This document shows positions 1 through 64,000 of a DNA stretch of 64,000 nt, one piece after another. A model generated the notes under the pieces. It was given only the letters and a program-made list of their open reading frames with translations. It made no database searches and had not been told where the DNA came from. The translations under genes were made by a program, and so were the position numbers. Position 1 is the first letter of the stretch. Each line of letters opens with the position of its first letter. This DNA comes from Capsaspora owczarzaki ATCC 30864. Taxonomy: Eukaryota > Opisthokonta > Filasterea. The stretch spans positions 1,033,534 to 1,097,533 of the forward strand of contig NW_011887292.1 of assembly GCF_000151315.2 (NCBI RefSeq). Reading direction: 5' to 3'.

Positions 1-858
1 GAGAGCAGAGTTGGAATCAACAGCAACGTAAATCCCAAAACCAAAAACCGAACCTTCGTATTTCTCCAGCGTCTTTTGGACTTCATCGTACTGGCCAAGG
101 AGGAGCAGCAGCTCAATCAAGTTGGACTGGACGTTGAGGTGGCTGCGGGCGACGGCTGGATGCATGACGAGCAGTTCTCGAAAGATTGCTGCAGCCTCCT
201 TGTACTTGCCAAGCTTTCTGGAACACATGCCAAGGCGACGCTTGGCAAAAATATAGGGCCTCGTTTCGGGACCTATGCCATGGGGAGACAAATAGCAACG
301 CAACAGTCAGCACACGATGCGGCAGAATGCAAACGGAGCACTGCTGCAACAACAAAGACGACTCACGAATCCAAAACTCGGCACCATGGTCTTGAAAGTA
401 GTGTGGACTCAATCGCCGCAAATAGCCCTCCGAAAGCTGGACAGCCTTGAAGAGCATGGCTTCAGCTTCGACGACGGTTTGGGCGTCTTCCTCCGCAAGA
501 AGAATCCAGGCCGTGGAGCAGCTATTGAACGCAACGCACAAAAAGCGACAAACAACAGGGATGCACATCAAACACTCAGGTCCGTCAGTATACAAATGGG
601 AGGCAGACGAACGAAGGATTTGGTGTGGACTGACTGTGGAGCAATAGCGACTGCTTCTTTGGCAAACTGAATACGGGCTGGAGTGCTCTGATCCTTCCAG
701 GCACTTGTCATGTCTGCAGGCAGACCAAGAAATGCAGACAGAGGGTTGCGATGAGCACACGGGCACAAGTATCTTTGCAATTGAATAAGCATTGCCGTAC
801 GCTGTTGAGCTGCTTCAATCAGTGGATCTTTCAAGACATTGGGCTCGACTGAAAACAT
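1..858 (-). CDS. ST7: ST7 family protein (suppressor of tumorigenicity 7), 3' end beyond window
   Basis: Exons on the minus strand are 858-635, 521-367 and 272 to beyond base 1; the phases agree (2, then 1). The spliced protein reads RNPLSAF, then KEAVAIAPHCSTAWILLAEE, then FAKRRLGMCSRKLGKYKEA. These match the conserved ST7 blocks NPLNLF, EALEINPECATAYILLAEEE and IKRRLAMCARRLGRTREA in order. This is the TPR-like helical part of ST7. Animal ST7 is a multi-pass membrane protein of unclear biochemical role linked to tumour suppression. The N-terminal membrane segments of animal ST7 are not visible upstream. Either this protein lacks them or their exons were missed; a usable acceptor (TTTTCAG) lies just inside the proposed ATG at 858. 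The C-terminal half lies off the left edge. Family assignment is firm; the start is not. Confidence 0.85.
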
Positions 859-1423
859 GACCTACGTGCAGGCGGAGCGCAAGGTTGGCGAAACATGCGC
901 AGAACTCAATGCAATGCAAAACAACAAAAGGGCGAGTTTTTTTTTTTCTTGCTTTCGTACCGTCTGGTCCTTATCCGTCAAGGACATGTCGTAAGTCGTG
1001 AGAGGTTGCACGCGCTCCTTCCTGTGATAACTGCATTTTCAAACGATCGCAATGAGCTTCAGGAGCCACAGCGAGGGACGGTTGGGTTGAGCTTGAAAGT
1101 TGATTTTCTCACCGATTGCACTCTGCGCCGCGAAGTAACAGCATGGGATTTGGAATAATCTTGCACATGACGGTAGCCTGATGCGGTGATTTGCCAAACC
1201 ACCCCAAGCCAAGAGAGTGCATGTTAGACGGCGGATCACAAGCATGTCCAAAGCTCCAAATTATTCTGACCTTGGGAGCCCCGTTCGCCGATCGCGTCGC
1301 ACCTGCGGGCCAATAGCGGGAAATTCTGCAACCGGCACAAAATACACACAGCGGGTGAGAGAGAGAGAGAGAGACCAGGAGCGATATTTGCATGCTGCGA
1401 AACCGATGGACCCGCTCAGAACC
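859..1423. other. Intergenic between ST7 start and next minus-strand gene
   Basis: About 565 bp with no convincing coding exon on either strand. It holds a short GA run near 1358-1374. Unrecognised 5' exons of ST7 could lie here, but none of the minus-strand frames shows the hydrophobic segments expected for the ST7 N-terminus. Confidence 0.4.
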
Positions 1424-1963
1424 TTACACCTCAAACCCAAGCAATGCCAGGAACAGCATGACGACCGTCATCGCGACGGAAATGTACAGCTGGGTTGTCA
1501 TGGCGGACGGGTGCCAGTTGTCGATGACAAAGGCCGGCGTGGCAGGCAGGATCCAGCGCACGACGGCGCTCAGCATGAAGCTCGTGCGTTCGCCAATGTG
1601 CTGCAGCACTTCGATCGCCATGGTCGCGTCCGTGTCCAAGTCGGCGTCGCGGTTGGGCGATGCTTGGCGCTCGGCGGATTTGCCACCACCACCGCCACCA
1701 GCAGCAGTAGTAGTCGTAGTCGTAGTAGTAGAGCCGGAAGCAGCAGCAGCAGCGGAGGTCGCCAGCGTTGAGGCGTCCGACGCGCCTGCCACAAGTTTGT
1801 CGGCCGCAGGGAGGCGCTGATGAGCGCTGTTCTGAGCCATCTGGAGCGTTGGTTGCAGGTGCTCGAGCGCGGTTGTGGATGGGACGAGTTGCACCGTGAT
1901 GACGAGCATGGCGGCTGCCAGCATGGCCAGCAGCACAGTGACGAGCAACGGAACGCGTCCCAT
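1424..1963 (-). CDS. Hypothetical membrane protein, 179 aa
   Basis: Single-exon reading frame starting at the ATG at 1963-1961 (MGRVPLLVTV) and ending in TAA at 1426-1424. Residues about 5-27 form a hydrophobic helix that could be a signal anchor. The C-terminal 30 residues are again strongly hydrophobic (LYISVAMTVVMLFLALLG), and a third, weaker hydrophobic stretch (FMLSAVVRWILPATPAFVI) precedes it. The middle is a Ser/Thr/Ala/Gly-rich linker with a poly-Thr and a poly-Gly run. I do not recognise a family. The frame is open in three registers here because of low complexity, so membrane topology is the main support. Its 5' end faces the Greatwall gene 360 bp away, so the two probably share a divergent promoter. 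Confidence 0.55.
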   Translation of the reverse strand: MGRVPLLVTVLLAMLAAAMLVITVQLVPSTTALEHLQPTLQMAQNSAHQRLPAADKLVAGASDASTLATSAAAAASGSTTTTTTTTAAGGGGGGKSAERQASPNRDADLDTDATMAIEVLQHIGERTSFMLSAVVRWILPATPAFVIDNWHPSAMTTQLYISVAMTVVMLFLALLGFEV

Positions 1964-2322
1964 TTCGCAGCGACGTAACCAGCACACACACACTCACACA
2001 CAGAAGCACGCACACAACGATAGACACAAACAACACAAGTAATACTATAAATACGGAAAAAAAGGTGAAAAGTGAGAGAAAAGAGAGACCACGCAAATCG
2101 CGCGCGGGGAACTGTGGAAGAGAGTGCGAAAACAGAGACTGAATGCGTCCTCAATATCAAATAGTGACACACACACAACCACGCGAGCTGCACCCAAAAG
2201 GTCGAAATCGCTCTGTGAACAGCAGTGATTTCTTTGCCCTTGTTCTTGATAATCGAGGTTTGGGAATCCGATCTTCCTGCGATGAAGAGCGCAGTTTTGT
2301 TTAATTTTACTTTGTATTTTCT
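1964..2322. promoter_or_regulatory. Divergent intergenic region, membrane protein / Greatwall
   Basis: 359 bp between two divergent start codons (1963 minus, 2323 plus). It is rich in CA repeats at 1981-2020 and has an AT-rich segment near 2280-2322. It is presumably a shared promoter, but no specific transcription factor site is identifiable by eye. Confidence 0.4.
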
Positions 2323-5300
2323 ATGGCGCTGAATCAGCAACAGCCGACGCCGCGTGGCCGCGCGCAATCGTGTGCCCCAGCAGCACGAATATTATTCATG
2401 GAGGATGCCGACGCTGACCTGGAGGGCTCCCGATTGAACGACAGCCTCGTGGTGGGGACATTGTCGCCGCCGTTGAAAGGCCAGCAACAAGCAGCGAACG
2501 GCGCAGAGACATCATCCGACGAGAACCGCGCTCCGTCGCCAAACCAGGTCAGAGCAAACAACAGCACGGGTTTTGTTTTGTTATGAGGAGACAGTGTGCG
2601 CGCACAACGACTGGAGTGCATGAAAGGAGGGAAAAACAACAAAAAGGCGGCGGAAACGAGCCAAAAATCCAACACAAAAACATTCTGAAACGGTTTCAAA
2701 AACATGCATTGTTTCCATCGCTCGTCGATTCAGTTGACAGCTGGATGGCAGTGTGCATGCTGTTTGGGAAATTGTCTGTTTTTCCGCGTTGGTCGAGGGT
2801 CGCGGTCGGGCTGTTGAAGCGGAAAGCGAAGCTGCGCACGACGATATTCGTTTTTGAATCTTTTTGAAACATCAAAAGCTGACGCATTGCGCCTCTTATT
2901 GAACTCTTCTGCAGACACACTCGTCATCACGCTCAAGAGCAAAAGCACACTCGTTTTCATACAATGCAAGTGGTGCACACGCCTCGTTGACTCGGGCGAC
3001 CGGATTGCTCGAACACGCGCCCCGATTGGAGCGATTGGACGTCAGCGCGCTTGGCGCCAAGTTGGAAAACCTCAATCTGCACTTGTCTGAATCGAGCGCC
3101 TTGCCGACACCGGACTCGGCGAGCATCCATTTCCTAGGATTTGCATTCCCACAGCCATGCACCGCAACGTTGCCGAACGAGTTTGCCGCGGCCGAACCAA
3201 CGAGCCGAGCGCGATTCGAGTCCTCGGAGGTGTCCGATTTGAGCAGCCAACTTGACAAGACGCTGCTCTTGGCGGACGATGATGGCAGCACCGCAATGGT
3301 AACGGGAACGCCACCTCGAGGCTATGGGGCTGAGAGTGGCCGTGGCGACGATGATTTTGACGGCGATGACAGCGACGACGCGGACACTGAGGCGAGCGAT
3401 TTGAACGCAACACTGTTGGCAACCTCCCCGACCGTCAAGCTCAACCTCCGCCCGGGGTTTTCGCGCAGCAATTCCAGCCTTTCCTCGGCTAGCTCGTCTC
3501 AGGTGAGTTCGCCAGTTCCGAATGCGACTCCGCCGCTGGGATTCGGCGTTGAGCAAGGCAGCGAGCAAGCGCGGCTGGCATGGCTGTCAAGTATTCTGCC
3601 CAGTCGTCTAGCAGCGTTTTCTCCCACCCTAGAGCAGACTACTACCACCAGCAGTAGTAGTGCAAATATCAAACAACCAGCGACCGCTGCCGGGTCTGGC
3701 AGCAACACGCACCCTGCTCCGGGTTCCGCGGCTTCTTCCGTCTCGGGACCATGTATTGATGACTTTGAAGTCATCAAGCCCATTAGCCGTGGTGCCTTTG
3801 GCAAGGTGTTTCTGTCAGCGCGCTGCAGGCCGGACGCGTCCGAGACCGGAGAGGATGCAGCAACGCCTCAGAATTTATTTGCCATCAAAGTCATCAAGAA
3901 GGAGGACATTGTTCGCAAAAACATGCTGCAGCAGGTGATTGCCGAGCGCAATGCCCTGGCGGTGTCCACCAACCAGTTTATCGTCAAGCTGTTCTACTCG
4001 TTCCAGTCACAACACCACGTGTTTCTCGTCATGGAGTTCCTGGTTGGCGGAGATTTGTCCTCGTTGCTCCAGGTCGTCGGCTGCATGGACGAGCGGCCAA
4101 TGGTTTTGTTCTACATGTCCGAAATCATGATTGCGCTCGAGTATCTGCACTCGAAAGGCATTGTGCATCGCGATTTGAAACCGGACAATGTTTTGATTGA
4201 TTCGTCCGGGCACATCAAGCTGAGCGACTTTGGGCTGTCTTCTTTGCCACAAAACAAGCGCATGCTGAGTGCGACCGATCTGTTCAACAGCACGCCCCAT
4301 CGACCAGTGTCAATGTTCAGCCGATCAGCCTCGTCCATGTCCCAACTCTCCTTTACAGCTTCCAGGACGCCGGGTCAAATTCGGTCCATTACGAGCGACT
4401 TTTGCTCTCTCAGTCAAAACACGCCAGCAGCCCTGCAGCGCTGTGGCTCATCGCTCGAAATGACCAGTTCCGCACGATTTTTGCATCGCATCAAACGGAG
4501 CGTTTCGGTGGATTCGACCTCCGGCTCGATCTACAAAATGCACCAGCAGCAAGCGATGCAGGCATCTCAAACATCAACGCCAGGACCCAGCTTGCATTCT
4601 TGGGGGGAAGAATCAGTTGAGGCTATGGCCGGCAGCGAGCCCCAGCAGCCTTCCACCAAACGCACGCTGACAAGTGTCAACGAGACGACAGCGCAATCCG
4701 CACCCTCGGCTGCAACCAACCCATTTGAATGGCCACCGTCGTACTTTGAAACCTCGCTTGGGAGCTGTGCCCCAACACCACAGAAGGCGACTCTTTCTCA
4801 GCAGCCGAACTTTGTCACCATGACACCGCAGGCTGGTCGTTCATATGGCCTTGAAGAAAACTCGTGGGCGCATATTCCTGCCACAACAGGACGCAAGCCC
4901 AAGGTGGGCTTGGCGAAAGCGCGCACCAACAGGCCCGTACTTGGCACACCAGACTATCTTGCTCCTGAAATCATTCGAGGGCAACAGCACAGTAAGTATT
5001 TGCGCTCCCATAGCCCATTGGAATTATTGCTTGTCATCATGTCTCTGACTCAGGGTGGAAAAATCATGGCCAACCGACACAACCAACACAAAATAGCACT
5101 AGCGGTAGACTTTTGGGCTCTCGGCGTGTGCTTGTACGAGTTGCTACTGGGCTGTCCACCATTCAATGCGGATAGCGAGGAGGAGATTTTCGATAACATT
5201 TTGAGCCGAGGTAATGCCAAGCACGAATGCAATGCGGTCATCCAAAAACACAGAAGAACAATAATCGTGTGGTTGCGTAGATGTCCCTCAATTTGAATGA

Positions 5301-5716
5301 TTCCGCTTTGTGTGTGTCTGGAGCAGCAATTCCGTGGCCCGAGGACGATAGTGCCTTGTCACCCGAGGCCTTTTCGTTGATCAATATGCTACTCAGCGAT
5401 GATCCTTTTGCTCGGTTCAATGTCCGCCTGATCAAGAAGCATGCGTTCTTTGCAGACGTTGACTGGAGCGCCGTTCATACACAAGAGCCTCCGTTTGTAC
5501 CGACTCCTGCTGGAAGTACCGACACGAGTTATTTTGATGGTAAGATCTGGGCAAAACAATGTGTCTACAGAGTTTTATGAAACTCGAAAACGATTCATGC
5601 ACTCATTGACAAAACAATCACCCTTTGACGTTCATGTTATGATGCTGCCATGCGTCGTCCCGACAGCTCGCAATTCTGCCCAAAATCTCCGCTTCTCTGC
5701 CTTCGCCAGTGAATGA
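2323..5716 (+). CDS. MASTL: Greatwall/MASTL protein kinase with split activation segment
   Basis: Five exons: 2323-2547, 2915-4991, 5097-5210, 5327-5539, 5667-5716, giving 892 aa. The kinase domain starts near residue 359 (G-loop SRGAFGKVF, catalytic loop HRDLKPDN, DFG near 513). About 230 residues are inserted between DFG and GTPDYLAPE (near 752), the hallmark of Greatwall. Inside the insert DLFNSTPH and RTPGQ match the vertebrate MASTL insert start. The end (DTSYFDARNSAQNL...) matches the conserved MASTL C-terminal tail DTSYFEARNTAQHL. Greatwall phosphorylates ENSA/ARPP19, which then inhibits PP2A-B55, controlling mitotic entry; fungal Rim15 is the counterpart. The insert is much shorter than in vertebrates (over 500 residues). 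About 358 acidic and Ser-rich residues precede the kinase, with no recognised domain. Neighbours are unrelated. Confidence 0.93.
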
Positions 5717-5938
5717 GCCAGCAGCATTCAGTTTGTTGTTTTGGACAATTCCGTTTTGTTTTCGTTTGGTTATCGGTTATTTTTGTTTTGATAAAAGTTT
5801 GCATTTTCGCTTTCAACATGGAATTGTTGTACAACATCTGGAAGATTTGATTTCCACAATATACACAATTATACAATGGTGTTACACCTGTTTTGGCATT
5901 TTGGAGCACAGGAATTGACAAAAACCAGAGTCGACTTC

Positions 5939-7780
5939 CTAACTGCGGAGCAGCATGGTGTGCAGCGCCTTCCAGGTGAAATAGCTGCCCGCAGTAAGCA
6001 ACAACGGAGCAAGTAGCCCAGAAAGAGCAGCGATGGGGATGGAGGGAACGGCACGGCCGGCGAGACGCTGGAAGAGCGAAAAGACCACATTCCAATACAC
6101 GGACGAGGTCAGGAACATTGGACGATTGAGAGGCGCCCTGTTGACCGTCTGGATGAGCAGCTCCGAGGTAATATCGAGCGTCAGGCCCCAGAGACGGAAG
6201 ATGGTGTGCGAGTCTTGCGTCGTCCCCATGGCGAGACGCTGGCTGGGTTCGCCTGGGGCCGTAGAGCTCCCTGCCGAGAACGAGGAGGTCATCACCAGGG
6301 GGCTTGCAAGTGTGTCATGCGACGACGCGGGCAAAAAGACGCACGGCATGATGAGGGGGTTGATGCCAATGATGGCAAGCACGGTGCACACCCAAGACGA
6401 CGGGAAGATGGTAAAGTCAAACCAATCCACCACACCTGACGAGGCAGACGCGGCATAGACAGTCATGTTGGAGCTGGGGGACGTTGGCGCGGTGGCGAGC
6501 TGTGCCGGGTTGATGCCGGACGGGTGCGACGCAGCATTCGAACTAGCACTGTTGCTCAAGCTCAGACCAGGAAGAAGGCTCTGGTGCTGGTGCAGGTGTA
6601 GATGCGGCGCTAGGAATGCCGTGACGGGGACCCAGCGGTAGGCGGCAATTTCCGTTTCTGCGAGATGGAGCGGCGGCGTTTCGTGGCACACCTGGACAAA
6701 GACAAACACGTGCACTGTATACTTGCGCGAGCGACCGGCTGTGTGTGGTTTGAGCTGGCCAATCAGCATAAAGGGCGAGTCGACGCGAGTTGGATCGACA
6801 TCGAGCCCAGTTTCCTCTCTTGTTTCGCGAATGGCCGCCTGCAACGGCGTCTCGCCAGCTTCGATGTGCCCGCCTGGGAAGCACACATCCGCCGAGAAGG
6901 GGTCTCCAGCACGCTCGACGCGTTTCAGGTACAGAATTTCGGCACGCGAGAGCGCCAGGCTGGCTGCAGTCGGAGGTTGGCCGATGGGCGTGGCGGGCGT
7001 TTCCGAGTTTCCAAGAGACGACGAAGCCGAGGCAGAAGGTGCCGATGCAGTCAACGTTGAGGCGGGAATGGGCGCGGGAACCACGAGGCCGTTTCGCTGC
7101 AAGAGCGAGAGGGACGTGCGCGACAGAGCGACCGGGGCGCGCGGCGGGACGGAGCGAACGCCCGGCGGTCCCAGCACGAAATTTGGCAGCACAGCCGACG
7201 ACGAAGCGGACAATACAGAGAACGACGTGGTGGACGTGGCGGAGGAGGTGGTTGCAGTAGTAGCAGCAGCAGCAGGTGTAGCAGGTTGTAGAATTGGTGA
7301 CGCGGGGCGCAAGACGGGCGAAACAGACTCGACGGACGAGACTGGCGACGGCGACTCTGACGAACCCGAGACGAGGACACCGGGCGTGCTGGTCGCGTTG
7401 GAGACTGTCGAGAAGGATGAGGACGAGGACGAGGACGAAGACGAAGACGAAGACGAGGACGAGGGTTTGGTGGACGAGGCAGAGACAGCCGACCAGGACG
7501 ATGACAGCGGCGAAGTAGTCGAAGCAGCGGCGGCAGCAGCAGCAGTGTTGGGCGTGGAGTGGTGCACGGCGGACGCGGGCAGGCGCAGAATGATGGAAAT
7601 GGAAGCCAAGCGACGTCCACTCGAGTTCGCAGACGACGCAGAGGACGAGGACGTGGACGAGGACGTGGAGGAGGAAGAAAGCGAAGATGGCTTGGCGCGG
7701 TCATCAAAGTTCCACGACGACGCGGTGCTCAGCAGCGCCTTCAGAAACGGATCGCGCAGCAGCAGCGACGTCGGCAGCAT
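5939..7780 (-). CDS. Large Nudix hydrolase with hydrophobic C-terminus, 613 aa
   Basis: Intronless frame from ATG 7780 to 5939. The Nudix box is complete near residues 301-323: GGHIEAGETPLQ then AAIRETREETGLDV, i.e. G-x5-E-x7-REUxEExGU with the metal-binding glutamates present. The preceding ILYLKRVERAGDPFSADVCF and the later RLWGLTLDI motif resemble a fungal/protist family annotated as CoA- or nucleotide-pyrophosphatase-like Nudix proteins (CFPGG, then LWGLTLG). The last 200 residues carry hydrophobic segments (VCTVLAIIGINPLIMPCVF and PIAALSGLLAPLLL), so it may be membrane associated. The first 280 residues are Ser/Thr/Ala low complexity. The substrate cannot be told from sequence. Convergent with Greatwall (222 bp apart) and divergent from the dehydrogenase. 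Confidence 0.85.
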   Translation of the reverse strand: MLPTSLLLRDPFLKALLSTASSWNFDDRAKPSSLSSSSTSSSTSSSSASSANSSGRRLASISIILRLPASAVHHSTPNTAAAAAAASTTSPLSSSWSAVSASSTKPSSSSSSSSSSSSSSSSFSTVSNATSTPGVLVSGSSESPSPVSSVESVSPVLRPASPILQPATPAAAATTATTSSATSTTSFSVLSASSSAVLPNFVLGPPGVRSVPPRAPVALSRTSLSLLQRNGLVVPAPIPASTLTASAPSASASSSLGNSETPATPIGQPPTAASLALSRAEILYLKRVERAGDPFSADVCFPGGHIEAGETPLQAAIRETREETGLDVDPTRVDSPFMLIGQLKPHTAGRSRKYTVHVFVFVQVCHETPPLHLAETEIAAYRWVPVTAFLAPHLHLHQHQSLLPGLSLSNSASSNAASHPSGINPAQLATAPTSPSSNMTVYAASASSGVVDWFDFTIFPSSWVCTVLAIIGINPLIMPCVFLPASSHDTLASPLVMTSSFSAGSSTAPGEPSQRLAMGTTQDSHTIFRLWGLTLDITSELLIQTVNRAPLNRPMFLTSSVYWNVVFSLFQRLAGRAVPSIPIAALSGLLAPLLLTAGSYFTWKALHTMLLRS

Positions 7781-8069
7781 GGATTAGTGTGCGTGTAGAA
7801 TTGTTTGTGTGTGTGTGCGAGGATTCGGAGTGTATTGAACGAGGAAATGGGAAATGACCGAAAGAAAGGAAAGAGGAGTGCGTTTTCGTCCGTTTTTCTC
7901 AGATTTTTGATTCGCTCAGAGTGCTTTTCCATAAAGCGCAACGTCTCTTCATTCACACACCCCCCCTCCCACCTTTGGTGATGGTATTGTGTTTGTTTAG
8001 AACTGAACTGTTGCTTTGCTGTTCAGTCTTTGAAATTTTCACTTTGACAATCTCCATCCATACATCACA

Positions 8070-10102
8070 ATGCCCCGTCTGAACGGCAAGGTCGCAATCA
8101 TCACTGGCGCTGGCGGGTAATGCAGCTCATCTTTGTTGTTTGATGTTGCTTGTTGTTGGTGTTTTCGTTCTTTGTTGACGAGGGTTGAGGTCGATTGCCA
8201 AGAGAGAGAGCGAGAGAAGCCGTTTTGTTGTTTTTGTTGGGACTTTTGCCGTTCTTGCCAAAGCGATTGCGTCGTTGGCGTTACCGTCGCCCCGTTGCGC
8301 ATGAGTATTGAATTTGAGTGCTGTGAGTGCTGTGAATGAGTGAGTGAGTGGGTGCATGTGGATGTGCATGTGGATGTGGAACAGTTGCGTTGTGACCCTC
8401 GTGCCCAATTTTTTTTTTTTTTTTTTTTGTGTGCCGGCTTATTGTTTTTGCCCATCGTCAGTCAACACAGCGCCTGCATTGATGATGATTTGACGATGAT
8501 TGATGATTGATGATTGATGATTGATGATGAATGATGGCTGAGTTGACGATGCTCAATGCCTCAGATGCAACAATCCCAGCGTTGCTTCGTCCACACTTCA
8601 CCTCGCTCAAAAACAAAATTAGAGGATCCCGGTTTTTTTTTTTTTTTTTGCTGGTTTCTACGTCTTTGTTCGCTGCGTTCGTTCTTCCGATGTTGCTCGT
8701 CGTTCTTCTTCTTGTTCTTGTTCTTGTTCTTGTTCTTCTTGTTTCATTCAGACAGCGTTGCTATTGTTGCGCGTTGCGTGTGGCTCTGTGTGAATCGGTC
8801 GCGCTCACTTTTCGCACTTTTTTTTTCCATCCCTCGCCTCGCCTCGTTCTCTTCCTCGCAGCGGCATCGGCCGTGAGGCTGCCATCCGCTTCGCCAACGA
8901 GGGCGCCAAGGTCGTCGCTGCTGACGTCAACGACGCTGCCGGCAACGAGACCGTCGAGATGATCAACAAGGTTCACCCCGGCGCTGCCGTCTACGTCCAT
9001 TCCGACGTTTCGAAGGCTGCCGACTGCGAGAACATGGTCAAGGTTGCCGAGGAGAAGTTCTGTACGCGCTTTTCATTGCATGTTTGGTTTGCGTTGTGCT
9101 CGTTGAGTTGATGATGGGGGCGGCTTTCTGGACGGACACAACTGTGGACACGTGAAACCGCACAACGAAAACAAGGACATTTTGTGACATCTGGTCTTGG
9201 GCGTTTTTTTTTTCTTGGTTGAGCTTGTTGAGTGTTGAATCATGTTGTAATGGTGATCACTGTGACTCACTCGATTTGCTGTGGTTTTGGTTTTGTTGTC
9301 GTGTGATCTTTCAACACACACACACACACACACACAAAAAAAAAAACAGCCAAGCTCAACATCATCTTCAACAACGCTGGCATCATGCACCCCAAGGACG
9401 ACGACGCCACCGGCACTGACGAGGCCATCTGGGACCTCACCATGAACATCAACCTCAAGGGTGTGTGGCTTGGCATCAAGTACGCCATCCCCGCCATGCG
9501 TCGCGCTGGCGGTGGCAGCATCATCAACACTGCCTCGTTCGTCGGTCTTCTCGGCGCTGCCACTCCCCAGGTTGCTTGTAAGTCTGGTTTCCTTCTCCAT
9601 TCTCCATTCTTGCCGAGCTTGTGTAGCGCTCACATGTTTTTTTGTTTCTCGTTTTGTGTGTGCCTCCTGACAGACACTGCTTCCAAGGGTGGCGTCCTCG
9701 CTCTCAGCCGCGAGATTGCCGTGATCCACGCTCGCGAGAACATTCGCTGCAACTCGATCTGCCCCGGCCCTCTCCGCACCCCTCTGCTCATGGACTTCCT
9801 CAACACTGAGGAGAAGAAGGAGCGCCGCCTCGTCCACGTCCCCATGGGTCGCTTTGGTGAGAGGTGGTTTTTGGGTGTGCGTGTTTTTTTTGTGCATTGA
9901 GACTTGACACTCACTTTTTGGTCCTTCACTGTTCTTCTGCCTGTCTTTAGGTGAGGCTGCTGAGATTGCTCAGGCCGCCCTTTTCCTTGCCTCGGACGAG
10001 AGCAGCTACATTACCGGCAGCTCCATGACCGTCGATGGTGGCATCACCGCTGCCTACGTCACCCCGACTGGCCCCACCAAGTCCCTCCCCCCGACCAACT
10101 AA
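8070..10102 (+). CDS. Short-chain dehydrogenase/reductase (classical SDR), 269 aa
   Basis: Five exons: 8070-8116, 8862-9061, 9350-9577, 9674-9856, 9951-10102; all phases agree. The protein has the Rossmann motif TGAGGGIGR (residues about 12-20, split by intron 1), NNAG near 90-93, catalytic Ser near 145, and YTASK with Tyr159 and Lys163. The PG motif (CPGPLRTPLL) and the GSSMTVDGG C-terminus are also typical. It is a cytosolic NAD(P)-dependent oxidoreductase. The sequence is close to the bacterial 3-ketoacyl/glucose dehydrogenase-like group, so the substrate is not predictable. Intron 1 is long for this locus (745 nt) and contains a TGAT-rich tandem stretch around 8479-8531 and long T runs. 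Codon use is highly biased to C/G third positions, suggesting strong expression. Confidence 0.93.
8479..8531. repeat. TGATGATT-type tandem repeat in SDR intron 1
   Basis: Irregular array of tgatgat/tgattga units about 50 bp long, visible directly. It lies in the first intron of the dehydrogenase gene. No function is evident. Confidence 0.8.
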
Positions 10103-10391
10103 AATTCTTAGAGTGCTTCGTCTGGTGTTGTTTTCGACTTGGCCTGTGCTCTCTCCAGTCGATGCAACACCCAACCTTGTGAAAATACAAAATGACAAAA
10201 TTCCCCCCAAAAAATCCTTGACACGTTCTTGACCTCTTTGTATTTCCATTGTATGTAGGCACAACATTTCATTGTGGGATTTGGGTAACAGAAACAAAGC
10301 AGCAGAGACGACGATGACGCCAACGACGCCAACAACAACAACAACAACAACACCAAAAAAATAACAAAAGACTCAAAACGCCACAGCACGC

Positions 10392-13300
10392 TCATGCAAT
10401 GGTGATTGTCCAGTCATGGGCAATGTTGACACCGGGCTTCTTGATGGTGAGTTGCGACAGAGCAGCGTCAAACACAAAGTTGAGGCTGCGGGGCGCTTCC
10501 TTGCCTTCCTGGAATGTGACGGAGGTCGGTTGGCTTCGGTAGCCGTAGACAACAACACGCTCGACCCACTCGGAGGTCTTGTGCAGGTCGGGCCTGGAGG
10601 CAACGCCGCCAGTGACACCGGCCGTCGAAGTGAGCACCTGGTTGGCGAACGTGAACTGACGGAAGAGGTAGGCACCTTCCGTGTAGGAGAACGAGTGGCC
10701 GTCGTCCAAGTACAGGGTGCCCGACGCCGATTTCTAATCAAAACCAAACAATAATGAAACGCCAAAGCAAGCAGGAGACAGTTGAAAAAAAGTGAGCGGG
10801 GTTGACGCTGCAGAAAACGCAAAAGAGCACAAACTTTCAGACTCGCTGGCTCATACCGATTGATCCAGGGCAACGTAGAGGGTGAAGGGATCAGCGGTCA
10901 TCAAAGCAGTGCTGCGGCGAACACGCATCTTGCGCGGCACAATGGAGCCACCGCGTTGGAAGACGGGCAGCCGTTCGAGCGGGGCCGGAATGGTCTGGGT
11001 GGCAGGGGCACTGTGACGGGTGCCGGTCTCCACGTTGTACCACGGCTGATCGCCAGGGAAGTACACGTTGACGGTTGTGGCGCCGGCGCTGGTGACGGGC
11101 TTGACGAGGATGTCACGGCCGACCAGGAACTGATCGTCCATGGCAAACGTGCTCTCGTCCGAGGGGTATTCCATCCATAGTGGCCTGTCGGTAAAAGCAG
11201 TCGACAGCAATGGGAGAAAGATGAGCGACGCCGAATTGTTGCCAAAGCAAAGCACTCAAAATCGGAACGAACGCCCGACAAAAAACAACGCAAAGTCCCA
11301 TAATGTGCATACCGCATGATGGGCATGCCCTTCACGGCAGCGTTGTGGAACAGCGTGTACCAGTACGGCAGGAACGAATAGCGGGCGCGGATGGCAGTGC
11401 GAATGTTGGTCATGACGGCCTCGCCGAACAGCCAAGGCTCACGGCGCTTGGTGTCAATGTGAGCGTGTCCGCGGAAGAAGGGCTGGAACGCGCCCACTTG
11501 GTACCAACGGGTAAGAAGCTCCGCGTCGGGGTTTCCAAAGAAGCCACCGACATCCGCTGTACATAGTGATAAGAATCGGGAACAGAGGGGGTGAGTGCGA
11601 GTATCAAACAAACACGGCAGCAACAATTTCACAAGCTGCACTTTCGTGAAAAGAGAAGACAAGACACAAAATTTGCAGAATGCACAAAACAAAAACAAAT
11701 AGAAACTCACCGCCAGCAAACGGCAGACCGGCAAGATTCATGGTCAGGAGCATCTTGGTCGAGTAGATGAGATGGTCCCAGGTGGCAGTGTTGTCGCCAG
11801 TCCAAATCGCGCCATAGCGTTGGGAGCCGGCAAAGAAGGCGCGCGTCAGGACGAACGGACGCTCAGTGTAGCCAGTGCGACGCGACAAACCGTCCGCCGT
11901 GGCCATTTGCTGGTAAAAGCCATACTGGTTGTGGACATGACGGTTTTCCCAGCCGCCGTGGTGGATGGCGTCCTTGGTGATGGTAATTTCGGGTCCGTTG
12001 AACACGGAGGGCTCGTTCATGTCGTTCCAGATGAAGAGGTTTTTGGTGGAGCCAACGTACCTGTCCTCGGAGAACAGGTCAGACCACCAGTTGCGGTTGG
12101 AGGGGCGCAAAAAGTCAATCCAGGACGACGAGCCGGGCCAGCACCAGCCCTCGTAGTCGGACGTGCCGTCGGCCTTCTTGACGTACAGGCCCTGTTCCTC
12201 AGCTTCCGAGTGCACCCAGTAGTTTGCCTCGCGCTTGATGTGCGGATCAACGATGGTGACCATCTTGTGGCCCTTGCTGGCAAGGCGATCTTGCATGCGC
12301 TTGGAGTCGGGGAACTTTTTCGCGTCCCAGGTCAGGTACTTTTTGCCGTCCGTGTGCTCAATGTCGAGCCAGAGCACGTCGTACGGAATGTCGTTGGCAT
12401 CAAAGCCGGCATCCACGTTCGCCACGTCATCCTCGTCGTTGTAGTTCCAGCGGCATTGGTGGTAGGCAATCGAGAACATTGGCGGGAGCGCGGGCACGCC
12501 CGTCAGCTGCGAGTACTGACGGAAGATGGACGGGACGCGGGGTCCAGTCAGGATGAACAAGTCAATGATGCCGGCTTCCGAAATCCAATGCGTGTCCACG
12601 CGGGGCTCGCTCGAGTCCGACTTGAGGCCAGACTTGACGAGGTTGGCGAGACGGCCGAGCGTGCCAGTCGCGTCCTGGCCGACAGGGCCCTGGGCGTTGC
12701 TGACGTCAATCCACGTCTCTGCGGCATTCATCCAAAAGACACCAGTCGAGTGTGTAGCGGCATGGGCCACCATAAACGGGATGCTTCCGTACAGCGCCAT
12801 CGGGTTGTCCAGCTCGTACTCGAACACGTCGAGATTGAACAGGCGATAGGGGTCCGACGAGATGCCGTCGCCCTTGGTGGGCTTGAGCGCCGTGGGCGAA
12901 GCGTGCTCGGGAATGCCAAACACATGCTTGACGCCGGGGAAGGAAATGTCAAGACCAATCGACTCGGGGCCGTTCGGCTTGGAGTCTGTCCACGTCTTGA
13001 AGGTTTCCTCCCAGGCACCGGCCTGTTCGTTTTCAGTGCTGATTTTGGCGGTTTGAGTGTCCGGGGGGGGGCGGCGCGCGGGGAACAGAGGCAACAGTGA
13101 GCAAGTTTGGCGACAAATCATGCAGGGTGATCACAAAACGATCACACAAGTCCCGCCAAACACCATCCACTGCTGTAACAGCATTTGTCCTCTTCCTCCC
13201 GCCTCTCCTCAACTACTCCAACAACAACAACAACAACAACCAAGAAAAACGCTTACCGGTCACGCAAATGCTCAAAGTTCATCAATCCGCGGCCGTTCAG

Positions 13301-13974
13301 GGTCACAATGACACGATCGTCAGTCACGACATCAAGACGGAACGGGGCCAACGTCAGGACTGCAGCGTGCTTGCCTTGACGGATGGTAATCACGTTCGCG
13401 CCCTGGGCTGCAGCAGCATCCTGCTCCAAGGGGGTCTCGCGAAGCTCGAGCAGGACGTCCTTGACCTCGTAGCGGGGCTTGCGGGGCGCCTTCTCGTTGA
13501 CCTTGACGCGGAAGATGGAGTTTGCAATGCCAGACACCTGCAGCGTCAGGACGACGTTGTCGCGGGTGTTGAGGATGTCTGCCGTCAGCTGGCCGTCCTT
13601 GAACGCGACCGAGCTCGAAACGACGGTAAAGTGCGAGTTGCCCGGCTCCAAGTTGCGATTGCGTCTGCGGTGCACAGCAGAAAATTGGCACACAACAAAA
13701 AAGTGAGGCGGGGTATGGTTTTGTGAGGCGGGGTATGGTTTTGGCGTGAGCAAGTCGAGCGAGTGAGTGAGTGGACGGGAGGAGCTAGAGAAGCTTGAGA
13801 TCTCTCTCCACCGTTGACAGCCCAGAGGGGGAGGGGGTCATGCGAGTGGTGTCACACATACGCGCAGAACGAGGACTGATCGCATTTCTTAAAGTTGTTG
13901 CGGTCGACTGCCAGCGACACGGTGCTGCAGAGACAGAGCAGCGCGACGAGCGCCAGCGCCAGCCTCGTCTGCAT
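10392..13974 (-). CDS. GANAB: Glucosidase II alpha subunit (GH31, ER)
   Basis: Six exons: 13974-13862, 13664-13257, 13038-11711, 11556-11313, 11184-10857, 10733-10392, giving 920 aa. A signal peptide ([20 protein letters not shown]) is followed by [15 protein letters not shown], as in animal [35 protein letters not shown] (nucleophile Asp near 514) and [12 protein letters not shown] (acid/base Asp near 589) are all present. The order [18 protein letters not shown] and [10 protein letters not shown] continues to the end. The enzyme trims the inner glucoses of N-glycans in the ER with a beta subunit, feeding the calnexin cycle. Unlike neutral alpha-glucosidase C or plant apoplastic GH31 enzymes, the GANAB-specific N-terminus is kept. 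No ER retention signal is expected on the alpha chain, and none is seen. Length matches the family (about 940). Confidence 0.95.
13703..13742. repeat. 20-bp perfect direct duplication
   Basis: The 20-bp unit gtgaggcggggtatggtttt occurs twice head to tail (13703-13722 and 13723-13742) within the first intron of the glucosidase II gene. It looks like a recent small tandem duplication. Confidence 0.85.
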
Positions 13975-15416
13975 CGAAAAAAAAAAAAGAAGAAAAAGAA
14001 GAAAAAGAAAAAAAAGAAAGAAACAAAGGAGTGAGGCAGAATCTCAGAGATGGTTATGGATTTGTGAAAATCAAACGAAGGGAACGGGAGAAGCACGAGG
14101 CTCAGGCGATCGTGGATGTTGGGTGTTGGTTTGCTGTGAAACTGCAGAGAGTGGCGGGGTTTGGGTTTGAGTTGTTCACCTCCACCCCCTCCACTTCCAT
14201 TGACAATCATGCTGTAGTTTTTGCATCTGAGACTTCCATCTGAGACTTCCATCTGAGACTTCCATCTGAGACTTCCACTCCCCCTTTCTTCTCCCGCTGA
14301 TTCAGTTTTCAATTTTTTTCGGTTGGTACCACACAAAAATCGTTTCGTTGTCTTGTGGATTTTTGGGTGTGGATTCGAAGACGCGGGGTCTGGCTGAAAA
14401 GTCGGGGTGTCGCTCCTTCTGCATCGACTCCGTTGACGCAACCAGCTGCACAGACCCTCCACCACACCCAAACACCGATCGGCAGCCGGGGTTGTCGCAC
14501 AGGAAGCGGCGGCGGGCGGTCGGAGAGGGAGACTTGTTTTTTGGCGAGAGAAGGGGCCTTTTTTTTTTTTTTTTTTTTTTCTTTCTGTCTTCCGTTTCGT
14601 TCGGGTGCTATCAGAAGGGGGATGACTTTTCCCGGTTCACCGTTCTCATTCATCGTTTTTTGGTCAAGTGGGGGCGTTGTTCAGCCACTCGCCTCTCCCA
14701 CAACCTTCTTTTTGGAGGGCTGCCGTTTATCTCGGTGCGCAATCCCAAATCCGCTGCCATGCTTCTCTCCCCCCCCCACCTTTTCGCACACACCAGCCTG
14801 CCCATTCGACCACACACACCCTTACTACTCACTCCCACCATGCTCCTTCGCTGGTCGTCCGCGCCCCCCCCCCGCGCTCTTGCTGGGCTCGGTTGGAGCT
14901 GCCTTTTTGACCGTCCTGCGCTTATTTTTTATTTTTTATTTTTATTTTTATTTTTTATTTTTATGATTTTTTAATTTTTTTTTTTTTGGTTTGTAGCGTA
15001 AAACGTTACGTTCCAGCCGCATCGAGTGCAGGACAACAGACGGGGGACTCTGTCGGAGCGAAAGAGTGATGCCTGTCAGACAGGGCGTATGGGTGTGTGG
15101 GCAGGCGGGAGGTGGGTGCAGCGGTGTGAGTGACTCTCCCATTGCCCTTTCTTTCCCTTCCACTGGCTGCTGCTTCTGCCGTGGCTGCCGCGAGACCCTC
15201 TGAGCCAGTCCCCGATCGACGCTGCACACTCGTGACACCTCTGCATCTGCTCTACCGTGACTCGATTCTGCGCGTCTCTTGTGCGGGCAGCGCCATCGAC
15301 CACAACAAATGCATCTGCTTTCACCTCCCTCCCTCCCCCACTCGCTCGGCTTGCTTTCTCACTCACTCGTTGTGACTCTCGTCTCTGCCCTGCTTGCAGA
15401 TCTACACTGTCCGAGA
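13975..15416. other. 1.4-kb divergent intergenic region
   Basis: Lies between the divergent glucosidase II and Gln-rich protein starts. It is low-complexity DNA: an A/G run at 13977-14035, a four-copy 13-bp repeat, a 21-nt T run near 14560, C runs near 14770 and 14865, and TTTTTA repeats near 14925-14990. No coding region with family similarity was seen. A strong splice acceptor (ccctgcttgcag, ending at 15399) lies just before the ATG at 15417, so a non-coding 5' exon of the Gln-rich gene probably lies here. Confidence 0.5.
14225..14276. repeat. Four copies of a 13-bp tandem repeat
   Basis: The unit atctgagacttcc is repeated exactly four times (14225-14237, 14238-14250, 14251-14263, 14264-14276) in the intergenic region. 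It is a candidate minisatellite; no role is evident. Confidence 0.9.
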
Positions 15417-17841
15417 ATGACCGATCAACCGGGCGCAGACCAGCTGCAACGCCCGATNNNNNNNNNNNNNNNNNNNNNNNNNNNNNNNNNNNNNNNNNNN
15501 NNNNNNNNNNNNNNNNNNNNNNNNNNNNNNNNNNNNNNNNNNNNNNNNNNNNNNNNNCCGGCATCACCAGCAGCTTCAGCTTCAGCCTCTGCCTCTGGAG
15601 ATGAATTGCATGGCCAGGCCCAGCAACCGACAACACAACAGTCGACGCGAGCCGTCACACCCGATCCACAAATCCCCGTTGATCCCACCCACTTGCCCGG
15701 CTTGCAGCAACACACTCTGCAAATGCAGCAGCAGCAGCAGCAACAGCACCAACAGCAGCAACAGCACCAATCACAACAACACTCGACACAACCATCACCT
15801 CAGCCGATTCTACCACAACCGATCGAAAGCGCAAAGCAAAAGCCGCTGCGAAAAGCCTCCGACTCTGCTCGACCAATACTGCCAGCCCCTCCAACACAAG
15901 CGAGCGCACCCATTTCTGCAGCACCTGGGGCTCCGGCAACAGATAAGCAACCTTACAGCCAAGCACCCCAGTCGCAATACCTCTCCGAGGCAGAGCTGCA
16001 CGCGCTGCACCAGCCTGGACCGCTACATCCGCGTCCGCCAGCCCTGTCGCAGCAAAATCAAATGAGCGTGTTTTCTTATGCTCCGGCGTACGGCCAGCAT
16101 CAACAGCAAGCCCCAGTTTCGGGTCAACAAGTGGTGCAGCCGACCGCGTTCGGTCCACCACCGATCGGTTTCAACCGTGCTTCGTCACGGCAGCCGTCCC
16201 CGACACCCAGCCGGCCGCAGTCGCCCCCGATGCAGCAACAGCAACTGCAGCAGCAGCTCGCAAATGTTTCTCAACCCCCTCTGCATCAAGGCATGCTGCC
16301 ACCGCAACCGCAGCCACTTCAGGGCCCCCAGGTCATGCAGCAGCCTCCCCCGCCTCATGGTTTCCAAGCTGTGGACGCGTATGCGGCTGCACCACCAGCT
16401 CCCCAGTTTGCAGGCCAGGAGCATCAGGTTCTGTATCCCGTCGCTTTCAATCCCCAGCAGCTTCAACAGCAAACTGCTCCGCCACCACACTTTGTCGACC
16501 CGACACAGCAACCGCAACAGCAAGGTGTTTATTATGTCTCGGCTCCTCCTGGCGCTCCTGACGGCTACATGTCTGCTGGATACGCCCAACCCGGTCAGTA
16601 CGTCGACCCCTCCTTGATACAGCAGCAGCAGGAAGGGTATGTGTATCACGGGATGATGACTCTCGAGCAGCAGCAGCAGCAGCAGCAAGTCCAGCTTCAA
16701 CAGCAGCACGCGCTTGCCGCGCAATCGCAACCACCAATGCCCGAGCAGCTCCAGTCACAACCGTTGCAAGCACAAGCACTACCGCCACAATACCCACCAC
16801 CACTACAGCAACAGCAACAACAACAACAACAACAACAACAACTGCAGCAATCACCCTCCCAGATGCAACAACCACAGCCCCAACAAGAGCAGCAATTTGT
16901 GCCATACGACGCGCACGACCAACATCAATACCAGCAACAGCAACAGGCGTTTCACACTCAACAGCAGCAACTGTCTGCACCCGACACGTCTTCGTCTGCC
17001 AGCGATGCGAGCAGCGACTATGCAGCCTCTGGGCCGGTTGCCAGCGGGCCCACGCACCCCAACTCTGGATCTATCTTCCGTGGATTCAAGCGCCATCATT
17101 TCGACACAGAGGAGCAAGAGCTTTCGCTCGAAACAATCAAGCACTACATTGATCCTCGCGACGTTCCTTCCGAGGAGCAGTCCTGGTACTCTCAGCAGCG
17201 CTCCCTCCCGTTGCCGAGTCTCCTCGTGCAGCCGCATACAATGGAGTCCCTCTCGCTGCGGGACTGGCCGGCGCTGTTGCGGTGCCTTCGTGAGCTTTCC
17301 AACACGGAGCGTCTCGCCAGCCAGGCATTCGCCTCTCTCGCAGGTGGCGCTGGGCTTCAACTTCCCGCCAAGCTTGCCAAGAACCCCGAGGTGGCGGCAG
17401 AGTGGAATGTCATGCAAGAATATCTGACGGTAGGTGTTTGTTCGAGTGTTGGGTTGGTGCTGATTTGCCGGTTTTTTTTTTAACTTGTCTCTCACGGAAT
17501 GCAACCAAAAATTTGGTTGACAGCGATGCACCGAGCGCGAGAACAGCGTCACACAGGTTTTAAGCGCAGTTGAGCGGCGACTGTTGGACGTCGTTACGCT
17601 GCGTGATCAAATTCATGATGCCATTTCAGACATTAAGGAGGGCCGCGCACCCCTGCTCCCCGAACGCAGCGAGTCCGTGTCTCCAATGCAGCCAGCCACG
17701 TACCTCGAGGAGGGACTATCGTTCGCTCGTGAGGGCGATGACGAGGATGGCGAGGACACTCAGGATGTTTTGTATCCCAGTTACCCTAGCGAGGATTCCC
17801 TGCAGCATGCCGCAGATTCGCTGGACTCTGAGAGCGCATAG
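15417..17841 (+). CDS. Gln/Pro-rich protein of unknown function, interrupted by assembly gap
   Basis: Two coding exons, 15417-17429 and 17524-17841 (about 776 codons counting the gap). The ATG at 15417 follows a good acceptor, so a 5' UTR intron is likely. Exon 1 contains the 100-N gap, whose true length is unknown, so frame continuity across it is not proven. Residues after the gap are dominated by poly-Gln blocks, with Pro, Ser and Ala. The last 240 residues are ordinary sequence: FRGFKRHHFDTEEQELSLET, a Leu-rich stretch (LRDWPALLRCLRELSNTERL) and an acidic end (REGDDEDGEDTQDV). Exon 2 encodes a probable amphipathic helix (VTQVLSAVERRLLDVVTLRD). I do not recognise a domain. Gln-rich composition suggests a transcriptional or RNA-associated factor, but that is only a guess. 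Confidence 0.65.
15458..15557. other. Assembly gap (100 N)
   Basis: Exactly 100 Ns inside the first coding exon of the Gln-rich gene. A round number normally marks a gap of unknown size between contigs. The flanks are Gln/Ser-coding low-complexity DNA, which probably caused the break. Confidence 0.99.
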
Positions 17842-18083
17842 TCGTGAGCATCGCTGCTTCGACTTGCTGTATTCTTAACACCCTCTCTCTCCCCCCGTCA
17901 GCTGACTTTATCGCTTTTAGTCATCTTTGTGTGCTTGTCATTTTCATGAATGATAAAATTCATTGTCAAATTGGATACATCTAAGCTCTAATCAAGCTTG
18001 CTCGTCATCGCACCCGAAAATTGCCTGTACACGCCCCGTTGGCTTGTTGTTTGCCGTGCACGGGAAAACGGCGTGCCATTGCG

Positions 18084-18993
18084 TTAGTTGGGCTGAACAA
18101 AAAGAAAAGGCAACATGGTGTCAGACGATCATTTGACCATTTTGTATCATCAGAGCTATCATAAACATCACAAATATCTGGACGGATGGACGCCGAACTT
18201 ACACAGTTGGGATCCTTCTGGTCCAGAACGGCAGGGGCATATGCAGGATCCGTCTCGTCGCCCATCGATCCCACCCAGTTGTGAGGACCCATTCCGTTCT
18301 TCTTGGGTGGCTCGTTAATGGAGCGGCCAGTGCTGTGAAGGCATGTTTCGATCGAAACAAAACAAAAAAGTGAGCGTTTTGACCAGCAGCGTTCATTTTT
18401 GCTTTGTTTCGCTGGGAACAGATTGCGTAGTTGAAATTCGCACTCAATCACTCTGCATGACGATGACAGCGTGGGAGTCGGCCGAGCTCATTCTCCAACG
18501 CCACAAGCATGAAGGACTTGTTCTCCATCAACGATAGTGATTCGATCACAGCACATCCGAAATGCAATGGAAAAAATAAAATCCATCACATCAGAATGGG
18601 AACAGAAAAAAAATGCCGACAAGTCCGTCCTTCTGCTTTGGCTTGGCTGGGGGACAAGTAAGAACAAGCGACACAGACTGCCATTTATGCCAACCAAACT
18701 GCATCAGCAACCGAGTCACAACAAGAAGCAGCCGTCCACGAGCAAAGCGAATCGCAATCGACGAAGAGTTAAAATGTTGTTGATTCATGTTTGAATGAAC
18801 AAGAACGAAAAAACAAAAAAGCGAATTTTGTTGTTGATATTTGCGTCATCAGAACGCCCCGCTGTTGCTGTGTGTCGCGCTCGTCTCGATGACACACAAT
18901 AAGGGTAACAAAGATGCACCAAATTGGCAGATAGTATTACCCAGAGTGGCGATCCTTGCGAACGGGTTCAACTTCAGAGGTCGGCTTGGTCAT
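18084..18993 (-). CDS. Minimal SERBP1/Stm1 (HABP4_PAI-RBP1)-type protein, 63 aa
   Basis: Three exons assembled by phase: 18993-18941, 18332-18203, 18092-18084. The protein is MTKPTSEVEPVRKDRHSG, then TGRSINEPPKKNGMGPHNWV, then an acidic stretch ending LDQKDPNCPN. The DRHSGTGR...KKxGxGxHNW core matches the HABP4/SERBP1/Stm1 family signature (DRHSGSDRS...KRGGSGSHNWG in animals). Those proteins bind mRNA and idle 80S ribosomes. Here only the core motif remains, without the long RGG or N-terminal regions of SERBP1. The last exon encodes just Pro-Asn-stop. An acceptor-like AACAG about 20 nt before the ATG hints at a 5' UTR intron. Intron 1 is 608 nt. The protein is too short to be found by ORF length alone; the exon set is inferred but the family motif spans the junction, which supports it. 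Confidence 0.72.
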
Positions 18994-19273
18994 TCTTGAG
19001 CTTGATTTCGCGCTGTTGTTTTTTGTTCTTGTGGGTACAAAAATCAAGCAATGAGCACAGTTCTGGTTATGGAAGGTGCCTGCCTTTTGATTCAACGAAA
19101 AGAATTATGGAGCATTGGTGAACGTTCATTGAAATTGCATTCAACACTCAAAAACACACACAAAAGCTGACCACAAAAATGCCACATTGGCCCCTTCACA
19201 CATCCACAGAATACTGTAGCACACGGCTACCACACCAACAACAAGCAAGGCAAAAACGTGCGCCTGTCATCAT

Positions 19274-22200
19274 TTAGGCCCAACCGGTGAACGTGCCAGC
19301 CGGGGCAGGTTGAACCGAGATCGGAGTCGGGGCGACTGGCGGCTTGATTTGACCGGCCTCGAGTTTGGCAAAGTCAATCTCCTTGAAGAAGGGGTGCTTG
19401 ATGATATCGGCCTCATCCACCGAGGCACCGAGGCGTTTGGTGGCGTCCTTCTCCAGCAACGCCTTGATTGCGGCCTTTGCGGTCTTGCCCAGCGAGTGGG
19501 GCAGGTACGGCTCCTCGTTGACAATCTGCATCAGGAGCAGCAGCAGCAGCAGCAGCAGGATGATTGGCAGTCAGTTATAAAATCCGTTTCAATCATTGCA
19601 GCTTGTCCCTGCTCAATCCACTTGCCTGATTGCGGAGGACACCAATATCGTCAGCAAAGAACGGAGGACGACCGACAAGCATCATGTACATGACAACACC
19701 TGAGGTCGGGGGGAGGACAACCGAGAGACAAGAACGCTTTAGCAACCGCGCACTTTCAAATATCGGGCAATTTCAAGTAGCGCGCAACCACAAACTGTGT
19801 GTGCAAATTGTCGTAACATACCCAAGCCCCACCAGTCCACAGTCTTGTCGAATGGCCTGTTTGCGACCATTTCAGGAGCCATGAAGCCGGGCGTACCAGC
19901 AAACGCAGCGCCGCGACCGCCCGCCGGAACACAAAGACCAAAGTCAATGACCTGTAATTGTTCCAGATGACGATGAGTGAGCAGTGGCGAAATTCGTGAA
20001 ACACGAGCAACACTTTTGACCATGCTCTACTGTCACTCCAGCAACAACCACAACAACAACAACCACAACAACAACAAAACCCAAACCCAAAACCCAAAAC
20101 CAAAGCAGCTCACCTTGACATTGCCAGCAGTGTCAAACATCAGGTTGTGGAGGGCAAGATCGCGGTAAATGATGCCTTGCTTGTGCAGGTAGCGAAGGGC
20201 GGCAGCAATCTGGCAGGCGTAGAAGCGACCGAGCTTCTCGGGGAACTTGTCCTCGGGACGGGTGGGGACCTTGAAAGAGCCACCGCCGAGGTACTCGAGA
20301 ATAAAGAAGGCATGCGAGGTCGTTTCGGTTGACGCAACAATGCGGCAAATGTTGGGATGGCGCAGCCGCTCAAAGCTGCGCTCGATGGCAATCTCGGGCG
20401 CGTTGGTGTCGTTCTTGGGCACAGTCTTGACGGCCACGTACTCCTTGTTGGACTTGCGCTGCGCAAGAGCCACCTTGCCGAACGAGCCCTCTCCAATCCA
20501 CTTGACAAACGAAAGGTCTGCAAAGAACGTATCGGCAGCACTGCGGCTCTCGGCAGCAAGCTTGGCGTCGTTTGCTGCACGCTGCTGCATTTCGGCCGCT
20601 TCGGCAGCTTCCTCGGCAGAGTCCTCGTGCACGTGAATGCCAAACTTGATGACCACCACGGAAATGTTGTCTTCCGAGCCGTAGAGGTAGGCCAGGTCGC
20701 GCAGCTTCTTGGCGGCAGAGACGGGGTCGGGCACAGAGCGCGCAATTTCGACGGCCAGCTCGTACGAGACAACGTCCCACAGACCATCGCAGGCAAGAAT
20801 GACAAACTCGTCCGCGGGCTGAATGTTGATGGCCTTCAGGAAGGGCTCGGGCGAAACGTACGGGTTGAGGTACGAGTCGCCGAACGCGCGGGTGGCAGCG
20901 AGAATGCCGTTGACACGGTCGTCGTCCGAGAAGAAGCCGCCCTGCGAGAGAATGCGGTTGCGTTCGACTTGGTTTTCGATCGAGTGCTTGGTCGTCAGCA
21001 GCTCGTACGTGTTGCCACCACGGCAGATGAGCGCCTCCGTGTCACCAATGTTGGCAGCAAAGAGTCGAACAACGCCGCTGTCCAGGCGCTGGAGGTACAC
21101 CACAGCACCCGTCGAGCCGCAGCGGTAGCCAGCTTCGCCAATGTCGCGGTTGGCGCACAGGAACGCCGATCGGAGCGCAGCCAGAGGGTCGGCATTGCCA
21201 AGGCGACCCAGTTCGTTTTCGATGGCGACCGGGAAGGACTTGGCGAGAATGTCGGCAACGTCGGGCCCAGAGTGACCGTCAAACACACCAAAGATGGCCT
21301 CAAACTCGTTGCCGCGGACACGGCGCATCTTGACCAAGGAATCTTCCATGCGCAGGCGTCGACCCATAATGTCTGCCGAGCCGTACGACCAGACGTCACC
21401 CAGCAGGTAGCCGCCAGCCTCGGTCTTCTTGGCGTGCGCGTCGGAAAGCCCGCGAACATTGGCCACTGCCTCGGCAGTGATGCGCTGGAGCGCGGTCGTG
21501 GCAAACTGGCCTTCCACCACCAGCTTGGTGTTGCCGCTGACATCGAGAAGCTCGAGCACGGGGAGCGCACGGACGGAGGCAGGGATGGCAGCCAAGCGGT
21601 TGCAGCCGAGATCAAGGTGAACGAGCGATTCGGGGAGCGGGGGCAAGTCGCGCAGCTTGTTCGAGTTGGCGAGCACGTACTTGAGCTTCTTGAGACGGTT
21701 GATGCTGCGGGGCAGCTCGGTGAGCTTGTTGCCTGCAACGTTCAGCGTGCCCAGCTCGGTCAGACGCGAAATGTTGCCCGACACGGCAGTCAGGCCGTTG
21801 TAGCTCACGTCGAGAATGCGAAGCTTGAGCATGCCCGTGATCTTGTCGACCTGAGCATCGTTGAGGCGATTTTGGCCGACATACAGCTCTTCGACGGCAT
21901 TGAGCTCGTCCGTGTCGGACAGCGCGGGCAATTCCGTCAGCATGTTGTTCGAGACGTTGAGCACGCGGGTCATGTAGCAGAACTTGAGCAGCTTGTCCGG
22001 GAGCTTTTGCAGACGGTTGTGCTGGACCTCAAAGATCTGGATGAGGCACTTGGCAAACTTTTCCGGGAGCACCTCGATCTGGTTGTACGCAGCGTACAGC
22101 CACTTGAGCGTGGGGATGGCAAAGATCTTGGCCGGGAGCGAGCGCAGCTGGTTGTTCTTGACAATGAGGGACTCGAGGTTGGGCAAGTCTCCGATGGCCT

Positions 22201-23645
22201 CGGGCAACGACGTCAGTCCGTTGTCGGTCAGGTTGATCTTTGTGAGCATCTGGGGAAGCACGGTAAAGTTGAGCGACCCCAGGAAGGCCTCGGGCGCGCG
22301 GATGGTCTTGAGGGCCGGCAGCGCAACATCCAGCGCGGGCGCGCGCGCAAAGTTGTTCGGGCCAATGTCGAGCGTCTCGAGCTTGGGCAAGTTGGCGAGA
22401 ACGGGCGGGAATTGCTGCAGGGGGTTTTGACGAATGTCAATGCGCGTCAGGCTGACCAGCCGGGACATGCTTGCGGGCAGACTCGAGAGCTTGTTGAAGC
22501 GCACGTCGAGCAAGGTCAGCTTGGTCAAGTTGCCGATGCCGTCGGGGAGAACCTCCAGCGCGTTGCTCGTCAGGATGAGCTGGTGCAGCTCAACGAGTTG
22601 GCAAATGACAGGGGGCAGCGTTGCAAAGTCGTTGAAGGCGAGCACAAGCGTGGTCAGCTTGTTGAGCGTGCTGAGCTCGTTGGGGAGCGTTGAAAGCTGG
22701 TTGTTGTGCACGGCGAGAATGCGCAGGTTGGACAGCTTGCTGATGCCTGGCGGGATTGCGCGGATTTGGTTGCGCGAGAGGTCAATTTCAGAGAGCGAGG
22801 GCACGGAAAACAGGCCGGTCGGGAACTCTTGCAGGTTGTTGTCAATCAGCTGGATGCGGGTCATGGTCTTGAAGGCCGAGTAGTCCTGCAGCGGGCTGAT
22901 CAAATTCTTGGCAAGCTCCAGGGCCGTCGTGGTGGCAGCCTTGCTCGTCAGAACGTCCGCGGGCAGGGCCTCGAGCGAGCGCTGCGCCAAGTTGACTGCG
23001 TTGGGGTCCTTTGAGGCGATCGGCGCAATGCGCGACAGCCAGTTCTTGCGGTCGACGGCGGATTCGCAGGCAAAGAGGACTGGGTTTTTGGCGCCGAGCT
23101 CGCGGACGCCAAACACGAAAGGCTTTTTCTTCTCCTCGACCTCGCTGACGAGCGCGCCCGTGAGCGACAGCGTCAGGAGGGGCTTGGTGGCCGAGGGCGA
23201 CTCGTACTCGATGAGCTTGTTGCCCTTGATGATGCAGAAGCGGTTGTCCCACTTTTTGCCCTCCATGAGCAAGCCCTTGATGGAGATGGTCTCCTCGGGC
23301 GTTGCGAGGCGCGACAGGCCCGCAACAAAGCGAAGGACGTACGAGTGGTCCTTTGCGCTCTCCTCCGGGATTTCGGCGGCCTGGTAGCCCAGCAGGAAGA
23401 GATTGTCGCAGAGCAAGCGCAGCGGCGACTCGTCCTGGCGCATCCGGCGCTCGACGCCATTCGGAGTGCGCACAAACAGCTGTCCGCCGAGCTTGCTGGC
23501 CACTTCCTGGACGGTCGTGTTGATGGTCACTGGCACGACATCGAACTTGGAGAGGTCTGGCTGGAAAGATTTGGAAGAGTGGAAGGGGAAGATGAGCAAC
23601 AACGGGGCAGTTTCAAACGAAGCGATACAGATCGGGTGAAGGCGA

Positions 23646-23704
<59 letters not shown>

Positions 23705-24300
23705 TGTGTGTGTGTGTGTGTGTGTGGTACCGAAGCGACACAGAGGGACAAGGAAGATCAATGGGGGCAAAACCAATAAAAAAAAAAAAAAAACCACAAC
23801 AACAACAACAACGGATCACAAAGCAAACAGGGACACGCTGCAGCTGGAACTCCCACCACCACCCGCTTCCCCCCCCCCAACAACAACTGAGTGCGTTCGA
23901 TCAAGAAATAGGCGAGAGCTAGAGCGTGGGGGGGGGGTTTGACCGCAATGACCACTCAGAGAGAGCTAAATAAAAAACCAATGGGAAAACGGACGAGTTC
24001 ACGCGCTCCACCAACTCAAACTCGCTGCTACTTCAGCCCCCTCATAGCCCACTACCACAGCTCCGAATCAACTCTACATCTGCTATCTCTCTCTTTGTCT
24101 TTCTTTGTCTCTTTGTCTCTCTTTGTCTTTGTCTCTCTGGTTGCAACATCAGACAACGAGCACAGACATTCAATGCTGCCTTCCTCTTTATGAGCTGCTG
24201 CTGCTGTATTGTGGTGTTGGTTCATTGTGTGATCGTCCATTGTCGCTCTTCTTCTTGCCTTGTAGACTCTGATGCTACCGTTGGTAGGGTAGGACGCCAT
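19274..24300 (-). CDS. RA-PH-LRR-PP2C-protein kinase fusion (PHLPP-like phosphatase fused to AGC/PKG-like kinase), 1,314 aa
   Basis: Exons: 24300-24259, 23560-20114, 19951-19822, 19699-19626, 19525-19274; phases are consistent, and introns 1 and 4 have GC donors. Domains: RA/ubiquitin-like 9-96 (IRVYK joined to PDLSKFDVVPV, ending YVLRFVAG); PH 106-196; about 20 leucine-rich repeats 245-735; PP2C 739-988 with RMED, FDGHSG (Asp775), CDGLWD (Asp939) and SEDN (Asp978), so the metal site is complete. After an Ala/Glu-rich linker comes a kinase (1026-1314) with GEGSFGKV, VAVK (Lys1059), YRDLALHN (Asp1148), DFG (Asp1166) and MAPE. The first four domains are the PHLPP1 order. The loop Lys of RDLK is Ala, and the T-loop (GRGAAFAGTP) lacks the usual AGC phospho-Thr. 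A short tail ends FTGWA. Divergent from COG1 by 206 bp. Function (self-regulating Akt/PKC-like signalling) is inference. Confidence 0.92.
23646..23727. repeat. GATA/GA/GT microsatellite in intron 1 of the fusion gene
   Basis: About 80 bp of (gata), (ga) and then (gt) repeats, followed further on by a 17-nt A run and CAA repeats. All lie in the 698-nt first intron (24258-23561) of the kinase-phosphatase gene. Confidence 0.9.
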
Positions 24301-24506
24301 TGAGGAAGAACAGAACAGAACAGAACAGACGAGGAAGAGCGAAAAAAAAAAAAAAAAAGAACAATGAGCCTTGCCTAAACCAGAAGATCACGACTACGAC
24401 CACTACTACGACGACTTCGACGACTACTGAATGAGACACCAAACACTGCACGAATGCTGCTGTACAGTACAAGCGGGGCGGATCAGTCTTCGATTTTGCA
24501 ATACCA
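24301..24506. promoter_or_regulatory. Bidirectional promoter region, kinase-phosphatase fusion / COG1
   Basis: Only 206 bp separate the two divergent ATGs (24300 minus, 24507 plus). It contains a 17-nt A run near 24342 and a CGACTAC-type repeat at 24387-24427. Shared regulation is inferred from spacing; no motif is assigned. Confidence 0.4.
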
Positions 24507-27500
24507 ATGCTGGGCCGATCTGCTGCCCTTTCGAGCGAGCCAACGACTGCTCCACATACAAGCAGCAGCAGCACCGCCGCCGCCATGATTGCGCGGGTTG
24601 CAGGCGCGACCAGTGAGACCGATCGCAGTGTCGCTGCGGCCGAACGCGAGGCCGAGGAGCTCCTGATCAAGCACAGCGTCAAGGACGTCCTCTCAACAGA
24701 GCAGAAGGTCAGTTTTGCCCCACCACCACCACCACGCCGCTACGCCACGCCACCCATCATTGTCGTCAAGCTGTACTCATTGCTCGTTCCTGCCATTCGT
24801 TCGTTCTTGTTCTTGTTGTGCAGCTGCGCGGCGACATTGAGCACAAGAAGGTCGAGCTGCGAACAATGGTCGGCGAGCGTTACCGCGATCTGATTGACGC
24901 AGCAGACAGCATTCTCGCCATGAAGCAAGGCAGCAATCTCGTCACACACTCACTCCAGCGATTGCAGACGCTGTGTCTTCACGCATCGGCGCGGCCACAG
25001 CCACAGCCACAGCCACAGCCGGTCGGTGGCGCCAATGCAATCATCTCAAACGCAGCGGCCTCGTCCACGTCGACATCCTCATCCAATCCGCTTGCAACTT
25101 CTGTCAATGCTCATGCTAATGCTGTTGCTGTTAGTGCTGGATTGTCGCGCCACAGTCGCGAGTCCGGAGTGCATGGCAAGGGCGCCGCCGATGTCGCCAC
25201 GGCCAGCCCGAAGGCGCTCTTTCTGATGGCGAGCCAGATGAGGCTGCTTGTCGACGCACCCGAGCACATCTGGAGCGCACTTGAGGCGCACGAGCATTTG
25301 CGGGCTGCCAACCTCTTCCTGACAGCCACACAAGCCCACGCCGACTTTACGGCAGACGCCCAAAAGCGAACGCTGGCCGAGAATTTTCCCATTTTGCGCC
25401 AACAGTGGACCGCCATCAGCCATTTCCGCGAGCAAATCCTCACGGGTGCACGAAGGCAGCTGTGTATCACCTCATCAAGCACCGCTGCTCCTGCCCCTGC
25501 GACTGCTCGCGAGAGCGGTCTTGAGGATGCTCTGCAAACGCTCATTGTGCTCGACCACAAAACCCCTCTGCAAGTCTTGGGCGAGCTGCTCGAGTGGCGC
25601 AGGCGCAGTCTTCTTCGCTGCTTTGCTCTCGATGCAGACACTGTGCACGATGTTCCAGAGCGGTTTACGCACATGGTTTTGATTGTGAAGGTAAATATTT
25701 TGGTGTTATGAGTTCTCGCGGATTTGAAGTGTGGAAATTGTTTTCTGACCGTTTCCCCCCCCCCCCACGACCACCACCACCACCACACACACAAACACAC
25801 TCACAACAATACACCTCAGCGCACCATTGCCAGCGTGCACGCATGTTTCATCTCGCCCGATGCCCCGTTTCCTGTGCCGTTGGACCAATTGCAACGCGCA
25901 ACGGCGTCGTGGTTTGGACAGTGCTGCGAGCACTTTGCAGCCGTTCAGTCTGGTGCATCCTTCACAGCCCACGGACTGGCGGACGGGAGCCGCGCGGCTG
26001 GCGACGTCAAAGTCCCCCATGGCACTGTGGCGACCGAGATGCCCGACACTCCGGCAGGCGACCATGTGCTCCTGTTTGTCCATTCGTTGCGCACGTTGGG
26101 GTCTGTGGTAGACCGCGTGTTGGCTGCCCTGTCCGACTTTCCCGCGAGTGTGGTTGCTGCCGCCATTGGCCGTGCCTGCTCCGTTTGGGATGAGTTGGTT
26201 GTTCCCTCGCTTGTGGCTCGCGCGACGCAGTTGCTGCGCGGTTCCCTCGACCAAGCCACAGCTCAGCTGCGTGCTCAGTGCGACAGCGCCTTTGCCTCGG
26301 TCACCGCGTTCCATCACCAGCAACAAGCGCGACAGTCGGCAAAAATCACCCGCTCGACTTCCATGTTTGATAACTTGATTGCCATCGAGTCGTCACCCAG
26401 CGTGTCACAGATCGTCGCTAGTCTCGACAAGGCGCTTGCGGCCGCGGTGACGGATGCCAGTGTCCTCTGCACGGCCATCCACACCCAGCTCGGCAAGTTG
26501 CCCGACATTGCCCAGTCAACCGCGGCAGCCGCTCCAGCCTCGGTTCCGACGGCCATTGCCGCCATTTTCCAAGATTTGTTGTTTTGCGCTTTGGCGCGAT
26601 TTAGCGAGGAATTGACGACCCGCGTCAAGGCCGTACAGGCGATTGGCGGCCAGAAGCACCCCGAAGGCGATGCCGCCAGTCCCGCCGCCATCTCGCCCGG
26701 CCAGCTGTCTGCGGAAACTGCCGACCAGCTGCTCTTCCTGGGCAAGTTGACGCAAACCGTGCTGTTGGGATCGACACAAATCAGCAGCTTCTTTTCAGCT
26801 CAGTTTGCCGCTCAGAGGCTCGGAGTCGTCAGTACTCCGGGATTGGCCCCCGGAATGCTCAGTGCGCATTCCAACACGACCGTCCAACCCAGAGGCGCCG
26901 TTCCTAGTGCCTTGTCGCGTCTTCCCACCGCGCACAACACCAACTCGCCGCAGCCACTCTTAGACTTTTCCTCCCCGTATGTCCCACCAAACACTGAAGC
27001 ACGCCTGGTGGTGCTGTATTTTGCCTACCGCAGCACCTATCTTCATGCCTACCTTGCATGGGTTGATTGGGTGGCACACACGATTGCGGCTGGGTTTGAG
27101 GCGAATTTGCTGGCCTTCCCCTGGGTGGATGCCATGACCGACGTCATCGGCGCGACGGCGGGGGCGACTTCCCAGTCTGTCTTGCCGTCCATTGCGCTGT
27201 CCGCTCGTCTGGGGTGGGACAATGTTGCCGTGCACGAAGGCGACTCGACTGCCGCCTCCTCCGCGCCCTCGGCAAACGACAGCTTGAACACATCCCTGTC
27301 CGCCCATGCCAGTATTGCTGTCCCGACATGTGCGTCGAGCGTCATGTACAACATGCTATTCGACCTGTGTCGTGAAATTGAGCGCGCTGGTGGCCATCGC
27401 ATCGACACCGAGGTGCTGCTCTGGCTGACCCGTGCCGTCTCGCACCAGGTTGTCGAGCGCTTGTCGCATCTTCTTGCGAGCAATCGAATCACGCTTAAGC

Positions 27501-28304
27501 CGATGCCGGTTGTCACCTCCACCGGCACCACTGCCTCTTCTGCCGGTCCAGCGAGCGTTGTTCTCGGCCAGGACGGCGCAATCCAGCTCTTGTTCGATGT
27601 GCAGTTTGGCATCAAGCGATTGCTGGAGGAGGCTCGCGGAGCCACCAAGACCCTGACCGCACTTGCCAGCGCGGCGGCTGTGGTGGCTGGTTCTGCCACT
27701 GCAGTTTTATCCGCTCACGCACCAGCGTTGGCCAACGCTGGAAACTCCCACCAGCTTCAGCAGCAGCAGCACGAACGTGCATCTCAAGTTGCCACCTCGC
27801 TACAGCTGCTAGTCTCTCCCTTCAGCAATCCGGCTCAGGTCTTGTCCAAGGACATTGGCTTTACGCGTGCTTGCGACGAGGTTTTGCGCCGTTTGGAAGA
27901 ATTGGTCGATCCGTTCGATTTCGCCGTGTTGTCACCTCTGCTGCAGACAAACGTCGATGCTTGCGTGCACAAGTCTTCATTGCTTTTTGGTGCTTTGGTG
28001 CTTCTTGCCCAGACCAACGCCGGTCCAGGTCCCATCAAAAAGCCCTCTGCGGCCCTCCCTTCCAGCTCGTTCGAGGCACACTCCATTCTGCCCGTTTCGT
28101 CGTTTTCAGGCCGGTATGTGTATTGTGTTTTTTTTCCCGTGCTGTTTGTGTGCTTCAGGCAGCCTGATAAAGCGCACTGGCTCACTGGTTGACTGACTGC
28201 TTGATGATGTTGCGCCATCCAGGTTTTCGTTGCTTCCTGTGGTGGAAACACGCCGCAAGCAGACCGCCGCCATGGCTGCTCAACCGCGACGTCTCAAGGC
28301 TTAG
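24507..28304 (+). CDS. COG1: Conserved oligomeric Golgi complex subunit 1
   Basis: Four exons: 24507-24707, 24824-25690, 25820-28113, 28223-28304, giving 1,147 aa. The N-terminal core ELLIKHSVKDVLSTEQKLRG followed by DIEHKKVELRTMVGERYRDL and IDAADSI is nearly identical to the COG1 signature of animals (RAEIEHKKEELRQMVGERYRDLIEAAD). COG1 belongs to lobe A of the COG tether, which captures retrograde vesicles at the Golgi and keeps glycosylation enzymes in place. The rest is helical with Ala/Ser-rich loops, as in the family; length is slightly above the human protein (980). An in-frame Met at residue 27 is an alternative start. Exon 4 encodes only 28 residues, ending QPRRLKA. Convergent with the coiled-coil gene, only 95 bp away. 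Confidence 0.94.
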
Positions 28305-28399
28305 GCAGTCTGTTTTGTTTCTGGTTGGTTTTATTGTGCAAGTCGATTGTTGCACAATAGTATTTGCGACTTATTTTATAACTCGGACTGTTCAGCCCT

Positions 28400-31300
28400 T
28401 TACACATCCCACTCTTTGTCATCAAAGAAGAAATCGTCATCATCCTCGAGCAAATCCATGCGATGCGTGGCGATAGCGAGCTTGAGCGTCTCTTGGAGGC
28501 TGTTGAGGACAACCACCGAATTGCGCGACTTTTTGTTCTTTTCTTGAACCTGTGTAAGATGACAAAACGAGACAGCAGAGAGGCAATTTCGATATGAGCT
28601 CGGTGATTGCAAAAGAAACAAACAAGCATCGATTATGACCAATACACTCTCATACCGCATTGGCAACGATGCGAAGCTTGGCTCCATTCTTGATCTGATC
28701 AAGGAGAGACGCTTTCACTGAGGAGAAAGAAAAAATCAAAGCGCGCAAAAAATCTGATTTGAGTCCACAACGACACTCCACTTGAACCATCGACCGGCTG
28801 CAGCACTCACAGCGTGGACTACTGGCAGCTCCATCTGCGGAAGAAGCAGCAGCCGTTGGAACAAGTGCTGTAGCAATGCGTTCCACGAGAGAGGTATGCT
28901 TGATGACATCGGACCGCACAACATCAAGAGCCTTGCCCACGGCTTGCAACTCGCGGCCAAGAGTTGCCTGAAGCACTTCGCCTGGCGAGGCAGAGTCCAC
29001 GGGGAAACGTCAGCCAAAAGTTTTCAACGCACACATCATTGACAAAAACTACCACTATAAGCCACCGACCGTACCGGTTGTCTTGCCCTCGCCAAATTGA
29101 ACAAGCAGCAGGGACATGTTTTCAAACTTTTTGAGCAGATTGCCCAAAGCGACAGCGAGTTGCTTAAAGTACTATGCCAACGAAGCAGACCAATACAAAA
29201 GCAAGGTGAGCTTCAGTCGCCCCCCCCTTCTAACCCCCACCAAACGTTGGCTTGAAACAACAACAACGCGCACTCACCTTGGTCGAATCAACAGCAGCCT
29301 TGCCTTGGAGCTCAAGCTCCTTCTCAAGCTCTTCATTGATTTGCGACATTTCAATCAAGGCAGCCTCTCCCTCTTGCATGCCTTTGCTGAGCTGGTCGAC
29401 TTCCGATAGGATGACTAACAAACGAAATCAATGCAAGTGACATGGTCAGATGTCGTGTGCCACTATCAACCAGCCAAATTGTCGCAGCACTTACCCGACA
29501 TTTTTTCAATCACTTGTTCGTTCTGGGCCAGCTTGTGTTGCTTGAACTGTGCCATGGACTGTCGATTGTCCATCTTCATTTGCGCCATCTGTTGTCAAAG
29601 CCAATAAACAAACAAGGTTAGTGTCACGGATGGCCAGTCAGGAGAGCGACTCAAAAAACGGGTTATCAAACGAGTCCGCACCATTGCCTTGCGTTGCTCT
29701 GGATCAGTCACGTTCCCGAGCTCACGAAGCTTGGCCATGTCGCCGGCAGCCACAGCATCCACGCCTTTGCCGGCCATGATGGACTGCCTGGCGTTCATCA
29801 GAGTCATCCGCTTTTGCACCTGCTTTTCTTGGACATTGGCCTGTATGCAAGCGTTTGTCAAAATTGTCCAAAACAATCACAGTTGGCAATGTTTTGAAAA
29901 TCTTTTTTCGCTTTGAGGCCTACCTTGAACTTTTCAAGAACTTGCAATCGACCAGACTGCTTGTCACACTTGTCTTTGAGCTCGAGCGTCTGCGAGGTTG
30001 CAGTCGCGAGAGCTGACTTGAGAGCGACCAGCTCGGCTTCGACCTTGGCAATGTCTTTCTGCTTCTGCCAATTGAAAGGAGTGGAAAAGGGAACAACAAG
30101 AGTTATCAGCACCAAAACTGACACGTACAAACACGCTTTAACGCTTTAACAACTTGCCTCTTCGCTGGCTGCAATTGCCGCTGCGGCAGCTGACTTTTGC
30201 TGGAGGGCAGCGTTGGCTTGCTGGAGCTGGGCAGTTAGCTCTGCCACAGTTTGGCGCGCTTGGGTGGATTCCGCGGAGGCCTGTGTGGCTTGCTGTTGGG
30301 CGGCGTCCAAGCGAGACAGCGCTTCCGTCGACTGTTGCTGGGCATCGCTCAGTTGCGAGACCAACTCGAGCAACTCCTGGCGCGCACTCGCCGCGTCGGA
30401 CTTTGCCTGGACAACTTGCTGCTGAAGCGCTCCAGATTCGGAGGACTGCACTTGGGCATCGCCAAGTTGGGCTGTCAGATCTTTCAGGCGAGCCTGCGTC
30501 GTCGCAAGCTGCGCGGCCGCTTCGTTTCTGGCCTGTTCGTTTCGCACAGCCGTCGCCTGGACATCGACAAGCTCCTGCTGCACAGCAGTCAGCTTGCTCG
30601 ATGCGTCTGCAGCCAGCTGCTTGGCAGCGGTGGCCTGCATGGACAGGCGGGCGATATCCTCGCTGCGCTGTCGCGTCGCATCCTCGAGCATGCGCTTCAG
30701 AGCGGCGACCTCCGCGGACGAAGAAGAGGCACCTGGCTGCTGCAAGGAGGCCGGCGCTGCCGTGGTCGCGGCCGCAGTGCCTGCACCCGATGCCGCCACC
30801 TTCTTGGCATCTGCAAGCTGCCGCTCGAGATCCGCAATCTTGAAGCGAGCAGCGGTCGCGTCCGCGTCCACCTTGCTCTGCGTGGACTGCTGCTGCTGTT
30901 GCTGCTCGATGGCTTGCTTGGTCAGGTCCTTGGCCTTGGTTTCAGCCTCGTTGGCGCGCTCGGTAGAGGTGCGAACTTGTGAGCGCAAGGCATCAACCTC
31001 ATTTTCGAGCGACAGGATACGTCGCTGCGTGTCGAGATCGAGCACAGAAGAGGATGGCGCTGGCAGTTGCTGCGGAGGCGCAGGTTTGCGACGCTCTTGC
31101 TCCAAGTCCTGCTCGAGTTGCTGCAACCGGGCCGACTGCGCAGCCGCATTCTGTTCAGCGGCGAGAAGCGACGCCTGCAAGGTGCTGGCCGTGGCTCTGG
31201 CGTCGGCAACATCGGCTTGAAGCTGATCGCGACGAGCAATCGCCGCGCTGGCGCTCGAGCGCTCCGCAGCCAGCGCGAAGCTGAGTTCTTCAATCCGAGT

Positions 31301-32964
31301 CGCTGCACTGCTGGCACTGGTTGCAAGTGATGACGCCGCCGTCGAAGCCCTGGTTTCGTGCTCGACCACTGTCGCACGCAGCGACTCATTTTCTGCTTGT
31401 GTTTGCGTTTGCTGTTGCACGGCATCCATCAGCTCGCATTGAAGCTCGTCGTATTGGGCTGACTTTGACGCCAGAGTCGCCTGCGCGGCTTGAACCGCAG
31501 ATTCAAGGCTGGCAATCTTTTGCTGGAGTTCGAGTGACGGCTGAGTGTCGGGGGAAGGTGCAGGCACAGCCGCAGTAACGGCGCCAGAGCTGGCGGTGGC
31601 CACCTGAAGTGCCACCAGCTGCTCCTGAAGAGCCGCTGCTGCACGTTCGTGCTTGTCGGCCCGGCTTTCGGCAGAGCGCAACTGGATGCGGAGCCCGGCA
31701 AGCTCGGTCTTGCTGCTGCTGCTGCTGCTACTGTCGCTAGAGGCAGCGGGCGCACCAGCAGCTGGCGCGACAGCAGGTACCGCTGCAAGCTGGGTCTGGA
31801 GCTCGGAGATTCGTGTATTGCGCTCTTGCAGAGAGGCCTGCAACGCTTGCTGAGCGCTTTGTAGCGCTTGCTGCGCAGAGTTGCTGTGCTCGAGCTGCGC
31901 GGCAAGCTCAAGACTCGCTGACTGAGACTGCTGGAGCTGCTGCAGCGTGGCAAGGTTGGACTGGTGTAGGTCTGCAATCTGCGCCTTCAAGGTTTGCACC
32001 TCTGTCGAATTCATCGGAGTGGCCGGAGCCGAGGCTTGTTGGCGCAACGCTGACTCGAGTTGGGCCAGCTTGGCTTGCTGCTCTGCTTCGCGCGTCTGGC
32101 GCTGAGTTTCCAGTGCACTCAGACGGTCTTGAAGAGCGCGTTCTGCAGCCCGAGCGGCGCTGACCTCTTGCTGTCTAGCTGCAGCGTCGTTCTGAGCGCT
32201 GAGGAGCTGCGATTTCAGGCCCTCGACCTCCGCCACGGCCGCCGCCGCATTTGCCGCCGCCGCAGCCGTCGCCTCTGGGGTCGGTGGAGGGTGGGCCTTG
32301 AGGATGGCATGCTGCTTCTGGAGGAGGGTCATGGCCTGGGTGCACTTGGCCTGCCACTCTGCCTGTGACTGCGTGAGCGCGGCAATCTGCACCAAAAACA
32401 ACCCAACCCACACACAATTCAAAATGAAAAAGTCAGATGCTTCTTCTGCTTCTTGCTCTATAGTGTTGCGTGAATGGTTGGATGATGATAGTGAGACATC
32501 TTCCCAATTGGCACTTTTGGTGGTCGGGCGACTGGAAGAGCGGCAAAAAACCGGGCTTTGGCTTTTGTCCCAGGTTTGCCGTCGAGCGCCGTCCGGGCAC
32601 AGCGCATGCAAAATTGATTGCGAGCACACTTCTGACCTGCTTCCTTCTAATGCACGTTCGATGGCAGCGGGGAAGGAGTGCTGCAATCTGACCAACCACC
32701 CTCCTCAACCACAAAAGCAACGACAACAAACCTGAGCTTGGCTGTCGCGCTGGCTCTGGGCCAGGCGCTCGTTCTCGGCAGCCAGTGCGCGAATGCGATC
32801 TGCAGAGATGGGACACATCGAGCATCAGAAGGGCAGACCAGGTGAGTGGAGGTGACAAAGTCGGTGAGGAAAGCAAACGAGAAAAAAAAAAAGAAAAAAA
32901 GTTCAACCGGAAGAAAAACGGCTTTCAAGGCTTTTCGTTGTTGTTTTTGGTTACCGTCGGCCAT
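28400..32964 (-). CDS. Coiled-coil protein with C-terminal WH2-central-acidic (VCA-like) tail, 1,105 aa
   Basis: Eleven exons: 32964-32955, 32799-32732, 32386-30158, 30064-29924, 29840-29682, 29588-29495, 29414-29278, 29171-29075, 28981-28811, 28717-28656, 28549-28400; all phases fit (exon 3 ends in a GC donor). The start is MADDRIRALAAENERLAQSQ. Residues 5 to about 900 are near-continuous coiled coil rich in Gln, Ala and Glu. The last 70 residues carry a WH2-like helix LKASLLDQIKNGAKLRIVAN (1036-1055), then an amphipathic stretch SLQETLKLAIATHRMDL, then an acidic end EDDDD...DDKEWDV with a single Trp. That order is the WASP-family V-C-A module that binds actin and Arp2/3. No WH1, GBD, WHD or long poly-Pro region is present, so it is not WASP, WAVE or WASH; JMY/WHAMM are the nearest in layout. 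NPF activity is inferred. Confidence 0.85.
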
Positions 32965-33260
32965 TCGGTGAAGAAGATGGAGTGAGCGAGAAGTAGCAAA
33001 AAGGCATTCAACAAGAATAATAATAAACAACAACCCTGTTCACGTCGCTGGCATGAGCTTCAGCGCGGGTTTGAGGTGGAAGTTTGGTTGTTCAAATTTC
33101 CAGCCATCATCTTCTTCTTCTCCATTCCCGCTCGCTTCCGCTCTCATTTTATCCAATGTTGCCATGGGTATCGAAATGCATGGACGTCTGTCTCTGTCCG
33201 TCGTTCCGAACGCGGCTCAGTCCGTTTTTACAACCAACCACAATCTTGTGACTGAAACAA

Positions 33261-35426
33261 ATGCCGCCAAAGCCATCCAAGAACGGAAAGCCGGCCGATC
33301 CGCGTCTGGCCGCCACTGTGCGCACCATCAACGATCTCAAGCGGTCCAAGCCGTCCTGGGAAGAGCTCGTCAAGCTCTGTTCCAAGTACCACAACGCCCT
33401 TGAAGGTAAAGCAAAGTCGCTCACAACCCCCCCCCAAAAAAAAAAAAAAAAACTTGCTTCATTTTTTTTTTTTTTTTGGTTTGACCCTCGCTCGCGACCA
33501 CGCTTCCCTTCTGCGACGGACGACCCATTGATGAAAGCGATGAGCGATGAGTACTACAGGGTGGACCTTGCATGGTGTGCAACTCGACCGACGTTGCCAA
33601 CACGAATTTCCGCTTCAAACATTATTTTATTTTATTTTATTTTATATTTTATCTTTTATTTTATTTTATATTTTATCTTTTATTTTATTTTATTTTATTT
33701 CCATTCTCATCGGCATTGTTATGTGCATTGAGTGTGGCGAAACGCGCTTTTTTGCTGCTCTGTCGCTCTGCCTCGTGTTCGCTCTGCTAAACCCCCCCCT
33801 TTCATCACATGCCATGTGCAAAGCAGACCATGGGCGTCGCTTCTTCAGCTTGCGATGCGCTTCCCTCTTCCCTTTGAATGTTTGATTCGATCATTTTTTT
33901 TTTGTATTTTTCTTGATTTTTTTTTTTAACCTTGACTTTACTGTGGCACATTGCTGAGCCCACCAGAACGACATACGCTGCCCCCAGTCATCCCGCAACG
34001 TTACGCAACACACCACTGATACTACATGATGGCCTCAGTGAAGAAGAACAGCAGAGAGCAGCTGCAGTGAATCACCACTCAACCGCAACCCCTTTCCCTG
34101 CTGCTCTTCACTCGTCACTCACTCACTCACTCACATACCACATCTAACAGTCGTGACAGAAACCGCCAGGGCGTTCACCGCGGGAATGAGAGCCGCAGCG
34201 TCACACGCTGGCAAAAACTCGAGCCTGGACGTGCAGCGCGAGCTGTATGCGATTGCCGACATCCACGACCGCCTGGAGACGCATCGCACCAACGTGCGCC
34301 AGTCGCTGTCTGAGGGCTTTATGATCCCGATCAAGCGCTACATTGACGCGGAAATGTCCACGCTGCAGGCATGGGAGAAGAACTACAAGGCGCACTTCAA
34401 GTACCTCAACAACGAAATGACCAAGGCCGAGGAGGCCTCCAAGTCGGCAGGCAAGAAGAACGCGGCTGCCCTCCAGCAGGCCATTCTGGACTTGACTTCC
34501 CGCGTCAAGGAGATTGAGACGGCTCGCCAGAGCAAGCTTCGCGAGCTCTTCCTGGTTGAGCGCGAAAAGTATTGCGGCCTGCTCCTGCGCTACGTCGAAG
34601 TGGTCAAGAGCGAGCTCAAGCTGCACGAGGACGGCTTCCATTCGCTTGGCAACGGCGTCTCTGGCTGGTGCGATCTGGCGTCATCGAAAGACTCGCTGCC
34701 CGCCGACAGCGAGTCGCTCATCACCGCGAAAGAGCGCACGTTTGTTGGTCTCAAGACGGAGGGTGGCAGCCCCGCGCCAGTGCCCTCGCACGGCGGCGGA
34801 TACGGCGGTCATGCTGCTCCCGCGAGCTACGGCGGAGGCGAGGAGTACGGCAACGAACAGTGGGACGAAGAGGAAGTTTGGGACGAGGAATTGTACGACG
34901 ACAACTCTGGCTACAACAACCAGCAGCAACATCAGCCACAACAATCCTACGGTGGCGGTTACCACAATGCTGGCATCCCCGCCCCGCCTGCGCCACCACC
35001 GATGGGTCCCAAGCCCGGTCAGCCAGCTCAGCAGCAGACCTGGAAGGTCCGGGCCCTCTACGACAATGTTGCTGATGATGCACAAGAATTGAGCTTCCGA
35101 GCAGTAAGTGATTTGTTTGAGGATAGGTGGTTGAGGATAGGTGGTTGAGGAAGGATGGGATGTCTCATTCTTGTTTGTGTTCGATTGTTCTGCTCCCGTT
35201 TTAGGGCGACATTATCGAAGTCACAAAGCAAGTCAACGACGAGTGGTGGGCTGGTCTCTGCAACGGCCAGCACGGCATTTTCCCCAGGTATGGACAAACG
35301 CATTTGTCTTTGGTGTTTGTGTTTTTGCTTTTGTGTTGGGGTGCATTTCGCTCATCCATCTCTCATTCTTCTTTGGCTGTTTGCTTTGATGTCACCTTGG
35401 ATAGCAATTATTGCGAACAACTATAA
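33261..35426 (+). CDS. I-BAR (IMD) plus SH3 protein, IRSp53/BAIAP2-like, 400 aa
   Basis: Exons: 33261-33405, 34151-35103, 35205-35287, 35405-35426. Residues 1 to about 240 form an IMD/I-BAR helical domain (NVRQSLSEGFMIPIKRYIDA; later LREFLVEREKYCGLLLRYVE-like block, matching EEKRRFCFLVDKH of IRSp53). A Gly/Tyr/acidic linker and a short PPAPPP-like stretch follow. The C-terminus is a full SH3: VRALYDNVADDAQELSFRAG, DEWWAGLCNGQHGIFPSNY, then CEQL-stop. I-BAR proteins bend membranes outward and link Rac/Cdc42 to WAVE, Mena or Eps8 through SH3 in filopodia. No CRIB motif was seen. The terminal exon is only 22 nt. A second acceptor at 35658 keeps the frame but would break the SH3 at its SNY motif and add a different tail. 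Divergent from the coiled-coil VCA gene (296 bp). Confidence 0.9.
33622..33701. repeat. TTTTA-type AT-rich repeat in I-BAR intron 1
   Basis: About 80 bp of attttatttta/atattttatctttt repeats inside the 745-nt first intron of the I-BAR gene. Simple-sequence DNA, seen directly. Confidence 0.85.
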
Positions 35427-36011
35427 AGAGCACATTGGCATGACTGGAGCTGGTTTTTCCAGTCAGAACCGACTGTCCTTTCCTTGTTCGCGTCTTTTTG
35501 TGTGCGTGTGTGTTTGCATGTTTTGTCAGGATGTTTTTACTGTGTGTGTCTCCGTTTGTTTCATCTCGTTCTCTCCTGATGTTTTTGGATGGTTTTCTAC
35601 AATCTTTGCTTTGCTTTGCACATTTGACAAAAACAAATACGATCCCTTCTTCTTGCAGTCAACTGATGAATGCATCGAGCCCAACGGGAGCCAAGAAGGG
35701 TAGATGGGACATGGAAGACCAATTGCATGTAATGCGTTTGGTTACAACAAAAGGCACAAACCAACACAAGCCACACACAGATAAAAAAACCTAAAGCTCA
35801 CAAATCATCATCACAACAAGCTCAAACAGTAGAGCCATCGTACAAATAAATGCCAAACAGCCAGCCAAGCTACTCTTGCAAAGAGAGCCAAACGCGAGTG
35901 AAATTTGCACCACAAAAACGAGAGAGGGAGAGAGAGATAAAATGGGGAAAACATCACTCAACCGATCAGATGTCGCGCTGAAGAGCAACACCAAAAAGAA
36001 TGTGTTGGCTG
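35427..36011. other. Convergent 3' intergenic region
   Basis: 585 bp between the stop codons of the I-BAR-SH3 gene (+) and calcineurin B (-). No coding region is supported, apart from a possible alternative last exon of the I-BAR gene from 35659 to about 35794. It presumably holds both 3' UTRs. Confidence 0.5.
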
Positions 36012-37513
36012 TTAGATCTTGACAACCATCTTTGTGTCCACATCTGTCTGGCCAATAACCTGCCCAACCAACGCAAATTTCAAAAGCGAACAAAAAAAAA
36101 ACCGCAAAACACAAAACAGTCAGACTCGAATCCGCCAAGGCGCAAAATCAATGTTCCGAAACGTACCGAGCAGAACTCTTCAAAGCTAATCTTGCCATCG
36201 TTGTCTTTGTCGGCATACATGATGGTCTTGTCGACAATCTGTTGAAGCTGCCCTTCCTTCAAGTTGGTCCCTACCATCATCTTGAGCACTTGGTACAGCT
36301 CGCCGTTCGAGATGAAGCCGTCGCGATCAATGTCGTAGATTTGGAAAGCAACTGGAGTCGACCACGGGGTGAGATGATGCGCAAGAAAGCAAAGCCTCGA
36401 AAAAAAAAAAAAAGTAGTCAAAAACGTACATTGGAGCTTGGCTTGCTTGTCTGCCTTGCCAGCAAAGATGGAAAGCGATTCAATAAACTCTTGGAAGTCG
36501 ACGTCACCACCACCGTCGCGATCGAGCGTTGCAATGATTCGCGATACAAGGGGATTTTGGTTGAGCTCGGGCAGACTCAAAAACTCGTCGTAGCTGATTG
36601 TGCCGTTCTTGTCCTTGTCCAGCTTCTTGAACCTGATTGCGAGGCGTTTGAGCTCTGCAGGAGTGACTGTGGTTGCACGAGACGAGACGAGAGAAAGGTC
36701 CGCAAGGGCGCGACGAAGATTAGCATGAATGATTGGCAGGAGCCGAGATTCGTGCGGCTGTCTGTCTGTCTCTGTCCCCGTGCCGATTCCAAAGTACGAT
36801 AGAAACACGCACAGAGAAGAAGAACAAGAAAACGACGGAGAGAGACACACACACGACGATAGACAGAAAAGGAGACAAACGAAGCCAGAGAGAAAGCAAA
36901 TAGAACTGTTTTTGATTTTTTTTGTTTGTTTTTCGTGCTGGTCGCGTTGCTTCAGTCAAGCCCAGGCCGTCTTGACAAGGGGACAGGATCAAAAATCGAC
37001 TGTCGCAGCCACTGCCATGAGAGCGCCGAGACAAGCCCCCGAAACCGGACATGTCCGTGAGACGCAACAGAAACAAGAGAGAAAAGTGTATTTTTTTTTT
37101 TCGGTTTCTGTTTTGTTTTCCCGATTAACGCGCATCCGCTGCGTCGCAAACACGCCGAGGAAAGGGAATCGTGCACAGCAAGTCGGTTGCGCAGAGCATG
37201 TGTGTATGCGTGCAGTCGGCCTCTTGGTCCCCCACGACGAGCACCGCTCCTCAAAACGAACAAAATACAAAAGTCAAAAAAAAAAAAAAAAAGAGCAAAA
37301 ACTCACAGTTGGCAGCCGAAGCGCCTTCGAACATTGATTCCGTGTTGCCCTATTGAGCCCCGGTCGCGAGCAGGAGATGGTCAGCAAGCCCAAGCAAAGC
37401 AAAGCGGAAGCGGAAGCAGCGAGTGCGCGTGAGTGACACCGAGTCAGCAAGCAACAACAATAAAAAAAAATCATTCAAAAAGACAAAAAAAAAAAAAAAG
37501 CGCAACCAACCAT
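36012..37513 (-). CDS. CNB1: Calcineurin regulatory subunit B, 171 aa
   Basis: Exons: 37513-37511 (ATG only), 37349-37307, 36666-36430, 36351-36167, 36059-36012. The protein starts MGNTES, i.e. Gly2 for N-myristoylation as in animal CNB (MGNEAS). Four EF hands follow: [36 protein letters not shown] and [42 protein letters not shown] and the end DTKMVVKI are diagnostic. It binds the calcineurin A catalytic subunit and confers Ca2+ control together with calmodulin. The start-codon-only exon is inferred: the acceptor before Gly2 is clear and the only nearby ATG followed by GT is at 37513-37511. If it is wrong, translation could begin at an internal Met (MFEGAS) without the myristoyl site. Divergent from ROCK by 189 bp. 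Length matches human (170). Confidence 0.93.
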
Positions 37514-37702
37514 TGTCTAGAATTGAATTTGAGCGAAAAAAAAAAAAAGTAATCAGAAAAGCAAGGAGTGGCTGTGTGTGTGTGATTGATGGATTAAAAA
37601 TCGATTTGCAGCAATTCACAGAGGATTAAGCAAATAAGCCAGCATTATCACTCAGTTCATTCGCTTTTTCTTTCTTTCTCTTCCGTGTTTCGCTTTTTAG
37701 GA

Positions 37703-44275
<6,573 letters not shown>

Positions 44276-44583
44276 GCGATGATGAGCGTGATGTATTTTT
44301 GTTTTTCTTCTTCTTGGAAGGATTTTTTTTTTCCTTGCATCGGTTTTGTGTGTGTTTGTGCTTGTTGCTCTCAGCTGTTTTTTTCCCCGTTCTTTCTCTA
44401 TTCTTGGTTCCAATACATTTGCGATTTATTCGGCGCCCGTCATCCAGCACGTTAGGAGTTGTCGAAGCTGATCCAGTTGATGCAATATTCACAAAGTGCC
44501 GACACTTTTATTGTCATTTTATCTCATATTCTCCTTTTGGTCAGTCTACATTTTCTCAGGATCAAAACAACAACAAGTCCAGG
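44276..44583. other. Intergenic ROCK / DUF1304
   Basis: 308 bp between the ROCK stop and the ATG of the next plus-strand gene. It is T-rich (runs near 44325), consistent with a 3' UTR followed by a short promoter. No gene seen. Confidence 0.45.
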
Positions 44584-44931
44584 ATGCTCGGATCGCTGCT
44601 TGCGCTGCTCGTCGGAGCCCTCCACGTCTACTTTCTCGTGCTCGAAATGTTCCTGTGGACCAAGCCATACGGTCGCAAGGTCTTCCGGCTGGATCCGGCG
44701 TTTGCGGAAAAGTCTGCCACGCTCGCAGCCAATCAAGGTCTCTACAATGGATTTCTCGCTGCGGGTCTGTGTTACGGCGTCGTCACTGGCTCGACCGAGT
44801 TTATCCTCTTCTTCCTCGTGTGCGTGATTATCGCCGGTGCGTACGGTGGCGCAACCGTCAAGCCCATCATTTACTATGTCCAGGCCGCGCCGGGCCTCGC
44901 AGCCGCTGCCGCCGTCTTGCTGGGCCTGTAG
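44584..44931 (+). CDS. DUF1304 family membrane protein, 115 aa
   Basis: Intronless. The motif set is diagnostic for DUF1304: HVYFLVLEMFLWTKPYGRKV, then FAEKSATLAANQGLYNGFLA, then AAGLCYG. Four hydrophobic segments are visible (residues about 2-22, 55-72, 75-93, 98-115), in line with the small four-helix membrane proteins of this family. The family is common in bacteria and scattered in fungi and protists; its function is unknown. Lack of introns in an intron-rich neighbourhood, together with the bacterial distribution of the family, raises the possibility of horizontal transfer, but codon use looks like its neighbours, so any transfer would be old. Confidence 0.9.
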   Translation: MLGSLLALLVGALHVYFLVLEMFLWTKPYGRKVFRLDPAFAEKSATLAANQGLYNGFLAAGLCYGVVTGSTEFILFFLVCVIIAGAYGGATVKPIIYYVQAAPGLAAAAAVLLGL

Positions 44932-45362
44932 CAACAACAACGACAACAATCCCAATTGCGATTGAATCGAGTTTGGTTTTGGTGGAACGGCCACTGTTCC
45001 TCCTTACCCCCCCCTCTTGCTCGGTCCCCATGAATGCGTGTGATGAAGCATGTCACGATTTGTGTCGATTGGCGGAAATAAAAACGGTCATTCTCTTTGT
45101 CCACTCGCAAAAGGGGGGGGGGCGGAAGCGGAGAAGCAACAACCGCGGTCACTCGTCGTTTGCCGCACTCCGACGATCGGTCGGGTCGTGAGCCATCGGA
45201 ACATCGCTTTTGGGGTTTTGTATTGGTTTTTATTTGTGTGTACTTTGTTAATAACACGCTGATATTGTGTGAATAGCTGCGTTTCTGAGACTCTTTGTTC
45301 TTTTTGTTCAGATCAGTTCCCTTTTTTGACTTTTGTTCAATTTCAAAACCTAACACGCCATA
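44932..45362. other. Intergenic DUF1304 / oxygenase
   Basis: 431 bp with a CAA-rich 3' UTR-like start, a G run near 45113-45122 and an AT-rich stretch ahead of the ATG at 45363. Nothing coding is supported. Confidence 0.45.
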
Positions 45363-47456
45363 ATGGAAGTTCCAGTGATCAACCTCGCGCCGTTCATGAG
45401 CGACGCGACCTCCGCCGAAGCCGCTGCCGAGTGCGCAAAGGTACACACACACACACACACACACACACAATGCTTGCACCCTTTGCGGCTGATTGTGCGC
45501 CATGACTGCCGTCGTGTGGTTTTGGGCTCGCCATGTTTTGCCTCGTGCCGCCCCGCGTCCCTCGTGCCGCCCCGCGTCCCTCCCAGTTCCTTTGTTCATT
45601 CATTCACCCTTTGACCGAGAAAGGTGCTCTTCTGCTCCTCACGACGCTTCGTGCTCGCATTGCCAAGCGCGCGAGCTTCTCTCTCTGCTACGCAATGAAA
45701 GCCGCGACACCATCCATAACAAACTCGTCTCGCTCTTCTTCAGTTCACTCTTTGGGCTCACACACTTTGGACTCCACTGTGCTTTGCTTGCTTTGCTTGC
45801 TTTGCTTGCTTGAATCCAACTCCTTCAGGCTGCCAAGGCGCTCGAGGAGTTTGGCTGCCTCGTCGTCCGCGATCCGCGTGTCACTGAGGCGGATAACTCG
45901 ACCTTCCTCGACCTCATGGAACAGTAGGATGCAAACGAAGAGGCATAGTGCTCTGGCTGCTTTCTGTGTTTTGTTGCTAACTGATCTGCTTGCCAGGTAC
46001 TTTGAGCAGTCTGTCGAGGACAAGAAGGCCGACGAGCGCCCTCAGTGGGGTTACCAGGTAAAGCCGCCACTTTCCCCCATCATCGCTTGCCTGCGCAACG
46101 TTGGACTCACTTTGGACTCACTTTGGTTGTGTACATGTGCGTGTGCACTTGTGGTGCAGGTTGGTGTCACGCCCGAGCTCGTGGAGGTGCCTCGCTGCAC
46201 TGTCGACCCAAAGTGCCTCGACACGATCGCCAAGGTACTTGCTTGTTTTTTCATTTTGTCCGGGGAGGGGGGGGGGGCAAGCTTGCAGCGGCTTGTGATT
46301 GGTTGCAAAACTAGGAAAGGCATGACTTAACTCTTCGCTGGTTCTAGATGCCCGAGGACGAGCGCGCTCACGTTCCGGTCGGCCCCGACCCAAAGTGGCG
46401 CTTTTTCTGGCGCCTTGGCGAGCGTCCCTCCGAGACCAAGTTTAAGGAGCTGAATGCCGAACCTGTCGTTCCCAAGGGTAAGCAGCGAGAGCTGTGCCAA
46501 TTCCTTGTAATTTGAACTCTCAACGAATCCTCACGTCCTTTCTTTTCTGTCTCGATGGACAGCCTTCCCGCAGTGGGGCCAGGTCATGAACAAGTGGGGC
46601 TCGCTCATGATGGATGCAGTCACCTCGCTGTCTGAGATGGTCGCTGTCGGCTTTGACATGCCCAGCGACATCTTCACCAAGCTCGCCAAGAACGGGCCGC
46701 ATCTGCTCGCTCCCACTGGCTCGGATTTGGCTCGTTACCACGAAAAGAACACCATCTTTGCTGGCTTCCACACTGACCTCAACTTCCTGACCATCCACGG
46801 CAAGTCCCGATTCCCCGGTCTCTACGTCTGGCGCCGCGACGGCAAGCGTGTCGATGTTCGCGTTCCTGACGGCTGCCTCCTCGTTCAAGTGAGTAAAGAC
46901 TATCGCTCACCGCGCGCAATAGTGTCGTTCAGCGGGGTGTCGTGGGAGAGGCGGTGTAAAGCCCATGCGCTGACCCGTTGCATTTCGATTTGCGTTGTTG
47001 CGACTTTTCCTATCCTTCCCGCCCCCCCCCCCACAGGCTGGCAAGCAGCTCGAGTGGCTGACTGGCGGCCGCGTTATTGCCGGCTACCACGAAGTTATTG
47101 TCACCGATCGTACACTTGAGGTGAGTGCTCGCTGCCACATGATAGTTTGAAATGTCTTGGAAGGTTCCTTACAATGTTTTTGACATTACAACAACTACAA
47201 CAATACTCAGGCCATCGAACGTGCCAAGGCGGCTCACCGCTCCCTGTGGCGTATTTCGTCCACAGTGTTCATGCACATTGCTTCGGACAACATCTTGCGA
47301 CCACTGACCGAGTACGGCTTCCAGGAGAATGCCGAGCTGTACCCACACATGCTCACCGGCGACCAGGTGGCCCGCGAGCTGTCTGCGCTGCAGCTGAAGA
47401 AGATTGACAACATCAACCAAGCCAACGCTGCTGCTGCCGCTGGTCAGGTGTACTAG
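45363..47456 (+). CDS. 2-oxoglutarate/Fe(II) oxygenase, isopenicillin N synthase-like, 364 aa
   Basis: Eight exons: 45363-45440, 45829-45923, 45997-46057, 46160-46234, 46348-46477, 46563-46888, 47037-47120, 47211-47456; phases agree. The start MEVPVINLAPFMSD and the N-terminal helix (AAKALEEFGCLVVRDPRV) are typical of the DIOX_N domain. The iron triad is His216-x-Asp218 (FHTDLNFLTIHG) and His273 (VIAGYHEV); Arg297 (RISSTVF) would bind the 2-oxoglutarate carboxylate. It is a soluble oxidase of the IPNS/flavonoid-hydroxylase fold; the substrate is unknown. Intron 1 (388 nt) holds a CA repeat, a duplicated CCTCGTGCCGCCCCGCGTC unit and GCTTT repeats. The last residues (AAAAAGQVY-like) are Ala rich. 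This is not a prolyl hydroxylase or an ABH/AlkB type. Confidence in the fold is high, in the reaction low. Confidence 0.88.
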
Positions 47457-47606
47457 TTCTGCCGTGTTGCACCTCTGTTCTTGTTGTGCGTGTGCCGGTT
47501 GTTTCGATTGTCGTTCAATGACACATGTTTGACACGTCCAGCATTGTGTTCTTGTTGGCCTAAGGTCGATGTAGAATTGTTGCCAGTTCAGAAGGAAAAG
47601 CAACAT

Positions 47607-47897
47607 TTACGATGAGACTGAAGCGCGCGACGAGGCCGTTGGAGGAGGGTACAGCGACCAAAGCCCAATCCGCTCGTCTTTGCTTCCCGTAGCCAGCAGC
47701 ATGTGGCCACGCTCTTTGCTACGGCGTAGAGGATGACTGAATGCGACGGCATGGACGCTGTCTGTGTGCAGTCTGAGAACAGCCAGCTGCTTGAGCGATC
47801 TGGCGGAGAACACACGAACTCTGTTTGGATGAAAGTTGGTGAAATTGAGTTGTGCGAAATGCAACTCCCGCAAACACATTGCCAACAACACATTGCC

Positions 47898-47928
<31 letters not shown>

Positions 47929-49225
47929 AAAAAAAGGCAGAAGAAAATCGTACTTGCTGTCCCACCCGCCAGTCGCCACAAGCTTGCCGTCCGGTCGAAT
48001 CGCAAGCTCGTTGCATCCATGCTGAGGGAGCCGCACTTCATTGGCCACTTGAAGCGGCTGATTCGTCTCCAGCGAGAACGACGAGACGACATCGTCGATA
48101 CCGCAAGAGAATCCAATGCGAGGCTCGTCGAGCGACGCTTGCACAGACAGCACTGAAAATGTCGACATCGCAAAAAAGAAAAAGAAAAAAAAGCCAAAGT
48201 AAATTTTCGTCACCGTGTAAAGCAATCGTAGAGACAGGCAACGTTGAAGAGATTCATTCGTACCTCCTTCTTGGTGGCGGTGGATTTTGGAAATAACTTT
48301 GCCGGCCGTGATGCTGTAGAGCACCACCTCACCGCCCTCGTACCCAGCGAGTAATCGCACATCTTGAGTGGCAGCATCGCGATAGAGTTTGACGGACGTG
48401 CAAGTACCTGCCGCCCAAAAACACGACAAGAAACGCCATCATCAGAAAAGAAAAAAATGCATGTCGCCGCCCCCGCCTCCAGCACGCCCAAGATTGCCAG
48501 CAAACACTCACCATGCTTTGCATCACGATCAAATGGAACTGAGCAGATGACCTGCTGCGTCGTTAGATCCATCACTTGGGTGCGCGTCATGTCAAGACTA
48601 GGAACGGCAGCCAAAGGTCCTCCCGCTGCCTCGCAACAAGCGCCAAAAAAGGTGAGCAACACCATCCTATGCTTGCGCCAAATAGGACAGCAGCGCACAC
48701 AAACCTTGTCCCAAACCAGCGTCGAGCACGGAGAGCTTGCAAAAGGTGACCGTGTCGACGGGGATGGAGCAGACCGCGTCCGCTCTGCTGGAAGCCGGTC
48801 GCCCCATGTCCCACAGTCTGAGAAATCCATCACGTCCCTGCGTTGCAATCTGATTCGCAGACGCAAGTGCAGCGACGCCGGCAATCCCTTTGGGCGTCGT
48901 GCGCGTCCAGCACCGTCCACAGCGACCGCTTGAGCTCCATGCCCCACACGGACAACGCCCCGAGCGCAGTGCTGATCCGAGTTTGAGCCAAATGTTGCCA
49001 GGACAGACAGACAGACAGACAGACAGACCGCAAGGTAAGAATTCAACTGCAACCACCGACGTAGCGAGGGCGCTGCTGAACACGTTACCCAGCGATCAGC
49101 CAGTCTGGATCGCCGCTTTCGCCCAAGTCAGTGCGTGCATGGAAGCACAGCGCATTCACTGCTCCATTCAAGCCACGCAAGATGAACAGCGGCTCTGGCG
49201 TCGGCTCAGCAGCAGGACTGGCCAT
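47607..49225 (-). CDS. GNB1L: GNB1L/Asa1-type WD40 protein, with an apparent 1-nt frameshift
   Basis: Exons: 49225-49089, 48971-48705, 48625-48512, 48407-48264, 48152-47954, 47820-47607, about 357 aa. The start PEPLFILRGLNGAVNALCFH matches PQFVLRGTQSPVHALHF of human GNB1L. IATQGRDGFLRLWDM, LLAGYEGGEVVLYSI, RPDGKLVATGGWDSKVRVFS and the end GSKDERIGLWSLYP match in order. GNB1L/Asa1 helps assemble PIKK kinases (with TTT-Hsp90). Exon 2 is one base too long: the frame before and after position 48886-48894 (ccctttggg on the plus strand) differs by one, and removing one base gives a smooth WD40 repeat and a correct exit phase. This is probably a sequencing slip in the run, or a real lesion. A GACA tandem (49005-49026) sits in intron 1. 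Confidence 0.85.
49005..49026. repeat. GACA tetranucleotide repeat
   Basis: About five and a half copies of gaca/caga on the plus strand, within the first intron of the GNB1L gene. Confidence 0.85.
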
Positions 49226-49572
49226 CCGAGCGAAGGTCAGGTGTGTTTTTTGGCGGGAAAACCGCTTTGCTCAGACGAAACGCAAAAGGGGGAGTGGAGT
49301 GGGGATTTGTCTGAAATCTCTACCCCCATCTTTCTAACTCTCGACTCTTTCTATACGCGAGTACACTGCAACCAGAAAAAGACCTTTTGCGAGGCGTACA
49401 TCCTTGTCGTGCTTACGCAATGATTCACGGATTCTGAGCCTCGCTTGGTTTTGTCGTGAATGTCCACACAATCAGCATCGCATCAAAACCCGACGATTGG
49501 CTTCGCGCCATCATGTCGACTCTGTAAATCTTCATTTCTCAGATGCTGTGTGCTCAGACGCTCAGTTAGAGA
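49226..49572. promoter_or_regulatory. Divergent intergenic region GNB1L / RING ligase
   Basis: 347 bp between divergent start codons (49225 minus, 49573 plus). No coding signal or recognisable motif; a shared promoter is inferred from the arrangement only. Confidence 0.4.
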
Positions 49573-49870
49573 ATGGCCGTCAAGCACTACTTTTGCCACA
49601 ACTGCAACCTGCAGTTCAGCGTGGTCGATCCGCCTGTGGCCAGCGACGACGGCATCGTGTGCGATCACTGTCACACGGGCTTTGTTGAGGAGATTGAAGA
49701 CGGTGGTGCTGCTGCTGCTGGTCACGATGGCACCGCTCAGAGCGTCGACGACAACGACAACGACGACGACGATGAATACGAGGACGATGACGATGAACAG
49801 GACGACAACCCGCTCGCCAGCTTCCTTCGTGGAGCCAGCAGCCATGCATTGAGGGGCATTCATGACCAGT

Positions 49871-49920
<50 letters not shown>

Positions 49921-51133
49921 GGCGAGGGCGACGACGCTGCTGCAGAGGACGAGGTCGAGTTCAGAGGCACTCGCTCGGTCGGCCGGCGGCTCTCGCGCAA
50001 TCGCAACACGGTGACCTCGACGACGCGGGTGTCGCATGCACCGAGCACCAACACTCGCGCAGCAGGGAGTCGAGGCGGAAGCACTGGCGCGGCGGCTTCG
50101 TCCACTGAGACGGCCAGCACTCGACCGCAGCAGCCGTCCAGCCATCGCGCCGCTTCCTCCGAGCAGCAACGGCACCGCGGCGTCAATGTGCAAAACCGCG
50201 ACGAAATGTAAGCACAATCCAATGTGGGGAGTCTGAGCTCTGATGCGCGTATATGGAGATGGCCTCGTGCCTGTGGTCTTTGTCTTAACAAATAAGCTGC
50301 TTTTTGTTTTTGGTGATGCGCTACTTTGCCTACCACCCCCACCCCCGGCCACAACCCGATGACAATAACAGGATGTCTATTCTGATGGCGCTGATTAATC
50401 ATGGTCAAGGAGGGTATGGCATCCGAGAATCGTTGCGTTTTGTGTTGAGATTCTGGTTTCAAGCTCTGTTTCGCTCACCCCAAACACAACCACACATTCG
50501 TTTTAGTTTTGGACAAACTCATCCAATGTCTCACGCACTGAGAGGGTAAGAACAACATCGACAACGAATCAATTGCGCGTTTTGATGGATCGAGCACTCG
50601 CTCACTTTGGTTTCGGCTTGTGCCGGTGCATGCAGTCTTTTTCAAGTCGTCAACCCAATGGTGGGAAACCCGGGCGACTATGTGCATGATGATGCAGGGC
50701 TGGATAATGTCATCACAAGGCTGATGGAGCAGTCTGGTGGCAAGCAAGGCGCGCCTCCAGCATCCAGCGCGGCGCTTTCGTCGTTGCCTACCGTCTTGAT
50801 GACGGCAGAGCTATTAGGTCCGTGCTGAGTGGTCAGAGAAGCGGGGGGGGGCCAATACAAGCAGCTTGAGGTGTGCGCTCGTTTGCTGACTTGTCCTCTC
50901 ACGCAACTCGTAATGGCTGCTGGCATGTATTTCGATTGTTTGAAATTTGTAGCTTCGTCCGGCGACTGTGCCGTGTGCAAAGACTCGTTTTCCCTAGACG
51001 AGGGTGTTTTGCAACTGCCCTGTCACCATCTTTTCCATAACAATTGCATTTTGCCATGGCTAAAGCAGGTACTGACGAAGGAGCAAAAAAGTTGAGTGTA
51101 TTCGTGCTCTAGTTGTTCGGTTACTGACTCGAC

Positions 51134-51197
<64 letters not shown>

Positions 51198-51468
51198 TGT
51201 GCTCTACCCGTACCTTTAGAACGGGACGTGTCCAGTCTGCCGCAAGGCGGTTGATGGCGCCAATACCGTAGCGTCGAACAGCTCAACTCAGCCTTCCTCC
51301 GCCGCCCCTGCACGATCGTCCACCCCACTTGCCAGCAATTCTGCGTCATCCGTTTCTGCCCCCTCTGCAACAGGAAGAGCCGCCCCTGCTGCCTCCTATG
51401 CCTTTGCGTCGGTAGACGCCGACCCGGACGACGGCGATGCGTTGTACCAATTCCATTCTAGCATTTAA
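49573..51468 (+). CDS. RNF126/RNF115-type RING-H2 ubiquitin ligase, 420 aa
   Basis: Exons: 49573-50207, 50372-50413, 50507-50545, 50636-50817, 50953-51068, 51220-51468; phases agree. The N-terminal zinc finger is YFCHNC...CDHCHTGFVEE (Cys8, 11, 30, 33), as in human RNF126 (YFCHCC...CPRCESGFIEE), which binds BAG6 and ubiquitin. VVNPMVGNPGDYVHD parallels the NPMDYAWG region. The RING-H2 CAVCKDSF...LPCHHLFHNNC then PWLKQNGTCPVCRK is complete and split by an intron. RNF126/115 act in cytosolic quality control of mislocalised proteins. Between the two fingers lie strongly acidic runs (a GAC repeat coding poly-Asp at about 49883-49917). Two exons of only 42 and 39 nt are in frame. The Ser/Ala-rich C-terminus is low complexity. 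Followed head to tail by another E3 gene of a different class. Confidence 0.92.
51131..51195. repeat. GTT/GCT trinucleotide repeats in RNF126-like intron 5
   Basis: About ten GTT units followed by about ten GCT units just upstream of the acceptor at 51219. It is non-coding if the splice model is right. Confidence 0.9.
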
Positions 51469-52243
51469 ATTTGCGTACTGTTGTATGACCAGCCATTGTA
51501 ATAACGATTTTGTCTTGTTGTGTTGTTTGTTTTTTTGTCATTTGCGGTATGAACAGCGGCAACCGAGTGAAAAAGGGGGGAAGTGGTCGAGGAGTTGGCT
51601 CAGATTGACTCTGTTCGCCCCGTGCTTAGATGATTGAAACTCTACACAGAACTCTGCTAGCCGTTGCATGCTGAAGCATCATTCCAAACAGTGGACTGTA
51701 GTGCAAGTTGATGACTTTCGTAAGCCTCGCCCTGCTTGTTTTTTGCACCTTCCGCTTTTTCAACCGTCGGAAATCCCAATGGTTTCTGGTTTTTCCCCAA
51801 TCATTTTTCCCGCGCAATGACCCGCTCTGGGAAAACGCCACTAAACACCCTCCATCGTTTCCCCTTTTACTCACTCCAACACTCGAGCTTTCATTTGATG
51901 TAAGCTACAGACGCACATTCGAGTGAGCGTTACGGCGGTCGCGCCAGACAAGTAGACTAGTACGGCCAAACCCGAGACATGTCTTGGTTCTTTTTTGGTC
52001 GAGCGCAGCATTTTTGGAATCGTTCCAATTTTCCATTTCTTGTTCGAGTTCCTCTTCTTCAGTCAACATTTTTGTTTAAAACAAAAAATCTTTTTTTTTT
52101 CTTGTCTCTTCGTTGCGAATTTTAGTGTAGGCCTTGTGGCTTCCCAAACTTGAACGAAAACCCGTTTGCTGCGCTGCAAACCAACTGAAAGAAAACGCTC
52201 CGCTCGTTTTCGTGATTGTCATCAAAAGTCACTTTAGGACAAC
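51469..52243. other. Intergenic region between two E3 ligase genes
   Basis: 775 bp, tandem genes on both sides. It contains the 3' UTR of the RNF126-like gene and the promoter of the MARCH-type gene. Short frames on both strands show no family similarity. T runs occur near 52090. Confidence 0.5.
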
Positions 52244-53980
52244 ATGCCGCGCCATCAACCCCTTCGAGCACCCGCGTCGCTCCCCCTGTTTGCCTTCAGC
52301 AGTGCAGCTGCCACATCATTGCCGACAACGGCAGGCGGCGTCGAGCAACGTGGCGGCGAACAGCTGGACCCGTTTACGTCGCACGTGTCAGTCGCTGCGA
52401 ACCAGCTGCGAACACCGATCAGCGGCAGCCCGCACCCCCAGCCATCCTCGCCAATGCCCTCCTTCCTTGATTGTCAACAACAACGACAACAACAACATCC
52501 TCAATGCGAGATGCAGCCTCTGACGGGGCGATCTGCCGTGGAAACGGGCGCTGTGGCCGTTGGGGCGATGGGTGCTCAGAAGTGGCCAGCGGAAACCGCA
52601 GATTGCCAAACGCGGCGGCACGTTGTTGTCGCACCTCCCACCTGCACCTCCAACAATCAACGCACCGCCGACCCGTCCCGTGTGCTGTACCTGCCGCCTT
52701 GGTCTGACGATGTGGCGATCGACATGTCGGGAAGCATGGCGCCAGCAGTCTCAGGCAAGCGAGGCAATGCGCCCGATGCGTGGGAAGGCGACTTACTGTT
52801 GGGAAGTGCCGCAAATCTCAAGGCATTACACGTGAACGCTACCAACGCAGCGGCGGCCAACGAGAAGAACGCCGCAATTGCAGGAGCATCAGCCATGGCC
52901 GCTGCCACACTTCGCGACAGGCTGAATGAGGGGGCGGCGCCACCCACTACCACCAAGAAGCGGGTTCAGATCCAAATCACCTCCTTCAACAACCCTGCCG
53001 CCGCCACCGCCGCGAATTCGGACGATCGCGCGCCTGTGGGAGGTTTGCTCAAGTCAAGCTGGTCCCTGCCATCCCTGACAAACATTGCCATGTCGCTCAT
53101 TCCGTCGGGCTACCAGCAGCTGGCTGCAAGGCGTGACGGGGAGAGCGTCGCACTACTTCTGGACGATGGTGCCGCTGAATCCAGAGCCCCGCAGATGCTG
53201 CAAGTGGCCCCTCAACCGCTGTTTCACGTGTCGGACGACGAGGACGATGGCGATGATGTGACGCAAGGTCGCCCCTTGGCATTCTCGACAATTGAGCCGT
53301 TCATTGCTTCAGAATTGGCGATCGCCACCACGGCTGCTGCTGCTGCTGCGGCTGCCAGCGCCAACAACCAGCTCTTGCAGCGCCAAATTAGTCAAAACGC
53401 AGCGGGCAGGCTCGAAGGCCCGATTCACTTCTCGCGCCAGTTCAGCACGACCTCGCAAAGCCAAGGCGACTGCGTGGTTATCGAAGTCGAGGTGCAAAGT
53501 CACAGCGTGCCGAAGCCCCTCGCGGCGCCAGCAAGCACATCGTCAATCGCCAGCAGCAACGCCTTGACCTGCCGGTACTGCAAGATGACCGAAGAGGAAG
53601 CCGAGGAAAAGCTCATCACGCCCTGCGCTTGCAAGGGCAGCATGGGCGCCGTCCATCGCGCATGCCTCCATGCGTGGGTGCTGTCCCCGTACTCGAAAGG
53701 CCGCCGCGACAGCTGTGAGGTGTGCAAAACTGTCTACAGCGCTGATGTCGTTGCGACATGGCAAAACGACGAGCGCTTGCACGACTTGGAACGACGCGAG
53801 GCGGACCTTGACCTGGAGCGTGCCCGCCGTCGGTCGCGCTTGTGCACGCGGATTGTTGTTGCGTCCTCCCAGAGCGTGCTCTGTTCCGACACGGTCATGC
53901 GCGTCATTGTTGTCGCCGCCGTGCTTTTGGTGGTGATTGCCGCCATTGCGTCGGCGTTGATCATCGTGTCTGCCTTTTGA
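52244..53980 (+). CDS. MARCH-type RING-CH membrane ubiquitin ligase, 578 aa
   Basis: Intronless. The RING-CH (C4HC3) domain is near residues 443-490: CRYC, then CACKGSMGAVHRACLHAW, then CEVC. The Cys-x-Cys, seven-residue, His spacing and the Trp after the zinc ligands are those of the MARCH/RINGv class. A predicted transmembrane helix ends the protein (VIVVAAVLLVVIAAIASALI), so it is a tail-anchored or single-pass E3. The first 440 residues are Ala/Ser/Gln-rich and probably disordered. MARCH ligases ubiquitinate membrane cargo in endosomes, Golgi or ER; single-TM RINGv proteins also occur in plants and protists. The substrate is not predictable. No close pairing with a single animal MARCH is claimed. 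The ATG at 52244 is the first Met of the frame. Confidence 0.88.
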   Translation: MPRHQPLRAPASLPLFAFSSAAATSLPTTAGGVEQRGGEQLDPFTSHVSVAANQLRTPISGSPHPQPSSPMPSFLDCQQQRQQQHPQCEMQPLTGRSAVETGAVAVGAMGAQKWPAETADCQTRRHVVVAPPTCTSNNQRTADPSRVLYLPPWSDDVAIDMSGSMAPAVSGKRGNAPDAWEGDLLLGSAANLKALHVNATNAAAANEKNAAIAGASAMAAATLRDRLNEGAAPPTTTKKRVQIQITSFNNPAAATAANSDDRAPVGGLLKSSWSLPSLTNIAMSLIPSGYQQLAARRDGESVALLLDDGAAESRAPQMLQVAPQPLFHVSDDEDDGDDVTQGRPLAFSTIEPFIASELAIATTAAAAAAAASANNQLLQRQISQNAAGRLEGPIHFSRQFSTTSQSQGDCVVIEVEVQSHSVPKPLAAPASTSSIASSNALTCRYCKMTEEEAEEKLITPCACKGSMGAVHRACLHAWVLSPYSKGRRDSCEVCKTVYSADVVATWQNDERLHDLERREADLDLERARRRSRLCTRIVVASSQSVLCSDTVMRVIVVAAVLLVVIAAIASALIIVSAF

Positions 53981-54161
53981 AAAAGTGGCGGCAGCTGTTT
54001 AGTGAATTTTTTGAGAAATTAGCATGTACAATACTAGGAATTTTAGGCACATTCATGTTCTTCTTTTGGTGCGTCAAGTGGATTGCTGCGCTTTACTCGT
54101 GTTACTGTTGGACAAGGAGAAATGCGACAGTATTGTGGACGCCTGCCGTACAGTAGTTTCT

Positions 54162-57884
<3,723 letters not shown>

Positions 57885-57957
57885 CGATCACTTGGCAGGA
57901 AAAGCAAAAAAAAATGAATGAATGACTGGAAGGCAAGAATCACATTGAAAGTCGACC

Positions 57958-57984
57958 ATGAATGAATGAATGAATGAATGAATG
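57958..57984. repeat. AATG tetranucleotide repeat in divergent promoter
   Basis: Six to seven tandem aatg units, with a second shorter block at 57911-57923, between the NEDD4-like and CstF-77 start codons. Confidence 0.85.
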
Positions 57985-58139
57985 CGGCTGACCAGACGCA
58001 CGCAAATCCATGAGCGACTGTTTTCAGATTGCAACGAAGAAACAGCGAAACTGTCGATGCATTGTTTTTTTTTTTTTCTTTTATTTCGTAGTTCAATTCA
58101 TTCTTTGTTTATTGTTTTGTTTGTTGCAGTGCTTTGTGA

Positions 58140-58290
58140 ATGGCGACGCGGGGTGCAACTCGGGCGGATCGTGCTGAAGCGCGGATTGCAGAGCAGCCCT
58201 ACGACGTCGACGCATGGGGAGTGCTGCTCGCCGAAACCAAGGTGTGTTGTTGACAACACATGATGATGATTGACGAATGCATCCTCATGC

Positions 58291-58321
<31 letters not shown>

Positions 58322-61300
58322 GGCAGCGCGGCCTCTCGCATGGAAGCAGCGAGATCTCGACGTTTTCGTTTTGGTTGCAGTCCTGGGTGGTTGAGCAGAT
58401 CGCAGCCTGTGCATTGGTTCGGCATGGGCAGCATTACGCTGCTTGACGCGACGGATCCCGGGTGTGCATCGGGGCGTGGTTGAACTGGAGCCAGGGGTTG
58501 CTGGACGACGGGCTGCAATGGCACTATGCTCACGAACTCTGTCTCCGTCCCTCGTATTCACCCCACACACAGAACATGACAGGAGACCAAGTGCGAGATG
58601 TATTTGAGCGCTTCTTGAAGCTCTTTCCGACTTCCGGTCGCCATTGGAAAATGTACATTGAATTTGAGGTAACAAACATGCTCTCAGCCGCAACGCTCAG
58701 AGCGCCGCGACGATGCCAATCTGGACCTCTTTCGTCGTGCGCGAGAATGGTTGTGCGATGATATCACAACTTACTACAAAACTCTGTCTGCACGCAGGTT
58801 CGCATGGGCCATCCGGACAAGGTCGAAGCAATCTTCCAACGATGCTTGCTCAAAGTTCCCGCAGTCGACCTATGGAAGACATATGTTGGGTATATGCGAG
58901 ACACGAAAAGGACACTTCCGGACTTCCGCGAGGTATGCATGATTTTGGTCGATGGTCCGTGCCCGTTGCTGTGTGTTCATCTGCAAGGAGAATGAGTCAA
59001 CACACGCCGCCCGTTTCTTAATTTGATCCGTTGTCGCTGCAACCCTTGGAGGGGGGAAATACCTACTATTTTGGGGGGAAAAACTCACTTCCAATCTTAA
59101 CGTTGAAAATAGGTTATGACTCAAGCATACGAGTTTACTCTGGAACACGTTGGACTCGACCTGAACTCGACCTCCATCTGGTTGGAGTACATTGACTTTT
59201 TGAAATCGCAAGACGCCGCTGGCAACCCACACGCCGAGGGCATGAAGGCACGTTGTTGTTGTTATTGTTGTTGCCATGTTGGAGTTGGTCGTGGTTGAAA
59301 TTCCTCCGCAATCGCATCCTCACTGCCGCAACATTCTCTTCTGTTACCGCCATCACGCACCTCCTCTTGTTGTTGAAACGTAGATGGATCGAATTCGGCG
59401 CACATACCAGAAGGCAGTCGTTAGCCCGATTGCTCAAGTCGAAGACGCGTGGAAAGGGTACGATGCCTACGAAAACGGTCTCAACCGCATTACGGCCAAA
59501 AAGCTCTTGGCCGAACGATCCGCTGCCTACATGACAGCACGATCTAGTTTCAAGGAGCGCAAGCTTATTCTTGATACCCTGCCAAAGAATTGGATGCCCG
59601 TCCCAGTCGAGGGCTCTGCACGAGAGGTACCAGGTCGATTGTTGTTGTTTGATTGGGGTTTTTGTGGTTTTTGTGGTTGTTGTTGCTGTTGTTGTTGTCG
59701 TTGTCGTTGTTGTCGTTGTCGTTGTTTGGGGGCCAGGGTTTCTTTCGATTGCTCCTCATGGCCGCAAGAAGGGCTGCAACCTCACTTTCCAACTATCCGC
59801 GCTGCGCTCTTGTTTGCATGGACGACAGAATCAAGTCGCGTCGATTTGGCGGCGGTTTATCAACTATGAAAAGAGCAATCCTCTCAAATTAGAGGACCCA
59901 CTCGCCCTGGTCTCACGTGTGATCTATGCCTATCGCCAATGTCTCCTGTCGATGCCGCATCATGTTCACTTTTGGTAAGCCTGAGGAGATTCGAACTGGG
60001 AAAACTACTGTAGCGGGGATGAACCATGTTGCCAACTTGTTTGCGTGATGCAGGATTGATGCTGTCGTGTACCTGGAAACGAACGAGCAAATCGAACGTG
60101 CTGCTTTGTTGTACGTAACTTGTGTTTTAAATCTCTGGCGTTTTGAACCCTTGTCGGTGCTTGTCGCGGCTTGCTTTTGTATTTTTCCTGCTGACCAATC
60201 TTTGTTTGTGCGTTTGTTTTGTTTTCTTGCTTGCTTGCTTGCTTCTTCTATTTTCTCTTTTCTCTTCGTGTGCTGCCTGGTCTCGTCCCGTCCACAGGCT
60301 CAAAGCTGGTTCGGAACTGCTTCCTGAAAACCTGCTGCTGCAATTATTCTACGCAGACTTTGAGGAGCGACGAGGAAATGCTGCGACTGTTAAAGAGATT
60401 TTTGATAATCTCATCAAGGCCAAGCAGCAGGAAATCGATCAAAAGGAGCAACGCGCGCCCGTTGTCAAACCTGCGGAAGCGACCGCAGCTGGGGACGCGA
60501 CAGACACGGCCGGTCAGTCGGAAGGGAACGATGACAACGCTAATCGCGAGTTGAGCCTGGCCTACATCCATCAGATGCGCTTTTTGCGCCGAACTGAGGG
60601 CCTCAAGGCGGCACGTCCCCTCTTCATCACTGCTCGCAAGGATCCTCGCACCACCCACCACCTGTACGTTGCTTCGGCGCACATGGAGTATCACCACGCC
60701 TCGACCGATATTGCCACCAAAATCTTCCGAGCCGGCTTTGGCGCGGGAAAGCTCAAGGGAGATGCCGGATATTCGCTCGCCTTCCTCGATTTCCTCGCCA
60801 GCCTGAATGAAGACAATACGACTCGCGCAGCGTTTGAAGAGCTGGTTGCTCAGACTGACAAGTCGGGAGCGCGCGCACTACTCTCCAAGTTTTTGGCCTT
60901 TGAGAGCGAGAATGGCAGGCAAGTGCATGCTCGAATTGGAAAGCGGGTGGTTGAGGCAAAACAAACACGTTCATTTGTTCGGGGCTTTTTGTTTGTTTGT
61001 TTGTTTGTTTGTTTGTTTGTTTGTTTGTTTGTTTGTTTGTTTGTTTGTTTGTTTGTTTGTTTGTTTGTTTGTTTGTTTTTTCTGTTGGCCTTTTTGCCAT
61101 CTCTCAATTGCAGCACGGCCGCGATTCGATCTATCGACGAGCGCATCCGCACAATGTACGCTGCCGATTTTGACAACAAGCCAGTCTCGATTGCTGCATT
61201 AACGGCGATCGACCGATTCAAGTTTCAAGACGCTTTTCCATGCTCGGACGCCGTGCTAGCCAGCATGGACTACGCCCGAGACCCGACTAGTGGGACAGCA

Positions 61301-61764
61301 GGTTTGTATTGCAAATCAGTCAGTCTTTGGGTGAGTGAAAGATTTGCATTTTCTCTTGTGCTTACTTTGTTCTGTTTGCCCTTGCTTGTGGCAGCTCGTG
61401 TGCCAGTCGGGGCTTCCAGTGTGGCTCCGCTGGCTAGCGAGCCTAAATCCAGATTTCCAATGCCCGATACGGCGGCCATGACGCCATTGAAAGTAGATGC
61501 GACCGAATTCTTGCAGCAGCACTCGTTTGGTCCTTCAGGTGGCGCTCCGGCAGAGTTCAGTAGTGGCCCTGCGTTTGGACGAGGCGCCAGCGACCCGCCA
61601 GCAGGTCCGATGACAACCTACCGCTTCCCTGTCGCGCTTCTTCCTCCTGCAATCGCCTCGCTCCTGCTTGCGCTCCCGCCACCGGACTCGTTTAGTGGAC
61701 CTTTTGTCAACGAGGCAGAGATCATGCAGCTTCTTCCGGCCGTGGTACACGATGGGCATCACCC

Positions 61765-61800
<36 letters not shown>

Positions 61801-62035
61801 CTTCCTGACCCAGCAACCCGGAGCGTTGCAGCACCGCGGCCCGCGACGCTCGCGCTTTGAGCCTATTGCCCCCGAGCAAGAGATGCGTCGATCAACCTTG
61901 CTGCCACGACCTGCAGGGGCCAAGCGGCGCTTTGAAAACGACAGCGATGAGGAACAGGGCTCGGGCGGCGAAATGAGCACGGCAGATATGGATTTGTATC
62001 GGCATCGACAGCAACGCCGATTGACGCAAAATTAA
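58140..62035 (+). CDS. CSTF3: Cleavage stimulation factor subunit 3 (CstF-77 / Rna14), 787 aa
   Basis: Ten exons: 58140-58241, 58573-58668, 58798-58932, 59113-59247, 59384-59626, 59829-59974, 60054-60110, 60298-60918, 61114-61301, 61395-62035; phases agree, with GC donors after 59247 and 60918. HAT repeats fill the first 550 residues: PYDVDAWGVLLAETK, VEAIFQRCLLKVPAVDLWKT, YMRDTKRTLPDFRE, WRRFINYEKSNPLKLEDP and FLRRTEGLKAARPLF match CstF-77 in order. The monkeytail region follows: PMPDTAAMTPLKV, PPPDSFSGPFV. The C-terminus MDLYRHRQQRRL matches DIYRARQQKRI of human. The protein bridges CstF-50/64 to CPSF in pre-mRNA 3' end formation. A CAG repeat codes poly-Gln near 61769. Length lies between human (717) and fungal proteins. 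Confidence 0.95.
60987..61078. repeat. TTTG tetranucleotide array, about 23 copies
   Basis: About 92 bp of uninterrupted tttg units in the 195-nt intron 8 of the CstF-77 gene, between a GC donor (60919) and the acceptor at 61113. It fills nearly half the intron and should be length-polymorphic. Confidence 0.95.
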
Positions 62036-62462
62036 TGGGTGGCTTGCGCGTGGCAAAGCCGGAATGCGTTGAGAACGTCCTGAAGACTGTTGTGGAGCTT
62101 TCTTTGCCCAGGTTCAGTGTGTGTGTGTGTGCTCAAGAAACTTTCATAAACCAAACAACATCAAAATCAACAACTTCTCAACAATACTAGTATCAGCGAA
62201 AGTTTGGTATTTGTTCGGTTTGTAATTTTCCAACGATACATTGCATTCACGCAACATCGACCATCAACGATACAGTAATATGCAAAAGCAGCAACAGAGA
62301 GAACATCAGGAAGGGGAAGGGGCAGACAAATCAACAAAGTGAGTGGAGATACCAGCACCAGAACAAAACGCTACATCGAGAAGTGCCCCAAGAAATGGAC
62401 CAAACCCAACTTTGCGTGGAAATGGCGAAAGAAAGCAGAATTTCAAAAAATCAACCTGGTAC
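62036..62462. other. Convergent intergenic region CstF-77 / maspardin
   Basis: 427 bp between two stop codons. A short GT repeat lies near 62121. It probably holds both 3' UTRs; short frames show no similarity. Confidence 0.5.
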
Positions 62463-63794
62463 TCAAATCAAAATGCTCGACGAGCTGGAGCTGTTCACGT
62501 CGACAATCTCATCGTCGCGGAAGAGGATTTCGGCTGCGCTGGCTTTCGCCTTGCCTTTCAGCGCAGGCTTGGGAGCGGTGATTGCCGGAGCCGCAGAGGC
62601 GGCAGTGGTGGGCTTGCCCTTGGCGGAGCTGCGGCTGCTTGACTGCGAGGCGCTACTACTGCTGCTGCCGCTGCTGCTGCTGCTGTCGGTGGTGGTGGTG
62701 GTGTCGGTGGTGGTAGTGGTGGTGGCGGGAAGGTCTGCAGAACTGCCATTCTTCTTGGAAGAAGAACTGCTCGATGTTGCCGCCGCCGCTGCAGCTGCAT
62801 TATTCAATGTTTGAACCAGCGTGTTTGCGCAAGGGTCGACGTCCGTCCCGGTAAATTGCCGCAAATGCACCTGAGCCGGACGACAAAAAAAACAAAGAAA
62901 TAGTTAGTACTTTACAAATCAAACCCCCAGAAAAGCGATTCGCTGATCCATGCCAAACGTACTTGAATGTACATGGTCACTTCTTCGGGGCGAGAAAGGT
63001 AAGGGAAGTTTCCTCCAGACTTGAGTTGGGCCAGCTTTGCGTGCGGATAGCACTTGTAGAGATCTTCTTTGACACGATTCGAAATGGCACACTCGTCAAA
63101 CACCTGGCGGAAGTTCAGTGTGTCAGAGAATGAGAAACGATTGGTTTTGCATCATGCGATCTAACATCCGCAACCAGCGAAGTGATGCTTACATCCATGA
63201 TTGTTACTGGAACGCGAGAGAGCTTTTGCGGCTCAACGTACGCCTCAAGGCAGTTGAGGGTCAATCGAGATGCGAGTTCGGCTTGCTTTAGTGACTCGAG
63301 CTGCAGTCAAACGACACAATTCCACCGTCAGAAAATGGCAGCACTCCAAAAGAAAAGAAAAACAAAAACCTCCATCAGGCGCCGGAAGATGATGGAATCG
63401 CAACACCCAAAGCACCACATTCCACACGAAAAAAAAAACAATAAGGCTTGGTGGTTACCCGTTCAACCATGAAATCGATCGAATCAGCGATACGCGGCTC
63501 AACGGAAGCCTCCGGGAAGTTTGACAGGAGCAGTCGTCGAAGCAAGAAGGCGGGAATCATCCAGTACGTGCCAGCGTACGGCATGTCGGTGAAAACGCTC
63601 GTGTCCGGAAAGCCGTTGCACAAGAAGAGCGACTGGACGCGCTCGGTCTTGTACATGTACTCGGCAAACTTTTGAGCCAAGAACGCGCCCAGCGATGCGC
63701 CAAACAGATGCACCTTGTTCAATCCCATCGCATCCAGCAGCTTTCGGAAGCCCTCGGCCCAGTTTGTGTGAGTCCAGTACGGCGGGTACTCGAC
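62463..63794 (-). CDS. SPG21: Maspardin (SPG21), N-terminal exons beyond window
   Basis: Visible exons: 63794-63459, 63300-63193, 63103-62963, 62870-62463, all phase 0. The protein reads [40 protein letters not shown], then [75 protein letters not shown]. This follows human maspardin (YPVYWDHLEFCDGFRKLL...[19 protein letters not shown]...GGNFPYLCRSAEVNLYVQ) almost residue for residue. Maspardin is an alpha/beta-hydrolase-fold protein of endosomes that binds CD4 and Rab7; in humans its loss causes spastic paraplegia 21. GASLG sits at the nucleophile elbow, although the family is thought not to be a hydrolase. The last exon adds about 110 Ser/Thr/Ala-rich residues not in animals. The N-terminal part is upstream of base 64000; the bases from 63795 to the edge look like intron, with a GA run near 63880-63905. 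Confidence 0.94.
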
Positions 63795-63873
63795 CTGCAG
63801 ACGAGCAAAAAAGGGCACAAGGGCAGAAGAAGGGCAAAAGGGGGCGAAATGGGTGAGTTGAGAACGGCCTCTG

Positions 63874-63905
<32 letters not shown>

Positions 63906-64000
63906 AGACACAAGCACAGACGCAGGCACTCGAGCATGGTGGGAATAAGTGCGCGGCAAAGGCCACGGGTAGAGGAGAGATGGAGCGAGTGGGTGGACAG

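Follow-up and report, generated by a model that had tools for sequence, protein, structure and literature searches.

In the present study, we analyzed a window of 64,000 nucleotides of Capsaspora owczarzaki ATCC 30864 DNA, the minus strand of which carries, from 24300 to 19274, a gene of five exons with a CDS of 3945 nt. It encodes a protein of 1314 amino acids with the domain order RA-PH-LRR-PP2C-kinase. The boundaries of the gene are exact, with the ATG at 24300 and the last base of the stop codon at 19274, and its exons are as follows.

24259..24300 (42 nt), minus strand: exon 1, the ATG and first 14 residues, in which the RA domain starts; it has a GC donor, and the PHLPP RA model is complete once exons 1 and 2 are joined
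20114..23560 (3447 nt, open), minus strand: exon 2, the remaining RA domain, PH domain, LRRs, PP2C domain, linker, and kinase N-lobe up to the catalytic loop (YRDLALHNLMFDTAGNVK)
19822..19951 (130 nt), minus strand: exon 3, from VIDFG to APE and DWWGLG
19626..19699 (74 nt), minus strand: exon 4, with a GC donor at its end; the alignment of the protein to PKN2 runs without an insertion across the junction
19274..19525 (252 nt), minus strand: exon 5, the end of the kinase and a short tail ending in FTGWA, followed by the stop codon

The introns measure, in order, 698 (GC-AG), 162 (GT-AG), 122 (GT-AG), and 100 nt (GC-AG). Regarding the initial annotation, which placed everything from the RA domain to the PP2C domain and the start of the kinase in a single 3.4-kb exon, this is correct for residue 15 through the catalytic loop of the kinase, all of which are encoded in the open exon 2; the first 14 residues come from exon 1, which a GC-AG intron separates from exon 2, and the kinase from just before DFG is on exons 3-5. 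GC3 ranges between 0.63 and 0.91 along the CDS, a coding composition throughout, and is 0.81, 0.70, and 0.79 in the three 80-codon windows of residues 881 to 1120, which span the PP2C-kinase junction.

It is very improbable that two genes or a misassembly underlie this arrangement, such that the fusion protein is not made. The joins between exons 1 and 2 and between exons 4 and 5 rest on GC-AG splices, and a single assembly was examined; however, the PP2C domain, linker, and kinase N-lobe lie within one uninterrupted exon that contains no N, and a PHLPP whose C terminus is an AGC kinase has already been published from unicellular holozoans (PMC12002173). We rejected this explanation based on the one large exon, the absence of N from all introns, and the coding composition. 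The proposal that one polypeptide carries a PHLPP-type phosphatase and a kinase thus stands, with one minus-strand gene, a large open exon, and Pfam domains in its favor, and the gene is, in identity and anatomy, almost certainly the PHLPP gene of C. owczarzaki. The genome agrees with C. owczarzaki sequences in the literature at the forward GAPDH primer, which has one exact match with the reverse primer at a span of 532 bp, and at the coWts arm, which matches at 100 of 100 bases. The coYki arm (PMC9170242) was found neither as a 90-mer nor as a 40-mer allowing up to 3 mismatches, perhaps because the assembly lacks or withholds that stretch.

Domains of the fusion protein

The features below were placed on the protein.

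23324..24273, minus strand: RA domain (Pfam RA_3), residues 10-93, split by the intron 24258-23561
23003..23299, minus strand: PH domain (Pfam PH), about residues 102-200, the outer bounds being our judgement
21488..22960, minus strand: leucine-rich repeats (Pfam LRR_8, 2.6e-42, and a motif pattern), about residues 215-705, the outer bounds again being our judgement
20639..21385, minus strand: PP2C phosphatase domain, residues 740-988 (Pfam, 1.3e-54; alignments to PP2C 56 (3kdj) and to paralogs in the same genome)
20522..20638, minus strand: Ala/Glu-rich PP2C-kinase linker, residues 989-1027, read from the sequence
19349..20521, minus strand: AGC kinase domain, residues 1028-1290, over exons 2-5 (alignments and Pfam)
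19277..19348, minus strand: C-terminal 24 residues, without an NFD motif or Pkinase_C match

The Pfam model RA_3, "PHLPP protein RA domain", matched the open frame of exon 2 alone at 6.2e-11 (42.9 bits, 4-93) and the spliced protein at 1.1e-14 (PF23010, 55 bits against a cut-off of 27, profile positions 1-93 of 94), which agrees with the PHLPP-type assignment in the initial annotation, although the model is not exclusive to PHLPP and the gene of an adenylate cyclase paralog, the C7 copy, scores higher (84.5 bits). The PH domain was detected at 3.1e-10 in the exon-2 frame and at 9.6e-12 in the spliced protein (residues 116-192, 45.8 bits against a cut-off of 25.1). A loose pattern gave 17 LRR motifs in register between residues 247 and 660, this count being what is left of 22 matches in the protein after an overlapping match at 398 and four that lay beyond the repeat region had been removed; the earlier figure of about 20 repeats is fair once degenerate repeats are counted. 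The order of the PH domain, LRRs, and PP2C domain in Pfam is that expected of PHLPP.

The same genome carries two Cyr1-like adenylate cyclase paralogs, the C3 and C7 copies. The Cyr1 proteins of fungi and holozoans share the RA-LRR-PP2C chassis with the Capsaspora fusion and have a cyclase where the fusion has a kinase. According to Pfam, the fusion gene has a PH domain and no cyclase domain, and no PH match was found in the four open-frame pieces of the cyclase paralogs that were scanned.

The PP2C domain of the fusion retains R751, E753, D754, D775, D854, D939, D943, and D978, which we take to be the metal-binding and phosphate-binding residues, and its motifs R-x-M-E-D, DGH, GD, DG, D, and EDN align with the plant PP2C 56 chain of 3kdj. 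Several of these residues are lost in both cyclase-type paralogs, whereas they are complete in the fusion: the C3 copy lacks the R-x-M-E-D motif and has CG for DG, while the C7 copy has DGR, GH, SK, and RAN for DGH, GD, DG, and EDN. The alignments to 3kdj and to the paralogs bear out the original reading of the PP2C domain as complete in catalytic residues, from which we infer that it would be an active phosphatase. The Ala/Glu-rich linker that follows looks helical by eye.

Kinase domain: relationships and active-site residues

Pfam Pkinase matched the N-terminal half of the kinase in the exon-2 frame at 2.2e-29 and the spliced domain with 188 bits over positions 4-263 of 263. The best 60 of 1598 PDB sequences were all AGC kinases (PKN2 at 8e-59, PKC, Akt, SGK1, PKA, and S6K), which confirms the assignment to this group. 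In a tree of 8 Capsaspora rows and 4 PDB rows only, the fusion kinase fell on the PKC/PKN side of a branch with a support of 95/98; its end branch is long (2.73 against a median of 0.63), which may distort its position. A clade with the Akt rows was not rejected at 0.05 (p-AU 0.083), and the free tree places the fusion kinase with PKC/PKN. The PKG-like relationship proposed in the initial annotation was rejected with the PKA rows as a stand-in, the tree having no PKG row (p-AU 1.2e-05), and none of the 16 matches of the cNMP-binding domain PF00027 in the genome is at this gene. Judging from its sequence, the kinase is PKC/PKN-like and not PKG-like.

The fusion kinase retains the beta3 Lys (K1059), the catalytic D1148, N1153, D1166 of DFG, and APE, while Ala replaces the catalytic-loop Lys (A1150), the activation-loop Thr (A1179), and a Cys (A1181). 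The MAFFT and phmmer alignments both put Ile1073 at the position of the alphaC Glu, and the profile alignment opens a gap of one residue and puts Glu1074 there. The C terminus has no AGC tail (NFD, turn, and hydrophobic motifs), and in FTGWA no phospho-acceptor follows the aromatic residue. Among the same 12 reference rows, 44 columns were constant, and the fusion kinase differs at 9 of these, 2 of the 9 being the missing NFD motif; when each reference was left out in turn, it differed at 0-5 of 44-49 constant columns. At the activation-loop site, the PKC alpha reference row, which comes from a crystal construct, carries Glu.

A comparison was also made with 15 AGC-type kinases of Capsaspora, which are our pick among 92 exon-level matches and not every AGC kinase of the genome. 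Nineteen loci were inspected (L023-L026 and L048-L062), of which 13 are in the motif table; L052 and L059 were added, and L051, L056, L058, and L060, which we judged to be other kinase types or fragments, were not used. The catalytic-loop Lys is present in 15/15 (for the Akt-like L055 as determined separately from the motif table), an activation-loop Ser/Thr in 13/15, and the motif F/Y-x-x-F-S/T-Y/F in 12/15, with a PKA-type F-x-x-F end in 2/15 and neither in 1/15; the fusion has Ala, Ala, and FTGWA at these sites. The two exceptions at the activation loop are L052 and L059 (MAVGT and VAVGT), which we take to be ROCK/MRCK-like and which retain the catalytic-loop Lys and hydrophobic motif. Since these two also lack the usual Thr, its loss alone does not mean that a kinase is inactive, and because the fusion kinase retains K1059, the catalytic Asp and Asn, DFG, and APE, catalysis by it may still be possible.

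The tail of the fusion protein has no match to Pkinase_C (PF00433), and the genome has 15 such matches, none of which is near the fusion gene or on the minus strand between 19600 and 17000, where a hidden downstream AGC tail was sought. The three frames of this interval contained one hydrophobic-motif-like and one FDxxF-like string, neither of which resembles an AGC tail, and this candidate was rejected. As read in one fusion sequence, that of Capsaspora, the kinase domain retains neither the catalytic-loop Lys nor the control points that are classical for AGC kinases.

Published precedent and possible function

The RA-PH-LRR-PP2C-kinase architecture is already known. Husremovic et al. (2025; PMC12002173) described that some unicellular holozoans have a PHLPP with a C-terminal AGC kinase, and that an ancestral PHLPP built on an RA-LRR-PP2C chassis acquired a PH domain and an AGC kinase domain. 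The legend of their Fig. 6B lists C. owczarzaki among the species drawn, and the present gene is very probably the Capsaspora PHLPP of that study; it agrees with the unicellular-holozoan PHLPP described there in its domains, its retained active-site residues, and the Cyr1-type paralogs alongside, and no difference was seen. The statement in the initial annotation that no such protein had been described is therefore superseded, and a claim to a new kind of fusion falls because the architecture is in print. PMC12002173 refers to the C-terminal domain as an AGC kinase with unclear functional implications, and the words pseudokinase and kinase activity are absent from its main text. No account of the PHLPP-fused kinase as a pseudokinase was found in the open-access literature searched, and the residue-level reading of this domain is an addition of the present analysis.

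Animal PHLPP1 and PHLPP2 have RA, PH, LRR, and PP2C domains in the same order as the Capsaspora fusion (PMC12002173), but no kinase domain. The view, adopted in the initial annotation, that animal PHLPP removes phosphates from AGC kinases needs qualification: the dephosphorylation of Akt is contested, and purified human PHLPP2 was reported to be a pseudophosphatase, its activity having been lost in the metazoan ancestor (PMC12002173). Oomycete and plant proteins that combine phosphatase, cNMP-binding, and inactive PKG-like kinase domains (PMC3019232) resemble the Capsaspora protein in having a phosphatase and an AGC-type kinase domain in one chain; however, they have cNMP-binding domains in place of RA-PH-LRR, and their kinase is PKG-like, whereas that of Capsaspora is PKC/PKN-like. 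These different accessory domains and kinase types suggest that the two kinds of fusion arose separately. Nothing usable on a rice or plant dual-activity PKG was found in the open-access literature searched. Pattern searches for relatives of the exon-2 protein gave 4 matches in viral contigs and 40 in prokaryotic contigs, none of which is a relative; such collections say little here.

Since the kinase half looks worn, it may aid the phosphatase instead of opposing it. The reading that we favor, to which we give an even chance, is that the phosphatase is active and that the kinase-like domain serves for docking or regulation, an idea already put forward for the oomycete and plant proteins with a PP2C and an inactive PKG (PMC3019232). 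The RA and PH domains would place the protein at membranes and the LRR solenoid would hold the PP2C domain, while the kinase-like domain would mainly present phospho-substrates, which may be AGC kinases or partners of these, to the PP2C domain or gate it, and would not be an independently switched kinase that PP2C turns off in cis. The single open exon, PHLPP RA model, complete PP2C residues, losses at the kinase sites, missing Pkinase_C, and long branch are consistent with this reading. A somewhat unlikely alternative is that both enzymes are active, the kinase being a phosphorylation-independent AGC kinase, as ROCK and MRCK are, and that the halves serve different substrates at the same membrane site. 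The intact K1059, D1148, N1153, DFG, and APE, the 188 bits to Pfam Pkinase, and the lack of an activation-loop Thr in the ROCK/MRCK-like L052 and L059 as well argue for it, while the Ala in place of the catalytic-loop Lys, the changes at 9/44 otherwise constant columns, and the long branch argue against it.

The self-limiting switch of opposing activities in one chain that was envisaged in the initial annotation, here understood as PP2C stripping the activating phosphates from its own kinase in cis, appears improbable. Both domains share one chain, which favors this model, and other autophosphorylation sites are possible; however, Ala stands in place of the activation-loop Thr, an AGC tail was not found, and FTGWA offers no phosphorylatable hydrophobic motif, and PP2C therefore lacks any AGC site of the classical kind on its own chain.

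Extending the docking or regulatory reading, we tentatively propose, as a possibility that is open to considerable doubt, that the phosphatase was the working enzyme of premetazoan PHLPP and that the fused AGC domain was a pseudokinase or near-pseudokinase that docked substrates or controlled the phosphatase. If true, taken together with the oomycete and plant phosphatase-cNMP-inactive PKG proteins (PMC3019232), a "phosphatase plus dead AGC kinase" would have been invented more than once, and animals would have lost the docking half and, from the half that they kept, the catalytic residues. Capsaspora genes have been disrupted in published work (PMC9170242, PMC10959527), and with an intact-looking PP2C domain and a worn kinase half in a disruptable host, Capsaspora PHLPP may give one-gene access to the role of PHLPP before animals and allows us to ask whether the link between PHLPP and AGC kinases was enzymatic or only structural.

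Structure of the PHLPP-kinase gene and its surroundings

The PHLPP-kinase gene was assembled as a single gene, the coding sequence of which comprises 3945 nt (1314 aa) and is obtained from five exons joined in frame.

Window 24300-19274 (ATG at 24300, stop ending at 19274), minus strand: PHLPP-kinase gene

Regarding its introns, two of the four are of the GC-AG type (24258-23561 and 19625-19526). Both GC donors find support at the protein level: the inclusion of exon 1 completes the Pfam model for the PHLPP RA domain (RA_3), as judged from searches with and without this exon, and the alignment with PKN2 runs through the junction of exons 4 and 5 with no insertion. The initial annotation placed RA, PH, LRR, PP2C, and kinase domains in one gene, and Pfam recovered all five from the predicted protein in the order RA_3, PH, LRRs, PP2C, and Pkinase. 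Its further claim that the fusion does not depend on splicing was also borne out, since one exon holds PP2C together with the kinase through the catalytic loop.

Two open frames in the same window were recorded besides this gene.

Window 24617-25711, plus strand: neighbor divergent from the PHLPP-kinase gene, with a match to the Vps51/EXO84/COG1 N-terminal domain (PF08700, 8.9e-11); probably the COG1 subunit of the Golgi COG complex
Window 15261-17483, plus strand: very Gln-rich open frame, interrupted at 15458-15557 by 100 N, which may be an assembly gap or a withheld stretch

Cyr1-like paralogs and the phosphatase half

The genome searched (27.46 Mb in 29 contigs) is taken to be that of Capsaspora owczarzaki or an extremely close relative. 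Its sequence is matched exactly by the GAPDH qPCR primers published for this species (PMC9170242), which give a product of 532 bp, and a coWts arm of 100 nt (PMC10959527) agrees at 100 of 100 bases; as evidence to the contrary, a coYki arm, looked for as a 90-mer and as a 40-mer with three mismatches allowed, was not found. The genome contains two LRR-PP2C-cyclase genes, one on contig C3 and the other on contig C7.

L021 (G000:C3:802000-810500, 1289-5953), plus strand: Cyr1-like gene with LRR, PP2C, and class III cyclase domain
L022 (G000:C7:834000-842500, 7341-1984), minus strand: second Cyr1-like gene with RA_3, LRR, PP2C, and cyclase

In L021, the PP2C domain carries CG in place of DG and lacks the R-x-M-E-D motif, and its RA_3 match, limited to positions 49-94, lies immediately upstream in another open frame, at C3:802985-803122. 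L022 has a full RA_3 match, a strongly degraded PP2C, and a partial cyclase match, and is spread over several open frames.

The architecture of the PHLPP-kinase gene is already known from PMC12002173, which reports PHLPP carrying an AGC kinase domain at the C-terminus in some unicellular holozoans and names Capsaspora among the architectures drawn, very probably for this gene. The same scheme is repeated, with filastereans named, in PMC13358185. With its PHLPP-kinase gene and two LRR-PP2C-cyclase genes, the genome fits this published scheme.

When aligned with PP2C 56 from a plant (3kdj chain) and the paralogs from the same genome, the fusion keeps the canonical PP2C residues, as had been proposed from the metal-binding residues, whereas both cyclase-type paralogs are without several of them. 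The pattern agrees with the published picture, in which PHLPP outside animals keeps the active site and Cyr1 loses it. The roles assigned here to PP2C and kinase residues and the anatomy of animal PHLPP are partly general knowledge.

Kinship and residues of the kinase half

The best 60 of the 1598 PDB sequences that matched the fused kinase were PKN, PKC, Akt, SGK1, PKA, and S6K chains. The closest kinase in the same genome (44%) is a PKC, with one C2 and two C1 domains in its upstream part. In a 13-row tree, which included few reference kinases, the fused kinase grouped with PKC/PKN with a support of 95/98, on a long branch (2.73; median, 0.63). Placement in a clade with PKA was rejected (p-AU 1.2e-05); placement with Akt was not (p-AU 0.083).

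The single fusion sequence available retains K1059, D1148, N1153, DFG, and APE. It has A1150 in place of the catalytic-loop Lys, A1179 in place of the activation-loop Thr, and A1181 in place of Cys, the stretch ahead of helix C is shortened, and the C-terminus, FTGWA, is without a phospho-acceptor. The NFD motif was not found in the alignment with reference kinases. At the position of the helix C Glu, the alignments differ, with MAFFT and phmmer placing Ile1073 there and the profile alignment placing Glu1074 next to a gap of one residue. Among the 44 columns that are constant in 12 references, the fused kinase deviates at nine, two of which are NFD columns; when the references were left out in turn, they deviated at 0 to 5 of 44-49 columns. 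Two deviations each of the PKN2 and PKC alpha rows are likewise NFD columns, as the alignment of these two rows breaks off at that point.

The catalytic-loop Lys is kept in all of the 15 AGC-type kinases selected from the same genome, Ser/Thr occupies the activation-loop site in 13, and 12 have a phosphorylatable hydrophobic motif. Two AGC-type loci, L059 (G000:C4:11500-17500; activation loop VAVGT) and L052 (G000:C13:885500-891500; MAVGT), are without the usual Thr and keep the catalytic-loop Lys and a hydrophobic motif; we take both to be ROCK/MRCK-like. The biology of PDK1 and the hydrophobic motif and the behavior of ROCK/MRCK kinases are drawn in part from general knowledge.

Possible function of the kinase-like domain

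A self-limiting switch, in which PP2C removes the activating phosphates of its own fused kinase, was initially suggested for this protein. This proposal is undercut because it needs the activating phosphates of AGC kinases, for which the fusion lacks both classical sites. Its kinase could have weak activity, be independent of phosphorylation, or be dead. An active kinase that works independently of phosphorylation is the main rival to the reading favored here. Oomycete and plant proteins described in PMC3019232 combine a phosphatase and cNMP-binding domains with an inactive PKG-like kinase, and share with the fusion a phosphatase and a kinase-like domain in one protein; that study suggested a possible role for the kinase-like domain in helping to bind the substrates of the phosphatase. 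By analogy with this proposal, we consider there to be roughly an even chance that the kinase-like domain of the Capsaspora fusion has a similar role, in which it would help bind substrates for the PP2C of the same protein.
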